NCBI RefSeq assembly: GCF_036067295.1
Contig: NZ_CP107954.1
Coordinates: forward strand, 8,246,001 to 8,310,000
Direction of reading: 5' to 3'
Source: Kribbella sp. NBC_00382
GTDB taxonomy: Bacteria > Actinomycetota > Actinomycetes > Propionibacteriales > Kribbellaceae
Length of the DNA: 64,000 nucleotides
Position numbers and translations under genes: made by a program. Position 1 is the stretch's first letter, and every line of letters starts with the position of its first letter. Below the pieces are notes generated by a model that did no database searches, was not told the DNA's origin, and saw only the letters and a program-made list of their open reading frames with translations. Shown here piece after piece: positions 1-64,000 of the stretch.

Positions 1-1799
1 TGCTCGACCCGTACGCGCGTGCCGTCGACGGATCACTCGACTTCGCGTCTCCGCTGATCTACGACTCGTCGGAGGGCGACTCGGCTGGGCACGTACCGGT
101 TGGCGTGGTCGTCGCCTCGTCGGAGCCGCCGCCACCCATCAGTCGGCCGGTTCCATGGACCGAGACGGTGATCTACGAGCTCCACACCAAGGGGTTCACC
201 AAGCTGCATCCCGACGTACCGGAGCACCAGCGCGGCACGTACGCCGGACTGGCACACCCGTCCGTCATCGCGTATCTGACCGATCTCGGGGTGACCTCGG
301 TCGAATTGCTGCCTATCCACCACTTCCTGACCGAGCCGGCGATCGCGGCGCGCGGGCTGCCGAACTACTGGGGCTACAACTCGCTCAACTACTTCGCGCC
401 GCATGCTCCGTTCTCGTCATCCGGGTCGCTCGGTGAGCAGGTTGCCGAGTTCAAGGCAATGGTGGCCGCGTTCCATGCGGCGGGGATCGAGGTGATCCTC
501 GACGTCGTCTACAACCACACGGCCGAGGGTGGCTTCGACGGGCCGACGCTGAGCTTCCGTGGGCTCGACAATCGCGCGTACTACCGGCTGACGCAGGGCG
601 GCGCGATGTACGACGTGACCGGGACGGGCAACTCGGTCGACACCTCGCATCCGCAGGTACGGCGACTGGTGATGGACTCGCTGCGGTACTGGGTCGAGGA
701 AATGGGGGTCGACGGGTTCCGGTTCGACCTGGCGGTGACGCTGATCCGCAACGAGCGGCATGAGGTCGACACGGTCGGGCATCCGTTCCTGGCGGAGGTC
801 GCGGCGGATCCGGTGCTCGGGCGGGTCAAGCTGATCTCCGAGCCGTGGGATGTCGGGAACTTCGGCTACCAGGTGGGCAACTTCGGGACGCCTTGGTCGG
901 AGTGGAACGGGAAGTACCGGGACAGCGTGCGCGACATCTGGCGCACCTCGTCGTACGGGGTGCAGGACCTCGCGTACCGGCTCTCGGGATCGAGCGACCT
1001 GTACGGCGACGACGGGCGGTACCCGTATGCGTCGATCAACTTCGTCACCGCGCACGACGGGTTCACGCTGCGCGATCTGGTGTCGTACGACCACAAGCAC
1101 AACGAGCTCAACCGCGAGGACAATCGCGACGGGACCGACGACAACCGCTCCTGGAACTGTGGTGTCGAGGGCGAGACGGACGATCCTGGCGTGATTGCGT
1201 TGCGCAAGCGGCAGATGGCGAACCTGATGTCGACGCTGGTGCTGTCGACCGGCGTGCCGATGATCACGGCCGGCGACGAGTGCGGCCGGACGCAGCACGG
1301 CAACAACAATCCGTACTGCCAGGACAACGAGACCTCGTGGTTCGACTGGTCGCTGCCATCGGTCTGGTCGGATCATCTGGCTTTGACCAAGAAGCTGCTG
1401 GCGTTGCGGGCCGCGCATCCGACCTTGCGGCAATGGCACTACTTCTCTGGTCAGCCGGTGGTGCCGGGTGGGCGCAAGGATCTTTCGTGGATCGCGCCGC
1501 ACGGCGGTGAAATGACCGAGAACGACTGGCACGACGGGAATCTGCGCACGATCGGGATGTTCCTGGCCGGCGACGCGATCCGCGGAACCGATGCCGACGG
1601 CAACGTTCCGGTGGACAACTCGTTCCTGCTCGCGCTCAACGCGACGGCCGAGACGCGGGACGTCGTCGTACCGGACGAGTCCTGGGCGCCGGCGTACGAG
1701 GTCGTGCTGGACACGAGCTCGAGCGGCGCGACCGAGGTGGTCGCGGGCGCCGTCGTACCGCTCGCTCCTCGCTGCCTGGTGTTGCTCCGCGCGCTCTGA
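1..1799 (+). CDS. glgX: Glycogen debranching enzyme GlgX (5' truncated by window edge)
   Basis: Isoamylase-type GH13 enzyme that hydrolyses the alpha-1,6 branches left on glycogen after phosphorylase action, in the cytoplasm. The frame (codons from base 3) is open from the first base and begins LDPYARAVDG, a typical internal GlgX segment, so the start and N-terminal carbohydrate-binding domain lie outside. All four GH13 signature regions are present: DVVYNH at 501-518, the nucleophile Asp at 726-728 in GFRFDLA, the acid/base Glu at 840-842 in ISEPWD, and the third Asp at 1056-1058 in TAHDG. It ends with a C-terminal beta domain. It is not linked to an operon here but belongs functionally with glgP, glgE, treS, mak and glgB further along. 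The call is secure. Confidence 0.95.
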   Translation, partial: LDPYARAVDGSLDFASPLIYDSSEGDSAGHVPVGVVVASSEPPPPISRPVPWTETVIYELHTKGFTKLHPDVPEHQRGTYAGLAHPSVIAYLTDLGVTSVELLPIHHFLTEPAIAARGLPNYWGYNSLNYFAPHAPFSSSGSLGEQVAEFKAMVAAFHAAGIEVILDVVYNHTAEGGFDGPTLSFRGLDNRAYYRLTQGGAMYDVTGTGNSVDTSHPQVRRLVMDSLRYWVEEMGVDGFRFDLAVTLIRNERHEVDTVGHPFLAEVAADPVLGRVKLISEPWDVGNFGYQVGNFGTPWSEWNGKYRDSVRDIWRTSSYGVQDLAYRLSGSSDLYGDDGRYPYASINFVTAHDGFTLRDLVSYDHKHNELNREDNRDGTDDNRSWNCGVEGETDDPGVIALRKRQMANLMSTLVLSTGVPMITAGDECGRTQHGNNNPYCQDNETSWFDWSLPSVWSDHLALTKKLLALRAAHPTLRQWHYFSGQPVVPGGRKDLSWIAPHGGEMTENDWHDGNLRTIGMFLAGDAIRGTDADGNVPVDNSFLLALNATAETRDVVVPDESWAPAYEVVLDTSSSGATEVVAGAVVPLAPRCLVLLRAL

Positions 1800-1949
1800 C
1801 TCACGCGCCTGCCCGTGTGCCCAAGGTGCTTGTTTTGCGAGTCTCTGGGGTTGTTCATCTTCGTGGGGTACCTTCTCCCGTCACCAGCTGTTCACGTCCG
1901 GGTCACCTGTTGTGTTCCGGCACTGGGGTGATGTCCGGAGGGGGCCAGG

Positions 1950-2762
1950 ATGGCTTTGTTGCAGGCGGGGAAGCGGCACTACGAGCCGAGCAAGTACGAC
2001 CACTCGACGCCGATCGGCGTGCTGCACCAGATGGTGCTGCGCTGGGGTGACGCGGAGCGGACGACGTCGCGCCGGGCCGTCCGCCGGTGGCTCGACGGGG
2101 TCGCCTTCGTCGACGTCCAGGCGCGGACCTTCGCGGAGTACTGGAACCGCCACAACGAGACCGCCCTCGCCGGCGACGGACCGCTCTGGGTCGTACTGGG
2201 CGACTCGACCGCGCAAGGGCTGGGCGCTACGTCCCCGATGCATGGATATGTGGGCCAAGTGGCAAGGGTTCTGGACGAACGCTCCAGCCGCCCGTGGCGC
2301 ATCCTGAACCTGTCCCGGGCCGGCGCCCAGGCGGCGCATGTTCTGCACGACCAGCTCGCGGTGCTCGACCAGTTGGGCGTAAAGCCAGACTTGGTGACCT
2401 GCGGCATCGGCAGCAACGACATCCTCGGCACGGCGCCGAAGACCTTCCACAGCAACCTTCGCCAGTTGATCCGGCGACTGCCGTCGTACTCGGTGGTGAT
2501 GGATCTCCTGCTGCCGGACAGATTCTGGGCCATCGGCGGACTCGCCAGCCCGTATGTCGCCGGTATCAACCGGACCATCCACAGCTCAGCAGCCGAACGC
2601 GGCCTGCCGGTCGCAGAGCTCTCCCGCCACGTCCGCCCGCCATGGCGCGGCAAGCTGGCTCCCGATCTTTTTCACCCGAACGACCTCGGCTACCAGCATC
2701 AGACGAACGCCTTGCTGGCCGCGCTGCCGGCGACTCTCACCCGCGCGACCAGTCCGGCGTAG
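1950..2762 (+). CDS. SGNH/GDSL-family hydrolase
   Basis: A 270-residue esterase/lipase-type hydrolase. Block I is LGDSTAQG with the nucleophile Ser86. Block III is GIGSND (residues 152-157). Block V is DLFHPND with Asp239 and His242, completing the SGNH catalytic set. There is no signal peptide, so it is probably cytoplasmic. Residues 1-75 form an extension before the GDS box that is rich in Arg and charged residues. The ATG follows a strong purine-rich ribosome site (GGAGGGGG at about 1936-1943). The substrate cannot be told from sequence. It is convergent with the padR-type gene, with only 7 bases between the stops. Confidence 0.85.
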   Translation: MALLQAGKRHYEPSKYDHSTPIGVLHQMVLRWGDAERTTSRRAVRRWLDGVAFVDVQARTFAEYWNRHNETALAGDGPLWVVLGDSTAQGLGATSPMHGYVGQVARVLDERSSRPWRILNLSRAGAQAAHVLHDQLAVLDQLGVKPDLVTCGIGSNDILGTAPKTFHSNLRQLIRRLPSYSVVMDLLLPDRFWAIGGLASPYVAGINRTIHSSAAERGLPVAELSRHVRPPWRGKLAPDLFHPNDLGYQHQTNALLAALPATLTRATSPA

Positions 2763-2769
2763 CTGTCCA

Positions 2770-3366
2770 TCAGGCTTCGGGCGTCTTGGGGCCGTCGGCG
2801 AGCAGCAGGTAGATCGAGCGGCGAGCCTCGGTGAGGATCTTGGCCGCCGCGGTGCGCTGCTCGTCGGAGCCGCTTCGGGCGACCTGTCGAGTGGCTGAGT
2901 GCAGTTCCTCGAGCAGTCCGCGCAGATCGCTGGCGGGCTCCGCGTTCGCGAATCCGGCGAACGGATCGACGGACGTCTCGCGACGCTCCTCGACGTACTG
3001 ACGGCCCGCGTCGGTGAGGGTGACGAGCTTGCGGCCGGCGTCCGCGGTGACGGTCACCAGGCCCTCGTCCTCCAGTTGGTTGATGGTCGGGTAGATCGCG
3101 CCGGGACTGGGGGTCCAGCGTCCGCCGCTGCGGTCGGCGATGGCCTGCATCAGCTGGTAGCCGTGCATCGGCTCCTCGCCGAGCAGGATCAGGACGGCCG
3201 TTCGGACATCGCCGCGAGGTGCGCGTCCGCGGCCTGCGCCGCGTCCCGGGCCCCGGCCACCGCGTCCGCGGTGCATCGGCATGCCTTCTCCCATCCGCGG
3301 TCCACCGCGGCGGGGGTGTCGGTGACCGCCTCGGCGGCCTTCACGTGTGTTTTCTGGGGTGTTCAT
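2770..3366 (-). CDS. PadR-family transcriptional regulator
   Basis: A PadR winged-helix repressor of 198 residues. After a basic, Gly/Arg/His-rich tail of about 50 residues comes the PadR domain with the hallmark MHGYQLM and GAIYPTINQLEDEGLV segments, then a C-terminal helical dimerisation region. I place the start at 3366 (MNTPENTREG) because a near-consensus GGAGG sits 5 bases upstream. An ATG eight codons earlier (3390) lacks such a site and lies in the operator. The low-complexity His/Gly/Arg tail is unusual and could bind metal or nucleic acid. A 32-bp palindrome just upstream is the likely autoregulatory operator. Confidence 0.88.
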   Translation of the reverse strand: MNTPENTREGRRGGHRHPRRGGPRMGEGMPMHRGRGGRGPGRGAGRGRAPRGDVRTAVLILLGEEPMHGYQLMQAIADRSGGRWTPSPGAIYPTINQLEDEGLVTVTADAGRKLVTLTDAGRQYVEERRETSVDPFAGFANAEPASDLRGLLEELHSATRQVARSGSDEQRTAAAKILTEARRSIYLLLADGPKTPEA

Positions 3367-3387
3367 CGATTCCTCCTCGATATTGTT

Positions 3388-3419
3388 CATGACACTAAAG
3401 ATATATCGTTAGCGTCATG
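3388..3419. promoter_or_regulatory. 32-bp imperfect palindrome, probable PadR operator
   Basis: The two 16-base halves match at 14 positions. The outer arms are CATGAC and GTCATG and the centre is GATATATC. It lies 21 bp upstream of the padR-type start and between the divergent padR and merR genes, so it could control both. The symmetry is read directly; the ligand protein is inferred from position. Confidence 0.65.
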
Positions 3420-3441
3420 AACACAAGAGGCCTGTGGAAAC

Positions 3442-3472
3442 TTGTTCCTGCCCCTGGGGCAGGGTGTTCACT
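3442..3472 (+). promoter_or_regulatory. MerR-type promoter with perfect 17-bp palindrome in a long spacer
   Basis: A perfect palindrome CCTGCCCCTGGGGCAGG (3447-3463) lies between a -35-like TTGTTC (3442-3447) and a -10-like TTCACT (3467-3472), giving a 19-bp spacer. A 19-20 bp spacer occupied by a dyad is the classic layout of promoters untwisted by MerR proteins. Transcription from this -10 would start at about 3479-3480, at the ATG of the downstream merR gene, implying a leaderless message. Confidence 0.6.
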
Positions 3473-3479
3473 GATCCGC

Positions 3480-4331
3480 ATGGCAGAGGCACGGGAGATC
3501 GAGGGTGAGCTGACGACCGGCGAGTTCGGCCGACGCTCAGGGCTGTCCCACAAGGCACTACGCCTGTACGACGTATCGGGGCTGCTCGCCCCGGCCCGGG
3601 TCAACCCGGTCAACGGCACCCGCCTGTACTCCGCGAGCCAACTCGAGCGCGCCCGCCGGATCAGCGTGATGCGCCAACTCGGCATGCCACTGGCGACGAT
3701 CACCGAGGTACTGTCCGGCACCGACGAGGAGGGCCTGATCCGGCTCGACCGGTGGTGGGCAGCCGAGCAAGCGAGCAACGAGGCGCGCAAGGCGACCCTT
3801 GAGTACCTGCGCAACCGGATGCTCCGAACACCCGGCCCGGGGCTGGCGCCTCGAGCGGTGCTGACCCGGTTCGTGCCAGAGGCCAAGGTGGCCTGCATCC
3901 GCGCGGATTCGGATCAGCAGTCGCTGGTCGGCGTACTGGTCTCGTCGATGATGGAGATCCACGCGCACCTGGAGCAAGCCGGGGCCGAGCTGCCCGGGGG
4001 CTGGTCGGTGATCTTCCACGGACCGGTGACGCCGGAGAGCGAGGCCACCGTCGAGGTGTGCGTGCCGTTCACCGGGCTGGTGGACCCGGCCGGGCCGATC
4101 GCGATCCGGGTCGAGCCGGCCCGTTCCGAGGCGTACTGCACGATCACCAAGGACGAGTGCAGCTATCCGCGGATCATGATCGCCTACGACCTCGTCGACG
4201 CCTGGGTGCGGCGCTCCGGGTGGCTGACGACCGGGCCGGTCCGCGAGATCTACCACCCCGGCTTCCAGTACGCCGCCAGCTCCGACCTGTCTGTCGACAT
4301 CGCCCAACCGATCGAAGGAACAGCACGATGA
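3480..4331 (+). CDS. MerR-family regulator with effector-binding domain
   Basis: A 283-residue MerR protein. The N-terminal winged helix reads TTGEFGRRSGLSHKALRLYD, followed by the NGTRLYS wing and a coiled dimerisation helix. The C-terminal ~150 residues (RFVPEAKVACIR onward) look like a GyrI-like ligand-binding domain, as in BmrR-type multidrug sensors. I place the start at 3480 because the family begins just before the HTH and the promoter predicts initiation there. An in-frame ATG at 3417 falls inside the upstream operator. No Shine-Dalgarno is visible, which fits leaderless translation. The stop overlaps the next gene (ATGA), so the two are coupled. Confidence 0.85.
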   Translation: MAEAREIEGELTTGEFGRRSGLSHKALRLYDVSGLLAPARVNPVNGTRLYSASQLERARRISVMRQLGMPLATITEVLSGTDEEGLIRLDRWWAAEQASNEARKATLEYLRNRMLRTPGPGLAPRAVLTRFVPEAKVACIRADSDQQSLVGVLVSSMMEIHAHLEQAGAELPGGWSVIFHGPVTPESEATVEVCVPFTGLVDPAGPIAIRVEPARSEAYCTITKDECSYPRIMIAYDLVDAWVRRSGWLTTGPVREIYHPGFQYAASSDLSVDIAQPIEGTAR

Positions 4332-5203
4332 ACTACGCCGAACAGACTTCTTACAGCGACCCCGGTGAGCACGCCGGGTTGTTCGACGCGCTGCCGTCGG
4401 ACATTCCCGGACTGACGGCGGTGATCCGCAATCTGCTGATCCACTATCGCGGGGGCGGGATCGAGTTCACCGGCGATCGCTACGAAGAGATCAACCATCG
4501 CTGGGTCTCGGCGATGCTCGCTACCGACCAACGGCGCAACGGCACTGCGCTGGCCGTGCCGCGGGAGCCCTTTGACCGGGTTGTCGGATGTTGCCGCGAC
4601 TACACCTTGATGACGGTGTCCGCCTTGCGGCACAAGGGGATTCCCGCGCGCAGCCGGATCGGGTTCAGCTCGTACTTCGCCGATGGGTTCAACCATGACC
4701 ATGTCGTCGTGGAGTACTGGAACGGCGAGCGCTGGGTGATGGTCGACGCGCAACTCGATCCGGGGCCGCACTGGAAGTTCGATCCACAGGACATGGTTCC
4801 TGGGTGGTTCCGGTCGGCGGCCGAGGTGTGGTTGGGGTATCGCTCCGGTGAGCTGGATGGCGACGACTTCGGGGTGGACCCGGCGCTGCCGATCAAGGGC
4901 GGCTGGTTCATCCGGAATTATGTCTTCTTCCAACTGGCCCACCTGCAAGGCGATGAGCTGCTGCTCTGGGACAGCTGGGGCACGATGACCGGCTCACTGG
5001 ATGGCGCCGACCTCGAGCTGACCGATGAGATCGCAACGCTTTTGGTTGCCGCTGACAACGGAGACGATGCGGCGTTCGAAGCACTGACTGCTCGCTACGC
5101 CGCGGATCCTGAACTGCGCCCGGGAGACCAGATCGTGCAGTTGTCGCCAGCCGGCGATCCGCCGGTGACGGTCGACCTCAAGCGTCGCGTGGTGGTGCCT
5201 TAA
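4328..5203 (+). CDS. Transglutaminase-like domain protein
   Basis: A 291-residue cytoplasmic protein with a transglutaminase/protease-like core. Cys89 in GCCRDYT, His125 in NHDHVVVEYW and Asp140 in WVMVDAQL give the Cys-His-Asp triad in the right order and spacing. There is no signal peptide or membrane segment. The start overlaps the merR stop (ATGA) and has GAAGGA upstream, so translation is coupled and the protein is probably the output of that regulator. Longer in-frame readings that begin inside merR are artefacts. The substrate is unknown. It ends overlapping the convergent permease gene by 4 bases. Confidence 0.78.
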   Translation: MNYAEQTSYSDPGEHAGLFDALPSDIPGLTAVIRNLLIHYRGGGIEFTGDRYEEINHRWVSAMLATDQRRNGTALAVPREPFDRVVGCCRDYTLMTVSALRHKGIPARSRIGFSSYFADGFNHDHVVVEYWNGERWVMVDAQLDPGPHWKFDPQDMVPGWFRSAAEVWLGYRSGELDGDDFGVDPALPIKGGWFIRNYVFFQLAHLQGDELLLWDSWGTMTGSLDGADLELTDEIATLLVAADNGDDAAFEALTARYAADPELRPGDQIVQLSPAGDPPVTVDLKRRVVVP

Positions 5204-6156
5204 GCAGCTGGTGGCGGAGTGGGTGATCGTGACGACTTGGGGAGCATGGTGATTGCTACGGCGGCGAGGGTGAGGGCTATCGCGATCCAGGTTGTTGCGG
5301 GCGGGTGGTGGGCGCCGAGAGTGTCGAGGAGTACGGCGCCGAGGAGTTGACCTACGACGCTGGCGAGGCCGAAGACGAGTACTCCGACTCGGCGGACGAC
5401 CGTGGTGGCGATGGCGATGATGGCTACGCCGATGAAGCCTCCGCAGTACAGCCAGGGCTTGGTCGGGAGCTCGCCAGGGGTGGCGCCGCGGAGCAGGAAC
5501 TCGATCGGCAACGCGATGCAGAGCGTGCACCCGGCGACGACGAAGTTGACGAGCGCGGCAGCCCAGGGCGAGCCGGCGATGGCGCCGACGCGACCATTCA
5601 GGGCGGACTGCAGAGCGAGCGCCAGGCCTGCGATCACCGGAAGTGCGAGTAGCCAGAGGTTGCTATCGCCCGCCAGTTGGTCATGACCCGCGATGGCAAC
5701 GGCGGCGACACCGGCGGCTGCGCCGATGATCCGCGGCATGGTGATCGCGCGCGGGCCGCCCGGACCGAGTCCGGCGCGATCGACGGCGAGGCTGCCGGCC
5801 GACGTACCGCCGACGACGGCGACCACGAAGATGCCGACGCCGATCGATCCGACGCTAACGCCTTGGCTGACGACGTACAGGGCACCACCGACGCCACCGA
5901 GACACTGCCACCACCGAAGGCCTTGTACTCGCAGTGCCTCACGGATCTGACTGAGTGCCCGCCGACCGCCGCGCGATGCGGGGACGATGAGCAGCAACAC
6001 GAGGATGCCGCTGCCGGTCGAGATCATCGACGCGAGTACACCGTCACCGAGACTCGCTCCCAGCCCACCATTGAGCCGAGCCTGCACCGCCAGTCCAACC
6101 CCACCGACTGCAGCCAACCCGACCATCGGCAACCGCTGAACCTCGGGAACCCTCAC
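5200..6156 (-). CDS. DMT-superfamily permease, YdcZ-like
   Basis: A 318-residue integral membrane protein with about ten hydrophobic segments and internal duplication. The first half contains VQARLNGGLGASLGD and the second LQSALNGRVGAIAGSPW. Two tandem copies of this five-helix unit are characteristic of the YdcZ branch of the drug/metabolite transporter superfamily. It has a short Pro/Ser-rich C-terminal tail. The substrate cannot be assigned. The start is uncertain between residue 1 and the Met at residue 11. It is convergent with the transglutaminase-like gene. Confidence 0.8.
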   Translation of the reverse strand: MRVPEVQRLPMVGLAAVGGVGLAVQARLNGGLGASLGDGVLASMISTGSGILVLLLIVPASRGGRRALSQIREALRVQGLRWWQCLGGVGGALYVVSQGVSVGSIGVGIFVVAVVGGTSAGSLAVDRAGLGPGGPRAITMPRIIGAAAGVAAVAIAGHDQLAGDSNLWLLALPVIAGLALALQSALNGRVGAIAGSPWAAALVNFVVAGCTLCIALPIEFLLRGATPGELPTKPWLYCGGFIGVAIIAIATTVVRRVGVLVFGLASVVGQLLGAVLLDTLGAHHPPATTWIAIALTLAAVAITMLPKSSRSPTPPPAA

Positions 6157-6202
6157 CCGACGGATCCTCCCACCCCGCCAGCCGACCTACTCCTCCGACA
6201 GC

Positions 6203-6784
6203 TCAGCGAAGCACCCGGTAGCGGAGGTGAGTCGCCTCCGGAGTGTCGACGACCTTGACGACCTCGAGCTCGATCCTCTTCGGCAGCACATCGAAGAGCC
6301 GACGACCGCTGCCGAACAGGACCGGAATCTGATGGATCTGAAGCTCGTCGAGTACGCCTGCTTCGAGGGCCGTCTGCGCCGTGTAGGCGCCATGCACCAG
6401 CACCCGCCCATCCCCTGCGGCTTCCTTGGCCAGCGCCATCGCGTTGACGATCCCGTCCGTCACATACGTCACCTTCGGGTACTTGGCCACCGAGGGTGCG
6501 GGCGGCCGATGACTCGGCACGATGATCTGCACCCCGTTCCGCTCCCCACCCCAGTGATCCACCTGCTCGACAGTGTTCCGCCCAGCGACGATCGCACTGA
6601 AGTCACTCATCTCGTCGACCACTTCCCGAGCCGGCCCACTGACGTTCCCGAACTCCCCATCCGGCCCGATGAACCAGTCATGCAACCGCATGAACCCATC
6701 CCCACCCGGATTGGCCGGAGTGTCAGCCGGCCCAGCAATGAACCCATCCAACGACATCGACATATACAGAACCGAAGTAGCCAC
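6203..6784 (-). CDS. Dihydrofolate reductase/RibD C-terminal family protein
   Basis: A 193-residue protein of the RibD_C/DHFR-like family. It begins VATSVLYMSMSLDGFIAGP, contains the nucleotide-site segment DFSAIVAGRNTVE and ends with HQIPVLFGSGRRLFD. Actinobacteria carry many such NADPH-dependent reductase-like proteins of unknown substrate. I chose the GTG at 6784 because GAGAGGGA lies just upstream and family members start just before MSLDGF. An upstream ATG would add a spurious Arg/Trp-rich tail. Confidence 0.82.
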   Translation of the reverse strand: MATSVLYMSMSLDGFIAGPADTPANPGGDGFMRLHDWFIGPDGEFGNVSGPAREVVDEMSDFSAIVAGRNTVEQVDHWGGERNGVQIIVPSHRPPAPSVAKYPKVTYVTDGIVNAMALAKEAAGDGRVLVHGAYTAQTALEAGVLDELQIHQIPVLFGSGRRLFDVLPKRIELEVVKVVDTPEATHLRYRVLR

Positions 6785-6911
6785 AGTCCCTCTCCTCACC
6801 CACCAAGCGCGGCCGATCCGCCCTCTCCCCCTCCACACGAACCAAGCACCCCCACATCGACAATCCGCTCCACGTCCCCTGAGAGAAGTTGCGAACGATG
6901 AACCTAGTATC

Positions 6912-6924
6912 TACCTTTGAGGTA
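6912..6924. promoter_or_regulatory. Inverted repeat at the start of the toxin-antitoxin-like pair
   Basis: TACCT-TTG-AGGTA is a perfect 5-3-5 dyad directly downstream of a -10-like TAGTAT (6905-6910). It overlaps the start region of the antitoxin-like gene. Antitoxin proteins usually autoregulate through such sites; the role here is inferred. Confidence 0.5.
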
Positions 6925-6932
6925 TGGGTGAC

Positions 6933-7409
6933 ATGCAGGAAGTGACGTTCACCGATCTGCTGCAACGGCCGACCGAGACCATCGACAAGTTGAAGGCAAG
7001 CCGTCGGCGGGCCCTGCGCGTGCACCGGCGAGGCGCGGAGGACGATCTCGTGCTGACCACTGCGTCCCGATCTGCTCAGGACGATCAGTTGGTGGAGGTC
7101 GCGACCCGGCTTCTGCGGGCGATCATGAGCGATCCGGTGGTCCGGTCGAGCCATCTGCTGGATCTCGTGCCACAGGTTTTTCCTTGGCTTCGATTCCTGC
7201 CGTCAAACGACCGAATCGAGTTCGTCCGCGAACTCATCGCGGTCATGGATGCCAGCAATGACGTCGATTCGCCCGCCCCCGTCCTTCAGTTGATCACCGA
7301 GTGGAAGAACACCGCACAGATCTATGCCGATCCCGAGCTTCTGGCGAATCTCCGGTCGGAGGTCATCGACGACGCCGGAGCCGTTCCGGCTCCCCCGCCC
7401 GAGTCGTGA
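6933..7409 (+). CDS. Antitoxin-like protein (Phd/YefM-like N-terminus)
   Basis: A 158-residue protein whose N-terminus, EVTFTDLLQRPTETIDKL, followed by a basic strand, resembles the DNA-binding part of Phd/YefM antitoxins. The rest is helical and could neutralise the partner. I prefer the ATG at 6933 because GAGG (6919-6922) is 10 bases upstream. An in-frame ATG at 6924 lies inside the operator. The stop overlaps the next gene (GTGA), typical of antitoxin-first toxin-antitoxin operons. No exact family is recognised, so the role rests on N-terminal resemblance and gene arrangement. Confidence 0.6.
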   Translation: MQEVTFTDLLQRPTETIDKLKASRRRALRVHRRGAEDDLVLTTASRSAQDDQLVEVATRLLRAIMSDPVVRSSHLLDLVPQVFPWLRFLPSNDRIEFVRELIAVMDASNDVDSPAPVLQLITEWKNTAQIYADPELLANLRSEVIDDAGAVPAPPPES

Positions 7410-7750
7410 GCCCGAGCAAGAAGAACGACCGGGTCGCTCCGCCGGCCGAACCCGGTTGCTGGCTTCTGAAATTCGGTACTACTGAAGCAGCCAAGGGGTG
7501 GGAGGAACTGGTTGGACAGGCGAGAGCCAACCTCTGGGCGGCGTACGAGGCGATCCGGACCGACCCGACACCGTTTCCCACGACCCCCCGGCATCATCGA
7601 CTGAAAGGCGAACTGGGCACCGTCGCTGGACTCGAACAATGGCAGTACGAGGTGACCGCTGGCGGGCGCATCTGGTACGTCGTCGACCCTGACAAGAAGA
7701 CGGTGTGGATCAGGTGGGCAGGCACCGGACACCCCAAGGCCACTGACTAG
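7406..7750 (+). CDS. RelE/ParE-fold toxin-like protein
   Basis: A 114-residue protein starting at a GTG that overlaps the antitoxin stop. The core runs from WLLKFGTTEAAKGWEEL through PRHHRLKGELGT to WQYEVTAGGRIWYVVD and VWIRWAGTGHPKATD. This looks like the small alpha/beta fold of RelE/ParE toxins, with the conserved HRLKG and final strand. Actinobacterial relatives usually sit behind a short DNA-binding partner. Longer in-frame readings from 7301 lie inside the antitoxin gene and are artefacts. mRNA interferase activity is an inference from fold and context. Confidence 0.62.
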   Translation: MSPSKKNDRVAPPAEPGCWLLKFGTTEAAKGWEELVGQARANLWAAYEAIRTDPTPFPTTPRHHRLKGELGTVAGLEQWQYEVTAGGRIWYVVDPDKKTVWIRWAGTGHPKATD

Positions 7751-7759
7751 GCGTGGCTA

Positions 7760-8119
7760 CTACTTCTTAGTTTGGTTGGCTGCGTTGGCTTTGTGTTGGA
7801 TTGATTCGGCTAGGCGTTTGATGCGTTGGAGGCGGGCGTCCCAGGCGGCGGTGACTGAGGTTAGTTGGGCTACGGCTCGGGCTAGTTGGGCTTCGTCTAC
7901 GTGGTAGAGCTTTTCGCGGCCGGCTGAGCGGGATTGGACCAGGCCTACTCGGTCCAGGACGGTGAGGTGTTTGGCTACCGCCTGGCGGGTGACGGGGAGT
8001 TGCTGGCCGAGGGTGGTGGCGGTGCCTTCGCCGGTGGCGAGGAGGAGGTCGAGCATCCGGCGGCGGGTTGGGTCGCCGATGGCGGACCAGAGGTCGTCGT
8101 CGACGGTGGTGGGGCTCAT
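7760..8119 (-). CDS. ArsR-family transcriptional regulator
   Basis: A 119-residue winged-helix repressor. It contains LWSAIGDPTRRRMLDLLL, then the recognition helix in QLPVTRQAVAKHLTVLDRVGLV, and a basic C-terminal helix. It lacks the paired cysteines of metal sensors and fits the subgroup paired with SRPBCC proteins. The ATG overlaps the SRPBCC stop (ATGA), so the two are co-translated. Three GGTTGC-type sites upstream of the operon are its probable operators. Confidence 0.85.
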   Translation of the reverse strand: MSPTTVDDDLWSAIGDPTRRRMLDLLLATGEGTATTLGQQLPVTRQAVAKHLTVLDRVGLVQSRSAGREKLYHVDEAQLARAVAQLTSVTAAWDARLQRIKRLAESIQHKANAANQTKK

Positions 8120-8577
8120 GAGTGTGCCTCCAGCGTTGCGACGTACACGGGGAGCCTCGGCATGAAGTAGTCCCAGCCGGTGGCGTGGTCGTTGTACTGC
8201 GCTTCCAGTACTGCGGCCTCCCAGCCCATCTCGCGGAAGCCGGTCTCGGTCATCTTCACCAGCGTGCCCTCGCCCGACGGGATCAGGTCGAACGTGACGA
8301 GCAGCGAGTTGCCCTTCTTCGCCACGTCGCCAGCCGGATGGGTCCAGCGGAACGAGAACATCCGTGGCGGAGCAGCGTCGACCACAGTGAACTGGACAAC
8401 CTGACCGCCGGCGTCCGGGTCGCCGAACACGATCTCCCCCGCCGCGCCAGGCGTCGCCTCGTACCGGGCGTCGTCCGGCCACCACTCCTTGAGGTGTTCG
8501 GGGCTGCTCACCACGTCGAAGACGATCTCGGGTGCTGCGCCGACGTAGATCTCGCGTTCGAGCGTTCCGAACTCCAT
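8116..8577 (-). CDS. SRPBCC (AHSA1-type) domain protein
   Basis: A 153-residue START/AHSA1-fold protein. It begins LEREIYVGAAPEIVFDVVS and contains HLKEWWPDDARYE, a cavity-lining strand FSFRWTHP and the terminal helix HATGWDYFMPRLPVYV. The fold binds small hydrophobic ligands; no enzymatic residues can be assigned. It has a good ribosome site (GGAGG) and is first in a two-gene unit with an overlapping ArsR gene. It could be the sensor or effector of that repressor. Longer in-frame readings extending to 8997 run through the divergent promoter and are rejected. Confidence 0.83.
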   Translation of the reverse strand: MEFGTLEREIYVGAAPEIVFDVVSSPEHLKEWWPDDARYEATPGAAGEIVFGDPDAGGQVVQFTVVDAAPPRMFSFRWTHPAGDVAKKGNSLLVTFDLIPSGEGTLVKMTETGFREMGWEAAVLEAQYNDHATGWDYFMPRLPVYVATLEAHS

Positions 8578-8595
8578 GCCATCCTCCTGCAATCC

Positions 8596-8693
8596 TTGGT
8601 TGCGGATCACCTTAGCCCGCGCCGATCGGATAAGCAACAGATGGTTGCGCATCACAGCAACCTCAGCTAATCTCATGTGCAACCAAACGTTGC
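8596..8693. promoter_or_regulatory. Divergent control region with three GGTTGC-type operator sites
   Basis: Three copies of one motif lie between the SRPBCC-ArsR unit and the divergent DinB-like gene: TTGGTTGCGGAT (8596-8607), ATGGTTGCGCAT (8641-8652) and an inverted copy around 8677-8686. The last overlaps a perfect palindrome GCAACCAAACGTTGC (8679-8693). Spacing allows one regulator to block both promoters. ArsR is the obvious candidate by position. Confidence 0.65.
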
Positions 8694-8706
8694 AAAAGGA
8701 GAGGTC

Positions 8707-9216
8707 ATGGACACCACGATGGTTCAGGAAGCGTTCCGCGCACTGCTGGATGCCGCCGGTACGGTCGCCGCCGCGGGCGACACGGTCGTCACCCCGCCGG
8801 CCGGCGAGTGGAATGCCGAGCAGGTCCTGGCGCATGTGGCGATCGTCAACGCCACGACCATCGCGGCCGCCGCGTCGATTGCCGCGGGCACCGTTCCGGC
8901 GTACGACAACCGGATCTCCCACGACCCGTGGACGATCCAGCGCGTCATCACGGTGGCCGGTGGGATCGCGGGGCTTCAGGAGCGCATCCGCCGGCAAGGG
9001 GAAGCACTAGCAACGTTTGACGGCGCGGCCTTGAGCGAGGCCGAGTTGAACACGTTGGTACCGACCCTGCTCGTGTCGCACGACGCCGTACTGGTCAACC
9101 AGCCCCTGCCTCTGCGGGATCTACTCACCGGGCTAGTGGAGTCCGAGCTTCCCGGGCACACGCAGCAGTTGCTGGCTCTGCTTCCTGACAACGCCCGGGT
9201 TGCCTCTGCCGCGTGA
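8707..9216 (+). CDS. DinB/mycothiol-enzyme-like four-helix protein
   Basis: A 169-residue helical protein with a DinB-like N-terminus (PPAGEWNAEQVLAHVAIVNATT), in which the His of the AHV segment would be a metal ligand. The other metal histidines of classical DinB enzymes are not clear (SHDAVLVN is a candidate), so catalysis is uncertain. The start at 8707 follows AAGGAGAGG. An in-frame ATG at 8677 is inside the operator cluster. It is transcribed divergently from the SRPBCC-ArsR pair and probably shares its regulation. Confidence 0.65.
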   Translation: MDTTMVQEAFRALLDAAGTVAAAGDTVVTPPAGEWNAEQVLAHVAIVNATTIAAAASIAAGTVPAYDNRISHDPWTIQRVITVAGGIAGLQERIRRQGEALATFDGAALSEAELNTLVPTLLVSHDAVLVNQPLPLRDLLTGLVESELPGHTQQLLALLPDNARVASAA

Positions 9217-9249
9217 TAGATCAGTTGCTCACCTACGAAGGGAGTACTG

Positions 9250-9945
9250 ATGCCTGGCCAGGTCGCACTCGTCACCGGCGCCAACCGGGGAATCGGCGCC
9301 GAGCTTGCCGAGCAACTCCATACGCAGGGGTGGACGATGCTGCTCGGCGTACGGGATCTCGGCAAAGGGCGTGAGACGGCGCGGGCCATTGCTCCGGGCA
9401 GCGAGCGACTGTTGCCGGTCAAGTTGGATGTGAGCGATCCCGATGATGCTGCAGCCGCGGCCGAGTGGGCGGCGGGGCGGGTGGAGCAGGTCGATGCTGT
9501 GATCAACAATGCGGCGATTCTGTACGACCCTGGGGAACGCGCGATCAGTGTTGACCTCGCGTCAGTTCATCAGGCGATGGAGACCAATCTGTATGGCGCC
9601 TGGAGGGTCTGTCAGGCGTTCCTGCCGTTGCTTCGCCGGAGTGAGCATCCGCGGATCGTCAACGTGTCGAGCGAAGGCGGTTCGATCAGCGAGATGACCG
9701 GTGGAGCGCCGGCGTACAGCGTCTCCAAGGCGGCGCTGAACGCGCTGACCCGACTGCTTGCCGGGGAGCTGCGCCGGGACCGCATCCTCGTGAACGCGAT
9801 CTGCCCCGGTTGGACTGACACCGACATGGGCCAGGGCGGGCGACCGGTCCGCGACGGAGCGCGAAGTGTGCTCTGGGCCGTCGACCTCCCCGACGACGGC
9901 CCGACCGGAGGCTTCTTCCGCGACGGGCGACCGCTGCCGTGGTGA
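9250..9945 (+). CDS. Short-chain dehydrogenase/reductase (SDR)
   Basis: A 231-residue NAD(P)-dependent oxidoreductase of the classical SDR family. The cofactor loop TGANRGIG is at residues 9-16, followed by the NNAA motif. The catalytic Ser is in NVSSEGG and the Tyr-Lys pair in YSVSK. The terminal strand INAICPGWTDTDM is intact. The substrate is unknown. It lies 33 bases downstream of the DinB-like gene on the same strand, with GGGAG upstream, so co-transcription is possible. Confidence 0.9.
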   Translation: MPGQVALVTGANRGIGAELAEQLHTQGWTMLLGVRDLGKGRETARAIAPGSERLLPVKLDVSDPDDAAAAAEWAAGRVEQVDAVINNAAILYDPGERAISVDLASVHQAMETNLYGAWRVCQAFLPLLRRSEHPRIVNVSSEGGSISEMTGGAPAYSVSKAALNALTRLLAGELRRDRILVNAICPGWTDTDMGQGGRPVRDGARSVLWAVDLPDDGPTGGFFRDGRPLPW

Positions 9946-10009
9946 GTTCGTTGCACCGCGCGGCTGGTTAGCTACCTGTACCTGTCCGGGCTCGAGGTAG
10001 GAGACGTTC

Positions 10010-10321
10010 ATGTACGGAGGACTCGCGAGGTTCGTCGTGAAGCCGGGGAAGCTGGACGAGTTCCTGGAGGTGGTGCGGTGGAGCTCCCGGATCGCCAGGG
10101 ACGAGGAGCCCGGGACGTTGCGACTGGACGTCTGGCAAGTCGATGGAGAGCCGGACATCGTCTACGGCTATGAGTGCTACACAGACCGGGACGCCTTCGA
10201 AGCCCACATCAAGAACGCAGCAGTACGACGCTTCGGCGAGGTGATGGACGACTTGGTCGAAGGCTGGACGATGGTCATCCCCTTCACCAACAGCACAGCC
10301 TCAAACGCCGACCTGCAGTAG
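10010..10321 (+). CDS. ABM-domain (antibiotic biosynthesis monooxygenase-like) protein
   Basis: A 103-residue ferredoxin-like protein. It runs LARFVVKPGKLDEFLEVV, then GTLRLDVWQ and the YGYECYTDRDAFEAHIKN segment typical of ABM/quinol-monooxygenase-like small proteins. These form dimers and either oxidise small aromatics without a cofactor or act in detoxification; the substrate is unknown. GGAG lies upstream of the ATG. The gene ends in front of a strong hairpin shared with the convergent glgP gene. Confidence 0.82.
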   Translation: MYGGLARFVVKPGKLDEFLEVVRWSSRIARDEEPGTLRLDVWQVDGEPDIVYGYECYTDRDAFEAHIKNAAVRRFGEVMDDLVEGWTMVIPFTNSTASNADLQ

Positions 10322-10340
10322 CTCGGGAAACAGAAACGCG

Positions 10341-10368
10341 GGCCCCGCCTAGTGAGGTAGGCGGGGCC
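10341..10368. terminator. Bidirectional hairpin between ABM gene and glgP
   Basis: A perfect 11-bp stem (GGCCCCGCCTA with TAGGCGGGGCC) and a 6-base loop lie between two convergent stop codons. The T-run is weak, as is common in GC-rich actinobacteria. Confidence 0.75.
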
Positions 10369-10380
10369 TGCCTTAGATGC

Positions 10381-12981
10381 TCAGAATTCGGAGCCTGCGG
10401 GGAGGTCCGGGGTTTCTGGGTCTTCGGGGTCGGAGGGGCCGGCTGCCAGGCCCAGTTCTGCTGGGCTGGCGAGCATCGGGTTCTTCGGGAGGACTCGGAC
10501 CGTGTAGCCGAAGGGGCCGGTGCGGTCGAGTTTGAGTTCGCCTTCGTAGCGGTGGCGGTTGCCCTCGTACGTTTCGGCGAGCGACAGCGACACCCGCACC
10601 GGATCGGTGATCTCGTCCTCCGAGTTCACCCGCCCGTGCAGCGCCTCGACGTCGATGTCCGCCGGCGTCAGGTCCCCGAGCGTCACGAACGCCCGGATCC
10701 CCACGGTCGTACCAAGCTGCGGCACGTCCCCGAGACCCTGCAGCTCGACGTGGTCGACGCGGATCGCCGGCCAAGCAGCCCGTACCTGCTTCTTCCACGC
10801 TGCCAGCTGACGTGCACCCTCGTACGTCGAGTTGAGCTGCCGCGACGAGTGCGCCGCCGGCACGTAGAGCTGCTGGACGTAGTCGCGAACCATCCGCGTC
10901 GCCAGCACCTTCGGCCCGAGCTCCTTGATCGTGTGCCGCAGCATCTCGATCCAGCGGCCCGGGACGTCGCCGTCGTAGAACCGCGGCGCGACCTGCTTCT
11001 CGATCAGGTCGTACAGAGCGTGCGCCTCGAGGTCATCGCGACGATCCGTGTCCTCGATGCCCTCGGCCGACGGGATCGCCCAGCCGAACTCGTCGTCGTA
11101 CCACTCGTCCCACCAGCCGTCGCGGATCGAGAGGTTCAACGCACCGTTCAGAGCAGCCTTCATGCCCGACGTGCCGCACGCCTCGTACGGACGCAGCGGG
11201 TTGTTCAGCCAGACGTCGCAGCCCGGGTACATCGGCTGCGCCAGCGCGATGTCGTAGTCCGGCACGAACACGATCCGGTGCCGCACCTCCGGGTCGTCGG
11301 CGAAGCGAACCATCTCCTGGATCAGCTTCTTGCCGCCCTCGTCGGCCGGGTGCGCCTTGCCCGCGATGACGATCTGGATCGGCTTCGTCGGGTGCAGCAG
11401 CAGAGCCTTCAGCCGGGCGGGGTCGCGCAGCATCAAAGTCAGCCGCTTGTACGACGGTACGCGCCGGGCAAACCCCATCGTCAGCACGTCCGGGTCCAGG
11501 ATCGAATCGACCCAGCCCAGCTCGGCCTCGGAAGCGCCCCGGTTCACCCAGGACGCGCGGACCCGGGAGCGGGTGTCGTCGATGAAGCGCTGCCGCAGCA
11601 TCCGCTTCGTCTCCCACAGTTGCGCGTCGGTGGTCTTGTCGAGGCCCTCGAAGATGCCCTCGCCGTCGACCGCCGTGTCGGTGTTCGCATAGGTCAGCTG
11701 GTGGATCTCGCGCGCGACCCAGGTCGGCGCGTGAACGCCGTTGGTGATCGAGGTGATCGGTACGTCGGTCGGGTCGAAGCTCGGCCACAGACCGGCGAAC
11801 ATCCCCCGGCTGACGACACCGTGCAGCTTCGAGACGCCGTTGGCCCGCTGCGCCAGCCGCAGACCCATGATCGCCATGTTGAAGACCGACGGGTCGCCGT
11901 TCTCGAAGTCCTCCGCGCCGAGCGCGAGGATCCGGTCGATCGGCACGCCCTCGCCGAACACGTCCGGCGAGAAGTGCTGCTGGATCAGCTCGACCGGGAA
12001 CCGGTCGATGCCGGCCGGGACCGGCGTGTGGGTGGTGAAGACGGTGCCGCCGCGGGCGACCTCGAGCGCGGTGTCGAAGTCGAGCGACTGGTCGGTGGCG
12101 AGCTCGCGGATCCGCTCGACGCCGAGGAAACCGGCGTGGCCCTCGTTGGTGTGGAAGACCTCCGGCGCCGCGTGGCCGGTGACCCGGCAGAACTCACGGA
12201 CGGCGCGGACGCCACCGACACCCAGCAGGAGCTCCTGCAGCAACCGGTGCTCGGTCGTACCGCCGTACAGCCGGTCGGTGACCTCGCGCTCGGCGGGCTC
12301 GTTGTCCTCCATGTCGGCGTCGAGCATCAGCAGCGGCACGCGGCCGACCTGGGCGACCCAGATCTGCGCGCACAGCTTGCGCTCGCCCGGCAGCGTCACC
12401 TCGATGGTGGCCGGAGTGTCGCCGTCGCGCAGCAGGCTGATCGGCAGACCGTCGGGGTCCACCAGCGGGTACCGCTCCTGCTGCCAGCCTTCACGGTTCA
12501 GCGACTGGCCGAAGTACCCGTGGCGGTAGAGCAGGCCGACACCGATCAGCGGCACACCGAGGTCGCTCGCGGCCTTCAGGTGGTCACCGGCCAGGATGCC
12601 GAGGCCGCCCGAGTACTGCGGCAGCACGTGGGTGATGCCGAACTCCGGGGAGAAGTAGGCCACCGAGCTGACCGGTGAACCGGCCTCGGCCTGGAACCAC
12701 CGGTCGTCGGTCACGTAGCCGTTCAGGTCGTCCACAGCCAGCTCGAGCCGGCGCAGGAAGGCGTGGTCGTTCGCCAGCTCGTCGAGCCGGGCCGCGGGTA
12801 CCTCACCGAGAAGCCTCACCGGGTCACCACCGGTACTGCGCCACAACAGCGGGTCGACGGCCTCGAAGACGTCTTGCGTCTCCGGGTGCCAGACCCAGCG
12901 CAGGTTGTTCACCAGGGTGCCGAGACCGGTCAGCGGCTCGGGCAGGACAGGGCGGACGGAGAATCGTCGTATCGCTCGCAC
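10381..12981 (-). CDS. glgP: Alpha-glucan (glycogen/maltodextrin) phosphorylase GlgP
   Basis: GT35 phosphorylase that releases glucose-1-phosphate from glucan ends, using pyridoxal phosphate. It is about 866 residues, the length of actinobacterial GlgP. An N-terminal DUF3417-type domain (RRFSVRPVLPEPLTGL) is followed by VAYFSPEFGI, the HTNEGHAGF segment and the PLP-lysine region GTSGMKAALNG. I place the start at the GTG at 12981 because family members begin VRAIRRF/MKAIRRF. An ATG at 13029 would add 16 atypical residues; neither has a clear ribosome site. It is divergent from glgE across a region with CTTGC-type repeats. Confidence 0.93.
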   Translation of the reverse strand: MRAIRRFSVRPVLPEPLTGLGTLVNNLRWVWHPETQDVFEAVDPLLWRSTGGDPVRLLGEVPAARLDELANDHAFLRRLELAVDDLNGYVTDDRWFQAEAGSPVSSVAYFSPEFGITHVLPQYSGGLGILAGDHLKAASDLGVPLIGVGLLYRHGYFGQSLNREGWQQERYPLVDPDGLPISLLRDGDTPATIEVTLPGERKLCAQIWVAQVGRVPLLMLDADMEDNEPAEREVTDRLYGGTTEHRLLQELLLGVGGVRAVREFCRVTGHAAPEVFHTNEGHAGFLGVERIRELATDQSLDFDTALEVARGGTVFTTHTPVPAGIDRFPVELIQQHFSPDVFGEGVPIDRILALGAEDFENGDPSVFNMAIMGLRLAQRANGVSKLHGVVSRGMFAGLWPSFDPTDVPITSITNGVHAPTWVAREIHQLTYANTDTAVDGEGIFEGLDKTTDAQLWETKRMLRQRFIDDTRSRVRASWVNRGASEAELGWVDSILDPDVLTMGFARRVPSYKRLTLMLRDPARLKALLLHPTKPIQIVIAGKAHPADEGGKKLIQEMVRFADDPEVRHRIVFVPDYDIALAQPMYPGCDVWLNNPLRPYEACGTSGMKAALNGALNLSIRDGWWDEWYDDEFGWAIPSAEGIEDTDRRDDLEAHALYDLIEKQVAPRFYDGDVPGRWIEMLRHTIKELGPKVLATRMVRDYVQQLYVPAAHSSRQLNSTYEGARQLAAWKKQVRAAWPAIRVDHVELQGLGDVPQLGTTVGIRAFVTLGDLTPADIDVEALHGRVNSEDEITDPVRVSLSLAETYEGNRHRYEGELKLDRTGPFGYTVRVLPKNPMLASPAELGLAAGPSDPEDPETPDLPAGSEF

Positions 12982-13033
12982 CGGGACACCGTACCGGCCC
13001 GAAGCGCCGACAGCACCCTCGGGATGCATCGAT

Positions 13034-13108
13034 CTTGCAACGTGAGCAAGAACTTGCAGACCAGACCACTAACCCCTGAGGTTCACTCTGTATCAGCCTG
13101 TGAGCAAG
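13034..13108. promoter_or_regulatory. CTTGC-type repeat cluster between glgP and glgE
   Basis: CTTGCAA (13034-13040), GAGCAAG (13044-13050, inverted), CTTGCAG (13053-13059) and a second GTGAGCAAG (13100-13108) lie in the 250-bp divergent region. Repeats of CTTGCAG are, as I recall, the sites of the LacI-family maltose repressor MalR in Streptomyces. A similar regulator would link these genes to maltodextrin supply. No such regulator gene is in the window. Confidence 0.5.
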
Positions 13109-13230
13109 CAATCCAGAGTTTGATCCAAACCGTGACGCCCGCATGGCGCGTCACACCTCGGGGAACCGATAGCGTGAGTGTTGTACTTCCCTGTTCCTGC
13201 TACTGCGGAAAGCGAAGGTTCGTTAACTCC

Positions 13231-15219
13231 ATGACTGGGCGCATCCCGATCACCGACGTCACCCCGACCGTCGACGCCGGAGCGTATCCGGCCAAGTCGT
13301 CGGTGGGCGAGACCTTCACCATCGCGGCCACCGTGTTCCGCGAAGGCCACGACGCGGTGAACGCGAACGTCGTGCTGACGTCGCCGTCGGGACAGACAAG
13401 ACGGATGCTGATGACGCCCGTCGGCCAGGGCTCGGACCGCTGGACGGTCGACGTCACCCTGCAGGAGCAGGGCGCCTGGACCTTCGCGATCGAGGGCTGG
13501 AGCGATCCGTACGGCACCTGGCGGCACAACGCCGAGATCAAGATCCCGGCCGGTATCGACGTCGACCTGATGTTCGCCGAGGGGGCTGCCTTCTTCGATC
13601 GTGCGGCTGCCGGCGTACCGCCCGCAGTACGGGTGGATCGTTCGACCCTGAGCGATGCGGCCCAGGCGTTGGCAAACCCAGCGTTGCCGGCCGAGGCCCG
13701 ACTGGCCGCGGGCATCTCGCCGCAGGTCCGCTCGGCGCTCGGCCGCTATCCGGTACGTGAGCTGATCACCTCCTCCGAGACGTACCCGGTGTGGGTCGAT
13801 CGCCAGCTCGCCTTGTACGGCAGCTGGTACGAGTTCTTCCCGCGCTCCGAAGGCGCGTACTACGACGAGGAGAAGCAGGAGTGGGTGTCGGGCACCTTCA
13901 AGACCGCCGCCCAGCGCCTCGACGCCGTCGCCGCGATGGGCTTCGACGTGCTCTACGTGCCGCCGGTCCACCCGATCGGCAAGTCGTACCGCAAGGGCCC
14001 GAACAACACCCTCGACCCGAAGCCGGGCGACCCCGGCTCCCCCTGGGCGATCGGCAGTGCAGAGGGCGGGCACGACGCGATCCACCCGGAGCTCGGTACC
14101 TTCGACGACTTCGACGCATTCGTCGGCCGGGCCCGTGAGCTCGGTCTCGAGGTCGCGATCGACTTCGCGTTGCAGGCCTCGCCGGATCACCCGTGGGTGA
14201 CCGAGCACCCGAAGTGGTTCAGTGTCCGCGCGGACGGCTCGATCGCGTACGCCGAGAACCCGCCGAAGAAGTACCAGGACATCTACCCGATCAACTTCGA
14301 CAACGATCCCGAAGGCATCTACGCCGAGGTGCTGCGGATCCTGAAGCTGTGGATCTCGCACGGTGTGACCGTGTTCCGGGTCGACAACCCGCACACCAAG
14401 CCGGTCAACTTCTGGGAATGGATCCTCGGCGAGATCCGGAAGACCGACCCCGACGTGATCTTCCTGTCCGAGGCGTTCACCCGGCGGCCGATGATGCAGG
14501 AGCTGGCCAAGGTCGGCTTCCACCAGTCGTACACGTACTTCACCTGGCGCAACGAGAAGTGGGAGCTCGAGGAGTACCTGGAGGAGCTGACCAAGGAGAC
14601 CGGCCACTTCCTGCGGCCGAACTTCTTCGTCAACACCCCGGACATCCTGACGGCCTACCTGCAGTACGGCGGCCCGGGCGCGTTCAAGATCCGTGCAGCG
14701 ATCGCAGCCACCTCGTCGCCGGCCTGGGGCGTGTACGCAGGCTTCGAACTGTATGAGCACGTCGCATTGCGGCCGGGCTCCGAGGAGTACCTGGACACCG
14801 AGAAGTTCCAGCTCCGCCCGCGCGACTGGGATGCGGCCGCGAAGGAGAACCGCACGCTCGCCCCGTACCTGACTCTGCTCAACAACATACGCCGTCGCCA
14901 CCCGGCCCTGCAGCAGCTGCGCAACCTCAGCCTGCACACCGTCGACGACGAGCAGATCATGTGCTTCTCCAAGCGCGTCACCGGCCCCGACGGCCACAGC
15001 GACACCGTCATCGTCGTGGTGAACACCGACCCGCACTCGGTCCGCGAGTCCCTCGTCCACCTCGACATGGCCGCGCTCGGCATGCGCCCCGAGGACACCT
15101 TCACCGTGTACGACGAGATCACCGGCGCGACCTGGCGCTGGGGTCAACAGAACTACGTGAAGCTCGACCCCAACGGCGACCCCTGCCACATCCTCGCCGT
15201 CCGCCGCGGCCAGGCCTGA
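13231..15219 (+). CDS. glgE: Maltosyltransferase GlgE (alpha-1,4-glucan:maltose-1-phosphate)
   Basis: GH13_3 enzyme that extends alpha-1,4-glucan with maltosyl units from maltose-1-phosphate. It is 662 residues. The N-terminal beta domain starts GRIPITDVTPTVDAG. The barrel holds DFALQASPDHPW, nucleophile Asp385 in FRVDNPHTK, acid/base Glu414 in FLSEAFT and Asp471 in FVNTPDI. These three differ by a constant nine residues from the S. coelicolor catalytic triad (394, 423, 480), a strong family match. I start at the ATG 13231 because GlgE proteins begin just before GRIP. Readings extending upstream cross the divergent promoter. It works with TreS, Mak and GlgB encoded 12 kb away. Confidence 0.95.
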   Translation: MTGRIPITDVTPTVDAGAYPAKSSVGETFTIAATVFREGHDAVNANVVLTSPSGQTRRMLMTPVGQGSDRWTVDVTLQEQGAWTFAIEGWSDPYGTWRHNAEIKIPAGIDVDLMFAEGAAFFDRAAAGVPPAVRVDRSTLSDAAQALANPALPAEARLAAGISPQVRSALGRYPVRELITSSETYPVWVDRQLALYGSWYEFFPRSEGAYYDEEKQEWVSGTFKTAAQRLDAVAAMGFDVLYVPPVHPIGKSYRKGPNNTLDPKPGDPGSPWAIGSAEGGHDAIHPELGTFDDFDAFVGRARELGLEVAIDFALQASPDHPWVTEHPKWFSVRADGSIAYAENPPKKYQDIYPINFDNDPEGIYAEVLRILKLWISHGVTVFRVDNPHTKPVNFWEWILGEIRKTDPDVIFLSEAFTRRPMMQELAKVGFHQSYTYFTWRNEKWELEEYLEELTKETGHFLRPNFFVNTPDILTAYLQYGGPGAFKIRAAIAATSSPAWGVYAGFELYEHVALRPGSEEYLDTEKFQLRPRDWDAAAKENRTLAPYLTLLNNIRRRHPALQQLRNLSLHTVDDEQIMCFSKRVTGPDGHSDTVIVVVNTDPHSVRESLVHLDMAALGMRPEDTFTVYDEITGATWRWGQQNYVKLDPNGDPCHILAVRRGQA

Positions 15220-15225
15220 TCACCT

Positions 15226-15268
15226 GACATCATCGTCCTCACACAACTGAGGTGGGGACGATGATGTC
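15226..15268 (+). promoter_or_regulatory. 17-bp inverted repeat enclosing ribosome site and start codon
   Basis: Arms at 15226-15242 and 15252-15268 match at 16 of 17 positions, with a G-U pair at the other, around a 9-base loop. The loop and right arm contain the GAGGTGG ribosome site and both candidate ATGs of the next gene. In RNA the hairpin would hide the start. It may also end glgE transcription, but no T-run follows. Confidence 0.6.
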
Positions 15269-15644
15269 GGTTCTGGAGAAAGTCCCGCTCGAACTGCGGC
15301 GCAAGGCAGGCTGGCTGATCCCGGCGATCACCGCGGCGGTCCTGACGAGTCTCTTTCCTGGCGGTGCGGAAACGACGATCAGCCAGTCGGAGCGACTCAG
15401 CTCCGGCCTGTTCGCGGCGGCGGGGGTTCTCGCCGGTGTGCTCTGGCAGTGGTTCAGCCCGCGCGATCTCGCTCAGCGGCTCACCTACCCAGCCGCGCTG
15501 GCGGTCCTGGTGGCGCTGATCTTCATGGTCCCCGGCGGCGACCTGATCCGGCACGGCCCGGACAACGGGTTCTGGTTTCCGCTCGGGCTGATCGCAGGGC
15601 TCGTGCTGATGACGCGGTGGCAGCAGTTGCGGAGCGAGGACTAG
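15261..15644 (+). CDS. Small integral membrane protein of unknown function
   Basis: A 127-residue protein with about four hydrophobic segments (WLIPAITAAVLTSLF, GLFAAAGVLAGVLWQWF, YPAALAVLVALIFMV and FPLGLIAGLVLM) and short charged ends. No family is recognised. The ATG at 15261 follows GAGGTGG; a GTG at 15252 and an ATG at 15264 are alternatives. It lies just after glgE behind a hairpin that covers its start, and it overlaps the convergent threonine synthase gene by 4 bases. Confidence 0.6.
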   Translation: MMSVLEKVPLELRRKAGWLIPAITAAVLTSLFPGGAETTISQSERLSSGLFAAAGVLAGVLWQWFSPRDLAQRLTYPAALAVLVALIFMVPGGDLIRHGPDNGFWFPLGLIAGLVLMTRWQQLRSED

Positions 15645-16816
15645 AGCGGGACGGTTTCCGGGTACTTCAGGCCGGTACCGGTGTTGAGGGCAACGACCTG
15701 GTCGTCAGCCTTGATCCAGCCGGCTGAGCGCAGTTGCTGGACGGCGGCGAAGTTGGCGGCGCCCTCGGGGCAGATGAAGCTGCCCTCCAGCACCGCGACC
15801 CGACGCTGAGCGGCGAGGATGTCGGCATCCTCGACCGCGACAGCACAACCGTCTGTCTCCGCAATCGCTTGCAGGACAAGGAAATCGCCGAGCGCCTTGG
15901 GCACCGTGATGCCAAAAGCAACCGTATGAGCATCAGGCCAAGGCTCACTCGACGGCAGGCCCTTCTCCCACGCCTGCACGATCGGCGCGCACCCAGTCGC
16001 CTGTACTGCGACCAGCCGCGGCATCGGCCCCTCGACCCACCCCAGAGCACTCAACTCGGCGAGCGCCTTCCAGATCCCGATCAGCCCCACTCCCCCACCG
16101 GTCGGATAGAGAATCACGTCGGGCAGCTTCCACCCCAACTGCTCCGCGATCTCCAGCCCCATCGTCTTCTTGCCCTCGATCCGGTAGGGCTCCTTCAGCG
16201 TCGACACATCCTGATACCCATCACGCGAAGCAAGCTCTGAGCGGATCCAGGCACCCGCGTCACCGATCAACCCATCGATCAGCTTCAGCTCAGCACCGAC
16301 CACCGTCACCTCCCGCCGGCAGATCTCCGGCGCCGCCAGAGGCATGGCGATGAGCGCCTCCATGCCGGCCCGAGCCGCATACGTCGCCCACGCCGACCCG
16401 GCGTTCCCGTTCGTCGGCATAGCGATCTTCCGAACACCGACCTCCAACGCCCGCGACACCCCAACGGCCGCGCCTCGCGCCTTGAACGTCCCGGTCGGGA
16501 TCAGCCCCTCGTCCTTCATCAGCAGCCGCTCGACGCCCAGTTCTCGCCCATAAGCAGGCAACGGGAGCAACGGCGTCATCCCCTCCCCCAGGCTGACCAC
16601 GTTCTCCACGGCTCGGACCGGCAGCAGTTCGTGGTACCGCCAAAGATCAGCCGGCCGCGACGAGACCTCGGCCTTGGTGAGCCCGGCTCGCACCTCGTCG
16701 AGGTCGTACCGGGCAAGCAGCGGCGATCCGCAGGTACACAGTCCGATCACCTGATCGGCGTCATGAGTGAGGCCGCACTTCGGACATTCGAGGTGACTCA
16801 AGCTGGAGAAGCGCAC
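15641..16816 (-). CDS. thrC: Threonine synthase
   Basis: PLP enzyme converting O-phosphohomoserine to threonine. It is 391 residues. An N-terminal zinc-ribbon-like segment (CPKCGLTH and CTCGSPLL) precedes the fold-type II core, with the PLP lysine in TGTFKARG, the phosphate-binding loop PTGGGVG and the segment TNGNAGSAWATYAA. The extra N-terminal cysteine motif and moderate length fit the archaeal/actinobacterial threonine synthase branch. A related PLP lyase remains possible, but TGTFKARG and the whole layout favour thrC. It is convergent with the small membrane protein gene. Confidence 0.85.
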   Translation of the reverse strand: MRFSSLSHLECPKCGLTHDADQVIGLCTCGSPLLARYDLDEVRAGLTKAEVSSRPADLWRYHELLPVRAVENVVSLGEGMTPLLPLPAYGRELGVERLLMKDEGLIPTGTFKARGAAVGVSRALEVGVRKIAMPTNGNAGSAWATYAARAGMEALIAMPLAAPEICRREVTVVGAELKLIDGLIGDAGAWIRSELASRDGYQDVSTLKEPYRIEGKKTMGLEIAEQLGWKLPDVILYPTGGGVGLIGIWKALAELSALGWVEGPMPRLVAVQATGCAPIVQAWEKGLPSSEPWPDAHTVAFGITVPKALGDFLVLQAIAETDGCAVAVEDADILAAQRRVAVLEGSFICPEGAANFAAVQQLRSAGWIKADDQVVALNTGTGLKYPETVPL

Positions 16817-16827
16817 GACCTCAGAGG

Positions 16828-17460
16828 CTACCCGGCACGCAACCCGGTAATCGCTGGGTTCTGGTGGTCGGTGAGCCGGAAGCCGGTACCCCGCACCGCG
16901 TCGATGGTGACCGTGGTGCCCAGCTCATCCAGTTTTCGGCGGACCCGCTTCACCAGCGAGTGCACGTCCGCAGTACCGCGCAGATGCCGGTTGCGCCACA
17001 CCGCCTGATGCAGGCCCTCGTACGTCCAGACCCGCAGCGGCTCGGTCATCAGCCAGGTGAGCAGGTCGTGCTCGAGATCGGTCAGCGGCACCTCCCGGTC
17101 CCGCCACTTCGCGACCGACCGGGCCGAGTCGATCGTCAGTACGTCCGCCTCGGGGCCGTCTCGCTCGGACCGCCTACCAGGCACCTGGCGGGAAGGCGGT
17201 TCGGCCACGGACTCGGGTTCGGGCGGTTCGGGGTGCTCCGGTGGTACCGGGGGCGAGGGCTGCGCGGGCGTGATCAGCTTGCGCAGCTCCTCCAGGCTGG
17301 AGACCAGCAGCAGTGGTGCGACGTCGTCGACGAGCTCCGCCAGCCGGACTCGTTCCTCCAATGAGGCCGCCACTGCGATCAGCAGGGGAAACGGCTCGGT
17401 GGCGGAACTGGTCAAGTCGGGGGCGCCGTCGCTCGCGGTGGGGACACGGGCGGTGACCAT
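16828..17460 (-). CDS. Winged-helix (OmpR/PhoB-type) regulator with degenerate N-terminal domain, copy A
   Basis: A 210-residue protein. Residues ~20-60 (PLLIAVAASLEERVRLAELVDDVAPLLLVSSLEEL) look like the first strands of a receiver but lack a phospho-acceptor context. A Pro/Glu-rich linker follows. The C-terminal OmpR-type winged helix runs from REVPLTDLEHDLLTWL to DVHSLVKRVRRKL and GTGFRL. It is a paralogue of the gene at 22447-23040; the two flank the giant subtilase. I start at the ATG 17460 because the upstream in-frame ATG adds an atypical tail; no ribosome site is obvious. It lies 11 bases upstream of thrC on the same strand... reading away from the subtilase gene. Confidence 0.75.
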   Translation of the reverse strand: MVTARVPTASDGAPDLTSSATEPFPLLIAVAASLEERVRLAELVDDVAPLLLVSSLEELRKLITPAQPSPPVPPEHPEPPEPESVAEPPSRQVPGRRSERDGPEADVLTIDSARSVAKWRDREVPLTDLEHDLLTWLMTEPLRVWTYEGLHQAVWRNRHLRGTADVHSLVKRVRRKLDELGTTVTIDAVRGTGFRLTDHQNPAITGLRAG

Positions 17461-17753
17461 CCGATTACGATGGCAACCTCTGCCTCTAATCGTCAACGCA
17501 TTGACAAATATTGGCGAAACTTGCTTCGAAGCAGCCGACCGTCTGTCACATTCTGCTCACCAGGTGTGCTTGTTCTGACGTTGGAATGACACATAGGGTC
17601 CTCGGCAGGCTCGCCGCGTAACACGTGGCGACCTGGGGGGCACGGAGTGTTCGCAGAACCGGTTCACCAACCACGGCGCCTGCGGAGCCCTGCACCTCTG
17701 CACCATGACTCGGGGGAGTCGACTCGGGGTCGTACAAGTGAGGGGCTGCAGAG
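17461..17753. promoter_or_regulatory. Divergent control region between regulator A and the subtilase gene
   Basis: A 293-bp non-coding stretch. A dyad GTCAA-CGCA-TTGAC lies at 17492-17505, close to regulator A. A -35-like TTGACA at 17501-17506 faces the subtilase gene but lacks a convincing -10. A ribosome site GAGGGG precedes the subtilase ATG. A related GTCAA-N4-TTG sequence is found upstream of regulator B (23053-23066). Confidence 0.45.
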
Positions 17754-20700
17754 ATGTCACATCAACGGAAGAAGGGGCTCGCCAGATCGCTGGTGAGCGC
17801 CTTTGCGGCGGTGGCGGTCGTCACCACCGGGCTGGCCGCCTCCGGCCTGGCCCAGGCCGCACCACCTACCAAGCCGAGCGGTACCACTGCCGCGCCGGAC
17901 TCGAAGATCAAGCCTGACCTGCTGTCGAAGCTGGAAGGCAAGGACGCCAAAGAGACGACCGACTTCTGGGTCCGGTTCAGCGACAAGGCCGACCTGTCCG
18001 CCGCCAGCAAGATCACCAACTGGAACCAGCGCGGTACTGCCGTCGCGGCGGCGTTGCGCAAGACCGCCGCCGAGAGCCAGGCGAGCGTCAAGACCGAGCT
18101 GGACGCCCAGCACGCGACGTACAAGACCTACTGGGCGACCAACGCGATCGTCGTCAAGGGCGGCTCGCTCGCGATGGCGCAGAGCATCGCCGGGCACTCC
18201 GAGGTCGAGGGTGTCTACAACCCGGTCAAGTACGAGGTGCCGCCGGTCACCAAGGGCACCCAGCAGATGGAGGTCAACGCGGTCGAGTGGGGTATCGCGA
18301 ACGTCAAGGCCGACCAGGTCTGGGCGCAGTACGGCGACAAGGGCGCCGGCATCACGGTGGCCAGCATCGACACCGGTGTCCAGTACGACCACCCGGCGCT
18401 GGTGAACCAGTACCGCGGCAAGCTGGCCAACGGCACCTTCGACCACAACTACAACTGGTACGACGCGGCCGGCAGCTGCTCGGGCGCTCCGTGTGACAAC
18501 AACGGCCACGGCACCCACACGATGGGCACGATGGCCGGCGACGACGGAGCCGGCAACCAGATCGGCGTCGCGCCGGGCGTCAAGTGGATCGCCGCCAACG
18601 GCTGCTGCCCGAGCGACGATGCCTTGATCAGCTCCGGCCAATGGATGCTCGAGCCGACCAACCTCGCCGGGGCGAACCCGGACGCGAGCAAGCGGCCGAA
18701 CGTCATCAACAACTCGTGGGGCAGCACGCTGCCGTCGAACGACCCGTTCATGGAGGACGTCACGCTCGCGTGGACCGCGTCCGGCATCTTCGGCGTCTTC
18801 GCCAACGGCAACAGCGGCTCCGCTTGTAACACCTCCGGCTCCCCCGGCAGCTCGACCAGCAACTACTCGGTCGGCGCCTACGACATCAACAACACCATCG
18901 CCTCGTTCTCCGGCCGTGGTGCCGGTCAGAACGGCACCATCAAGCCGAACATCTCGGCCCCGGGCGTCAACGTCCGGTCGAGCCTGCCCGGCAACACCTA
19001 CGGCTCGTTCAACGGCACCTCGATGGCCACCCCGCACATGGCGGGCGTCGTCGCACTGCTGTGGTCGGGCGCACCGAGCCTGAAGGGCGACGTCGCGGCC
19101 ACCCGTGCGCTGCTCAACGGCACCGCGATCGACTCCCCGAACGCGCAGTGTGGCGGTACCGACGCCAACAACAACGTGTTCGGTGAGGGCCGCGTCGACG
19201 CGCTCGCGCTGCTGAACGCCGCACCCGTCGGCGACACCGGCACTCTGTCCGGCAAGGTCACCGCCACCGGTGGCGCCGCCATCGCCGGCGCGGCTGTCAC
19301 CATCAAGCAGACCGGTACCGCCGATAAGGTCGTCACCTCGGGCCCCGACGGCAGCTACTCCGCCGTTCTGCCCGCCGGCGACTACTCGCTCGCCGTGGCC
19401 GCCTTCGGCTACGTCGGCCAGACCGGCACGGCGACCATCACGGTCAACACCACCACCACGAAGAACTTCGCCCTGACGGCGGCTCCGACGGTCAGCGTCG
19501 GCGGTACCGTCACGGACGGCTCCGGCCACGGCTGGCCGCTGTACGCGAAGGTCAGCGTCCAGGGTCCCGGTGGCGTGTACGACTACACCACCCCGACCAA
19601 CGGCCGTTACTCCTTCAAGGTGCCCGCCAGCGCGACGTACACGCTGACGGTCGAGTCCCAGCTCCCGGGCTACCAGACGGTCAGCCAGCCGATCACCGTC
19701 GGCGCGGGCAACCTGACCAAGAACGTGGCCGTCCCGGTCCGTTCTGACGCCTGCCTCACCGCGCCCGGCTACCGCAACGGCTCCGACGGCGTCTACGAGA
19801 CGTTCGACGGCCAGGTCGCCCCGGCCGGCTGGACCGTGGTCGACAACAAGGGCAACGGCCAGACCTGGAAGTTCACCGATGCCGGCAACCGCGGCAACCT
19901 GACCGGCGGGTCCGGCGGTTTCGCGATCGTCGACAGCGACAAGTACGGCTCGGGCCAGAGCCAGGACACCTCCCTGGTCAGCCCGGTCGTCGATCTGACC
20001 GCGGTCGCGGCGCCGAAGATCAAGTTCAACCAGGACCTGAACATCTACTCCGACGAGAAGGTCGACGTCGACCTGTCCCTCGACGGCGGAACAACCTGGG
20101 CCACCGTGCTCACCCAGACCGCCGACACCCGCGGCGTCAAGGAGATCGCGATTCCGCAGGCGGCCGGCAAGTCCGCCGTCCAGGTCCGCTTCCACTACTA
20201 CGACGCCTCCTACGAGTACTGGTGGGAGGTCGACAGCGTGCTGATCGGCAGCGCTGTCACCTGTGAGCCGACCGGCGGCGGTCTGGTCGTCGGCAACGTG
20301 AAGGACGCCAACACCGGCGGTTACGTGAACGGCGCCGTCGTCACCCGTGACGACAAGCCCAGCGAGACCGCGACCACCGTGGCGACCCCCGAGGACACCG
20401 GCCTGGCCGATGGCTTCTACTGGCTGTACTCCGCGGAGGACGGGCCGCACGGCTACACCGCCAAGGCGGGCAACTACACGAGCTCGCAGGCGACCGTCGA
20501 TGTCGAGGCGGACTGGGTCACCCAGGCCGACTTCAGCCTGAAGGCCGGCCGCGTCTCGGTCGCTCCGACGGCACTCGCCGCCACCCTGAGGCTTCCGGGC
20601 GGCAAGGTGACCAAGCAGTTCGTGGTCACCAACACCGGCACCGCGGACGTCGACCTGAAGTTCGGCGAGCGTGACGGCGGCTTCACCCTGGAGAACGCGA

Positions 20701-22169
20701 ACGGCAGCAAGACGACGAAGGCCCAGGTCTTCAACAGCACCGGCGCCCCGCTGCAGCGGCTCCAGGTTCCGACCTCGTTCGGCAGCAAGGTGTCCGGCAA
20801 GATGGCGGTCAAGCCAGCCGCACCGGGTCCGCTCGCGGCCCCGTGGACGAACATCGCCAACCTGCCGTCCGTCGTGATGGACAACCGGGTGGTCAACCTG
20901 GACGGGAAGATCTACTCGATCGCGGGTGGCGACGGCAACGCCGCGACCGGCAGCAGCTACGTCTACGACCCGGCCACCATGGCCTGGACCGCGATCGCCC
21001 CGCTTCCGGGCGCCCGTAACGCCGTCACCGTCGGCGCCGTGGGCGGCAAGCTCGTCGTCAGCTCCGGCTGGGGCGAGAGTGGTCCGGACGCAGCGACCTG
21101 GACGTACGACCCGGCCGCCAACGCCTGGTCCGCAGCGGCCGCCAACCCGGCTCCGCGTGCGGCCGCCGGGCAGGCTGTCCTCGACGGCAAGCTCTACGCC
21201 GTCGGTGGTTGCACCAGCGCGGCGTGCACCCCGATGTCCAACTCCGTGGTCGCCTACGACGCGGCGTCGAACAACTGGGCCACGCTGGCCAACTACCCGA
21301 AGTCGGTTGCGTTCGCATCCTGCGGCGCCATCGACGGCAAGGTCTACTGCTCCGGCGGTAACGACGGATCTGCCGCCACCGCGGCCAGCTACGTCTACGA
21401 CCCGAGCGCGAACTCCTGGACCCCGATCGCCAACGCACCGGCCGACCACTGGGCGGCATCCTTCGCCGTCGCCGGTGGCAAGCTGCTCGTCGTCGGTGGA
21501 GTCCAGGGCGCCGCGGTCACCAACGCAGGGTTCGCATTCGACCCGGCCGCCGGTACCTGGGCCGCACTGCCGAACGCCAACCAGCCCCGCTACCGCGGTG
21601 GTGCGGCTTGTGGCTTCTACCGGGTCGGTGGATCGTCCGGTGGCTTCAACCCGACTGTGGAGGGTGAGGTCCTTCCGGGCCTCGAGGACTGCTCCGAGTC
21701 GTCGGCCGACGTCCCGTGGATGAGCCTGGACAAGACCGAGGCCACCCTGGCCCCGGGTGAGAAGGTCACCGTCAAGGTGGCGCTGAACGCCGCTGTCGAC
21801 CAGCCGGGCACCTACACGGCCGCGGTCACCATCGGCGAGAACACGCCCTACAGCGTGGACCCGGTCGACGTGAAGCTCACTGTCACGCCGCCGACCACGT
21901 GGAGCAAGCTGGCCGGCACGGTCACCGGGGTCGCGACCTCGGGTACCACCGCCCCGCTGCCCGGCGCCACGGTCGAGGTCGACTCGTGGACCGCCGAGTA
22001 CACCTTCATCACCGACAAGGACGGCGGCTACGCCTACTGGCTGGACCGCCGCAACAACCCGCTGACGCTGATCGCGGCCAAGGACGGCTACAAGCCGCAG
22101 ACTCGGTCGACCAAGCTGATCAACGGAGAGACGGTCGTCGAGGACTTCGCTCTGAAGGCGACAAAGTAG
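17754..22169 (+). CDS. Giant secreted S8 serine peptidase (subtilase) with Kelch and carboxypeptidase-regulatory-like domains
   Basis: A 1471-residue extracellular protease. A signal peptide (basic start, hydrophobic AFAAVAVVTTGLAASGL, cleavage near AQA-A) precedes a propeptide. The catalytic domain has Asp206 (SIDTGV), His252 (NGHGTHTMG) and Ser423 (NGTSMATPH). Then come beta-sandwich repeats of carboxypeptidase-regulatory type (~500-660 and ~865-930), a choice-of-anchor-like domain around 690-850 (YETFDGQVAPAGW), a six-bladed Kelch-like region (~1050-1320; repeats such as GKLYAVGG) and a final carboxypeptidase-regulatory-like domain. There is no LPXTG or membrane anchor. It is monocistronic, ending in a strong terminator, and flanked by paralogous winged-helix regulators. 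Confidence 0.93.
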   Translation: MSHQRKKGLARSLVSAFAAVAVVTTGLAASGLAQAAPPTKPSGTTAAPDSKIKPDLLSKLEGKDAKETTDFWVRFSDKADLSAASKITNWNQRGTAVAAALRKTAAESQASVKTELDAQHATYKTYWATNAIVVKGGSLAMAQSIAGHSEVEGVYNPVKYEVPPVTKGTQQMEVNAVEWGIANVKADQVWAQYGDKGAGITVASIDTGVQYDHPALVNQYRGKLANGTFDHNYNWYDAAGSCSGAPCDNNGHGTHTMGTMAGDDGAGNQIGVAPGVKWIAANGCCPSDDALISSGQWMLEPTNLAGANPDASKRPNVINNSWGSTLPSNDPFMEDVTLAWTASGIFGVFANGNSGSACNTSGSPGSSTSNYSVGAYDINNTIASFSGRGAGQNGTIKPNISAPGVNVRSSLPGNTYGSFNGTSMATPHMAGVVALLWSGAPSLKGDVAATRALLNGTAIDSPNAQCGGTDANNNVFGEGRVDALALLNAAPVGDTGTLSGKVTATGGAAIAGAAVTIKQTGTADKVVTSGPDGSYSAVLPAGDYSLAVAAFGYVGQTGTATITVNTTTTKNFALTAAPTVSVGGTVTDGSGHGWPLYAKVSVQGPGGVYDYTTPTNGRYSFKVPASATYTLTVESQLPGYQTVSQPITVGAGNLTKNVAVPVRSDACLTAPGYRNGSDGVYETFDGQVAPAGWTVVDNKGNGQTWKFTDAGNRGNLTGGSGGFAIVDSDKYGSGQSQDTSLVSPVVDLTAVAAPKIKFNQDLNIYSDEKVDVDLSLDGGTTWATVLTQTADTRGVKEIAIPQAAGKSAVQVRFHYYDASYEYWWEVDSVLIGSAVTCEPTGGGLVVGNVKDANTGGYVNGAVVTRDDKPSETATTVATPEDTGLADGFYWLYSAEDGPHGYTAKAGNYTSSQATVDVEADWVTQADFSLKAGRVSVAPTALAATLRLPGGKVTKQFVVTNTGTADVDLKFGERDGGFTLENANGSKTTKAQVFNSTGAPLQRLQVPTSFGSKVSGKMAVKPAAPGPLAAPWTNIANLPSVVMDNRVVNLDGKIYSIAGGDGNAATGSSYVYDPATMAWTAIAPLPGARNAVTVGAVGGKLVVSSGWGESGPDAATWTYDPAANAWSAAAANPAPRAAAGQAVLDGKLYAVGGCTSAACTPMSNSVVAYDAASNNWATLANYPKSVAFASCGAIDGKVYCSGGNDGSAATAASYVYDPSANSWTPIANAPADHWAASFAVAGGKLLVVGGVQGAAVTNAGFAFDPAAGTWAALPNANQPRYRGGAACGFYRVGGSSGGFNPTVEGEVLPGLEDCSESSADVPWMSLDKTEATLAPGEKVTVKVALNAAVDQPGTYTAAVTIGENTPYSVDPVDVKLTVTPPTTWSKLAGTVTGVATSGTTAPLPGATVEVDSWTAEYTFITDKDGGYAYWLDRRNNPLTLIAAKDGYKPQTRSTKLINGETVVEDFALKATK

Positions 22170-22180
22170 TCAGGTAAAGA

Positions 22181-22224
22181 AAACCGCCCCCATCCAGCTC
22201 AGCTGGGTGGGGGCGGTTCTTTTG
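22181..22224. terminator. Strong bidirectional intrinsic terminator
   Basis: A long hairpin has outer arms AACCGCCCCCA (22182-22192) and TGGGGGCGGTT (22208-22218) and an inner CCAGCT/AGCTGG stem. It is followed by CTTTT on the + strand and TTTTCTTT on the - strand. It ends the subtilase message and the opposing short gene. Confidence 0.9.
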
Positions 22225-22229
22225 CTGCC

Positions 22230-22403
22230 TCAAGCCGTTTCGAGCTCGAGGTCTTCCGCAAGGTGGCTGTTCTGGCGGTCCATCAGCAAGAACGCTGTGT
22301 CCTCGTCGACCTGGAGACGCTCGGCGATCCCACGCACGAGGGCGTGCAGATCGAACATCGGGAACACTGCCCCAGCAACCTCCGGCACCACTGGCTCCGC
22401 CAT
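22230..22403 (-). CDS. Hypothetical 57-residue acidic protein
   Basis: A short frame (MAEPVVPEVAGAVFPMFDLH to HLAEDLELETA) with clear G/C third-position bias and a predicted helical, acidic product. It lies 43 bases downstream of regulator B on the same strand and directly before the shared terminator, so it may be the last gene of that unit. No ribosome site is visible upstream of the ATG. A Met-Asp-Arg-Gln segment is followed by an acidic C-terminus. No family is recognised. Codon bias and placement support it as real. Confidence 0.5.
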   Translation of the reverse strand: MAEPVVPEVAGAVFPMFDLHALVRGIAERLQVDEDTAFLLMDRQNSHLAEDLELETA

Positions 22404-22446
22404 ATACGTCTAACGCGCGGCCGGGCGTTTGGTCACACAGGTGTTT

Positions 22447-23040
22447 TCAGACCGCCGTCAGGAGATGGAATCCGACCCCGCGGACAGCATGGATGGTGAC
22501 GGTCGCGCCGAGGCTGGCCAGCTTCTGGCGGAGGCGTTTGACGACCGAGTGGATGTGCGAGCCGTGGCCGAGGTGCTCGTTGCCCCAGACCGCGTGGTGC
22601 AGCCGCTGGTACGTCCACACCTTGCCCGGTTCCTCGACCAGGCAGTGCAGGAAGTCGTGCTCCAACCGGGTCAGCCGCGCCTCCCGATCCTTGTACCGCA
22701 CCACCCGGCGATCCACGTCGAGCTCGAGCGCGCTCTCCTCCGCGGCGGCCGGCGCGACGGCGACGGTCAGCGGCGTCGGTACCGGATCTGACGAGATGGG
22801 CAGCGCTGCCTCGATCTGGGCAGTCACGCCTCGCATGCTCATCGCCGGTACGACAGCAGGAGTCAGTACTACGGGCGCCGAGTCCGCCGTAGCGGTCATC
22901 TCCAGGAACGCCCGCGCCTGCTCGGCACTCGACACCAGCAGCAACGCGTCGGCACCCCCGAGCAGCCGGGCGAGGTGGACCCGCTCGGCGGTGGACGTCG
23001 CCACCCCGATGATCAACGACGAGTCCGGCAGCCTCTCCAT
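22447..23040 (-). CDS. Winged-helix (OmpR/PhoB-type) regulator with degenerate N-terminal domain, copy B
   Basis: A 197-residue paralogue of copy A. The N-terminus (SSLIIGVATSTAERVHLARLLGGADALLLVSSAEQ) has the same shortened receiver-like pattern. A linker leads to the winged helix, from REARLTRLEHDFLHCLV through IHSVVKRLRQKL to VRGVGFHL. The start at 23040 is set by AGGAGGGG upstream; longer in-frame readings add an Arg/Cys-rich artefact. It points toward the subtilase gene terminator and is followed by a 57-codon frame. Control of the subtilase is inferred from the flanking position only. Confidence 0.78.
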   Translation of the reverse strand: MERLPDSSLIIGVATSTAERVHLARLLGGADALLLVSSAEQARAFLEMTATADSAPVVLTPAVVPAMSMRGVTAQIEAALPISSDPVPTPLTVAVAPAAAEESALELDVDRRVVRYKDREARLTRLEHDFLHCLVEEPGKVWTYQRLHHAVWGNEHLGHGSHIHSVVKRLRQKLASLGATVTIHAVRGVGFHLLTAV

Positions 23041-23265
23041 GGAGCCCCTCCTGTCAAACGCTTGCCGGGGGTCGTGCAAGGGACAAGTACGGCGAACCTC
23101 GAGGGTTAAGTCAAGGGATTCCCTGCGTCCCCGGATGGCACAAATGCGACCTGTCCGACACCGGCCACAAACAGCCGCGAACGGTCTACGCAGCGCCACA
23201 AAACGGGCCTCCGGCCGTCGCTCACAGTCGCCGCCCCGAAACCGGATTACCGAGCAATACAAAGC

Positions 23266-23303
23266 GTCCGGAGCCTCTGCAGGACGGTGCAGAAGCTCCG
23301 GAC
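23266..23303 (-). terminator. Hairpin downstream of the chitinase gene
   Basis: Arms at 23266-23281 and 23288-23303 match at 15 of 16 positions around a 6-base loop, about 50 bases after the chitinase stop. The remainder of the gene-free stretch 23041-23352 shows only a GTCAA-N4-TTG site (23053-23066) next to regulator B. Confidence 0.7.
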
Positions 23304-23352
23304 ACCGGGGATCGCCCACCGGATCAGGCGATGGTCTGAAGGGTCAAGATCG

Positions 23353-24582
<1,230 letters not shown>

Positions 24583-24653
24583 GGTTCCTCCAAGGGGGGC
24601 GGAAGAGGGACTCAGCGCACTCTATCGAGTACTCGCAGTTAAGAAAAGGAAGA

Positions 24654-24683
24654 ACCTGAATAAAAGTGTCCGCCCGTTCAGGT
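24654..24683. promoter_or_regulatory. Inverted repeat ACCTGAA-N16-TTCAGGT upstream of chitinase
   Basis: Perfect 7-bp arms at 24654-24660 and 24677-24683 lie in the 190-bp divergent region between the chitinase and the ArfA-like gene. The spacing suits a dimeric repressor. The sequence does not look like the DasR consensus. Confidence 0.4.
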
Positions 24684-24774
24684 AAAACTTTTCCGGGCTG
24701 GTATGCGCGCGTGGAGCCCTACGGAGTAGTCTCCTCGCGCACGGTCACCTATGACCGCTCTTGACGGAGGAACA

Positions 24775-25914
24775 GTGCCCGGACTTGCACGGCGGCGGCC
24801 TGGATTTGTTTGGCTGCTTGCGGCCGTTCTCGTTCCTGTCCTGCTCGCCGCGGTGGTGATCGCGATCAAGACCGGCCCGACCGAGGACGATCTGCAGCGA
24901 CGGTCCCTGGCCGCACTCGACGCGCGGGGCATCACCGGCGTACGGGTCGACTTCTCCGGGCGGGACGCGACAGTCGTCGTACCAGCCGGTGCCGACGCAA
25001 CTGAAGCGCAGAAGGTGGTTGCGGCCGTCGACGGCGTACGCACCGCCCGCACCGATGGCGGCAACGAGGAACTCGCGGCCAACCCGACCAGCGCGCCATC
25101 GACCGGTACCGCCGAAGAGCCCGCCGGTACGCCGTCCTCCCTCGCGACACCGCCCGCCGAAGCCGAAGTTGCTCCCTTCGAGCTCAGCCGGACCGACGAG
25201 GCGATCACCGTCCACGCAGTGGTCCGCGACCAAGCGGCGAAGGACAAACTCGTCGCCGAGGTGCAGGCGTTGCTGACCGAGGGCACCGACTTCACCGACC
25301 AGATCAGCATCGACGACAAGACCGCGTTGCCGAACCCGGCGGCGTTGTCGGCGCTGCTGCATGCGCTGTCGACCGCGACCGGTGCCGCCTCGATCAAGTA
25401 CGACGGCGACAAGGTGACGTTGAGCGGCAAGGTCGCCGACCAGGCCACCAAGGCGACAGCGGCACGCGCGGCCGCGGCCGCCGTACCGGGTGCTGTGATC
25501 GCCAACGAACTCGAGATCCCGGTCGTCGCGAAGCCGCCGGTGAGCGAGGCGTGCCAGACCTTCGAGGCCCGGCTCGCGCGGTTCACCGCGGAGAACAAGC
25601 TCGTCTTCCTGTCCGGCACCGACTCGGTGAACGACGCCTCCCGCGCGTCGGTGACCAAGGCCGCGAAGCTGCTGCTGAGCTGCGCTACCTTCGACGTCGA
25701 GGTCGCCGGTCACACCGACAACCTCGGCGACCCGGCCACCAGCCTGCCGTTGTCACAGCAGCGCGCGGACGCCATCAAGACTGCGCTCGTCAAGCTCGGC
25801 GTACCCGCCGAGCGGATCACCAGCCGCGGCTACGGGGAGACCCGTCCGGTGGCACCCAACACCACGTCCGCCGGCCGGATCGCCAACCGCAGGGTCGAGA
25901 TCCGAGTTCTCTAA
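24775..25914 (+). CDS. OmpA-domain membrane protein, ArfA-like
   Basis: A 379-residue protein resembling mycobacterial ArfA (OmpATb). An N-terminal membrane helix (VWLLAAVLVPVLLAAVVIAI) is followed by a region with BON-like segments (~30-240), including IKYDGDKVTLSGKVAD. The C-terminal OmpA peptidoglycan-binding domain carries VAGHTDNLGD, LSQQRADAIKTAL and NRRVEIRVL. I prefer the GTG at 24775, which has GGAGG just upstream, over the ATG at 24751, which has none. Two small membrane-protein genes follow, the same order as arfA-arfB-arfC in M. tuberculosis. Confidence 0.82.
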   Translation: MPGLARRRPGFVWLLAAVLVPVLLAAVVIAIKTGPTEDDLQRRSLAALDARGITGVRVDFSGRDATVVVPAGADATEAQKVVAAVDGVRTARTDGGNEELAANPTSAPSTGTAEEPAGTPSSLATPPAEAEVAPFELSRTDEAITVHAVVRDQAAKDKLVAEVQALLTEGTDFTDQISIDDKTALPNPAALSALLHALSTATGAASIKYDGDKVTLSGKVADQATKATAARAAAAAVPGAVIANELEIPVVAKPPVSEACQTFEARLARFTAENKLVFLSGTDSVNDASRASVTKAAKLLLSCATFDVEVAGHTDNLGDPATSLPLSQQRADAIKTALVKLGVPAERITSRGYGETRPVAPNTTSAGRIANRRVEIRVL

Positions 25915-25934
25915 CGCTCCCTAGGGGATTTTCC

Positions 25935-26048
25935 ATGAGTTGGCTGATCGCGCAGGTCTGGTTCCTGCTGCTCGCCGCGTTCGTCCTCGGCAGTGCCGCC
26001 GCCTGGCTGTTGTACCGCCTGCGGCCCGGCCTGAAGGGTGCGCGCTGA
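25935..26048 (+). CDS. 37-residue single-pass membrane protein, ArfB-like
   Basis: A short frame (MSWLIAQVWFLLLAAFVLGS to LRPGLKGAR) that is one transmembrane helix with a basic C-terminal end. GGGGA lies upstream of the ATG. The stop overlaps the next start (TGATG), so the genes are coupled. Position, size and topology match ArfB of the mycobacterial arfABC operon. Sequence similarity is too short to judge. Confidence 0.7.
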   Translation: MSWLIAQVWFLLLAAFVLGSAAAWLLYRLRPGLKGAR

Positions 26049-26602
26049 TGGCTTATCTGTTCCGCCACAACTGGTTGTGGCTTTTACTGGCGTTCCTGAT
26101 CGGCGCGATCATCACCTGGTTCCTGCTCAACCGCCGCGAACGCCCGTCGCTCGAGGAACCGGCCAAGCAGGAGCAGCCCGTCGAGGAGAAGACCCTCGTC
26201 GCCGCAGGCGTGGCAACGGCACCCGCTCCCCCGCAGCATTTCGAGGAACCGCCGGTGGAAGAGTCCGGCGGCGACCCCGAGCCGCTGCCTGCCCCGGAGC
26301 AGCTCCAGTTCTCCATGCGGATGGATGACGACGAGCCGGAGGCCGGAGTACAGGTGAAGGCCGAAGCCGTTCCGGTTGGTCGGTACGGCGAAGGGTCTGC
26401 CGACGCGGTGGCTCATCAGGGTCCGCCGGACGGGTTCACCATCAAGGGCAACGCCCAGTCGATGCTCTTCCACACCCCGGATTCCCCGTACTACGGCCGC
26501 ACCAAGGCCGAGGTCTGGTTCCGGACCGAGGCCGACGCCGAACGGGCCGGATTCATCAAGTACGTCCGCAAGCCGCGCAAGTCCGCCCGGCCGAACGACT
26601 GA
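26048..26602 (+). CDS. Membrane-anchored protein, ArfC-like
   Basis: A 184-residue protein with one N-terminal membrane helix (NWLWLLLAFLIGAIITWFLL), an acidic Pro/Glu-rich linker and a C-terminal domain. That domain has GNAQSMLFHTPDSPYYGRTKAEVWFRTEADAERAGF, a signature seen in proteins predicted to bind or sense at the envelope, and ends in a basic tail (KPRKSARP). It overlaps the ArfB-like gene by one base. The cytoplasmic or periplasmic orientation is not certain. Confidence 0.72.
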   Translation: MAYLFRHNWLWLLLAFLIGAIITWFLLNRRERPSLEEPAKQEQPVEEKTLVAAGVATAPAPPQHFEEPPVEESGGDPEPLPAPEQLQFSMRMDDDEPEAGVQVKAEAVPVGRYGEGSADAVAHQGPPDGFTIKGNAQSMLFHTPDSPYYGRTKAEVWFRTEADAERAGFIKYVRKPRKSARPND

Positions 26603-26627
26603 CCTCCGGCGGTAGGCCAAATTAACG

Positions 26628-26671
26628 ACCGAAACCGTGGAAGGCAACGCGTTCCAGGTCACGGTTTCGGT
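26628..26671 (+). terminator. Hairpin after the ArfABC-like operon
   Basis: A perfect 12-bp stem (ACCGAAACCGTG with its complement at 26660-26671) has an inner TGGAA/TTCCA stem. No T-run follows. Nothing else recognisable lies between it and treS at 26953, apart from a purine-rich GAGGGG near 26925. Confidence 0.65.
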
Positions 26672-26952
26672 GAGGATTAGCGCGATCCGGCCCCCATTTG
26701 CTTGTACTGGCAAAGGGCCGTCACACTGAGCAGAACGTCGGCCCGGACCGCCCGTCCCGAGTCCCGTCGTTGCACATCACCGGACACCTCGGCGGCCCGC
26801 CCGTCCCCTTTTGAGAACCCGCGTGCGGGGTAAGGGAAAACAGTGCAGGCCGAAAAACGTGTCCACCCGCGCGTCGCCGGATCGACCCGGCGTCGCGGAT
26901 CCGCAGTACCGCTAGGTTTGGACCGAGGGGATGACACCCGATGGAGGTGAGC

Positions 26953-28661
<1,709 letters not shown>

Positions 28662-28665
<4 letters not shown>

Positions 28666-30074
28666 CTTCCCATCTGGACCAGGTCCAGTCCTTCTGCGCC
28701 AACCAGCGATGGTTCGGCGAGAAGGGACACGACGTCCACGTCGATGCGATGGCCACCTCGGTGTGGCTGTCGGACGAGGGCGTCTGGCCCGCGGTCCGGA
28801 TCGGGTTCGTCTACTGCGCCGGTCCGCCCGGAGCGGAGAACGCAATCCGGGTCTACCAGCTCCCGCTCAGCTACCACCAGGCACCGGTCGACAACCTCGG
28901 CCATGCCCTGATCGGTGACTGGGAGGAGCAGGACCTCGGTGACACGAGGGTCTGGGTCTACGACGCGCTGCACGACAAGGAAGCCACGCCGTACTGGCTG
29001 GACGCCCTCACCCATGGGCGGCAGCTGGCCGGTCTGGAGTTCCACCCGGTGCATGCGCCGGAGCGGACGACCGTCGTACCGGAGGACGCGCAGTCGCTCG
29101 TCCTCACGGTCGAACAGAGCAACACGTCGCTGGTCTTCGGCGACACCGCACTGCTGAAGGTGTTCCGCCGGCTCGAGCCCGGGAGCAATCCCGGGGTCGA
29201 GATCGAGTCGGCGCTCACCGAGGCCGGCTCGGAACTGGTGCCTGAGGTGCTCGGCTCGGCGCGAGGCTCCTGGCCGCGCGCCGGCGGCGGCACGGACTCC
29301 GGCGAGCTGGCGATGATGACGGCGTTCCAGAAGAACGCGACCGACGGCTGGTCGTACGCGACCACCTCGGTCCGGGACCTGTACGCCGAAGCCGACCTGC
29401 ATGCCGAAGAGGTTGGTGGCGACTTCGCGGGTGAGTCCCAGCGACTCGGCGCGGCCACCGCGCAGGTGCACGCCGAGCTGGCGAAGGCGCTCGGCACGGA
29501 CATCTGGGAGCCCGCCCAGATGGTCGAGCATGCCGATGCGATGCGCCGCCGGCTGGAGAAGGCCATCAAGGCGGTGCCCGAGCTTGCCGAGTTCGGGCCT
29601 GGGCTGACGCGGGCGTTCGACTCGCTCGCGGCGTACGGCGTACCGGTGACCGTGCAGCGGATCCATGGTGACTTCCACCTGGGGCAGGTGCTGCGGACGA
29701 TCGATGGCTGGAAGCTGATCGACTTCGAGGGTGAGCCGGCCAAGTCGCTGGTCGAGCGGCGCGCGCTGGACACCCCGATCAAGGACATCGCCGGGATGCT
29801 CCGGTCGTTCGACTACGCGGCCCGATCGCTGCTCGCCGACCACCAGGGCGACCAGCAGATCGCCTACCGCGCGGCCGAGTGGGCCAACCGCAACCGGCGC
29901 GCGTTCTGCGACGGCTACGCGGAGATCTCCGGCACCGACCCGCGCGACCAGAGCGTGCTGCTGAGCGCGTTCCTGGCCGACAAGGTCATCTACGAAACCC
30001 TCTACGAAGCCCGCAACCGGCCGTCCTGGCTGCCGATCCCGCTGGCGGCCGCCGCCCAACTGAGCGCCGAGTAA
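28662..30074 (+). CDS. mak: Maltokinase Mak (Pep2)
   Basis: ATP-dependent kinase making maltose-1-phosphate, the GlgE donor. It is 470 residues with an N-terminal Mak cap domain (FCANQRWFGEKG) and an aminoglycoside-phosphotransferase-like kinase fold. The catalytic loop is IHGDFHLGQVL and the metal-binding Asp is in LIDFEGEP. The GTG start overlaps the treS stop and has GAGGAGAG upstream. The overlap suggests balanced synthesis; TreS and Mak form a complex in mycobacteria. glgB follows 101 bases later. Confidence 0.93.
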
Positions 30075-30175
30075 TACCCAGTCACACCGCACCCACCTCA
30101 CTCGCCGAACAGCAGTTGTGTACGTGGTGGTGAGAGGGGTACGGGGTGCAGTAGTTCGCGGTTTCATCGGGCAGG

Positions 30176-32491
30176 ATGGGGTTTATGGATTCGAGCAAGA
30201 GCGACCAGGTGACGACGCCGATCTCCGAGGCGATGACCGAGCCCGATCCTGAGGTGATCGAGACGGGCGCCCACTCGGAGCCTGTGGCCGACGTCGCGGT
30301 GCCGGGGAGCCTTTTGGACAAGGCTGTTCCGGTCGAGCGTGGGGTGCTGGAGCGGCTGGTCGCGGGGACGTACCACGATCCGCACCAGGTGCTCGGGCCG
30401 CATCTCGGCGACGGAGTGGTGACGCTGCGCGTGCTGCGGCCGTTCGCTCTGAGTGTGACTGCTGTCTTCGGCAACGCGAGTGTCGAGCTGGAGCACGAGT
30501 TCGAGGGTGTCTGGGTCGGCGTGCTCGACGTCGACAAGGTGCCCGACTACCGGCTCGAGGTGACGTACACCGACGGCCCAGCGCTCGAGGTCGATGACCC
30601 GTACCGGTACCTGCCGTCGCTCGGCGAGATGGACCTGCACCTGATCGGCGAGGGCCGGCACGAGCAGCTGTGGACCGTGCTCGGCGCCCACGTGCGCCGC
30701 TACGACGGCCCGAACGGCATCGTCACCGGTACTTCGTTCGCCGTGTGGGCGCCCAATGCCCAAGGCATCCGGCTGACCGCCGACTTCAACTTCTGGGACG
30801 GCCGCGCGCACCCGATGCGCACGATGGGCTCGTCCGGCGTCTGGGAACTGTTCGTCCCCGGCATCGGCCCCGGTACGCGGTACAAGTTCGACATCTGCGG
30901 CCGCGACGGCGTATGGCGCCAGAAGGCCGACCCGATGGCGAACCTGGCCGAGGTGCCGCCGGCCAACGCGTCGGTCGTGCACGACTCCACGTACGAGTGG
31001 AACGACGCCGCCTGGCTCGACCATCGAGCCGCCTCCCAGGCGTACGCGGAGCCGATGAGTGTGTACGAGGTGCACCTCGGCTCCTGGCGCAAGGGCAAGT
31101 CGTACCGGGAGCTCGCCGATGAACTGGTCGGCTACGTCACCGAGATGGGCTTCACCCATGTCGAGCTGATGCCGCCGATGGAGCACCCGTTCGGTGGCTC
31201 GTGGGGGTACCAGGTCACCTCGTACTTCGCCCCGACCTCCCGCTTCGGCGACCCGGACGACTTCCGCTTCCTCGTCGATTCGTTGCACCAGGCAAACATC
31301 GGCGTGATCGTCGACTGGGTGCCGGCACACTTCCCGAAGGACGCCTGGGCGCTGGCCCGGTTCGACGGCACACCGCTGTACGAGCACCCGGACCCGCGGC
31401 GCGGCGAGCAGCCCGACTGGGGCACGCTGGTCTTCGACTTCGGCCGGCCGCAGGTGCGCAACTTCCTGGTCGCGAACGCGGTCTACTGGGCCGAAGAGTT
31501 CCACATCGACGGCCTGCGGGTCGACGCCGTCGCCTCGATGCTCTACCTGGACTACTCCCGCCAGGAGGGTCAGTGGGTGCCGAACCAGTACGGCGGCCGC
31601 GAGAACCTCGAAGCGGTCTCGTTCCTGCAGGAGATGAACGCAACGCTGTACAAGCGTGTCCCCGGCGTGATCACCGTCGCCGAGGAGTCCACCTCGTGGC
31701 CGGGCGTCACCCGCGCCACGCATCTCGGCGGCCTCGGCTTCGGATTCAAGTGGAACATGGGCTGGATGAACGACTCGCTCAGCTATCTCGAGCACGAGCC
31801 GATCCACCGCCAGTACCACCACCACGAGCTGACGTTCTCGATGATGTACGCGTACTCCGAGAACTTCGTCCTGCCGATCTCCCACGACGAGGTCGTGCAC
31901 GGCAAGGGATCCCTGCTGCGCAAGATGCCCGGCGACCGCTGGCAGCAGCTCGCCAACGTGCGTGCCTTCTTGGCGATGCAGTGGGCGCACCCCGGCAAGC
32001 AGCTGCTCTTCATGGGGTGCGAGTTCGGCCAGGAGTCGGAGTGGTCTGAGAAGGGCGAGCTCGACTGGTGGCTGCTGGACCATGCGGATCACCGCGGTCT
32101 GCAGCAGCTGGTCAAGGACCTGAACGGGAGCTACAAGGACACCAAGGCGCTCTGGGGCAACGACCACGTGCCCGAGCGGTTCTCCTGGATCGACGCCAAC
32201 GACGCGAGCAACAACGTCTTCTCCTTCGTCCGGTACGGCGACGAAGGCCAGCCGACGCTCGCCTGCGTCGCCAACTTCTCGGCGGTACCGCACCACGGGT
32301 ACCGGATCGGCCTGCCGTTCGCCGGCCACTGGCAGGAGCTGGTGAACACCGACGCCGAGGTCTACGGCGGCTCGGGCGTCGGCAACTTCGGCGGCTTCGA
32401 GGCCGACGGCGAGGGCTGGCACGGGATGGTGGCCAGCGCGGAGATCTCGGTCCCGCCGCTCGGCACGATCTGGCTGCGGCACAACGGCTGA
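30176..32491 (+). CDS. glgB: 1,4-alpha-glucan branching enzyme GlgB
   Basis: GH13_9 enzyme that makes alpha-1,6 branches. It is 771 residues, with two N-terminal beta-sandwich domains (the second with [11 protein letters not shown]) and the barrel. The nucleophile Asp codon is at 31523-31525 (GLRVDAVAS), Glu at 31682-31684 (AEESTSW) and Asp at 31886-31888 (ISHDEVVHG). It is the last gene of treS-mak-glgB and ends before a strong terminator. The start could also be the ATG at 30185; neither has a strong ribosome site. Confidence 0.95.
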
Positions 32492-32512
32492 GCCTCTTCG
32501 ACCTGAAAGAAA

Positions 32513-32558
32513 GCGGGTGAGGTTGCGTCCGCCCCGACGCGACCTCACCCGCCTTCTT
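32513..32558 (+). terminator. Terminator after glgB
   Basis: A long stem (GCGGGTGAGGT with ACCTCACCCGC, plus inner GCGTC/GACGC) is followed by CTTCTT. It lies 21 bases past the glgB stop. The region from here to 32769 shows nothing else recognisable. Confidence 0.85.
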
Positions 32559-32769
32559 AGGTATAGACGCACAAGAGGGCGAAAAAGTTAGCTCATCACC
32601 TGAAAATTTCCTGTGAATCGGCCTGAAGGCCCGCTTGATGTGGAATCCGTGCCCGGTCGATCACCAAGTGTGAAGAAAATGGCTTGCTGGGCAGGCCTTT
32701 CGCGGTGCCGGCGTCTCGCCGTGCCGGGTGTTCGGTGGCGGGTCGCGGACAGCAGGTAGCGTTCGCGGG

Positions 32770-33816
32770 GTGACTGGCTTGCCTGCTCAACCGACGCTGA
32801 CCGATGGTGAATTGACCCTGCGGCCGTGGCGGGACGAGGACATCGACGTCGCCCATGGGCTGGCGGACGACGAGATGGTCCGCTGGTTCTCCGGGACGCC
32901 GTCGCGCTCCGGCCTGGTCGAGGCGGTCGAGAGCTGGCGAGCGCAGTACGCCGATGACCGGGCGGTGGTGAACTTTGTCGTCGAGCTTGCCGGTGAGTCG
33001 GGGCCGGTCGGGACGGTGGAGGTTCGGCGGCTTTCGCCTGGTGTCGGTGGGGTGACCTGGACGACGTACAAGCCTTATCGGGGGCGGCAGGTCGCGCAGC
33101 GCGCAGTACGGCTGCTGGTTGGCTATGCCTTCGGTGAGCTTGGGCTGGATCGGCTGCAGGTCGAGGTCGATCCCGAGAATCGCGCTTCGGCCCGGATCGC
33201 GATCCGCTCCGGTTTCCGGCGCGAGGGATTGCTGCGCGGTGGCGGTCTGGTGCAGGGCGAGCGACGGGATGTCGCCGTCTACGGTCTCCGCCAGGATGAT
33301 CCGCGGGCGGACACGTTGCCCGGCTGGACCGCGCTGATGGATTCCGTACTGCCGAAGAAGCGGGTGATCGCCCACGTCGTGGTCCGCGACACCGGAGGGC
33401 GCGTCCTGCTCTGCCAGGTCAGCTACAAGCGCGATCTCGAACTCCCCGGCGGAGTGGTCGAGCCGGACGAGGATCCGGCGACCGGTGCCCTGCGCGAGAT
33501 GCAGGAGGAACTCGGCTTCCAGCTCCCGCTGATCGGCGTACTCGCGATCGACTGGCTCCCCCGCTGGCAGGGCTGGGGCGACGCCATCGAGATCCTGTAC
33601 GACGGCGGCGTCCACGACCCGTCACTCCTGGAATCCCTGACCCCCGACGGCTTCGAGATCCTCGGCGTCGACTGGTACTCCCCCGCTGACCTTGCCGACC
33701 TCGTCTCACCCCTCAACAGCCGCCGGCTTCCGCTGGTACTGGCGTCCCCGGACATCCTCCACAACCTGCGCGACGGCCACCCGATCACAGGGCTGCCCGA
33801 AGATCCTCCCGCCTGA
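32770..33816 (+). CDS. GNAT acetyltransferase-Nudix hydrolase fusion
   Basis: A 348-residue two-domain protein. The N-terminal ~180 residues form a RimJ-type GNAT domain (LTLRPWRDEDI, then YRGRQVAQRAVRLLVGYAF and VDPENRASARIAIRSGF). The C-terminal Nudix domain carries an intact box: GGVVEPDEDPATGALREMQE leading into ELGF. The GTG at 32770 is preferred because the GNAT domain starts just after it. It is convergent with, and overlaps by 32 bases, the phosphotransferase gene. The substrates are unknown. Confidence 0.85.
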   Translation: MTGLPAQPTLTDGELTLRPWRDEDIDVAHGLADDEMVRWFSGTPSRSGLVEAVESWRAQYADDRAVVNFVVELAGESGPVGTVEVRRLSPGVGGVTWTTYKPYRGRQVAQRAVRLLVGYAFGELGLDRLQVEVDPENRASARIAIRSGFRREGLLRGGGLVQGERRDVAVYGLRQDDPRADTLPGWTALMDSVLPKKRVIAHVVVRDTGGRVLLCQVSYKRDLELPGGVVEPDEDPATGALREMQEELGFQLPLIGVLAIDWLPRWQGWGDAIEILYDGGVHDPSLLESLTPDGFEILGVDWYSPADLADLVSPLNSRRLPLVLASPDILHNLRDGHPITGLPEDPPA

Positions 33817-34708
33817 GGTTCTCGACGCACCAGGTGTAGTGGCCGTCGTCGGCGGTGGGACTGTAGATGGTCGCCGTGCAGATCGCGTAGGCAGCGCGAT
33901 ACAGCTGCATCCGGCTGCGTGAATGCCCCAGCTCCTCGAAACGGTCGAACAGCTGGTCGTCGATGGCCCGAGCTTCGGGTCCATACATGTCGTAGAAGCC
34001 GGCCGCAGTCGCGGCATCGAAGGTGTTGTCCCCTGCCGTGGTGAAGAAACCCCAATCGAGCAGAGCCACTTGGCCGTCATCGACCAGGATGTTGGGAGTG
34101 CAGATGTCGCCATGGACTATCTGCGTCCGATCTAGCCGTACCGCCGTCAGCCCCGCGAGCACTTGCCCCAACAGCTCCTCGAACCCATCGACGTCAGCCG
34201 CAAGATACTGCTTCGAGTCGCCCGCCCGCCGACGCACCAACTCCGCCACAGCCACACCCCAGTCACCACGCGCCGGCTCCGTCCCACCCAACAACGGAAG
34301 CGCCCGGGTCGCCGGACCAGCTGTGGTCCTCCCCAGCGCCGCGACCACCTCAACGAAAAGGTCGAGCCCTTGCTGCCGGCTCATCTCACCACTCTCGAGC
34401 AACTGCCGGAGCGGCGCACCCGTCAGCCTCTTCTCGATGCTCACCGCCCGGCCGCCGATGTTGTCCACGGCAATGATGTGCGGCGTATCGAACGGCAGGT
34501 GTTGCTGCGCGAGCTCGGCGAGAAACGCTTGGAGCGGGAGTACTTCACCGGCTGTCCGGTTGAACCAGACCTTGCCCGCCAGCCCTCCGCCGAGGTCATA
34601 CACCGCACCTTCCATCCCTTGCCCCAGCAGCTTCGCGGGAGCGGCGGCGTACGCCTCGAAGTGCCGCAGCTCGGCCGGCGTCGGCGAGAAGTCCATACCG
34701 TCAGTCAA
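33785..34708 (-). CDS. Aminoglycoside phosphotransferase-family kinase
   Basis: A 307-residue kinase-fold protein. It has a Gly-rich loop (LGQGMEGAVYDLGGGLAGKVW), the catalytic loop IVHGDICTPNILVDD and the metal Asp in ALLDWGFF. Many such proteins phosphorylate unknown small molecules or act as housekeeping homoserine-kinase-like enzymes, and resistance is not implied. It overlaps the sigma-factor gene by 8 bases on the same strand, so it may be co-transcribed. Confidence 0.82.
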   Translation of the reverse strand: MTDGMDFSPTPAELRHFEAYAAAPAKLLGQGMEGAVYDLGGGLAGKVWFNRTAGEVLPLQAFLAELAQQHLPFDTPHIIAVDNIGGRAVSIEKRLTGAPLRQLLESGEMSRQQGLDLFVEVVAALGRTTAGPATRALPLLGGTEPARGDWGVAVAELVRRRAGDSKQYLAADVDGFEELLGQVLAGLTAVRLDRTQIVHGDICTPNILVDDGQVALLDWGFFTTAGDNTFDAATAAGFYDMYGPEARAIDDQLFDRFEELGHSRSRMQLYRAAYAICTATIYSPTADDGHYTWCVENLRREDLRAAL

Positions 34709-35978
34709 GCACGCACTCAGCTCGGCGGCCGGTGAGGAAGCGGCGTTCGGTGTCGTTGGCGGTGAGGGCGATGGCTTCGTCGTACGCCTGGACGGCTTCC
34801 GTGGGCCGATGGAGGCGAGCCAGGATGTCGGCTCGGGTGGCGGGAAGGTACAGGTAGGACTTCAGCGCCGGATCGTTGCTCAGGGCATCTAGTTCGTCAA
34901 GGATCGCGTCCAGGTCGGCGCCGGGAACGAAGCTGTGCGCGGCAGCGCGGTTGAGCGCAACGATGGGCGAGGGCCAGCTGAGCAGCATGGCGTCATACAT
35001 TCGGACCACCTGATGCCAGTCGGTCTCCTCCCACGAAGGTGCAGTCACATGTAGCCCGGCAACCGCCGCCTGTAACGCAAAACGCCCGACGCCTCGCGGG
35101 CTGGCGGTGGCTCGTTGGAGGGAGGCGGTGGCTCGGGAGACGCCTTCGGCTAGGAGGTTGACGTTCCAGCGGCGGCGGTCTTGGTCGGCGAGCAGGACTA
35201 GTTCGCCATCTTCGCTGACTCGGGCGTCGCCTCGGGCTTGGGTCATCTGGAGCAGGGCTAGGAGGGATTCTGGTTCTGGTTCGTCGGGCATCAGGCGGAC
35301 GAGGAGGTGAGCGAGCTCCAGGGCGCGGCCGGTGAGGTCGGTGCGGGTCAGTTCTGGGCCGGTGGCGACGTGGCCGGCTGTGTAGACGAGTTGGACCACC
35401 GTCAGTACGACGTCCAGGCGATCGGCGAGTTCGTCGTCGGCTGGGATGCGGTACGGGATACCGGCGGCGGCGATCTTCTTCTTCGCGCGGGTGATCCGGG
35501 CAGCGGCGGTCGCCTCGCTGATCAGCAGACCGGCGGCGACCTCGCGCGTGGTGAGGCCGCAGATCAACCGCAAGGTCAGCGCGATCTGCGAATCCCGTGC
35601 CAGCGCAGGGTGGCAACAGGTGAACACCAGCCGCAACGGATCAGTCGGCCGCTCGCTGTCCCCCGGCGCCACCGGATCCTCGATCAGCAACGGCAGCTTC
35701 CGCCGCAGCGTCGTCTCCCGCCGCAACCGATCCAGCGCCAGTCGCCGCGCGACCGTCGTCAACCATCCCGCCGGATTGTCCGGCACCCCATCCGGCCAGG
35801 TCCGCAACGCCTGCACGAACGCGTCCTGCGTACAGTCCTCCGCCAGGTCCAGATCCCGCGTCAACCGCACAGTCGAAGCAAGCACAGTCGACCAGCACGC
35901 CCGATGCGCCCGCTCAACCAGCCCAGCAACCTCCCGCGCCGTAGACGCCCCAGCCTCCACCCACTCACCTCCTCCCAC
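34701..35978 (-). CDS. ECF42-type RNA polymerase sigma factor
   Basis: A 425-residue ECF sigma factor. Region 2 (RLTRDLDLAEDCTQDAFVQAL) and region 4 (LTLRLICGLTTREVAAGLLISE) are followed by a long C-terminal extension of ~230 residues with TPR-like helices (YDAMLLSWPSPIVALNRAAA and RADILARLHRPTEAVQAYDEA). This extension and an adjacent DGPF-domain gene define the ECF42 group. There is no anti-sigma factor nearby, as usual for this group; activity is thought to be controlled through the extension. Confidence 0.88.
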   Translation of the reverse strand: MGGGEWVEAGASTAREVAGLVERAHRACWSTVLASTVRLTRDLDLAEDCTQDAFVQALRTWPDGVPDNPAGWLTTVARRLALDRLRRETTLRRKLPLLIEDPVAPGDSERPTDPLRLVFTCCHPALARDSQIALTLRLICGLTTREVAAGLLISEATAAARITRAKKKIAAAGIPYRIPADDELADRLDVVLTVVQLVYTAGHVATGPELTRTDLTGRALELAHLLVRLMPDEPEPESLLALLQMTQARGDARVSEDGELVLLADQDRRRWNVNLLAEGVSRATASLQRATASPRGVGRFALQAAVAGLHVTAPSWEETDWHQVVRMYDAMLLSWPSPIVALNRAAAHSFVPGADLDAILDELDALSNDPALKSYLYLPATRADILARLHRPTEAVQAYDEAIALTANDTERRFLTGRRAECVLD

Positions 35979-36046
35979 AGAGTCCCGTCACCACCTTGCC
36001 AGCCGGGTGCGCCGCCGCGGGTTCGGCGGCGGCGGCCCGGTGGTGG

Positions 36047-36418
36047 TCAGACCGGTGGGGTCGAGTCTTGCGACGTGTCCATGACGGGGCGGACCTCGAC
36101 GTTGCCTGATGGGCAGATCTTGGCCAGGGCCAGGGCCTGGTCGAGGTCTTTGCACTCGACCAGGTAGAAGCCGCCGAGGGCCTCCTTGGTCTCGATGAAC
36201 GGGCCGTCGGTGACGATCGGCTCGCCGCCGATCTGCTGCTTCACCGTGCTCGCCGTGGTCGAGCGTTCCAGTGCCGCGCCACCGAAGATGCTCGCGCCCG
36301 CCGCCTCGACCGCCTCGGCGAAGGCGTTGTGCAGCTTCATCGTCGCCTGCCAGCCCTCATGCGTGATGTTGTCGTAGAACTCTTCGGTGTCGAACAGCAG
36401 GAACATGTACTGCGCCAT
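36047..36418 (-). CDS. DGPF/YCII-domain protein
   Basis: A 123-residue ferredoxin-like protein of the YCII-related family with the DGPF signature (VTDGPFIETKEALGGFYLVE). It is the conserved partner of ECF42 sigma factors and lies 68 bases upstream of the sigma gene on the same strand. The start at 36418 (MAQYMFLLF) follows AGGGAG; an upstream in-frame ATG adds an artefactual tail that crosses the divergent promoter. Its biochemical role is unknown. Confidence 0.85.
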   Translation of the reverse strand: MAQYMFLLFDTEEFYDNITHEGWQATMKLHNAFAEAVEAAGASIFGGAALERSTTASTVKQQIGGEPIVTDGPFIETKEALGGFYLVECKDLDQALALAKICPSGNVEVRPVMDTSQDSTPPV

Positions 36419-36512
36419 TTCTGGCTCCCTTGTCTCGGGGTTTCTCTTGGACATCTTGCTGACGAACGACCCCGGAAGGAATCGACAACACCCAGGATGA
36501 ACTTTTCGCCTA

Positions 36513-36534
36513 CTGTTGACCATGTACTCAACAG
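36513..36534. promoter_or_regulatory. 7-8-7 inverted repeat upstream of the EthA-like gene
   Basis: CTGTTGA-N8-TCAACAG is perfectly symmetrical and lies 20 bases before the GTG start of the monooxygenase gene. Its form suits a TetR-type dimer. EthA genes are often controlled by such a repressor, but none is encoded next to it here. Confidence 0.6.
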
Positions 36535-36554
36535 GACCCCAGGAGGAACTCATC

Positions 36555-38036
36555 GTGCACCTGGACGTACTGATCGTCGGCGCGGGCCTGTCCGGAATCG
36601 GCGCCGCCTACCGCCTGCAGACCCAGGCTCCCAGCCACTCGTACGCCATCCTCGAAGGCCGCGACGATCTCGGCGGCACCTGGGACCTCTTCCGCTACCC
36701 CGGCGTCCGCTCCGACAGCGACATGTTCACGCTCGGCTTCCCCTTCCACCCGTGGAAGGCCGCGAAGGCGATCGCGGACGGCCCGTCGATCCTGGACTAC
36801 CTGCACGAGACGGCAGCCACGTACGGGATCGACAAACACATCCGCTTCGGCCAGCACGTCCTCAGGGCGTCCTGGTCATCCGAGGACGCGCTGTGGACGG
36901 TGGAGACGACCAGGGAGTCGTACACCTGCTCGTTCCTCTATGTCTGCAGCGGCTACTACAACTACGACACCGGGTACGTCGTGGACTTCCCTGGCATCAA
37001 GGACTTCCAAGGACAGGTCGTGCACCCGCAGCACTGGCCCGCGGACCTCGACTACACGGGCAAGCGCGTAGTGGTGATCGGTAGCGGTGCAACCGCCGTC
37101 ACCCTGGTACCAGCCATGGCGCCCACCGCTGCGCACGTGACCATGCTGCAGCGCTCCCCCAGCTACGTCGCCTCACGCCCTGCCGCCGACGCGTTCTCGG
37201 ACAGGCTCCGTGCGGTCCTGCCGGAGCACCTGGCGCACCACGTCATCCGCGGCAAGAACGTGACTCTCAGCAGTCTCGTGTACGCCGCCTTTCGCCGCTG
37301 GCCCGCCCATGCGGCCTGGCTGCTGAACAGCACCGTCGCCAAGCAGCTCCCCGAGTCGATACCGGCCGACCCGCACTTCACCCCGCAGTACAAGCCCTGG
37401 GACCAGCGCCTGTGCCTGGTACCGGACGCGGACCTCTTCCAAGCCCTGCGCGACGGTACTGCGTCAGTGGTGACGGACGAGATCGACACCTTCACCGCAG
37501 ACGGCATCCGGCTGCGCAATGGCGACGAGTTGCCTGCAGACGTCGTGGTGACCGCCACCGGCCTGCAGATGGTGGCCCTGGGCAAGATCGAGCTGACCGT
37601 CGACGGCAACCGCGTAGACGTGCACGACACGTTCGTCTACAAGGGCATGATGCTGAGCGGTGTCCCCAACCTGGCCTGGTGCATCGGCTACACCAACAAC
37701 TCCTGGACACTGCGCTCCGACCTGACCTCGCAGTACGTCTGCCGGCTCCTCAACCACCTGGACGCGACCGGTACCACCATCTGCGTCCCAGAGATCGACC
37801 CAGCCGAGTACGACGCTCCGCGGCGCCCTGTGGTCGACCTGACCTCCGGCTACATCCGCCGAGCGGCCAACATCCTTCCCCGCCAGGGCTCCACCGGCCC
37901 CTGGCGCCTGCGCCAGAACTACCCCCGAGATCTGGTCACCCTTCGCTACGCCCGCCTCGACGACGGCGTCATGCGCTTCAAGCCACGTGCACCGAAGCGT
38001 CAGACGATCAGTGCGGGTGGCGGTGGGCCGACGTAG
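36555..38036 (+). CDS. FAD-dependent Baeyer-Villiger-type monooxygenase, EthA-like
   Basis: A 493-residue flavin monooxygenase close to mycobacterial EthA. Shared segments include HLDVLIVGAGLSGIGAAYRL (FAD site), LGGTWDLFRYPGVRSDSDM, the NADPH site VVIGSGATAVTLVPA and NPWDQRLCLVP-like KPWDQRLCLVP. It oxidises ketones or sulfides; EthA activates thioamide drugs. The GTG at 36555 has AGGAGG 8 bases upstream and the family alignment supports it. It overlaps the convergent citrate synthase gene by 37 bases. Confidence 0.88.
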   Translation: MHLDVLIVGAGLSGIGAAYRLQTQAPSHSYAILEGRDDLGGTWDLFRYPGVRSDSDMFTLGFPFHPWKAAKAIADGPSILDYLHETAATYGIDKHIRFGQHVLRASWSSEDALWTVETTRESYTCSFLYVCSGYYNYDTGYVVDFPGIKDFQGQVVHPQHWPADLDYTGKRVVVIGSGATAVTLVPAMAPTAAHVTMLQRSPSYVASRPAADAFSDRLRAVLPEHLAHHVIRGKNVTLSSLVYAAFRRWPAHAAWLLNSTVAKQLPESIPADPHFTPQYKPWDQRLCLVPDADLFQALRDGTASVVTDEIDTFTADGIRLRNGDELPADVVVTATGLQMVALGKIELTVDGNRVDVHDTFVYKGMMLSGVPNLAWCIGYTNNSWTLRSDLTSQYVCRLLNHLDATGTTICVPEIDPAEYDAPRRPVVDLTSGYIRRAANILPRQGSTGPWRLRQNYPRDLVTLRYARLDDGVMRFKPRAPKRQTISAGGGGPT

Positions 38037-39151
38037 CGGGCTGCCGGGCGGATGATCTTGGAGTCCTCGGCCTGTTCGAGGATGTTGGCGGTCCAGCCGA
38101 TGACGCGGCTGGTGGCGAAGGTCGGGGTGAACATGGCTCGCGGTAGGTCGCAGAGGGACATCACCACACCCGCGTAGAACTCGACGTTGGCGTAGAGGTT
38201 GCGGCCGGGCTTAAGTTCGGCCAGTACTTCGACAATGCGCTGCTCGACCGTCGTGGCGAAGTCGACCAGGTCGCCGCCGAGGCCGCGAGCGATGTCGCGG
38301 AGCATGAGCGACCGCGGATCCTCAGTGCGATAGACGGCATGACCGAACCCCATGATGCGGTCGCCCGCCGACACCTTCGCGCGTACCCAGGCGTCGATGC
38401 GGTCCGGCGTACCGATCTCGTCGAGGCTGGCGAGCGCCCGATCCGGGGCGCCGCCGTGCAGTGGGCCGGAGAAGGCGCCGATGGCTCCTGCGACGGCCGA
38501 CACCACGTCGGCGCCGGTTGAGGCGATCACCCGGGCGGTGAAGGTCGACGCGTTGAAGCCGTGGTCGATGGTGGAGATCAGGTAGTGCTCGATGGCCCGT
38601 GCCTTGGCCTCCGTCGGTTCCGAGCCCGTCACCAGGTAGAGCCAGTTGGCCGCGGCGGAGAGGTCGGCCCGTGGCTCGAGCGGCTCCAGTCCTTCGCGCA
38701 GGCGATACAGCGCCGCGAGGATCGTCGGGGTGACCGCACAGACGAGCATGGCGTCGGCTTTGCGGCGTACCGGGTCTGCATCCCAGACCGGCGGTAGTTC
38801 GCGGGCGGCGGCGAGCAGGGACAGTGCAGTACGGAGCCCTGCGAGTGGATTGAAGGCTGAGCCTGCAGCAGCGATCGCCGGCAGAGCAGCCTGTACTTCG
38901 GCCGGCAGCACCCGCAGTGGCGCGATGGTGCTGCTGAAGGTCGCGAGCTCGGCAGCGGTCGGCAACCGGCCCTCGTACATCAGGAACCAGACGTCCTCGA
39001 CCGTCTTGGCCCGGGACAGTTCGATCGCCGAGTACTGGCGGTAGTGATAGAACCCTTCGTCCCCACGGACATCGCCGAGCCGGGTCTCGGTGACGACGAC
39101 GTTGCGGAGTCCGGGCGGTACTTCGATCGGTCCTTCGACTGTGATTGACAT
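38000..39151 (-). CDS. Citrate synthase-family enzyme (CitA-like)
   Basis: A 383-residue citrate/methylcitrate synthase-type enzyme. The active-site histidines lie in ISTIDHGFNAST and MGFGHAVYRTEDPR. The third catalytic position reads NVEFYAG, with Glu where the pig enzyme has Asp, a change I believe occurs in actinobacterial CitA-type enzymes. The start at 39151 (MSITVEGP) is preferred over an upstream TTG. It is divergent from a second citrate synthase that carries an HTH domain. Whether it makes citrate or methylcitrate is not decided by sequence. Confidence 0.85.
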   Translation of the reverse strand: MSITVEGPIEVPPGLRNVVVTETRLGDVRGDEGFYHYRQYSAIELSRAKTVEDVWFLMYEGRLPTAAELATFSSTIAPLRVLPAEVQAALPAIAAAGSAFNPLAGLRTALSLLAAARELPPVWDADPVRRKADAMLVCAVTPTILAALYRLREGLEPLEPRADLSAAANWLYLVTGSEPTEAKARAIEHYLISTIDHGFNASTFTARVIASTGADVVSAVAGAIGAFSGPLHGGAPDRALASLDEIGTPDRIDAWVRAKVSAGDRIMGFGHAVYRTEDPRSLMLRDIARGLGGDLVDFATTVEQRIVEVLAELKPGRNLYANVEFYAGVVMSLCDLPRAMFTPTFATSRVIGWTANILEQAEDSKIIRPAARYVGPPPPALIV

Positions 39152-39172
39152 GATTTCAGCGTTCAAGCGCAA

Positions 39173-39202
39173 TCAACTATTGTCAATATTGATCCAGTCA
39201 AC
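39173..39202. promoter_or_regulatory. Palindrome-containing operator between the two citrate synthases
   Basis: The 10-bp palindrome TCAATATTGA (39183-39192) is flanked by TCAAC at 39173-39177 and 39198-39202. It is AT-rich against a GC-rich background and lies in the short divergent promoter region. The HTH-fused citrate synthase is a natural candidate ligand. Confidence 0.5.
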
Positions 39203-39225
39203 ATGAGTGGTCCCGGGAGCGTGCG

Positions 39226-40413
39226 ATGACGCAGCAAGGTGACGAGAATTACCTGACCACCGCCGAGGTCGCCCGCCGGCTGAAGGTGAAACCGGAGACG
39301 ATCTACGCGTACGTGAGTCGCGGTCACCTCACCAGCGTCCGCGCACGCGGGCGGCGCGGCAGCCTGTTCGCCGCCGAGGAGGTGGAGCGGCTGGCGAGCC
39401 GGTCGGTCGAACACACCGGCGTCGTCGAAGGGATCGAGACCGAGCTCAGCCTGCTGCAGGATGACGAGCTCTACTACCGGGGCCACTCGGTGCGCGACCT
39501 CGTCGAGACCCAGACGGTCGAGTCCGTCGCCAACCTGTTGTGGAACGGGCAGTTGGAGGCGGTTGCCTTCCCCGCAGAGCCGGTCCTCGTGGACCTTGCG
39601 AGGGCGAGTGTTGCGGTGGCGCCGGCGACAGCCCGGAAGGTGGATCAGCTGCGGATCGCGGTGGCGACGTTGGGCGCGGCTGATCCGTTGCGGTTCGATC
39701 TGGCGAGAGAGTCGGTGGTCGCGGCGGCGCGCGGGCTGATCGGCGTACTGATCGAGGCACTGCCCGGGCCGGCCGGCGAGGGCAGCATCGGCGGCCGGTT
39801 GTGGCCGAAGCTCTCCACACAGCCGGCGAGACCCGAGCTGCTCGACGCCGCCCTGATTCTGCTGGCCGATCACGGGCTAGCCGTCTCGACGATCGCCGCT
39901 CGAGTCGCTGCCAGCGCGCGGGCCAACCTGTACTCCGTGGTGTCGGCCGGACTCGGCGCACTGGACGGGCAGTACCACGGAGCCGCCACCACCCTCGCCT
40001 ATCAGTTCCTCGACCGGGCCTTGCAGGATCCGGTCCAGGTCTTGTCGGACCGGCTCCGATCGGGCGAATCGCTACCGGGCTTCGGGCACCGGATCTACCG
40101 CCAGCGCGACCCCCGCGCCGAGATCCTGTTCGGACTGATGGCCGGCGAGCCGATCCTCGAACAGCTGACGACGGTCACCAGCCGAGTCCCCACCTTCCCG
40201 AACAGCGACCTGGCGATCGCCACGATGATGCACGCCTACGGATTCCACCCGGACGCGGGCGAGGCGCTGTTCGCCATCGCCCGCATCGTCGGCTGGACAG
40301 CTCACGCACTGGAGGAGTACGCCGCGCCCGGACTGCGCTTCCGGGCATTGGGCGTCTACACCGGGCGCGAGCGCGAGGCAGGCCTACCGCTCAGTGGACC
40401 CGATGGAGGCTGA
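39226..40413 (+). CDS. Citrate synthase with N-terminal helix-turn-helix domain
   Basis: A 395-residue protein. Residues ~9-55 form an excisionase/MerR-like HTH (LTTAEVARRLKVKPETIYAY) and the rest is a citrate synthase fold. The catalytic positions are preserved as ADHGLAVST, GFGHRIYRQRDPR and PNSDLA, so it may still be active. The fusion suggests a metabolite-sensing DNA-binding enzyme acting on the adjacent operator. GGGAG precedes the ATG. It overlaps the convergent propeller gene by 23 bases. The family is known in actinobacteria but, to my knowledge, its function is not settled. Confidence 0.82.
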   Translation: MTQQGDENYLTTAEVARRLKVKPETIYAYVSRGHLTSVRARGRRGSLFAAEEVERLASRSVEHTGVVEGIETELSLLQDDELYYRGHSVRDLVETQTVESVANLLWNGQLEAVAFPAEPVLVDLARASVAVAPATARKVDQLRIAVATLGAADPLRFDLARESVVAAARGLIGVLIEALPGPAGEGSIGGRLWPKLSTQPARPELLDAALILLADHGLAVSTIAARVAASARANLYSVVSAGLGALDGQYHGAATTLAYQFLDRALQDPVQVLSDRLRSGESLPGFGHRIYRQRDPRAEILFGLMAGEPILEQLTTVTSRVPTFPNSDLAIATMMHAYGFHPDAGEALFAIARIVGWTAHALEEYAAPGLRFRALGVYTGREREAGLPLSGPDGG

Positions 40414-41365
40414 ACTCGTTCGACTGGCCGCCGGCCAGTAGGACGTCGATCCGGCCACTCAGGACGTACGCGCCATGTGGTGTCAGCGTCATCGTGGTCG
40501 GACCGGCGAACGGCCAGGCCTTGCTGGTGACGACCTGCGCACTCCGATAGTTGTCCGTACTGCGAAGCACAGTGACAGCCTCGTTGCCAGCGGCACCGAG
40601 TTTGTTCGTCACCGCGATCAGCCGACGATCAGCCGTGAAGGCCAGCCCATCGCCACCCACCAACGCCTGCGGGATCCCCACCTCGGTGATCCGGCCCCGC
40701 AACGAGATCCGGTAGAGCGTCCCCGAGCTGTACTTCACCGCGAGCAGATAACCCGCCGGATCCCAGACGATGCCGTTCATCCCGATCGATGCGCTCTGCA
40801 GACGCGGATCACGGACAAGCACGGACGCGTGCCCGGCCGGCGTGATCCGGTAGATCGCATCCGCAGCCGGATCCGTCACATACGCGTTGCCGGCGCCGTC
40901 GATCGCCAAGTCGTTGGCGCCGTGCTTGCCACCGGCCGGGTTCAACGCAGCAGTGTTGAGATCGACCCGACGCTGCAGCCGCCCGGTCCGCAGGTTGTAG
41001 ATGGCAACACCGGACTGAACAGACGCAGTCGCCGGAGAAGACCGCTCACCGCTGCCGATATCGCCATAGGCGACCAGGAACCGGTTGCGAGCGGCATCGA
41101 CATGCAGCCCTAAGCTCGAAACCCCCGGCGCCTCCTCGACAAGCACCCGCGCCCGCCCCGCGCGGTCCACCACATCGATTCGCCCGGTAGCCACCGAGCC
41201 GACCAGGAACGCCTGACGCGTCGGATCCCACGTCACCCCTTCGGGATACCGATCCGCTGTCACCCCAGCAACCGCGTCCGGCCAATCAACCCCAGCCGAA
41301 GCTGAAGCCGGTACTACGAACGCACTCGCCAGCACGGTAACCACCGTCGCGATGCGTCGAAACAT
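40391..41365 (-). CDS. Secreted beta-propeller (SMP-30/gluconolactonase-like) protein
   Basis: A 324-residue exported protein with signal peptide MFRRIATVVTVLASAFVVPA and a cleavage site near ASA-G. The six-bladed propeller has repeats such as GKHGANDLAIDGAGNAYVTD and GMNGIVWDPAGYLLAVKYS. The metal-site Asn/Asp residues of SMP-30-like lactonases (GANDLAID, GGDGLAF) are present, so a lactonase role is possible. GGGAGG lies upstream of the ATG. It is divergent from the MarR gene, which may regulate it. Confidence 0.8.
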   Translation of the reverse strand: MFRRIATVVTVLASAFVVPASASAGVDWPDAVAGVTADRYPEGVTWDPTRQAFLVGSVATGRIDVVDRAGRARVLVEEAPGVSSLGLHVDAARNRFLVAYGDIGSGERSSPATASVQSGVAIYNLRTGRLQRRVDLNTAALNPAGGKHGANDLAIDGAGNAYVTDPAADAIYRITPAGHASVLVRDPRLQSASIGMNGIVWDPAGYLLAVKYSSGTLYRISLRGRITEVGIPQALVGGDGLAFTADRRLIAVTNKLGAAGNEAVTVLRSTDNYRSAQVVTSKAWPFAGPTTMTLTPHGAYVLSGRIDVLLAGGQSNEFSLHRVH

Positions 41366-41489
41366 TGTGCCTCCCTCGATTGGATACGTGCACAGACACT
41401 AATCAGACCTCTGATGCTTGTCAATGGGCGTATAGAGAGCCAATACATCAGGCAGCGTGACCAAGGGGGCCGGTCCTTACCATGGGGTC

Positions 41490-41936
41490 ATGCGGATGTC
41501 ATTCGAGGAGCGGCTCGGCAGTCACCTCAAGCGGGTCGAGCAGGAGCTGCAGACCGCCAAGACGGCTGCCGTCCGGCCGGCCGGGCTGACGGTTCCGCAG
41601 TACGCCGCGTTGTTCGTGCTGGACGAGCAGCCCGGGATCTCGGCCGCCGAGCTGGCCCGCCGCTGCCTGGTCACGCCGCAGACGATGACGACCATCCTGC
41701 GCAACCTGGAGTCGGCCGCGCTGATCGAGCGAACCCCGCATCCGCTGCACCGCCACGTCATCGAGACCCGTACTACGCCTGCCGGACGCAAGGCCCTCGA
41801 CCAGGCCGACGAGCGAGCCGCGTCGGTCGAACGCCGCCTCGCCGCCGAGTTCACCACGACCGAACGAGACACCCTCGTGGCCCTGCTCGCCCGCGTCTCG
41901 AAGTCGCTGACCACGGACCCGATCCTGGACAGCTAG
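41490..41936 (+). CDS. MarR-family transcriptional regulator
   Basis: A 148-residue winged-helix regulator: GLTVPQYAALFVLDEQPG, the recognition helix in CLVTPQTMTTILRNLES, the wing HPLHRHVIETRTTPAGRKAL and C-terminal dimerisation helices. The start is at 41490 (MRMSFEE), with an alternative two codons later. It is divergent from the secreted propeller gene across ~125 bp, suggesting auto- and cross-regulation. The ligand is unknown. Confidence 0.87.
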   Translation: MRMSFEERLGSHLKRVEQELQTAKTAAVRPAGLTVPQYAALFVLDEQPGISAAELARRCLVTPQTMTTILRNLESAALIERTPHPLHRHVIETRTTPAGRKALDQADERAASVERRLAAEFTTTERDTLVALLARVSKSLTTDPILDS

Positions 41937-42034
41937 CCCGGCCGGACCGGATATCCCAGCGCGACGCCCAGTGGCCAGAAGCTACCCTTGGGCAAGGTTT
42001 CGCGTTATCGAGTGAGAGTGAAGAGCAACAGCAA

Positions 42035-43666
42035 ATGGCAGCTTCGCAGCGACAGGACTGGGTACGACAGGCGGCCGAGGCGGCGATCGCCCATCAGGTC
42101 AAACCCGGCATCATCACCTGTGCGTCCGGCATCAGCCCCTCGGGCCCGGTGCACCTCGGCAATCTGCGCGAGATCCTGGTGCCGCACTTCGTGGCCGAAG
42201 AGATCCGCCGGATGGGCGAGCCGGTGCGGCACATCCTGTCCTGGGACGACTTCGACCGGCTGCGCAAGGTACCGGCCGGTCTGCCGCCGGAGTTCGCCGA
42301 GTACATCGGCCAGCCGCTGTCCAAGGTGCCCGACCCCGAGGGCGAGTTCCCCAGCTGGGCCGAGCGGTTCAAGGCGCCGCTGCGGCAGTCCCTGGCCGAT
42401 CTGGGCGTCGACGTCGTCGAGATCAGCCAGACCGAGATGTACGAGTCCGGTGCCTACCGCGACGAGATCCTCACCGCGGTACGGAACCGGGAGACGATCG
42501 AGAAGATCCTCGGCCGGTACCGCACCAAGGCGACCGACGAGGACGCCCCGGCCAGCACGAATCCGTTCGAGCGGTTCCCGTACAAGCTGTACTGCCGCCA
42601 GTGCGGGCACGACTCGACCCTGATCACCTCGTACGACGACGAGACCACGGTCGCGGAGTACTCCTGCTCTCACTGCGACTACCGCGGCTCGGCCCGGTTG
42701 GACACCGATCACGGCGCCGGGAAGCTGGTCTGGAAGGTCGACTGGCCGATGCGCTGGGCCTACGAAGGCGTCGACTTCGAGGCCGGCGGCGTGGATCACG
42801 CATCGCCGGGGTCCTCGTTCACCGTCGGCACCCAGTTGGTCCAGGAAGTCTTCGGCGGCAAGGCCCCGTCCTTCCTCGGCTACTCCTTCGTCGGCGTTCA
42901 GGGCATGGCGAAGATGTCCGGCTCCGCGGGACGCGTGCCGACGCCGGCCGACGCCCTGGCGGTGCTCGAAGCCCCGATCGTCCGCTGGCTCTACGCCCGG
43001 CGTAAGCCGAACCAGTCCTTCACCATCGACCTCGGCCAAGAGGTCGTCCGGCTGTACGACGAGTGGGACGGCCTGGCCCGCAAGACCGCGGAACAGCGCA
43101 ACGAGGTCCAGCAGGCGGCGTACGAGCGTGCATCAGAGACTTCTCTGGGCAAGCTGCCGACCCCGGAGGTCGTCGTACCGTTCAAGATCCTCTCGTCGGT
43201 GGCGGACGTGACCGCGGGTTCGACCGACCAGATCGCCAGGATCGTCGGCGAGGTCGGCTATCCGCACGAATCGGTCGCCCAACTGCAGCCGCGGCTGGAG
43301 CTCGCCTCGACCTGGATCCAGCGGTACGTCGAGGAGGAGGACCGCACCAAGGTCCGCACCACTCCAGACCTCGAGCGGTTGAACGCGGTCACTCCCGCGG
43401 AGCGCGAGTGGCTCGATCTCTTGCTCGAGAAGCTCGATCCCAGCCTGGACCTGGATGGCCTGACCCTGCTCATCTACGGGGTCCCCAAGCTTTCCCGTGG
43501 CCTTGAGCTGGACGCCCCGCCGACCCCGGAGATCGCGGCGGATCAGAAGGAGTTCTTCCGCCTTCTCTACACACTCCTGGTCGGCAAGGAGCGCGGCCCC
43601 AGGCTGCCGACGCTGTTCCTCGCCCTCGGCCTCGACCGAGTCAGGTCGCTTCTCACGGCGAGCTGA
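42035..43666 (+). CDS. lysS: Class I lysyl-tRNA synthetase
   Basis: A 543-residue class I enzyme that charges tRNA-Lys. The HIGH-type motif is PSGPVHLGN (residues ~35-43) and the KMSKS-type motif is MAKMSGSAGR. A zinc-binding-like pair (YCRQCGHD and YSCSHCDYRG) lies in the connecting domain. Class I LysRS is common in archaea and found in a minority of bacteria, including several actinobacteria, often beside a class II copy. The start at 42035 fits family length; a longer in-frame reading from 41414 overlaps marR and is an artefact. Confidence 0.93.
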   Translation: MAASQRQDWVRQAAEAAIAHQVKPGIITCASGISPSGPVHLGNLREILVPHFVAEEIRRMGEPVRHILSWDDFDRLRKVPAGLPPEFAEYIGQPLSKVPDPEGEFPSWAERFKAPLRQSLADLGVDVVEISQTEMYESGAYRDEILTAVRNRETIEKILGRYRTKATDEDAPASTNPFERFPYKLYCRQCGHDSTLITSYDDETTVAEYSCSHCDYRGSARLDTDHGAGKLVWKVDWPMRWAYEGVDFEAGGVDHASPGSSFTVGTQLVQEVFGGKAPSFLGYSFVGVQGMAKMSGSAGRVPTPADALAVLEAPIVRWLYARRKPNQSFTIDLGQEVVRLYDEWDGLARKTAEQRNEVQQAAYERASETSLGKLPTPEVVVPFKILSSVADVTAGSTDQIARIVGEVGYPHESVAQLQPRLELASTWIQRYVEEEDRTKVRTTPDLERLNAVTPAEREWLDLLLEKLDPSLDLDGLTLLIYGVPKLSRGLELDAPPTPEIAADQKEFFRLLYTLLVGKERGPRLPTLFLALGLDRVRSLLTAS

Positions 43667-43687
43667 TCGGCCGAGGCTGGGTATCCG

Positions 43688-44638
43688 CTAGAAGAGGGCG
43701 GCCATCAGCCGGCGGCGAGCCTTGACCACACGCTCGTCGTCGGCGCCGACGACCTCGAACAGCTCCAGCAGGTGCAGGCGAACGGCATTGCGGTCGTCGC
43801 CTGCGGTCAGCTGGATCGTCTTGATCAGGCGGGCGAACGCGTCGTCGACGTGACCGCCCATCAGGTCCACGTCGGCGACGAGCATCTGCGCCTCGATGTC
43901 CTCGGGGTTGTCCGCCGCCCGCGTCCGCACCTCGGCCGGTACGTCGCGGGTCCGCTTCACCAGCTGGACCCGGGACAGGCCGGCCTTCGCCTCGGCGTCG
44001 GCCGGGGTCTCCTTCAGCAACGTCTCGTACGCCGCGATCGCACCGTCCAGATCGCCGGCGGCCATCGCGTTGTCGGCGGCCTCGTACCGCGGGTCCGGCT
44101 CCGGCTCGGCGACCTCATCGGCAGGACCAGCCGGGCCGACCGGGTCGGTGCGGCCAGTGATGCCGTTGGCGACCGCGACGGTCAGCAACTGGTCGAGGTA
44201 CTGGCGGGCTTCCGGCTCGCCGACGGCGCCCTGGAAGAGCGGGACGACCTGACCGCGTAGTACGGCGATGACGAGCGGAACCGTCTGGACGCCGACCGCC
44301 TGGGCCAGCTGCGGGTTCGCGTCGATGTCGATCCGGGCGAGCAGGATCTTCCCGGCGTACTCGGTCGAGAGCTGCACCAGGATCGGGCTGAGCGTTCGCG
44401 ACTCCGGCGAGCGCGGCGACCAGAACTCGACCACCACGGGGACCTGGAGCGAGCGCTCGATCACGTCCGCCTGGAAGGTCGGCTCGGTCACGTTCAGCAC
44501 GTATGCGCCACCGGCTCCCGCGCCGGGCGCTCCACCCGGAGCAGCGGGTGCCCCAGGGGCTCCGCCTGGCCGCGCGGGCGGCTTCCGCAGGGACGACAGG
44601 TCGATCGCTCCCGGTCGGGAGAAGTTCGGCTGGCTCAC
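43688..44638 (-). CDS. CnoX/YbbN-like thioredoxin-TPR co-chaperone without CxxC
   Basis: A 316-residue protein. A Pro/Gly/Ala-rich N-terminus is followed by a thioredoxin fold (VVVEFWSPRSPESRTLSPIL, with Ser-Pro-Arg-Ser in place of the redox CxxC) and a C-terminal TPR region (DPRYEAADNAMAAGDLDGAI and GGHVDDAFARLI). This is the CnoX/YbbN layout, which acts as a holdase/co-chaperone rather than a classical reductase. It is the last gene of a same-strand run with the RCK protein and icmA. Confidence 0.87.
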   Translation of the reverse strand: MSQPNFSRPGAIDLSSLRKPPARPGGAPGAPAAPGGAPGAGAGGAYVLNVTEPTFQADVIERSLQVPVVVEFWSPRSPESRTLSPILVQLSTEYAGKILLARIDIDANPQLAQAVGVQTVPLVIAVLRGQVVPLFQGAVGEPEARQYLDQLLTVAVANGITGRTDPVGPAGPADEVAEPEPDPRYEAADNAMAAGDLDGAIAAYETLLKETPADAEAKAGLSRVQLVKRTRDVPAEVRTRAADNPEDIEAQMLVADVDLMGGHVDDAFARLIKTIQLTAGDDRNAVRLHLLELFEVVGADDERVVKARRRLMAALF

Positions 44639-44672
44639 CGCTGTCCTCGCATTCCGTGCTCACTGCGTACGT

Positions 44673-46547
44673 TCATGGGTCCATCCTCCCCGACGCGCCC
44701 GAATGGTGTGGCGCTCGGGTGGCCAGCAGCAGCCTGGCGAGCCCGCTCCGGGTCCCGGCGACGGCGATCCGGGTGCCTGGTTTGACCGTCTTGTCGAAGG
44801 CCGGCTCCCAGTCCCAGGGGCCGCTGGCCTCCAGCCTGGCCAGGACGCGCAGGCCGCCGGTCTCGTCCAGCTCGCCGAGTCGCTTGCCGACCGCGACCGA
44901 GTCACGTTCGACGGTGACCTCGGTGAGCAGCAGGACGCGCCGTCCGGCCGGTACGGTCGTCTGGCTGCGGCGGTTAGCGACCGCGGCGGCGATGGCCGGC
45001 GCCACCAGCATCGACACCGACCGGCTGTGGCCGAGGCCGAGCTGGCGCTCCACCCGCTGGGCCAGGTCGTGGTCGAACATCCGCATCGTGATCCGGGCAT
45101 CCGGGTTCAGCTCGTGGACGACCATCGCGGACTCGAGGTTGGTGATGTCGCCGTTGGTGATCGCGAGCACCGACTGACAACGCGGCACGCCGGCCGACCT
45201 GAGCGTCTCCTCGTTGCTGCTGTCCCCGATGATGACCGGGATCCGCAGCCGGTGGGCAGTCTGTACACCGGGAGCGTTCTCGTCCTGCTCCACCCCGATG
45301 ACCGCGACTCCGCGTTCGACCAGGATCTCCAGCACGCGCGCGCCGACCGTACCGAGACCGCAGACGACGACGTGGTTGCGCGGCCGGCCACGGACGCCGC
45401 CGATCACGCGGGACAGCCGGGCGCCGATCAGCGAGTCGACGATCACGGCGGTGAGCAGGGCCATCAGCACGATGCCGGTCAGCTGGACCACGACGGCAGC
45501 GATCTTGGCCCACGGGGACGCGTTGGAGAAGGTGTCGTCCTCGATCCCCGCCGAGGTCACCGCACCGGCCGCCAGGTAGAGCGCGCGGATCCACTCGACG
45601 TTGGCGATCCAGTGCGTCAGGGCGGTACCGGCTATCACCAGGCCGGCCATCACCGCGGCGATGGTCCGGACCCGCCGGTCGAGGATGTCGCGGGTCGCCA
45701 CCAGCCAGCCGGCCCGGCGGACGTCCTTGGTCCGCCACACCGGACGTACGCCGGTACCGAGCACGATGTCGCCGTCGGGGTCCCGGCTTCCGCTCGGCAG
45801 CAGCTCCGGCGTCGCGGACGAGGTGGTGTCGGCCAGTACGGTCAGGTGCGGGTCGCGGATCAGGTCGGCCGGACCGGCCACCATCCGCCGGCCACCGAGC
45901 TCGACCCAGGTCAGCTCGTCGTCCTCCAGCGCGTCGGCCACGAAGGCGGGGGCCGCGAGCGACGGTCCGGAGATGACGACGCAGTCGCCGAGCAGCTCGT
46001 GCAACTGGCCGCCGAGCCGCGGGTTGACCATCTGGATGATGATGCGCAGCTTCGGATCCATGTCGCGCGCGGTCAGCGCGGTGTGGACGTTGCGGACATC
46101 ATCCGCGTCGAGCAGCACCAATGCCCGCGCACTGAGGGCCGAGTCGTCGGCGGTATCGATGCCAGCGCGGCGTAGTACGGACTCGCTGACCACGCGAACG
46201 CCCATCACCTGGGCGCCGAGCTCGCCGATCCGCTCGTAGTGCCGGGAGTCGGGGTTGACGATCGCGGTCACGTGTTCGCCGGAGCTGACCAGTTCGGTGA
46301 CGACCCGCAGCATGGTCCGGTCGGAGCCGCAGACGACTACGCCGCGACCGTCACCGGCCGGTACCTCCGGGGGCTTGCCGTTGTTGTTGCCGCCACCACC
46401 CCAGCGCCGGGGTGGTTTGCCGTTGGTGCCGCCCGCGCCGACCGTACCGTCGGGGTCTGCCGGCGTCTCAGAAGCGGGCGGGCTCTCGGTATTCGCCCCA
46501 CTCGATCCGAAGAACGTGACAGATCTCCCCCATCGTGGCCTCCGCAC
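44673..46547 (-). CDS. Dual-RCK (TrkA-N) membrane protein, CASTOR/POLLUX-like
   Basis: A 624-residue protein. A first nucleotide-binding fold (VVVCGSDRTMLRVVTEL) is followed by a membrane segment pair (IAAVMAGLVIAGTAL and IVLMALLTAVIVDSLI) and a second RCK domain (NHVVVCGLGTVGARVLEIL). The loop between the helices (LAAGAVTSAGIED) is where a potassium filter would lie, but it does not match TVGYGD. The N-terminus is Gly/Asn/Pro-rich. It overlaps the end of icmA by 80 bases; no closer start is available in frame. It is probably a ligand-gated ion channel or transporter subunit. Confidence 0.78.
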   Translation of the reverse strand: MRRPRWGRSVTFFGSSGANTESPPASETPADPDGTVGAGGTNGKPPRRWGGGGNNNGKPPEVPAGDGRGVVVCGSDRTMLRVVTELVSSGEHVTAIVNPDSRHYERIGELGAQVMGVRVVSESVLRRAGIDTADDSALSARALVLLDADDVRNVHTALTARDMDPKLRIIIQMVNPRLGGQLHELLGDCVVISGPSLAAPAFVADALEDDELTWVELGGRRMVAGPADLIRDPHLTVLADTTSSATPELLPSGSRDPDGDIVLGTGVRPVWRTKDVRRAGWLVATRDILDRRVRTIAAVMAGLVIAGTALTHWIANVEWIRALYLAAGAVTSAGIEDDTFSNASPWAKIAAVVVQLTGIVLMALLTAVIVDSLIGARLSRVIGGVRGRPRNHVVVCGLGTVGARVLEILVERGVAVIGVEQDENAPGVQTAHRLRIPVIIGDSSNEETLRSAGVPRCQSVLAITNGDITNLESAMVVHELNPDARITMRMFDHDLAQRVERQLGLGHSRSVSMLVAPAIAAAVANRRSQTTVPAGRRVLLLTEVTVERDSVAVGKRLGELDETGGLRVLARLEASGPWDWEPAFDKTVKPGTRIAVAGTRSGLARLLLATRAPHHSGASGRMDP

Positions 46548-48141
46548 GCGCCGCCTCCAGCATGGGTTCGATCAGACTGCCGGTCCCTCTGGATGCCTCG
46601 ACCAGCGCCGATAGCGTACGACGCACCAGGTCCTCGTCGCGTTGCGTCTTGCGCGCCGCGAGCACCCGGCACTGCTCGACCTCGACCTCGTGGCTGACCC
46701 GGAGGATCTCCAGCTCACCGGCCACCGTGTCGGTCTGGGTGTTCACCCCGACGATCTTCTTCTCGCCCTTCTCCAGCTTCTGCTGGTACTCGAAGGCCGC
46801 GTCGGCGATCTCGGCCATGAACCAGCCGTCCTCGATGCCGCGCAGGATGCCGCCGGTCATCGTGCCGTCCGGACTCATCTCCTTGATCCGCTGGAAGATC
46901 TCCTCGGCCTCGGCCTCGATCTTGTCGGTCAGCGCCTCGACGTACCAGGAACCGCCGAGCGGGTCGGCGACATTGGTGACGCCGATCTCCTCCATCAGCA
47001 CCGACTGGGTCCGCAGTGCGATCTCGGCCGACTGGTCGGTCGGCAGCGCGAGCGTCTCGTCGAGTGCGTTGGTGTGCAGCGAGTTGGTGCCGCCGAGGAC
47101 CGCGGCGAGTGCCTCGACGGCGGTACGGACGACGTTGAGCGTCGGTTGCTGGGCGGTCAGCGAGACGCCCGCGGTCTGGGTGTGGAAGCGCAGCCACTGG
47201 GCCTTGTCGGTCTTGGCGCCGTAGACGTCCCGCATCCAGCGGGCCCAGATCCGGCGGCTGGCGCGGAACTTGGCGATCTCCTCGAAGAAGTCCAGGTGGC
47301 TGTCGAAGAAGAACGACAGGCCGGAGGCGAACTTGTCGACGTCGAGCCCTCTGCTCAGGCCGAGCTCGACGTAGCCGAACCCGTCGGCGAGCGTGTAGGC
47401 CAGCTCCTGCGCGGCCGTCGAACCGGCCTCGCGGATGTGGTACCCGGAGACCGAGAGCGGCTTGTACGCCGGGATGTTGGCGGCGCAGTACTCCATCAGG
47501 TCACCGATGAGCCGGAGGTGCGGCTCGGGCGGGAAGAGCCACTCCTTCTGGGCGATGTACTCCTTGAAGATGTCGGTCTGCAGTGTGCCGTTGAGCTTGG
47601 TGATGTCGGCGCCCTGCCGCTCGGCGGCGACCAGGTACATCACGAAGGCCGGTACCGCGGGACCGGAGATCGTCATCGAGGTGGTGACGTCCTGCAGCGG
47701 GATGTCCTTGAACAACCGCTCCATGTCGATGGCGCTGTCGATCGCGACGCCACAGTGACCGACCTCGCCGAGCGACTTCGGCTCGTCGGAGTCGCGGCCC
47801 ATCAGGGTCGGCATGTCGAAGGCGACGGACAGGCCGCCACCGCCGGAGTTCAGGATCATCTTGTACCGCGCGTTGGTGTCCTCCGCGTTGCCGAAGCCGG
47901 CGAACTGGCGGATCGTCCAGGTGCGGCCGCGATACCCGGTGGCGTGCAGGCCACGGGTGAACGGGAACTCGCCCGGCCAGCCGATCCGCTCCATCCGCGG
48001 GTCGTCGGAGCCTGCGGGCGGGCCGTAGACGGGCTCGACCTCAGTGCCCGAGAGGGTGGTGAAATCGGCCTCGCGGCGTCGCGACGCGTCGTACCGCTGC
48101 TGCCATCGGAGCTGCCCGGCGGCAATCTGCTCGGCGTCCAT
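46468..48141 (-). CDS. icmA: Isobutyryl-CoA mutase large subunit IcmA
   Basis: A 557-residue B12-dependent mutase large subunit lacking the cobalamin-binding domain. The two residues that separate isobutyryl- from methylmalonyl-CoA mutases read Phe80 (TIRQFAGFG) and Gln198 (EYIAQKEW), as in Streptomyces IcmA; methylmalonyl-CoA mutase has Tyr and Arg. The start at 48141 has AGGAGG upstream, and with it both residues fall at exactly the published numbers. It interconverts isobutyryl- and n-butyryl-CoA, linking valine breakdown to crotonyl-CoA chemistry. The small cobalamin-binding subunit is not in the window. A MarR gene lies upstream. Confidence 0.92.
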   Translation of the reverse strand: MDAEQIAAGQLRWQQRYDASRRREADFTTLSGTEVEPVYGPPAGSDDPRMERIGWPGEFPFTRGLHATGYRGRTWTIRQFAGFGNAEDTNARYKMILNSGGGGLSVAFDMPTLMGRDSDEPKSLGEVGHCGVAIDSAIDMERLFKDIPLQDVTTSMTISGPAVPAFVMYLVAAERQGADITKLNGTLQTDIFKEYIAQKEWLFPPEPHLRLIGDLMEYCAANIPAYKPLSVSGYHIREAGSTAAQELAYTLADGFGYVELGLSRGLDVDKFASGLSFFFDSHLDFFEEIAKFRASRRIWARWMRDVYGAKTDKAQWLRFHTQTAGVSLTAQQPTLNVVRTAVEALAAVLGGTNSLHTNALDETLALPTDQSAEIALRTQSVLMEEIGVTNVADPLGGSWYVEALTDKIEAEAEEIFQRIKEMSPDGTMTGGILRGIEDGWFMAEIADAAFEYQQKLEKGEKKIVGVNTQTDTVAGELEILRVSHEVEVEQCRVLAARKTQRDEDLVRRTLSALVEASRGTGSLIEPMLEAARAEATMGEICHVLRIEWGEYREPARF

Positions 48142-48233
48142 CACGTCCTCCTGGGGTTGGGTCTCCTCCCCAAAGTACTTGGACGTCCTACTAAATACCA
48201 CTTCGTGCATAGGACTTGCATAGGTTCCATCAC
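48142..48233 (-). promoter_or_regulatory. Putative icmA promoter/operator
   Basis: The 92-bp gap between marR and icmA holds, on the minus strand, two copies of CCTATGCA in direct orientation and the palindrome GGACGTCC. An AT-rich TATTTAG lies between them. This suggests an internal promoter under MarR control; no experimental site is known to me. Confidence 0.4.
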
Positions 48234-48740
48234 TTATTCGGCGAAGTCGCCGGCGGTTTGCCTGAGTGGGAGCAGCACCGACCAGAGCATTTTGAGCTGG
48301 TCGTCGGTCAGGCCGCGGAGGGCGAAGTCGGCGGCGACGAGGTCCTTGGTGGCTCGTTCGACCAGGTCCCTGCCCTCGACGGTGATCTCGCAGAGGATCG
48401 CCCGGCCGTCGTCGGGGTGCGGCGTACGGGTGACCAGTCCGGCCGACTCGAGCCTTCTGACGATCGACGTGACCGAGGTCGGGTGCACCTGCAGGCGCTC
48501 GCCCATCTTGCCCAGCGGCAGCGATCCGCGCCGGGAGAAGGTCAGCAGTACCAGCGCCTCGAACCGGGCGAACGTCAGCCCGTGTTTCCTGAGGATCTCG
48601 TCGAGTTCGGCGATCACGATCTGCTGGGCGCGCATCAGCGACGTGACCGCACGCATCTGCTCGACGGCACCCCAGCGGCGTCCCCACTGCCGCGAGGCTT
48701 CGTCGATCGGGTCGAACGGCAACGGTTTCTTCCTCGCCAT
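48234..48740 (-). CDS. MarR-family regulator upstream of icmA
   Basis: A 168-residue winged-helix repressor: GLTFARFEALVLLTFSRRG, the recognition helix in LQVHPTSVTSIVRRLES, the wing HPDDGRAILCEITVEGRDL and C-terminal dimerisation helices. It directly precedes icmA on the same strand. The location suggests control of acyl-CoA mutase synthesis in response to an acyl-CoA or aromatic ligand, an inference from context. Confidence 0.88.
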   Translation of the reverse strand: MARKKPLPFDPIDEASRQWGRRWGAVEQMRAVTSLMRAQQIVIAELDEILRKHGLTFARFEALVLLTFSRRGSLPLGKMGERLQVHPTSVTSIVRRLESAGLVTRTPHPDDGRAILCEITVEGRDLVERATKDLVAADFALRGLTDDQLKMLWSVLLPLRQTAGDFAE

Positions 48741-48810
48741 GCCGTTACGTTAACCGGTCCACCGGCAGTGTCACGGGAAACTGTCGGCGGTTGATGAGAT
48801 CGTTCTCTTC

Positions 48811-49560
48811 ATGTCTCTACCGCCCGAACGCGCTGCCTTCTATCTCGCCTGTCTCCAGGCCGACTCCGCCCGCCTTCTTGAAGTCGGGCGATTGGGCCTT
48901 ACCTCTGAGGTCCCGAGCTGCCAAGGCTGGACGGTCGAGACCGTGCTGCGGCATGTCGCGACCGTCTACCTGCACAAGATCGAGGCCATCCGGATCGGCG
49001 CCCGGCCCGACCCGTGGCCGCCTGCGGGGCTTGACGACCGCGATGCTCTCGAGCTGTTCGACGAGACGCGCGCGGCGATCGTGGCCGCGTTGGTGGAGGC
49101 CGGGACCGAGAAGCCGACGTGGACGTTCTCGCCGTCCGACAAGACGTCTGGCTTCTGGTACCGGCGGATGGCGCTCGAGACCGCGGTGCATCGGGTCGAT
49201 GCCGAGCTGGCGCATGACGTCGTCACGCCGGTCGATCGGGCGCTGGCGCTCGATGGGATCGACGAGATCCTGACGCTGATGCTCGGCGGACCCTGGTGGG
49301 AGGAAGGCGACACTGAGCATCCGGTCGACGCGACGATCCGGATCACGTCCGCCGGACGGTCGTGGACGATCCGCCTCGATGCCACCAGCGCTGCCGTTGC
49401 GGCCGGCGCTGAGGGTGAGGTCGACGCGGAGGTCTTCGGCGAGCCCGACGACATCTTCTTGTGGCTGTGGGGCCGCCACGATCTGAGCATGGACCAATCG
49501 GCGGGCGACGATGCCGCTGTACGGGAGTTCCGGGCGCGGGTTGCGGAGTCCACTCAGTAG
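48811..49560 (+). CDS. Maleylpyruvate isomerase-family (mycothiol-dependent, DinB-like) protein
   Basis: A 249-residue protein. The N-terminal DinB-like four-helix domain has CQGWTVETVLRHVATVYLH and RRMALETAVHRVDAEL, whose histidines fit the metal site of mycothiol-dependent enzymes. The C-terminal domain (HPVDATIRITSAGRSWTIRL) is the MDMPI_C-type sandwich. The actual substrate is unknown; maleylpyruvate is only the founder reaction. It is divergent from marR across 70 bp. Confidence 0.85.
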   Translation: MSLPPERAAFYLACLQADSARLLEVGRLGLTSEVPSCQGWTVETVLRHVATVYLHKIEAIRIGARPDPWPPAGLDDRDALELFDETRAAIVAALVEAGTEKPTWTFSPSDKTSGFWYRRMALETAVHRVDAELAHDVVTPVDRALALDGIDEILTLMLGGPWWEEGDTEHPVDATIRITSAGRSWTIRLDATSAAVAAGAEGEVDAEVFGEPDDIFLWLWGRHDLSMDQSAGDDAAVREFRARVAESTQ

Positions 49561-50352
49561 CTAGACGCGGCCGATGGCCATCAGGTGGTTGGTCATGTCG
49601 CGGATTGCTGTGAGGTGGCCGGTTCGGCGTACCAGGGTGAGAGCTGCTTGGAGCAGGGCTTCGTCGTTGGGCAGTCTCTCCAGAGCGAAGCCGGCGGGGC
49701 CTTCGATCGCGTGGAGCTCGATGGCGGTGAGGCCTGCTGCTTGGAGTTCGGCTTCTAGTTCCTCGGCGGTGTGGAAGTGGCCGGCGGGGAATCTGCCGCT
49801 AGGTGCTGGGGTGCCGGACTCAAGTACCTCGACCCAGGCTTGCGGGTAAGGCTTTGGCGGGATGTTGCCGAGGCTGACCGCCGCGTGGTGGATGAAGCGC
49901 GGGATCGCGGCGGCGAAGACCCAACCGCCCGGTGCCACGACGCGGACCGCCTCAGCCAGTGCTTTGAGGCGGTCCTCCGCGGTGCGTAGGTAATACAGCG
50001 GACCGAACAACAACGCGACCTCAAAGCTATTGTCAGCGAACCGCAACTGCCGGGCGTCCCCGACCTCTGCGTGGAAGGTCCCATGGCGCTGGGCCTTCAC
50101 GACCTGCTCCTCGACCGGATCGACGAGCGTGACGCGATGACCCGCCTCGGCCAGCGGGTTGGCATGAATGCCGGTGGCGCCGCCGATGTCGAGCACCCTG
50201 GATCCGGCCGCGATCCTGGTGCCGACGAGTTCCTGAACGCGGATGAACTCGAGTGCGCTCTGCGCAGAGCGGGTGGTCAGACGTGCATCTTCATCGAAGA
50301 CACTCGAGTAGTAGTGCTGGATCCCCGCGTCGATCCCGGCCTGTTCATCCAT
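49561..50352 (-). CDS. Class I SAM-dependent methyltransferase
   Basis: A 263-residue methyltransferase. Motif I is VLDIGGATGIHANPLAE, the acidic end of strand 2 is LVDPVEEQV and motif IV is NSFEVALLFGPLYYL. The substrate is unknown. It abuts the convergent MPI-family gene, with the two stops adjacent. The VOC gene lies just upstream on the same strand, 18 bases away, so the two may be co-transcribed. Confidence 0.88.
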   Translation of the reverse strand: MDEQAGIDAGIQHYYSSVFDEDARLTTRSAQSALEFIRVQELVGTRIAAGSRVLDIGGATGIHANPLAEAGHRVTLVDPVEEQVVKAQRHGTFHAEVGDARQLRFADNSFEVALLFGPLYYLRTAEDRLKALAEAVRVVAPGGWVFAAAIPRFIHHAAVSLGNIPPKPYPQAWVEVLESGTPAPSGRFPAGHFHTAEELEAELQAAGLTAIELHAIEGPAGFALERLPNDEALLQAALTLVRRTGHLTAIRDMTNHLMAIGRV

Positions 50353-50370
50353 GGCCGAGGAGTCTAGGGA

Positions 50371-50718
50371 TCACTGGTCCTGAACGAGCCCGAGCACGTT
50401 GCCGTCTTGATCCGTGAACGAGCCGACCAGGCGGCCGCCGCCGACATCGCGCGGCGAGTCCTTCACGGTCCCACCCGCGGCCGTCACCTCGGCCAGCTTC
50501 GCCTCGATGTCGTCCACGTGCCAGTAGGCCAGCTGACCATCGGGGCTCTGCGGGCCCTGGGGCACCAAGCCGATCTGCTGACCGGCCGTCTCGAAGCCCA
50601 CGTAGTACGGCGACTCCACCTGCGGCCGGATCCCCAGCAGCGCGGCGTACAACTCGGTCGCCTTCGCCAGGTCCGACACCGGGTGCAGCACGGTCTTGAT
50701 TCCCTGAGTCTCGCTCAT
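50371..50718 (-). CDS. VOC-superfamily (glyoxalase-like) protein
   Basis: A 115-residue vicinal-oxygen-chelate protein: IKTVLHPVSDLAKATELYAALLG, then YYVGFETAGQQIGLV, and the second half WHVDDIEAKLAEVTAAGGTV with FTDQDGNVLGLVQ. It is one two-motif module, so it probably dimerises. The start at the third of three start-like codons gives a GGAG spacing of 5 bases. Actinobacteria have many such proteins of unknown role. Confidence 0.82.
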   Translation of the reverse strand: MSETQGIKTVLHPVSDLAKATELYAALLGIRPQVESPYYVGFETAGQQIGLVPQGPQSPDGQLAYWHVDDIEAKLAEVTAAGGTVKDSPRDVGGGRLVGSFTDQDGNVLGLVQDQ

Positions 50719-50802
50719 CATCACTCCAGATCTAGTGGCTTGTTCCTTGCCACAAACCTAGAGCCCGGCCAGACGCAAAGCTTCTCGATTCCTGACCAGC
50801 TG

Positions 50803-51534
50803 TCAGTCGTGGTCGGGGTCGTCGGTCCAGTTGCCGCGTTCGGAGTTGAAGATCGACTTGCTCGAGTTGCCGGCGACGCGGGTCGACGTGGCGTGGTGAG
50901 CGGGAGCCGTGGTGGTCGTGGTGGTGGTCACCTCGGCGGCCGAGTTCATCCCGATCGGACCGGTACCGTCGTCGTCGGAATCGTCGTCGTCGCCCTGGAC
51001 GACATCGACACTGGCGGAGGCCCGCAGGCCGGTGCGCTGGATGACGCGCTGGATCGTCAGGTCACGGTCGTCGGGACGGCTGACGTACCGGATCTCGCGG
51101 AAACCCTGGTCCTGCGCGGCCGACTCGAAGACGAAGTGGCCGTAGCCGAGCATCCGTCCGATGATCGGCTTCTGCAGGGTGATGTCGAGGATTCGGGCGA
51201 TCGGGGTGGTCGCGACGGTCTGCGAGAAGACGCCGCGGATCCGCATCACCCGCATGTTGGTGACCACGAACCGGTCGCGATGCTCGGTCAGGAACCGCCA
51301 GAATGCGTGCCCGAGCAGCACCGTCACGATCACCAGCAGGGCGAAGGCCGCGTTGCCGAGGTTCTTCCACAGCATCACGATCAACAGGATCACCGCCAGG
51401 GCGATCTCAAGCATCGGCACGGTGAACACCACCCAGTGGTGCCGCACCTCGTCGATGACGACCTCGCCCTCGTCCGAGATGAGATGGCGCCGGACCTTCG
51501 GATCGAAGGCTCGGAACAGGCCTATTCCGGCCAT
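50803..51534 (-). CDS. Membrane protein with bacterial PH domain
   Basis: A 243-residue protein: a short cytoplasmic start, two membrane segments (WVVFTVPMLEIALAVILLIV and AAFALLVIVTVLLGHAFW), and then a bacterial pleckstrin-homology (DUF304/bPH2) domain (RDRFVVTNMRVMRIRGVFSQ and TPIARILDITLQKPI). The C-terminal tail is disordered, with an Asp run and a Thr run. It is followed by a hairpin; a small membrane-protein gene lies upstream on the same strand. Confidence 0.82.
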   Translation of the reverse strand: MAGIGLFRAFDPKVRRHLISDEGEVVIDEVRHHWVVFTVPMLEIALAVILLIVMLWKNLGNAAFALLVIVTVLLGHAFWRFLTEHRDRFVVTNMRVMRIRGVFSQTVATTPIARILDITLQKPIIGRMLGYGHFVFESAAQDQGFREIRYVSRPDDRDLTIQRVIQRTGLRASASVDVVQGDDDDSDDDGTGPIGMNSAAEVTTTTTTTAPAHHATSTRVAGNSSKSIFNSERGNWTDDPDHD

Positions 51535-51574
51535 CCACTCACTCCCCTGTCCACGCCGCTGTCGGCCCCGTCAC

Positions 51575-51618
51575 AGCTAAGTGTCCCGCACGAATGCTCG
51601 ATACGGGACACCTGAGCT
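51575..51618 (-). terminator. Hairpin between small membrane gene and PH-domain gene
   Basis: GTGTCCCG (51581-51588) pairs with CGGGACAC (51604-51611), with outer AGCT arms. It is directly downstream of the short gene at 51625-51783. It may stop or attenuate transcription into the PH-domain gene. Confidence 0.65.
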
Positions 51619-51624
51619 GAAGGA

Positions 51625-51783
51625 TCAGTTGAACAGCGCGGACAGGAAGACGATCACGCTCCCGAACGCATCGCCGACGGCCGAGAACGCACCTCCCACG
51701 GCATCTGCGGCACCCTTGGGCTGTGTGAACAGATAGAACGCCGCAAAGGCGATGACCAGCCAGATCAGCAGCTTCTTCGGCAT
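51625..51783 (-). CDS. 52-residue membrane protein of unknown function
   Basis: A short frame (MPKKLLIWLVIAFAAFYLFT to VIVFLSALFN) with an N-terminal membrane helix, a Gly/Ala-rich middle and a hydrophobic C-terminal helix. GAGGAG lies upstream of the ATG at a normal distance and the codon bias is coding-like. Similar tiny proteins recur in actinobacteria; the function is unknown. It is followed by a hairpin and then the PH-domain gene on the same strand. Confidence 0.7.
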   Translation of the reverse strand: MPKKLLIWLVIAFAAFYLFTQPKGAADAVGGAFSAVGDAFGSVIVFLSALFN

Positions 51784-52098
51784 GTCACCACTCCTCGTTC
51801 GCAACCAACTTGGTCGACTGTGTTTGTATCACGGATAGTCACCAACTGTCACTGACTGAACACAGCCCACCGCACAATGCTCACCAGCTTCAAGATCCAT
51901 TCTGTAACGGATCAGGGGGCATGGCAGCCACCGGCGCGCCGCCGCGACACCACGGTAGCCCAGAACCCCGTATCACCGGGCTACTTGCCCGTTTTCGGAT
52001 GTGACAGAGAGTCGCCGAGTGTGTCACTGGCAACGAATTCAGCTCTCAGCAGATCAGGCAATTAGCCACCGGGCGGAGAGCGCGTGGGGAGGACTTGG
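51784..52098. other. Gene-free stretch upstream of the small membrane gene
   Basis: There is no gene by eye. It holds a 7-bp inverted repeat GTAGCCC/GGGCTAC (51955-51984), probably a terminator for meaB, and GTGACA/TGTCAC arms about 18 bases apart near 52001-52030. An AT-rich segment near 51820-51835 may be the promoter of the short membrane gene. Confidence 0.4.
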
Positions 52099-53061
52099 TC
52101 AGAGGGCGTCTAGTAGTTCGTCGGCGGCGGAGTACGGGTCAGTGCTGCCGTCGGCGACCTTGGCGGCTAGTACGTCGAGACGCGCGTCCCCATGCAGATG
52201 CGCGAACCGCGAGCGCAGTGCCGTCATGGCGATCGCCTCGATCTCGTCGCGGGCCCGGGTACGGCGGCGTTCGGTCAGGACGCCGTTGGCGCGCATCCAG
52301 GTCAGCCGGTCCTCGATCGCGACCACCACCTCGTCAACACCTTCGTTGCGTGAGGCAACTGTTTTGAGGATCGGCGGGACCCACGCGTCCGGGGCACGGT
52401 CGGCCAGGGCGAGCATCGCGCGCAAATCGCGGGTGACGTTCTGGACACCGTCGCGGTCGGCCTTGTTCACCACGTAGATGTCGCCGACCTCCAGGATGCC
52501 GGCCTTGGCCGCCTGGATGCCGTCCCCCATCCCCGGCGCCAGCAAGATGATCGTCGTATCGGCCATACCGGCGATCTCGACCTCGGACTGCCCGACACCG
52601 ACTGTCTCCACCAGCACGACGTCGAAGCCCGCAGCATCAAGCACACGCAGTGCTTGAGGCGTAGTCCACGCAAGCCCGCCCAGATGCCCGCGAGAGGCCA
52701 TAGAGCGGATAAACACCCCTGTGTCCGTCGCATGGTCCTGCATCCGCACCCGGTCACCCAGCAGCGCGCCACCGGAGAACGGCGACGACGGATCAACAGC
52801 CAGTACGCCGACCCGCTTCCCAGTAGCCCGGTACGCCGATACGAGCGCCGAGGTCGAAGTCGACTTGCCGACCCCGGGCGACCCAGTAATCCCGATGATG
52901 TGCGCTTGCCCCGCATGCGGAGCAAGCGCCGCCATCACCTCACGCAACAACGGCGACTCGTCCTCCACCAGCGAGATGAGCCGCGCCACCGCTCGGGAGT
53001 CACCATCCCGAGCACGCTCGACCAACTCGGCAACCGGTGCAGTCCGTCGGGGCATCAGCAT
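52099..53061 (-). CDS. meaB: MeaB/ArgK-type GTPase chaperone of B12-dependent mutases
   Basis: A 320-residue G3E-family P-loop GTPase that protects and loads adenosylcobalamin-dependent acyl-CoA mutases. It carries Walker A GSPGVGKST, the base-II segment VLAVDPSSPFSGGALLGDR, ETVGVGQSEVEIA and the base-specificity motif VVNKADR. It is downstream of the thiolase gene on the same strand, 79 bases away, and 4 kb from icmA, its likely client. The start could also be the Met at residue 3. Confidence 0.93.
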   Translation of the reverse strand: MLMPRRTAPVAELVERARDGDSRAVARLISLVEDESPLLREVMAALAPHAGQAHIIGITGSPGVGKSTSTSALVSAYRATGKRVGVLAVDPSSPFSGGALLGDRVRMQDHATDTGVFIRSMASRGHLGGLAWTTPQALRVLDAAGFDVVLVETVGVGQSEVEIAGMADTTIILLAPGMGDGIQAAKAGILEVGDIYVVNKADRDGVQNVTRDLRAMLALADRAPDAWVPPILKTVASRNEGVDEVVVAIEDRLTWMRANGVLTERRRTRARDEIEAIAMTALRSRFAHLHGDARLDVLAAKVADGSTDPYSAADELLDAL

Positions 53062-53140
53062 CTCTAACGGCTCGGGGATGTTCTGTCCGGCAACGCTACC
53101 GCCGCCGGCTCCACGCGATGCGGAGGCGGCCCGCTCCAGG

Positions 53141-54358
53141 TCAGCTCTGCTGCGGTACGCGGACGATCAGGGCATCCCCCTGGCCGCCGCCACCACACAG
53201 TGCCGCCGCGCCCGTACCGCCGCCGCGCCGCTGCAACTCCAGCGCCAGGTGAAGTACCAGCCGAGCGCCCGACATACCAATCGGGTGCCCGAGAGCAATA
53301 GCGCCACCATTGACGTTGACCTTGTCCAGATCGACGTTCAACTCACGCGCACTGGCAATCCCGACAGCAGCGAAAGCTTCGTTGATCTCGATCAGATCCA
53401 GAGCACCCGGCTCGATGCCTTCCTTCGAGCAGGCCTTGACGATCGCGTTCGCCGGCTGGCTCTGCAGCGACGAGTCCGGACCCGCGACCGACCCATGCGC
53501 GCCGATCTCAGCGAGCCAGGTCAGCCCCAGCTCCTCAGCCTTCGCCTTGCTCATAACAACGACCGCGCAACCACCATCGGAGATCTGCGATGCTGAACCA
53601 GCCGTGATCGTGCCGTCCTTGCCAAACGCCGGCCGCAACCGCGACAGCGTCTCGACGGACGTATCGCCCCGCACACCCTCATCGGTGTCGAAGACCAGCG
53701 GGTCGCCCTTGCGCTGCGGCACCTCGACCGGCACCACCTCGTCGACGAACACCCCGTTCTTCCAGCTCTCCGCGGCCAGCTGGTGCGACCGCGCGCTGAA
53801 CTGGTCCTGCTCCTCACGCGTCAGCTTCAGCCCGGAGTCGTTGGCCTGGTCGGTCAGCGCACCCATCGCCTGATCGGTGAACGCGTCCCACAACCCGTCG
53901 TACGCCATCGAGTCGACCAGCGTCGTATCGCCGTACTTGAAGCCCTCGCGCGACTTCGGCAGCAGGTGCGGCGCGTTCGTCATCGACTCCATCCCGCCGG
54001 CCACCACCACGTCGTACTCGCCGGCGCGGATCAGCTGGTCGGCCATCGCGATCGCGTTCAGGCCGGACAGGCAGACCTTGTTGATGGTGATCGCGGGCAC
54101 GGTCATCGGGATGCCGCCCTTGACCGCGGCCTGGCGCGCGGCGATCTGGCCGGCGCCGGCCTGCAGGACCTGGCCCATGATCACGTACTCGACCTGCTCC
54201 GGTGCGACGCCGGCCTTGGCCAGCGCGCCCTTGATCGCGAAGCCACCGAGCTCGGCGCCGCTGAAGCCCTTCAGGCCACCCAGCAGCTTGCCGATCGGGG
54301 TCCGCGCACCGGCGACTATGACAGTTGTGTTCTGCGGGCTGCGAGTGGTGTCAGACAT
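53141..54358 (-). CDS. Acetyl-CoA acetyltransferase (thiolase)
   Basis: A 405-residue thiolase. The acyl-acceptor Cys is in [13 protein letters not shown], the His region in [21 protein letters not shown], and NEAFA is present. The C-terminal [14 protein letters not shown] carries the second Cys. Its position with epimerase, meaB and ccr points to acetoacetyl-CoA formation feeding the ethylmalonyl/crotonyl-CoA route. The start at 54358 (MSDTTRSPQ) is preferred over an ATG three codons upstream. It is divergent from mce. Confidence 0.92.
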
Positions 54359-54451
54359 GCGTTCCACGATACCTGCGTGCGCACTGGTACGTGGTTGTCG
54401 ATCGGGTCACACTCAGTTGGAAACACCCCCGCACTAGGCCAATCTGGGGCC

Positions 54452-54892
54452 ATGGACGTCACCGGAACGCAGACCCTCTTCGAGGCGATCGACCACGTCG
54501 GCATCGCCGTCGCGGACTTCGACCAGGCGGTCCGGTTCTATGCCGAGACGTTCGGCATGACGGTCGCGCACGAGGAGATCAACGAGGACCAGGGCGTCCG
54601 CGAGGCGATGCTCTCGGTCGGAGACAGCGGCTCCTCGATCCAGCTGCTCGCGCCGATCACGCCCGACTCCCCGATCGCGCGCTTCCTCACCCAGCGCGGC
54701 CCCGGCATCCAGCAACTCGCCTACCGGGTCCGCGACATCGACGCCGTCTCGGCCACCCTGCGCGAGCGCGGCGCCGTTCTCCTGTACGACGAAGCGCGCC
54801 GCGGTACTGCGGGATCGCGGGTCAACTTCCTGCACCCGCGCTCCACCGGCGGAGTACTGATCGAGCTGGTCGAGCCCGCCGCGGAGCACTAG
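54452..54892 (+). CDS. mce: Methylmalonyl-CoA epimerase
   Basis: A 146-residue VOC-fold epimerase that inverts methylmalonyl-CoA (and in this pathway ethylmalonyl-CoA). Metal ligands are visible in DHVGIAVAD, GIQQLAYRV and GVLIELVEP, and the segment GSRVNFLHPRSTGGVLIE is typical. A long in-frame reading from 53783 is antisense to thl and is rejected. The ribosome site is weak (GGGG). It is divergent from the thiolase gene. Confidence 0.92.
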   Translation: MDVTGTQTLFEAIDHVGIAVADFDQAVRFYAETFGMTVAHEEINEDQGVREAMLSVGDSGSSIQLLAPITPDSPIARFLTQRGPGIQQLAYRVRDIDAVSATLRERGAVLLYDEARRGTAGSRVNFLHPRSTGGVLIELVEPAAEH

Positions 54893-54970
54893 CCGTCACG
54901 CCCGCCGGACTGTCGGTGACGAAGCGCACTTCACCGCGCCCGGCGGCCGATTGAGGACTACTCTGAGCAA

Positions 54971-55906
54971 GTGCTGATCGACAGCGCCCCTGACGCAGTG
55001 AACGGTGGTCCAGCCGGTTTCCAGCACGATGCCTTCGTCTACGCTGACGATGATGAGTTCGTGCGCCGAGCAGCTCCGTTCCTTCGCGACGGCCTGATCG
55101 CGGGCGAGGTGGTACTGGCCGCCCTCCCCCAGGCACGCATCGCCTTGCTGCAAAGGGTACTCGGCAGTCTCGCCGAGCAGGTCACCTTCGTCGACATCAC
55201 CGTCGCCGGGCGCAATCCGGCGCAGATCATCCCGCTCTGGACCGACATCCTGAGAAGGCATCCCGGTCGCCCGATCCGTGGGCTCGGCGAACCGGCGTAC
55301 CCGGGGCGGAGCGAGGCCGAGTACGCGGAGGCCAAGCTCCACGAGGCCTTGCTCAACGTGGCCTTCGAGCACTCCGGCCCGTTCCGGCTGCGCTGCCCGT
55401 ACTCCGCGACGGTGGTCTCACCCGAGCTCGATCCGGCCGACAACCACCCCGGTCCGGCCGGCGACGGTCCGCGGGACTGGAACGAGGTCGCGCTCACGCT
55501 GTTCGGTGTGCCGCTGCCCGGAGTACCGGAAAAGGCTGAGCGGCGGGAGTTCGGGTTGGCCGAGCTGACTCCGGTACGCCGGTGGGCGGCCGGCTGGGCG
55601 CGTTCGTACGGGCTATCTGCCGATCAGGTGGACGATCTGGCGCTCGCGTTGCACGAGATCTGCACGAACAGCGTGCGGTTCGGGGGCGGCCGAGGGACGT
55701 TGTCGCTGTGGGCGCAGGACCGCTCGCTGGTGTTCGACATCGCGGACGACGGCCGGATCGGCGACCTGCTGGTCGGCCGGGTGCTGCCGCCTACCGACGG
55801 TCATGGCGGGCGTGGCGTCTGGCTGGCGAACCAGCTCTGCGACCTGGTCCAGATCAGGTCCGGCGAGGCGGGGACGCAGGTCCGGCTGCACAGCAGGCTC
55901 GATTAG
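54971..55906 (+). CDS. MEDS sensory domain-anti-sigma-type histidine kinase-like protein
   Basis: A 311-residue protein. The N-terminal ~190 residues resemble the MEDS/DcmR sensory domain (FQHDAFVYADDDEFVRRAA and RRHPGRPIRGLGEPAYPGR). The C-terminal HATPase domain has an N-box-like ALHEICTNSVRFGGG and a G-box GHGGRGVWLANQLC, as in RsbW-type anti-sigma factors. No histidine phospho-acceptor is seen. The start is a GTG. No sigma factor is adjacent; the target is unknown. The Actinobacteria contain many paralogues of this layout. Confidence 0.82.
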   Translation: MLIDSAPDAVNGGPAGFQHDAFVYADDDEFVRRAAPFLRDGLIAGEVVLAALPQARIALLQRVLGSLAEQVTFVDITVAGRNPAQIIPLWTDILRRHPGRPIRGLGEPAYPGRSEAEYAEAKLHEALLNVAFEHSGPFRLRCPYSATVVSPELDPADNHPGPAGDGPRDWNEVALTLFGVPLPGVPEKAERREFGLAELTPVRRWAAGWARSYGLSADQVDDLALALHEICTNSVRFGGGRGTLSLWAQDRSLVFDIADDGRIGDLLVGRVLPPTDGHGGRGVWLANQLCDLVQIRSGEAGTQVRLHSRLD

Positions 55907-56045
55907 CAGACCACTAAACGCAGTGGACTGGAAAAGTGACGGTCGTCTCAACGGCTGCGACGTGCCTCACAGAAGCCTGCGGAAGGGGCATACTCGTCGG
56001 TAGATTCTCGCTTTCACAGCGGCTCCACCGACATGGAGGTACGAC

Positions 56046-57383
56046 GTGAAGGACATCCTCGACGCGATCCTGGCCGGCGACACACCGGCCGAGGAGTTCG
56101 GGCGGCTGGAAGTACCGGAGCACTACCGCGGTATCACCGTGCATGCCGACGAGGCCGGGATGTTCGAGGGGCTGCCGGCCAAGGAGAAGGATCCGCGCAA
56201 GAGCCTGCACCTGGACGACGTGCCGACGCCGGAGCTCGGGCCGGGTGAGGCGCTGGTCGCGGTGATGGCGAGCGCGATCAACTACAACACGGTCTGGACG
56301 TCGATCTTCGAGCCGGTCTCCACCTTCAGCTTCCTCAAGCGGTACGGGAAGCTGTCGCCGCTGACCGCGCGGCACGATCTGCCGTACCACGTGGTCGGCT
56401 CGGATCTGGCCGGCGTCGTACTCCGTACCGGGCCGGGCGTGAACGCGTGGAAGCCGGGCGACGAGGTGGTCGCGCACTGCCTGTCGGTCGAGCTGGAGTC
56501 GCCGGACGGGCACAACGACACGATGCTCGACTCGGAGCAGCGGATCTGGGGTTTCGAGACCAACTTCGGCGGGCTGGCCGAGATCGCGCTGGTGAAGTCG
56601 AACCAGTTGATGCCCAAGGCTGCTCATCTGACCTGGGAAGAGGCCGCATCGCCGGGGTTGGTGAACAGTACGGCGTACCGGCAGCTGGTCTCGTCGAACG
56701 GCGCCAACATGAAGCAGGGCGACGTCGTGCTCGTCTGGGGCGCGTCGGGCGGGCTCGGGTCGTATGCGACGCAGTTCGCGCTGAACGGTGGGGCGGTCCC
56801 GGTCTGTGTGGTGTCGTCGCCGGAGAAGGCGGAGATCTGCCGGGCGATGGGCGCGGAGCTGATCATCGACCGGTCGGCCGAGGGGTACAAGTTCTGGGCC
56901 GACGAGCACACGCAGGACCAGAAGGAGTGGAAGCGGCTCGGGGCTAAGATCCGCGAACTGACCGGCGGGGACGATCCGGACATCGTCTTCGAGCATCCGG
57001 GGCGGGAGACCTTCGGGGCGTCGGTGTTCGTCGCGCGCAAGGGCGGCAAGATCGTCACCTGCGCGTCGACGTCGGGTTTCATGCACGAGTACGACAACCG
57101 GTACCTGTGGATGAACCTGAAGAGCATCATCGGCTCGCACTTCGCCAACTACCGCGAGGCGTGGGAGGCGAACCGGTTGATCGCCAAGGGCATGATCCAC
57201 CCGACGCTGAGCCGGGCGTACTCGCTGGAGGAGACCGCGCAGGCGGCGTACGACGTCCACCAGAACCTGCACCAGGGCAAGGTCGGCGTCCTCACGCTGG
57301 CGCCGTCCGAGGGGCTGGGCGTGAAGAACACCGAGCTGCGGGAGAAGCACCTCAGCGAGATCAACCGGTTCCGCAACCGGTAG
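56046..57383 (+). CDS. ccr: Crotonyl-CoA carboxylase/reductase
   Basis: NADPH-dependent medium-chain reductase that reduces and carboxylates crotonyl-CoA to ethylmalonyl-CoA. It is 445 residues. The four residues that bind CO2 in the Kitasatospora enzyme are present at the same numbers: Asn81 (AINYN), Phe170-Glu171 (WGFETNFGG) and His365 (IIGSHFANYR). The NADPH loop is VWGASGGLGSYATQ. The GTG start follows GGAGG. It belongs functionally with icmA, mce, meaB and the thiolase; butyryl-CoA made by Icm connects to its substrate level. Confidence 0.95.
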   Translation: MKDILDAILAGDTPAEEFGRLEVPEHYRGITVHADEAGMFEGLPAKEKDPRKSLHLDDVPTPELGPGEALVAVMASAINYNTVWTSIFEPVSTFSFLKRYGKLSPLTARHDLPYHVVGSDLAGVVLRTGPGVNAWKPGDEVVAHCLSVELESPDGHNDTMLDSEQRIWGFETNFGGLAEIALVKSNQLMPKAAHLTWEEAASPGLVNSTAYRQLVSSNGANMKQGDVVLVWGASGGLGSYATQFALNGGAVPVCVVSSPEKAEICRAMGAELIIDRSAEGYKFWADEHTQDQKEWKRLGAKIRELTGGDDPDIVFEHPGRETFGASVFVARKGGKIVTCASTSGFMHEYDNRYLWMNLKSIIGSHFANYREAWEANRLIAKGMIHPTLSRAYSLEETAQAAYDVHQNLHQGKVGVLTLAPSEGLGVKNTELREKHLSEINRFRNR

Positions 57384-57480
57384 GGCTGTTTTCCACAGGC
57401 CCGGTTGGCGTGGTGGGTGGGAGTTCTGACAGGCTCTACTGTGGGGTTTTCATCCGAGCCGCCAGAAGGGACTCATTGGG

Positions 57481-59169
57481 ATGGCTGACGAGTCGAGCCT
57501 GCCGTTTTTCGATCGTACTGCGACCGCCGCGGGTGGCTTCCCCGTGGGACGTCGCGGCTACGACAAACAGGCGGTGGACGACTACGTCCGCGCGCTGGAG
57601 ATGCAGCTCGCCGACGCGCGCGGCCGGCTGGAGGAGTCGCAGGCCAACTCCGCTCCCCTGCAGCGGCAACTCGACGAGGCCAAGCGGCAACTCGAGGCCA
57701 GCGCCAACCCGTCGTACGCCGGACTCGGTGACCGGGCCGCGCAGATCCTGCGGCTCGCCCAGGACCAGGCGTCCGAGGCGCTCGAGGAGGCTCGGCGTGA
57801 GGCCGACGAGCTTCGCAGTACTGCCGCCAAGGAGGCTTCGGCCACCCGCGCGACCGGTGAGCGCGAGGCACAGGACATTCGTACCGTCGCGCTGAACGAG
57901 TCCGACAGCATGCGCCGTACCGCGGAAGGCGATGCCGCCGAGATCCGTCGTACCGCCGACACGGAGGCCGCTGAGGTGCTCGCGGCTGCCCGGCGCAAGG
58001 CGGAGACACTGCAGCTGACCGCCGAGTCCGAGTCGAGCACGATGAAGAACGGCGCGCTGCACGAGGCGGAGAAGATCCGCACCGCGATCCAGCGCGAGTC
58101 GGCCGCCCTGCGCGCGCGGCTCGCCGACGAGCGCGAGCAGCAGGCCAAGGAGCTCGCCGACAAGCACTCCAAGATCGCCGCCGACACCGAGAACCTGACC
58201 ACCCAGATGCGCGAGGCCGCCGAGGCGTCCGAGCGCCGGGTCGCCGAGGCCACCGAGCAGGCCCGCAAGATCCGCGCCGAAGCGGACGAGTCCGCCGAGC
58301 GCACGCTGTCCCGCGCCCGTCGGGAGGCCGAGCAACTGCTCACCACGGCACGGACCCGCTCCGAGTCCGAGCTGGCCAACGCTGCTGACGAGGCTGAGCG
58401 GTCGCGCACGATCGTCGCCCGGGAGACCGAGCGGCTCGCCAAGCGGCGTGACGGGATCCTGGCTCAGATCGCCGGGCTGAACGACATCGCGAGCAACATC
58501 GCGCGGCAGGCTGCTGAGCTGGACTCCGAGACGGCTACTCCTTACAGCAACCCGTTTGCGGCTCCGCCCGCCTCCCCGGCACCGCCCGCACCTGCGTCTT
58601 CGCCTGCGGAGAGCCCGTTCTCTGCTCCGGCGTCCGCTGCGCCTGCGGGGAGCCCGTTCGCGGCGCCGTCCTTCGGGGATGACGCTCCGAGCAGTTCGTC
58701 GAGCTCGTTCGCCGCGCCGGCGGCCGGTGGTGCGGCTGGCAGTCCGTTTGGCACACCGGCGTACGACGAAACGCCTGCTACGTACGTCGGCGGGCCCGAA
58801 GAGCCGACCTCGACCTACTCCCCTGCCGCTGTGGAGCCGGAAGAGGCAGAGCTCGGCAAGGGTGGCAACCCGTTCGCCGGCAGCAGCCCGTTCATCGGTT
58901 CGGAGGCTGGTGAGGCACGCGTCGACGAGACGCGGATCGACACCGCCCTGCGGGTGGACGCGAGCAGCATCGACGACCTGCGGACGGCCGCCAAGCCGCC
59001 GCGCGACGAGACCCGGATCGACGAGTTCCGGCTCACCGATCTGACCTCCGACACCAAGGACGCCGACTCCGCCGATGCCGAGGCCGTCGCGGACCTCGAC
59101 GACGCGAAGGTGACCGACGCGAAGGCGAAGGTGACCGGGGACGGCAAAGCCGCGAAGGGTGAGAAGTGA
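57481..59169 (+). CDS. DivIVA-domain/FilP-Scy-like coiled-coil polarity protein
   Basis: A 562-residue filament-forming protein. A short DivIVA-like head (GGFPVGRRGYDKQAVDDYVRA) is followed by a long Glu/Ala/Arg coiled coil (~40-345) and a low-complexity tail rich in [NS]PF motifs (NPFAAPP, SPFSAP, SPFAAP, SPFGTP, NPFAGSSPF). An acidic Asp/Lys end closes it. In Streptomyces the FilP/Scy pair that organises polar growth lies near the same metabolic genes. The last codons overlap the next gene (GTGA). Confidence 0.82.
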   Translation: MADESSLPFFDRTATAAGGFPVGRRGYDKQAVDDYVRALEMQLADARGRLEESQANSAPLQRQLDEAKRQLEASANPSYAGLGDRAAQILRLAQDQASEALEEARREADELRSTAAKEASATRATGEREAQDIRTVALNESDSMRRTAEGDAAEIRRTADTEAAEVLAAARRKAETLQLTAESESSTMKNGALHEAEKIRTAIQRESAALRARLADEREQQAKELADKHSKIAADTENLTTQMREAAEASERRVAEATEQARKIRAEADESAERTLSRARREAEQLLTTARTRSESELANAADEAERSRTIVARETERLAKRRDGILAQIAGLNDIASNIARQAAELDSETATPYSNPFAAPPASPAPPAPASSPAESPFSAPASAAPAGSPFAAPSFGDDAPSSSSSSFAAPAAGGAAGSPFGTPAYDETPATYVGGPEEPTSTYSPAAVEPEEAELGKGGNPFAGSSPFIGSEAGEARVDETRIDTALRVDASSIDDLRTAAKPPRDETRIDEFRLTDLTSDTKDADSADAEAVADLDDAKVTDAKAKVTGDGKAAKGEK

Positions 59170-60509
59170 CGCCTGCCGGCGACCAGGATGCGAACGGCAA
59201 GACCCAGGTAACGGAGATCGAGCAAGCCACCCGCGAGGCGAAGGCCGCTGCGGCCGAGGCCGCAGCAGCGGCTGACGACGCGGAGCAGTCCGCGGAGCAC
59301 TCGGAGACATCTGCCGAGCAATCGGAGGATGCCGCCGAGCACGCCGAGGTCGCGGCCAAGCATTCCGAGCAGGCCGCCGCGGAAGCGAAGGCGGCGAGTG
59401 AGGACGAGCAGAGTCTCGTGGGTGAGTTGCTGATCGACGAGCGGCACCCGTCCGAGGGGATGGGTGCGCCCGGCCCGCCGTTGCGCCGGTCGAACCCGTT
59501 CGTCTTCGGCTTCTTCGCGGTCCTCGGCGGTCTCGTCGCCTACGGGCTGTGGCACGCGCTCGGCCAGGCGAAGTCGGTACTGATCCTGCTGGTCGTCTCG
59601 ATGTTCATCGCCGTCGGCCTGAACCCGCTGGTCGAGTGGTTCATGCGCCGCGGACTCAAGCGCGGGCTCGCGGTCGGGGTCGTCTTCTTGCTGATGATCC
59701 TCGCGGTCACCGGCGTCGGCTTCGCGATCGTTCCGGTGGTGACCGACCAGATCGACGGGCTGATCAAGAACGCGCCCGGCTGGCTCGACCTGCTGACCAA
59801 GTCCAAGACGCTGAACAGCCTGAACGACAAGTACCAGTTCATCCAGAAGGCGACCGACTACATCCAGGACCCGGCGCTGGCCCAGAAGGCCTTCGGTGGC
59901 GTCCTCGGCGTCGGCAAGGTGGTCGCGAACGCCCTGTTCTCCGCGTTCACGATCCTGATCCTGACTCTGTACTTCCTCGCCTCGCTGCCGACCGTGAAGC
60001 GCGCGGCGTACAGCCTCGTCCCGGCCAGCCGCCGGAGCCGGTTCTCGATCCTCGGCGACGAGGTACTCGGCCGGGTCGGCGGTTACGTCAGCGGCCAGTT
60101 CCTGGTCGCGCTCTGCGCCGGCTGCTTCATGTTCATCTTCCTGGAGATCGTCGGCCTCGGCCAGTACGCCGTGGCGCTGGCGATCTGCGTGATGTTCACC
60201 GCGTTCATCCCGATGGTCGGCGGCCTGATCGGCGTCGTCCTGGTAGCCCTGATCGGCTTCACCGACAGCCTCTGGGTCGGAGTCGCCTGCCTCGCGTACG
60301 GCATCATCTACCAGCAGGTCGAGAACTACTTCATCGCACCTCGCATCATGCGCCGCGCAGTCAACATCCCCGGTGCCGTCACCGTCATCGCCGCCCTCTT
60401 CGGCGGCGCCCTCCTAGGCGTGGTCGGCGCCCTGATGGCCATCCCCACCGCCGCCGCCATCCTCCTAATAGTCCGAGAAGTCTGGGTCCGCAAAGCCGAC
60501 GAGTCCTAA
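59166..60509 (+). CDS. AI-2E family permease
   Basis: A 447-residue membrane protein. The N-terminal ~90 residues are a soluble, heptad-like Glu/Ala/Ser repeat (EQSAEHSETSAEQSEDAAEH). After it come about eight membrane helices, with the family's conserved FIPMVGGLIGVVLVALIGF and YQQVENYFIAPRIMRRAVNI. Substrates are uncertain; quorum-signal export is only the founder claim. It is translationally coupled to the FilP-like gene, so it may be held at the pole. It ends 74 bases before the IS110 insertion. Confidence 0.88.
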   Translation: MTPAGDQDANGKTQVTEIEQATREAKAAAAEAAAAADDAEQSAEHSETSAEQSEDAAEHAEVAAKHSEQAAAEAKAASEDEQSLVGELLIDERHPSEGMGAPGPPLRRSNPFVFGFFAVLGGLVAYGLWHALGQAKSVLILLVVSMFIAVGLNPLVEWFMRRGLKRGLAVGVVFLLMILAVTGVGFAIVPVVTDQIDGLIKNAPGWLDLLTKSKTLNSLNDKYQFIQKATDYIQDPALAQKAFGGVLGVGKVVANALFSAFTILILTLYFLASLPTVKRAAYSLVPASRRSRFSILGDEVLGRVGGYVSGQFLVALCAGCFMFIFLEIVGLGQYAVALAICVMFTAFIPMVGGLIGVVLVALIGFTDSLWVGVACLAYGIIYQQVENYFIAPRIMRRAVNIPGAVTVIAALFGGALLGVVGALMAIPTAAAILLIVREVWVRKADES

Positions 60510-60583
60510 CCCTCCGACGGAGGAGCCAGCAGGTCGCCGTCTCGCGTTCGGGTTCTCCCCCCACGCCGGCGCCCCACTCGCTC
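60510..60583. repeat. Left remnant of the tandem-repeat array, interrupted by IS110
   Basis: The segment from about 60557 to 60583 (CCCCCCACGCCGGCGCCCC onward) matches the end of the repeat units found right of the element (62095-63020). It ends TCGCTCCT, the last two bases being the CT core. A small CTCCG/CGGAG stem at 60512-60523 may end the permease message. Confidence 0.65.
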
Positions 60584-60596
60584 CTAATGAGTGTTG

Positions 60597-60785
60597 GCGG
60601 GTCGCCGGTTTGGCAGACTCGGGCTGGTAAGCCGCTGGCTGGTGAGCACTGGTCGCTCCTGGACGTTTGAGTTCTAGACGGAGAGCGTGCCCTGGCTGGT
60701 GACCGGGAGAAGTTGATCGCTGCTGGGATGTCGTGCCCGCCCCTTGCCGTGTGGTGGGGCGTGAGCACTGGTTCATTAGGTCGCT
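60597..60785 (+). ncRNA. Predicted IS110 bridge RNA with readable target and donor guides
   Basis: This is the non-coding left end of the IS. The left target guide TCGCTCCT (60653-60660) equals the left flank ending in core CT (60578-60585). The right target guide GACGGAG (60677-60683) is the complement of CTCCGTC at 62093-62099. The left donor guide CTGGGATGTC (60723-60732) equals the right IS end (62084-62093). The right donor guide TCATTAG (60773-60779) is the complement of CTAATGA at 60584-60590. Small stems lie inside each loop (60661-60674 and 60733-60768). The 12-mer GTGAGCACTGGT occurs before the left target guide and before the right donor guide. The ends of the transcript are estimates. 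Confidence 0.8.
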
Positions 60786-60844
60786 GACGGTTCTCCCGAC
60801 CGGCTTGCTGGGTTGGTTAATGGCGTCGAGTTTTGGGAGACGAT

Positions 60845-62071
60845 GTGAAGTTCTTTGTGGGTGATGACTGGGCCGAGGAGCATCACGATGTGGAGGTGAT
60901 GGATCCCGGAGGTCGGGTGCTGGCCAAGGCGCGGTTGCCGGAGGGAATTGCGGGGATGGCCCGGTTCCACGGGTTGCTGGCTGAGCAGTTCGGTGATGCC
61001 GATCCCGACGAGGTAGAGGTGCTGGTCGGGATCGAGACCGACCGGGGTCCGTGGGTGGCCGCGCTGGTGGCGGCGGGCTATCAGGTGTTCGCGGTGAACC
61101 CGTTGAGCGCGTCGCAGTACCGCAAACGGCACGTGGTGTCCGGGGCTAAGAGCGACGCGGCGGATGCGCATGTGCTGGCTGATATGGTCCGGACCGATTC
61201 CCACCAGCTGCGTATCGTGGCCGGGGATAGTGCCGAGGTGCAGGCGATCAAGGTTGTCGCCCGGATGCACAAGACGCTGATCTGGGAACGGACCCGGACC
61301 GGTCAGCGGTTGCGGCATGCGTTGCGGGAGTACTTCCCTGCCGCGCTCGTGGCCTTCGAGGACCTCGATGCATCCGACACGCTGGAGTTGCTGGCCAAGG
61401 CTCCTGATCCGGCCGCGGCGGCCCGGTTGACGACCGGCCAGATCAGCGCGGCGCTCAAACGGGCTCGTCGTCGCAGTGTCGGTGAGAAGACCGGCCGGAT
61501 CCAGGCGGCGCTGCGTGCCGAGCACCTCGGGCAACCCGCGGTGGTCACAGCCGCTTATGCCGCCTCGACCCGCGCGCTGACCGCGGTCCTGGTTGTTCTC
61601 AATGAGCAGGTCAAGACGTTGCAAGGTGAGGTGGAGGCGCATTTTGGCCGGCACCCGGACGCTGAAATCGTGTTGTCCCAGCCCGGTCTGGGATTGATCT
61701 TCGGCGCCCGGGTGCTCGCAGAGTTCGGCGACGACACCGGCCGCTACGCCAGCGCCAAAGCCCGCAAGAACTACGCCGCGACCAGCCCGATCACCCGTGC
61801 CTCGGGCAAGAAGAAAGTCGCTCTGGCCCGGTTCGTCCACAACGACCGCCTCATCGACGCCCTGATGGGCCAAGCCTTCACCGCGCTCACCGCCTCGCCC
61901 GGAGCCCGCGCCTACTACGACAAACAACGAGCCCGCGGCATCGGCCACAACCCCGCCCTGCGCCAACTCGCCAACCGGCTCGTCGGCATCCTCCACGGCT
62001 GCCTCAAAACCCGCACTCTCTACAACGAAACCACCGCCTGGTCCCACCAACCCCAAGCACTCGCTGCTTGA
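60845..62071 (+). CDS. IS110-family transposase (DEDD/RuvC-like plus Transposase_20)
   Basis: A 408-residue recombinase that uses a bridge RNA to join donor and target DNA. The N-terminal RuvC-like DEDD domain is FFVGDDWAEEHHDV, GIETDRGPW and SGAKSDAADAHVLADMV. A coiled middle is followed by the C-terminal serine-containing domain (LSQPGLGLIFGARVLAEFGD, ARKNYAATSPITRASGKKK). The GTG at 60845 has GGGAGA upstream and matches usual IS110 starts; a TTG at 60833 is a weaker option. The gene has no frameshift or internal stop, so it is probably functional. Confidence 0.92.
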   Translation: MKFFVGDDWAEEHHDVEVMDPGGRVLAKARLPEGIAGMARFHGLLAEQFGDADPDEVEVLVGIETDRGPWVAALVAAGYQVFAVNPLSASQYRKRHVVSGAKSDAADAHVLADMVRTDSHQLRIVAGDSAEVQAIKVVARMHKTLIWERTRTGQRLRHALREYFPAALVAFEDLDASDTLELLAKAPDPAAAARLTTGQISAALKRARRRSVGEKTGRIQAALRAEHLGQPAVVTAAYAASTRALTAVLVVLNEQVKTLQGEVEAHFGRHPDAEIVLSQPGLGLIFGARVLAEFGDDTGRYASAKARKNYAATSPITRASGKKKVALARFVHNDRLIDALMGQAFTALTASPGARAYYDKQRARGIGHNPALRQLANRLVGILHGCLKTRTLYNETTAWSHQPQALAA

Positions 62072-62094
62072 CACCCCTAGCCCCTGGGATGTCT

Positions 62095-63020
62095 CCGTCG
62101 CTCACCAGGCACTGAGCTCCCACCCACCCTGCACACGAGCTCCTACGTCGGCCGCTAGACGACAACAACTCGTTGCCGCGCGCAACCAGCCGATCTGGCG
62201 ACTCCGAGCCGAGTAGCCCTCCTGGGGTTGCCGTCCGGCGCAAGGAACTCCCCACGCCGGCACCCCGCCCGCACCTCCGTCGCCCACCAGGCGCTGAGCT
62301 CCCACCCACCAGGCGCTGAGCACCCACCCACCCGGCACATGAGCTCCCACGTCGCCCGCTAGGCGACAACAGCTCGTTGCCGGGAGCACCAGTTGCCTTG
62401 CGACTCCGAGCCGAGTAGCCGCCCCCGGGTGACTGCCCCGCGCAAGGAACTCCCGACGCGGCACCTCGCTCGCGCCTCCGCCGCTCACCAGGTGCTGAGC
62501 ACCCACCCACCCGGCACGCGAGCTCCTATGTCGCCGCTAGGCAACAGCATCTCGTTGCTGCGCGCAACCAATTACTTTGGCGGCTCCGAGCTGAGTAGCC
62601 ACCCCGGGTGGCTGTCCGGCGCAAGGAAGCGCCCCATGCCTGCTCCTCCGTCGCTCAACAGGCGCTGAGCTCCGGCTGGGCTTGCCCCCAGGTGGTGGAC
62701 ACCGGGGCCAAGCCCAGGCCCACCCCGAATGGGGGCTCGTCCGTCGCTCACGCGGCGCTCAGCTCCTACCCACCCGGATGCGGGCTCCTAGGTCGGCCGC
62801 TGAGCAACAGCAAGCCGGGTCCCTCACCCCTCCAAGGCGACCGCGTCGGCGGCGAAACCGGCGTCTTGGGTGGTGGATCACGCGTGTGCCGCGGCTCCTC
62901 ACATAACACCTACGTCGCGCGCTGGGTTAGAGCAGTTCGTGCCGGGCGCAACCGATCGGTTCGGCGACTCGGGCCGGGTGAATTCAACCCCCGGCGCCGG
63001 GTGGCGAGCGACTGAGCCAC
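62095..63020. repeat. Degenerate tandem-repeat array, 170-200 bp units, non-coding
   Basis: Units begin near CCGTCGCTCACCAGG at 62095, 62277, 62478, 62648 (short) and 62741, and a further partial copy lies at about 62900-63015. Shared blocks are GCGCTGAGCTCC, the CGTTGC-containing block, CGACTCCGAGCCGAGTAG and GCGCAAGGAACTCC. Unit lengths are 182, 201, 170 and 93 bp. No reading frame is maintained across units, and short frames inside it are shadows of the repeat. The IS110 element sits inside one unit. Confidence 0.75.
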
Positions 63021-63027
63021 GCGATGG

Positions 63028-63116
63028 CGAGGCAGGGGGCGGTAGGGCGAGGCGGAAGGCGGTACGACGAGGCAGAGGGTGGGTAGGACGAGGCAGAGGG
63101 CGGTGGGGCGAGGCTT
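63028..63116. repeat. Short tandem repeat, ~20-bp period, about 4.5 copies
   Basis: CGAGGC recurs at 63028, 63048, 63068, 63089 and 63109, with the intervening bases similar (GG-rich). The period is 20-21 bp. There are no spacers of CRISPR type. Confidence 0.7.
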
Positions 63117-63179
63117 CGGCATGGCGCCAGGTCGCCAATGCCTGCCAGGCGACGAACCCGCTCATCACCTCGGCACCGC

Positions 63180-63207
63180 CCGCCATCCGCCATCCGCCAT
63201 CCGCCAC
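63180..63207. repeat. Heptamer repeat CCGCCAT
   Basis: Three perfect CCGCCAT copies (63180-63200) are followed by a variant CCGCCAC. It is a simple-sequence tract in non-coding DNA. Confidence 0.7.
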
Positions 63208-63210
63208 CAT

Positions 63211-63780
63211 CTCTCGGTACCAAGGTTCCGAGGCGACTGTGGACAGGGCAAGCGCGGTGATGTGTTGGGAGGTGCTCCGCGATGCGCCGGTGCTGGTGCG
63301 GCACCGGGTCGGCGTACCGGCTGGTTTGCTGTTCGAATTCGTTCGGGATCGAGGACAGGGAGGTGGGCGACGCGCAGACTGGCGGAGTTGATTCGCCAAC
63401 CGGCTCGTCCTCTGGATGAAGGGCCGTCCGGTATCTGCCTCGGCGTCGCTGCTTCCGGATCGACCGGTACGGGCGTCGACCTGGTCACCTTGGCCGTCGA
63501 GAAAGGTCCACTCGTCTCTTCTGGGCGCAGCGCGGCCGACCTCGAAGGGCTGGGGATACAACGCCGTTGGTCGCTCTGCATGACTTACTTCGAATCGAGA
63601 CAGGACCTCAGTACGTGATCGCGCTTGCCTGGGACGGCCTCCGCTGCTCTCCAAACGAAACTCCTGAAGCAGACCAGTGGGTCAGCCCTGACGAAGGCTC
63701 AGACCGCTCGGTCGACGACGGACCCATGTCGACCGAGAGCCTTATGGTCGGCTGCTTTGTGACTCCCGGCGCGGCCCCGA
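63211..63780. other. Stretch without a confident gene
   Basis: Open frames exist on both strands but have no recognised domain, no ribosome site and mixed codon bias. It may hold decayed coding sequence; for example, the + frame at 63380-63618 includes CLGVAASGSTGTGVDLVTLA. I assign nothing here. Confidence 0.4.
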
Positions 63781-64000
63781 TCAGGTGAGGCGGTGGGTGC
63801 CGGTGTGGTCGACGCGGAAGGTGAAGCCGTTGGGGGTGGTCCAGTGGAGTGCTCCTTCACCGGCAGGGCGGACTCGCCAGCCGTGGGCGTGGGTTTTGAC
63901 GCGGTGGTGGTACCGCGTTGCTGGTGTGAGGTTGGTGGTGCTTGTTTGGCCTGGTGGTCCGTGGGGGTCGTAGGGCTGGATGTGGTCCAGGTCGGTGTGT
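63781..64000 (-). CDS. HNH endonuclease, DUF222/13E12-type (C-terminal part; 5' end beyond window)
   Basis: The minus-strand frame enters at the window end and stops at 63781. The visible ~73 residues read HTDLDHIQPYDPHGPPG, then TSTTNLTPATRYHHRVKTHA and HGWRV. This is the HNH core with its two His/Asn ligand positions, followed by a short beta-strand end. It matches the C-terminus of DUF222-HNH proteins, which are abundant and repeated in actinobacteria and often lie near mobile DNA. The start and DUF222 part are outside the window. Confidence 0.82.
   Translation of the reverse strand, partial: HTDLDHIQPYDPHGPPGQTSTTNLTPATRYHHRVKTHAHGWRVRPAGEGALHWTTPNGFTFRVDHTGTHRLT

What the first reader, a model, noticed from the sequence alone, without database searches (positions are those of the whole stretch)
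60584..60785. Complete bridge-RNA code readable in the IS110 left end, matching its actual insertion site
Four short segments in the non-coding left end match the DNA around the two CT cores, in the order expected for a bridge RNA. The left target guide is 60653-60660 and the right target guide 60677-60683. The left donor guide is 60723-60732 and the right donor guide 60773-60779. Each pair flanks a small apical stem, so the guides form two internal loops. The target pair spells TCGCTCCT/CCGTC, exactly the sequence interrupted. The left donor guide matches 10 bases but has G where the core T would be. I know the bridge-RNA mechanism from IS621; finding all four guides here by eye makes this element a candidate for a characterised actinobacterial member.
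Basis: partly seen in the sequence, partly recalled or inferred. Interest (0 to 1): 0.88.

Follow-up and report, generated by a model that had tools for sequence, protein, structure and literature searches.

The report
IS110 element with readable bridge RNA
A mobile element in an actinobacterium carries, beside its recombinase gene, a guide-RNA gene whose four short guides spell out the DNA it sits in and its own two ends; relatives with different guides sit in correspondingly different DNA, so this is a clear new member of the known bridge-RNA (IS110) family.

Summary
The IS110-group element (cores CT 60584-60585 and 62093-62094, one copy in the genome) has four guides where stated, in the IS621 order: 32 matched bases, against at most 22 in 3,000 shuffles. 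The interpretation also holds. Across 47 distinct guide sets from actinobacterial relatives, with guide positions and element ends fixed without looking at the target, the right target guide matches its own flank at 94-100% for +1..+4 (shuffled 29-57%), and left target positions -7..-1 all exceed shuffling. A covarying two-loop RNA fold leaves all four guides unpaired. A TTGACA-N17/18-TCTAAT promoter forms only across the joined ends. New details: the target is the most conserved stretch of a ~100-bp repeat dispersed in this genus; a sister species keeps the empty site; an 83%-identical element in the same genus is naturally re-aimed; in some relatives sites follow the right guide more strictly than the left. 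It is a well-supported new member of a known family, not a new kind of system. Transcription and activity were not testable here.

The parts
60584..62094 (+). IS110-group insertion sequence, core CT to core CT
   Evidence: orthologous and paralogous empty sites
60578..60585 (+). left target plus core, TCGCTCCT
62093..62099 (+). core plus right target, CTCCGTC
60592..60806 (+). predicted bridge RNA (ends approximate)
   Evidence: junction promoter position and consensus fold; no RNA data
60653..60660 (+). left target guide (LTG)
60677..60683 (+). right target guide (RTG)
60723..60732 (+). left donor guide (LDG)
60773..60779 (+). right donor guide (RDG)
60684..60684 (+). target-loop handshake base (A, faces T at left donor -1)
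   Evidence: by analogy with IS621
60780..60780 (+). donor-loop handshake base (G, faces C at left target -1)
   Evidence: by analogy with IS621
60845..62071 (+). IS110 recombinase, 408 aa, likely GTG start
   Evidence: Pfam PF01548 and PF02371, NCBIfam NF033542; catalytic D8, E64, D104, D107, S320
62068..62073 (+). TTGACA -35 box; pairs with TCTAAT formed across the circle junction
62095..62800 (+). tandem part of the dispersed repeat that is the target

Best explanation
A complete IS110-group insertion sequence that works as IS621 does. The element excises as a circle, joining its right end to its left end at the CT core. The joint assembles a promoter (TTGACA in the right end, TCTAAT made from T + core CT + AAT of the left end) that transcribes the left end as a bridge RNA. 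[quoted passage not shown] The second loop reads the element's own joint: LDG the right end, RDG the left end. The DEDD/serine recombinase exchanges strands at the two CT cores and inserts the element without a target duplication. The target is the most conserved segment of a dispersed intergenic repeat, which gives the element many addresses. Shown by sequence: ends, guides, guide-flank covariation, fold covariation, junction promoter motif, repeat target. Inferred from IS621: the excised circle, transcription, the RNA-protein complex and the chemistry.
For: Guides by letter and against shuffles. Guide-flank covariation over 47 guide sets with target-blind positions: RTG +1..+4 match 1.00/1.00/1.00/0.94 vs 0.36/0.43/0.57/0.29 shuffled; LTG -5..-2 match 0.68/0.72/0.80/0.84 vs 0.24-0.35; variable donor positions z 4.3-7.3. 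Consensus fold: 37 pairs, 96% of cells paired, 24 pairs with double changes vs 11.5 shuffled, slid structures 41-53%; guides unpaired. Junction -35 box and spacing conserved. Orthologous empty site. Recombinase family and catalytic residues. Dispersed repeat target. An 83%-identical element in the same genus has changed LTG and RTG and a correspondingly changed site.
Against: No RNA data. The single-sequence fold is unremarkable. Only one copy in this genome, so recent movement is not shown here. In some relatives LTG matches the left flank poorly (Trebonia 0.57, Ca. M. methanotrophicum 0.61).
Confidence: 0.95

Rival explanations
1. The four matches are chance or low-complexity resemblance in G+C-rich sequence, and the element picks its site by protein-DNA contacts alone.
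For: The single-sequence fold is no better than shuffles; the motif is repetitive in this genome.
Against: 32 ordered matched bases vs a shuffle maximum of 22; guide and flank change together in 47 guide sets.
Confidence: 0.02
2. The bridge RNA is real in the family, but this copy is a dead or immobile remnant that keeps its reading frame and guides only because it is recent.
For: Single copy; no movement shown.
Against: Intact 408-aa frame with all catalytic residues, all four guides matching, promoter boxes intact.
Confidence: 0.15
3. The left end mainly serves as an RNA that regulates recombinase expression, and the guide matches reflect a secondary role.
For: PMC11208160 notes that small RNAs were thought to modulate recombinase expression in ISPpu9.
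Against: Nothing about regulation predicts that loops covary with the flanking host DNA.
Confidence: 0.03

Closest known systems
IS621 (IS110 group, Escherichia coli) and its bridge RNA (PMC11208160, PMC11208158)
   Same: Long left end with the RNA gene upstream of the recombinase; target loop then donor loop; guide order LTG-RTG-LDG-RDG; CT core; LDG stops at the core C; promoter rebuilt across the circle junction; handshake bases; insertion into a dispersed extragenic repeat (REP in E. coli).
   Different: Recombinase 408 aa against 328 in the IS621 chain, with weak sequence similarity (phmmer E 3e-6). RTG here pairs 7 contiguous bases (4 in the IS621 structure). RDG matches 7 contiguous bases, where IS621's is discontiguous. 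LTG does not pair the core T in 13 of 47 guide sets of the subfamily (the window's does). The target repeat is a different one.
ISAar29, ISPpu10, ISHne5 and other predictions in PMC11208160
   Same: Same class of prediction: guides read by inspecting element boundaries against a folded non-coding end.
   Different: No sequence comparison was possible: their letters are not held here, and that ISAar29 is actinobacterial is inferred from its name.
IS1111 group with seekRNA (PMC11187229)
   Same: DEDD transposase and a non-coding RNA that names the target; natural re-aiming between relatives was reported there too.
   Different: IS1111 elements carry the RNA in the right end, have longer subterminal inverted repeats, and reverse the guide order; here the RNA is in the left end with the IS110 order.

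Membership tests
[quoted passage not shown]
   Both Pfam domains above cut-off; NCBIfam 'IS110 family RNA-guided transposase' 174.9 bits, cut-off 140; D8, E64, D104, D107, S320 align to the IS621 catalytic residues
IS110 group (bridge-RNA elements) | Long left non-coding end, short right end | tested here: met
   259 nt between core and start codon on the left, 21 nt between stop codon and core on the right
IS110 group (bridge-RNA elements) | Left-end RNA with a target loop followed by a donor loop, each with guides on both sides of an apical stem | tested here: met
   Consensus fold with covariation above shuffled and slid controls; guides unpaired
IS110 group (bridge-RNA elements) | LTG and RTG complementary to bottom-left and top-right target strands, core included, covarying with the target | tested here: met
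IS110 group (bridge-RNA elements) | LDG and RDG complementary to the RE-LE junction and covarying with it | tested here: met
   (variable donor positions z 4.3-7.3)
IS110 group (bridge-RNA elements) | Promoter reconstituted across the circle junction | tested here: met
   Sequence motif only: TTGACA in 40 of 47, spacing 17 or 18; TCTAAT is largely fixed by how ends were chosen
IS110 group (bridge-RNA elements) | Insertion without target duplication beyond the core dinucleotide | tested here: met
   Orthologous and paralogous empty sites
IS110 group (bridge-RNA elements) | RNA is transcribed, binds the recombinase and is needed for recombination | not testable with these tools
   Needs RNA sequencing and in vitro recombination
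IS1111 group (seekRNA elements) | RNA gene in the right non-coding end | tested here: not met
   The right end is 21 nt; fold and guides lie in the left end

The most novel reading that the evidence does not exclude
In this actinobacterial subfamily targeting follows the right half of the site more than the left: natural copies in several lineages obey RTG almost strictly while tolerating many LTG mismatches, and 13 of 47 LTGs do not pair the core T. That would be a looser target code than IS621's, where all nine target positions prefer perfect matches, and could explain how some relatives reach ten or more sites per genome.
Probability: 0.35. Interest if true: 0.5.

Novelty: new member of a known kind. 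Interest (0 to 1): 0.42.

Why it matters
It adds a cleanly delimited element with four guides, an empty site and a set of naturally re-aimed relatives from G+C-rich actinobacteria, for which I found no experimentally tested bridge recombinase in the papers held. The 47 natural guide sets with their targets are a ready test bed for the rules of target choice, especially right- versus left-half stringency and the handshake base. The dispersed repeat as target repeats the IS621-REP theme in another phylum with a different repeat.

Tried and rejected
More copies in the same genome: none. Rfam has no bridge-RNA match here; its only hit above gathering score is an antisense family inside the recombinase gene. 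Single-sequence folding gave no significant structure and partly paired LTG with RTG, so comparative folding was used. A first guide scan over relatives chose ends and guides by best match and is circular; it was replaced by target-blind positions. A possible 5' stem-loop (GGGTC/GACTC in the window, GAGTG/CACTC in L003) is visible by eye, but the alignment register differs between subgroups and the pair count was not made (one search failed on string length). Chance and protein-only targeting were considered and rejected. Literature: no paper found that tests a bridge RNA from this genus, Streptomyces or Mycobacterium; the library holds open-licence papers only.

Full report
The observation. 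The window holds an IS110-group insertion sequence between two CT cores, 60584-60585 and 62093-62094, in an intergenic repeat array. With the ends fixed, the summed exact match of four guides in the expected order is 32 bases; 3,000 dinucleotide shuffles of the left end gave a mean of 14.3 and a maximum of 22.

The ends. Joining the flanks gives ...CACTCGCTCCTCCGTCGCTCACC.... The same stretch, uninterrupted, is found in another species of the genus at the orthologous place, after the same gene end (L163), and in neighbouring units of the array in the window. The insertion is therefore precise, with no duplication beyond the core.

The target. Eight perfect copies of TCGCTCCTCCGTC and 47 with one mismatch occur in the genome, against 14 for the reversed control pattern. 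Most belong to a dispersed repeat of about 100 bp, around CGCTCGCTCCTnCGTCGCTCAC..GGCGCTGAGCTCCCACCCACCC, whose most conserved stretch is the bridge-RNA target. Matches through the junction also occur in several other genomes of the genus, most in G008, G026, G024, G036 and G004. This parallels IS621 and REP elements in E. coli (PMC11208160).

The relatives. The element is single-copy. Relatives came from genome contigs, from 197 genomes of the order and from 38 genomes of the genus. To avoid circularity, element ends were set by donor motifs only (CTAAT; GG[AG]TGTCT) and guide positions by alignment of the left end to the window. Ninety-six elements passed, forming 47 distinct guide sets with 80 distinct guide-target pairs. 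Own-guide matches exceeded shuffled guides at LT -7 to -1 (z 4.1 to 8.7), at RT +1 to +5 (z 6.0 to 10.5) and at the donor positions that vary (z 4.3 to 7.3); positions further out showed no clear signal. Shared ancestry among relatives is not removed by this shuffle, but the flanks are host DNA, not inherited with the element. An element 83% identical in DNA, in the same genus, has LTG TATACGTCCT and RTG TCGACAG, and its five copies sit at those sequences or one to two bases from them. This is natural re-aiming, as reported for IS1111-group elements (PMC11187229).

The RNA. A consensus fold of 46 left ends has 37 pairs in six helices, after leaving out three pairs that would join LDG to RDG. 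Of cells, 96.0% pair (shuffled 89.5%, slid structures 41-53%), and 24 pairs show changes on both sides (shuffled 11.5). The structure was derived from the same alignment, which favours it on cells paired. Projected on the window, all four guides are unpaired, in two internal loops around apical stems. The window's own minimum-energy fold is not informative.

The G after the left donor guide. It is invariant in the 46 aligned left ends. In IS621 the left donor guide is A123-C130 and also ends at the core C, followed by a linker (PMC11208158). It is the expected anatomy, not a flaw.

Handshake bases and promoter. The base after RTG is A in all 47 guide sets and faces T at LD -1. The base after RDG is G facing C at LT -1 in most sets; the two sets with A both face T, but they are related and may be one event. 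Across the joined ends all 47 sets form TCTAAT, 40 have TTGACA, and the spacing is 17 or 18. TCTAAT is largely guaranteed by the end motifs used, so only the -35 box and the spacing are independent evidence. In 45 of 47 the recombinase stop codon lies inside the -35 box.

Left against right. In multi-copy relatives natural sites match RTG +1..+5 at 0.80-1.00 and LTG -7..-1 at 0.57-0.96. The gap is widest in Trebonia (1.00 vs 0.57) and Ca. M. methanotrophicum (0.82 vs 0.61), and is small or reversed in the relatives from the window's own genus, G019, G014 and G028. Sites may have changed after insertion and copies share ancestry, so this is a lead, not a result.

Membership and novelty. Every sequence-testable feature of the IS110 group is met; transcription, binding and recombination could not be tested. 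IS1111-group membership is excluded by the position of the RNA. This is a new, well-supported member of a known kind.

Noticed in passing
61678-61759, minus strand: Rfam Ms_AS-4 (RF02464, actinobacterial antisense sRNA) matches above its gathering score (54.9 vs 50 bits) inside the recombinase gene; a real antisense RNA to IS110 recombinases, or just conserved coding sequence.
   Followed up: no
62095-62800 and about 25 dispersed places in the genome: A ~100-bp intergenic repeat, partly in ~180-bp tandem units, shared by several genomes of the genus; TCGCTCCTnCGTCGCTCA is its most conserved stretch.
   Followed up: partly
L134 (about 499-570) and L135 (about 484-560), genome G027 of the same genus: Two truncated left-end relics that keep the start of the same LTG (GGTCGCTC, GGTCG) and are followed by a shared sequence TCCGCTGACGCGATGTTCGGCCGATAGCGCG.
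   Followed up: partly
62068-62073: The recombinase stop codon TGA is embedded in the TTGACA box of the junction promoter, in 45 of 47 guide sets of the subfamily.
   Followed up: yes
LTG of 13 of 47 relatives' guide sets (e.g. L014, L033, L028, L080): The last LTG base is C, A or G where the core has T, so pairing of the left target guide with the core T seems dispensable in part of the subfamily.
   Followed up: partly
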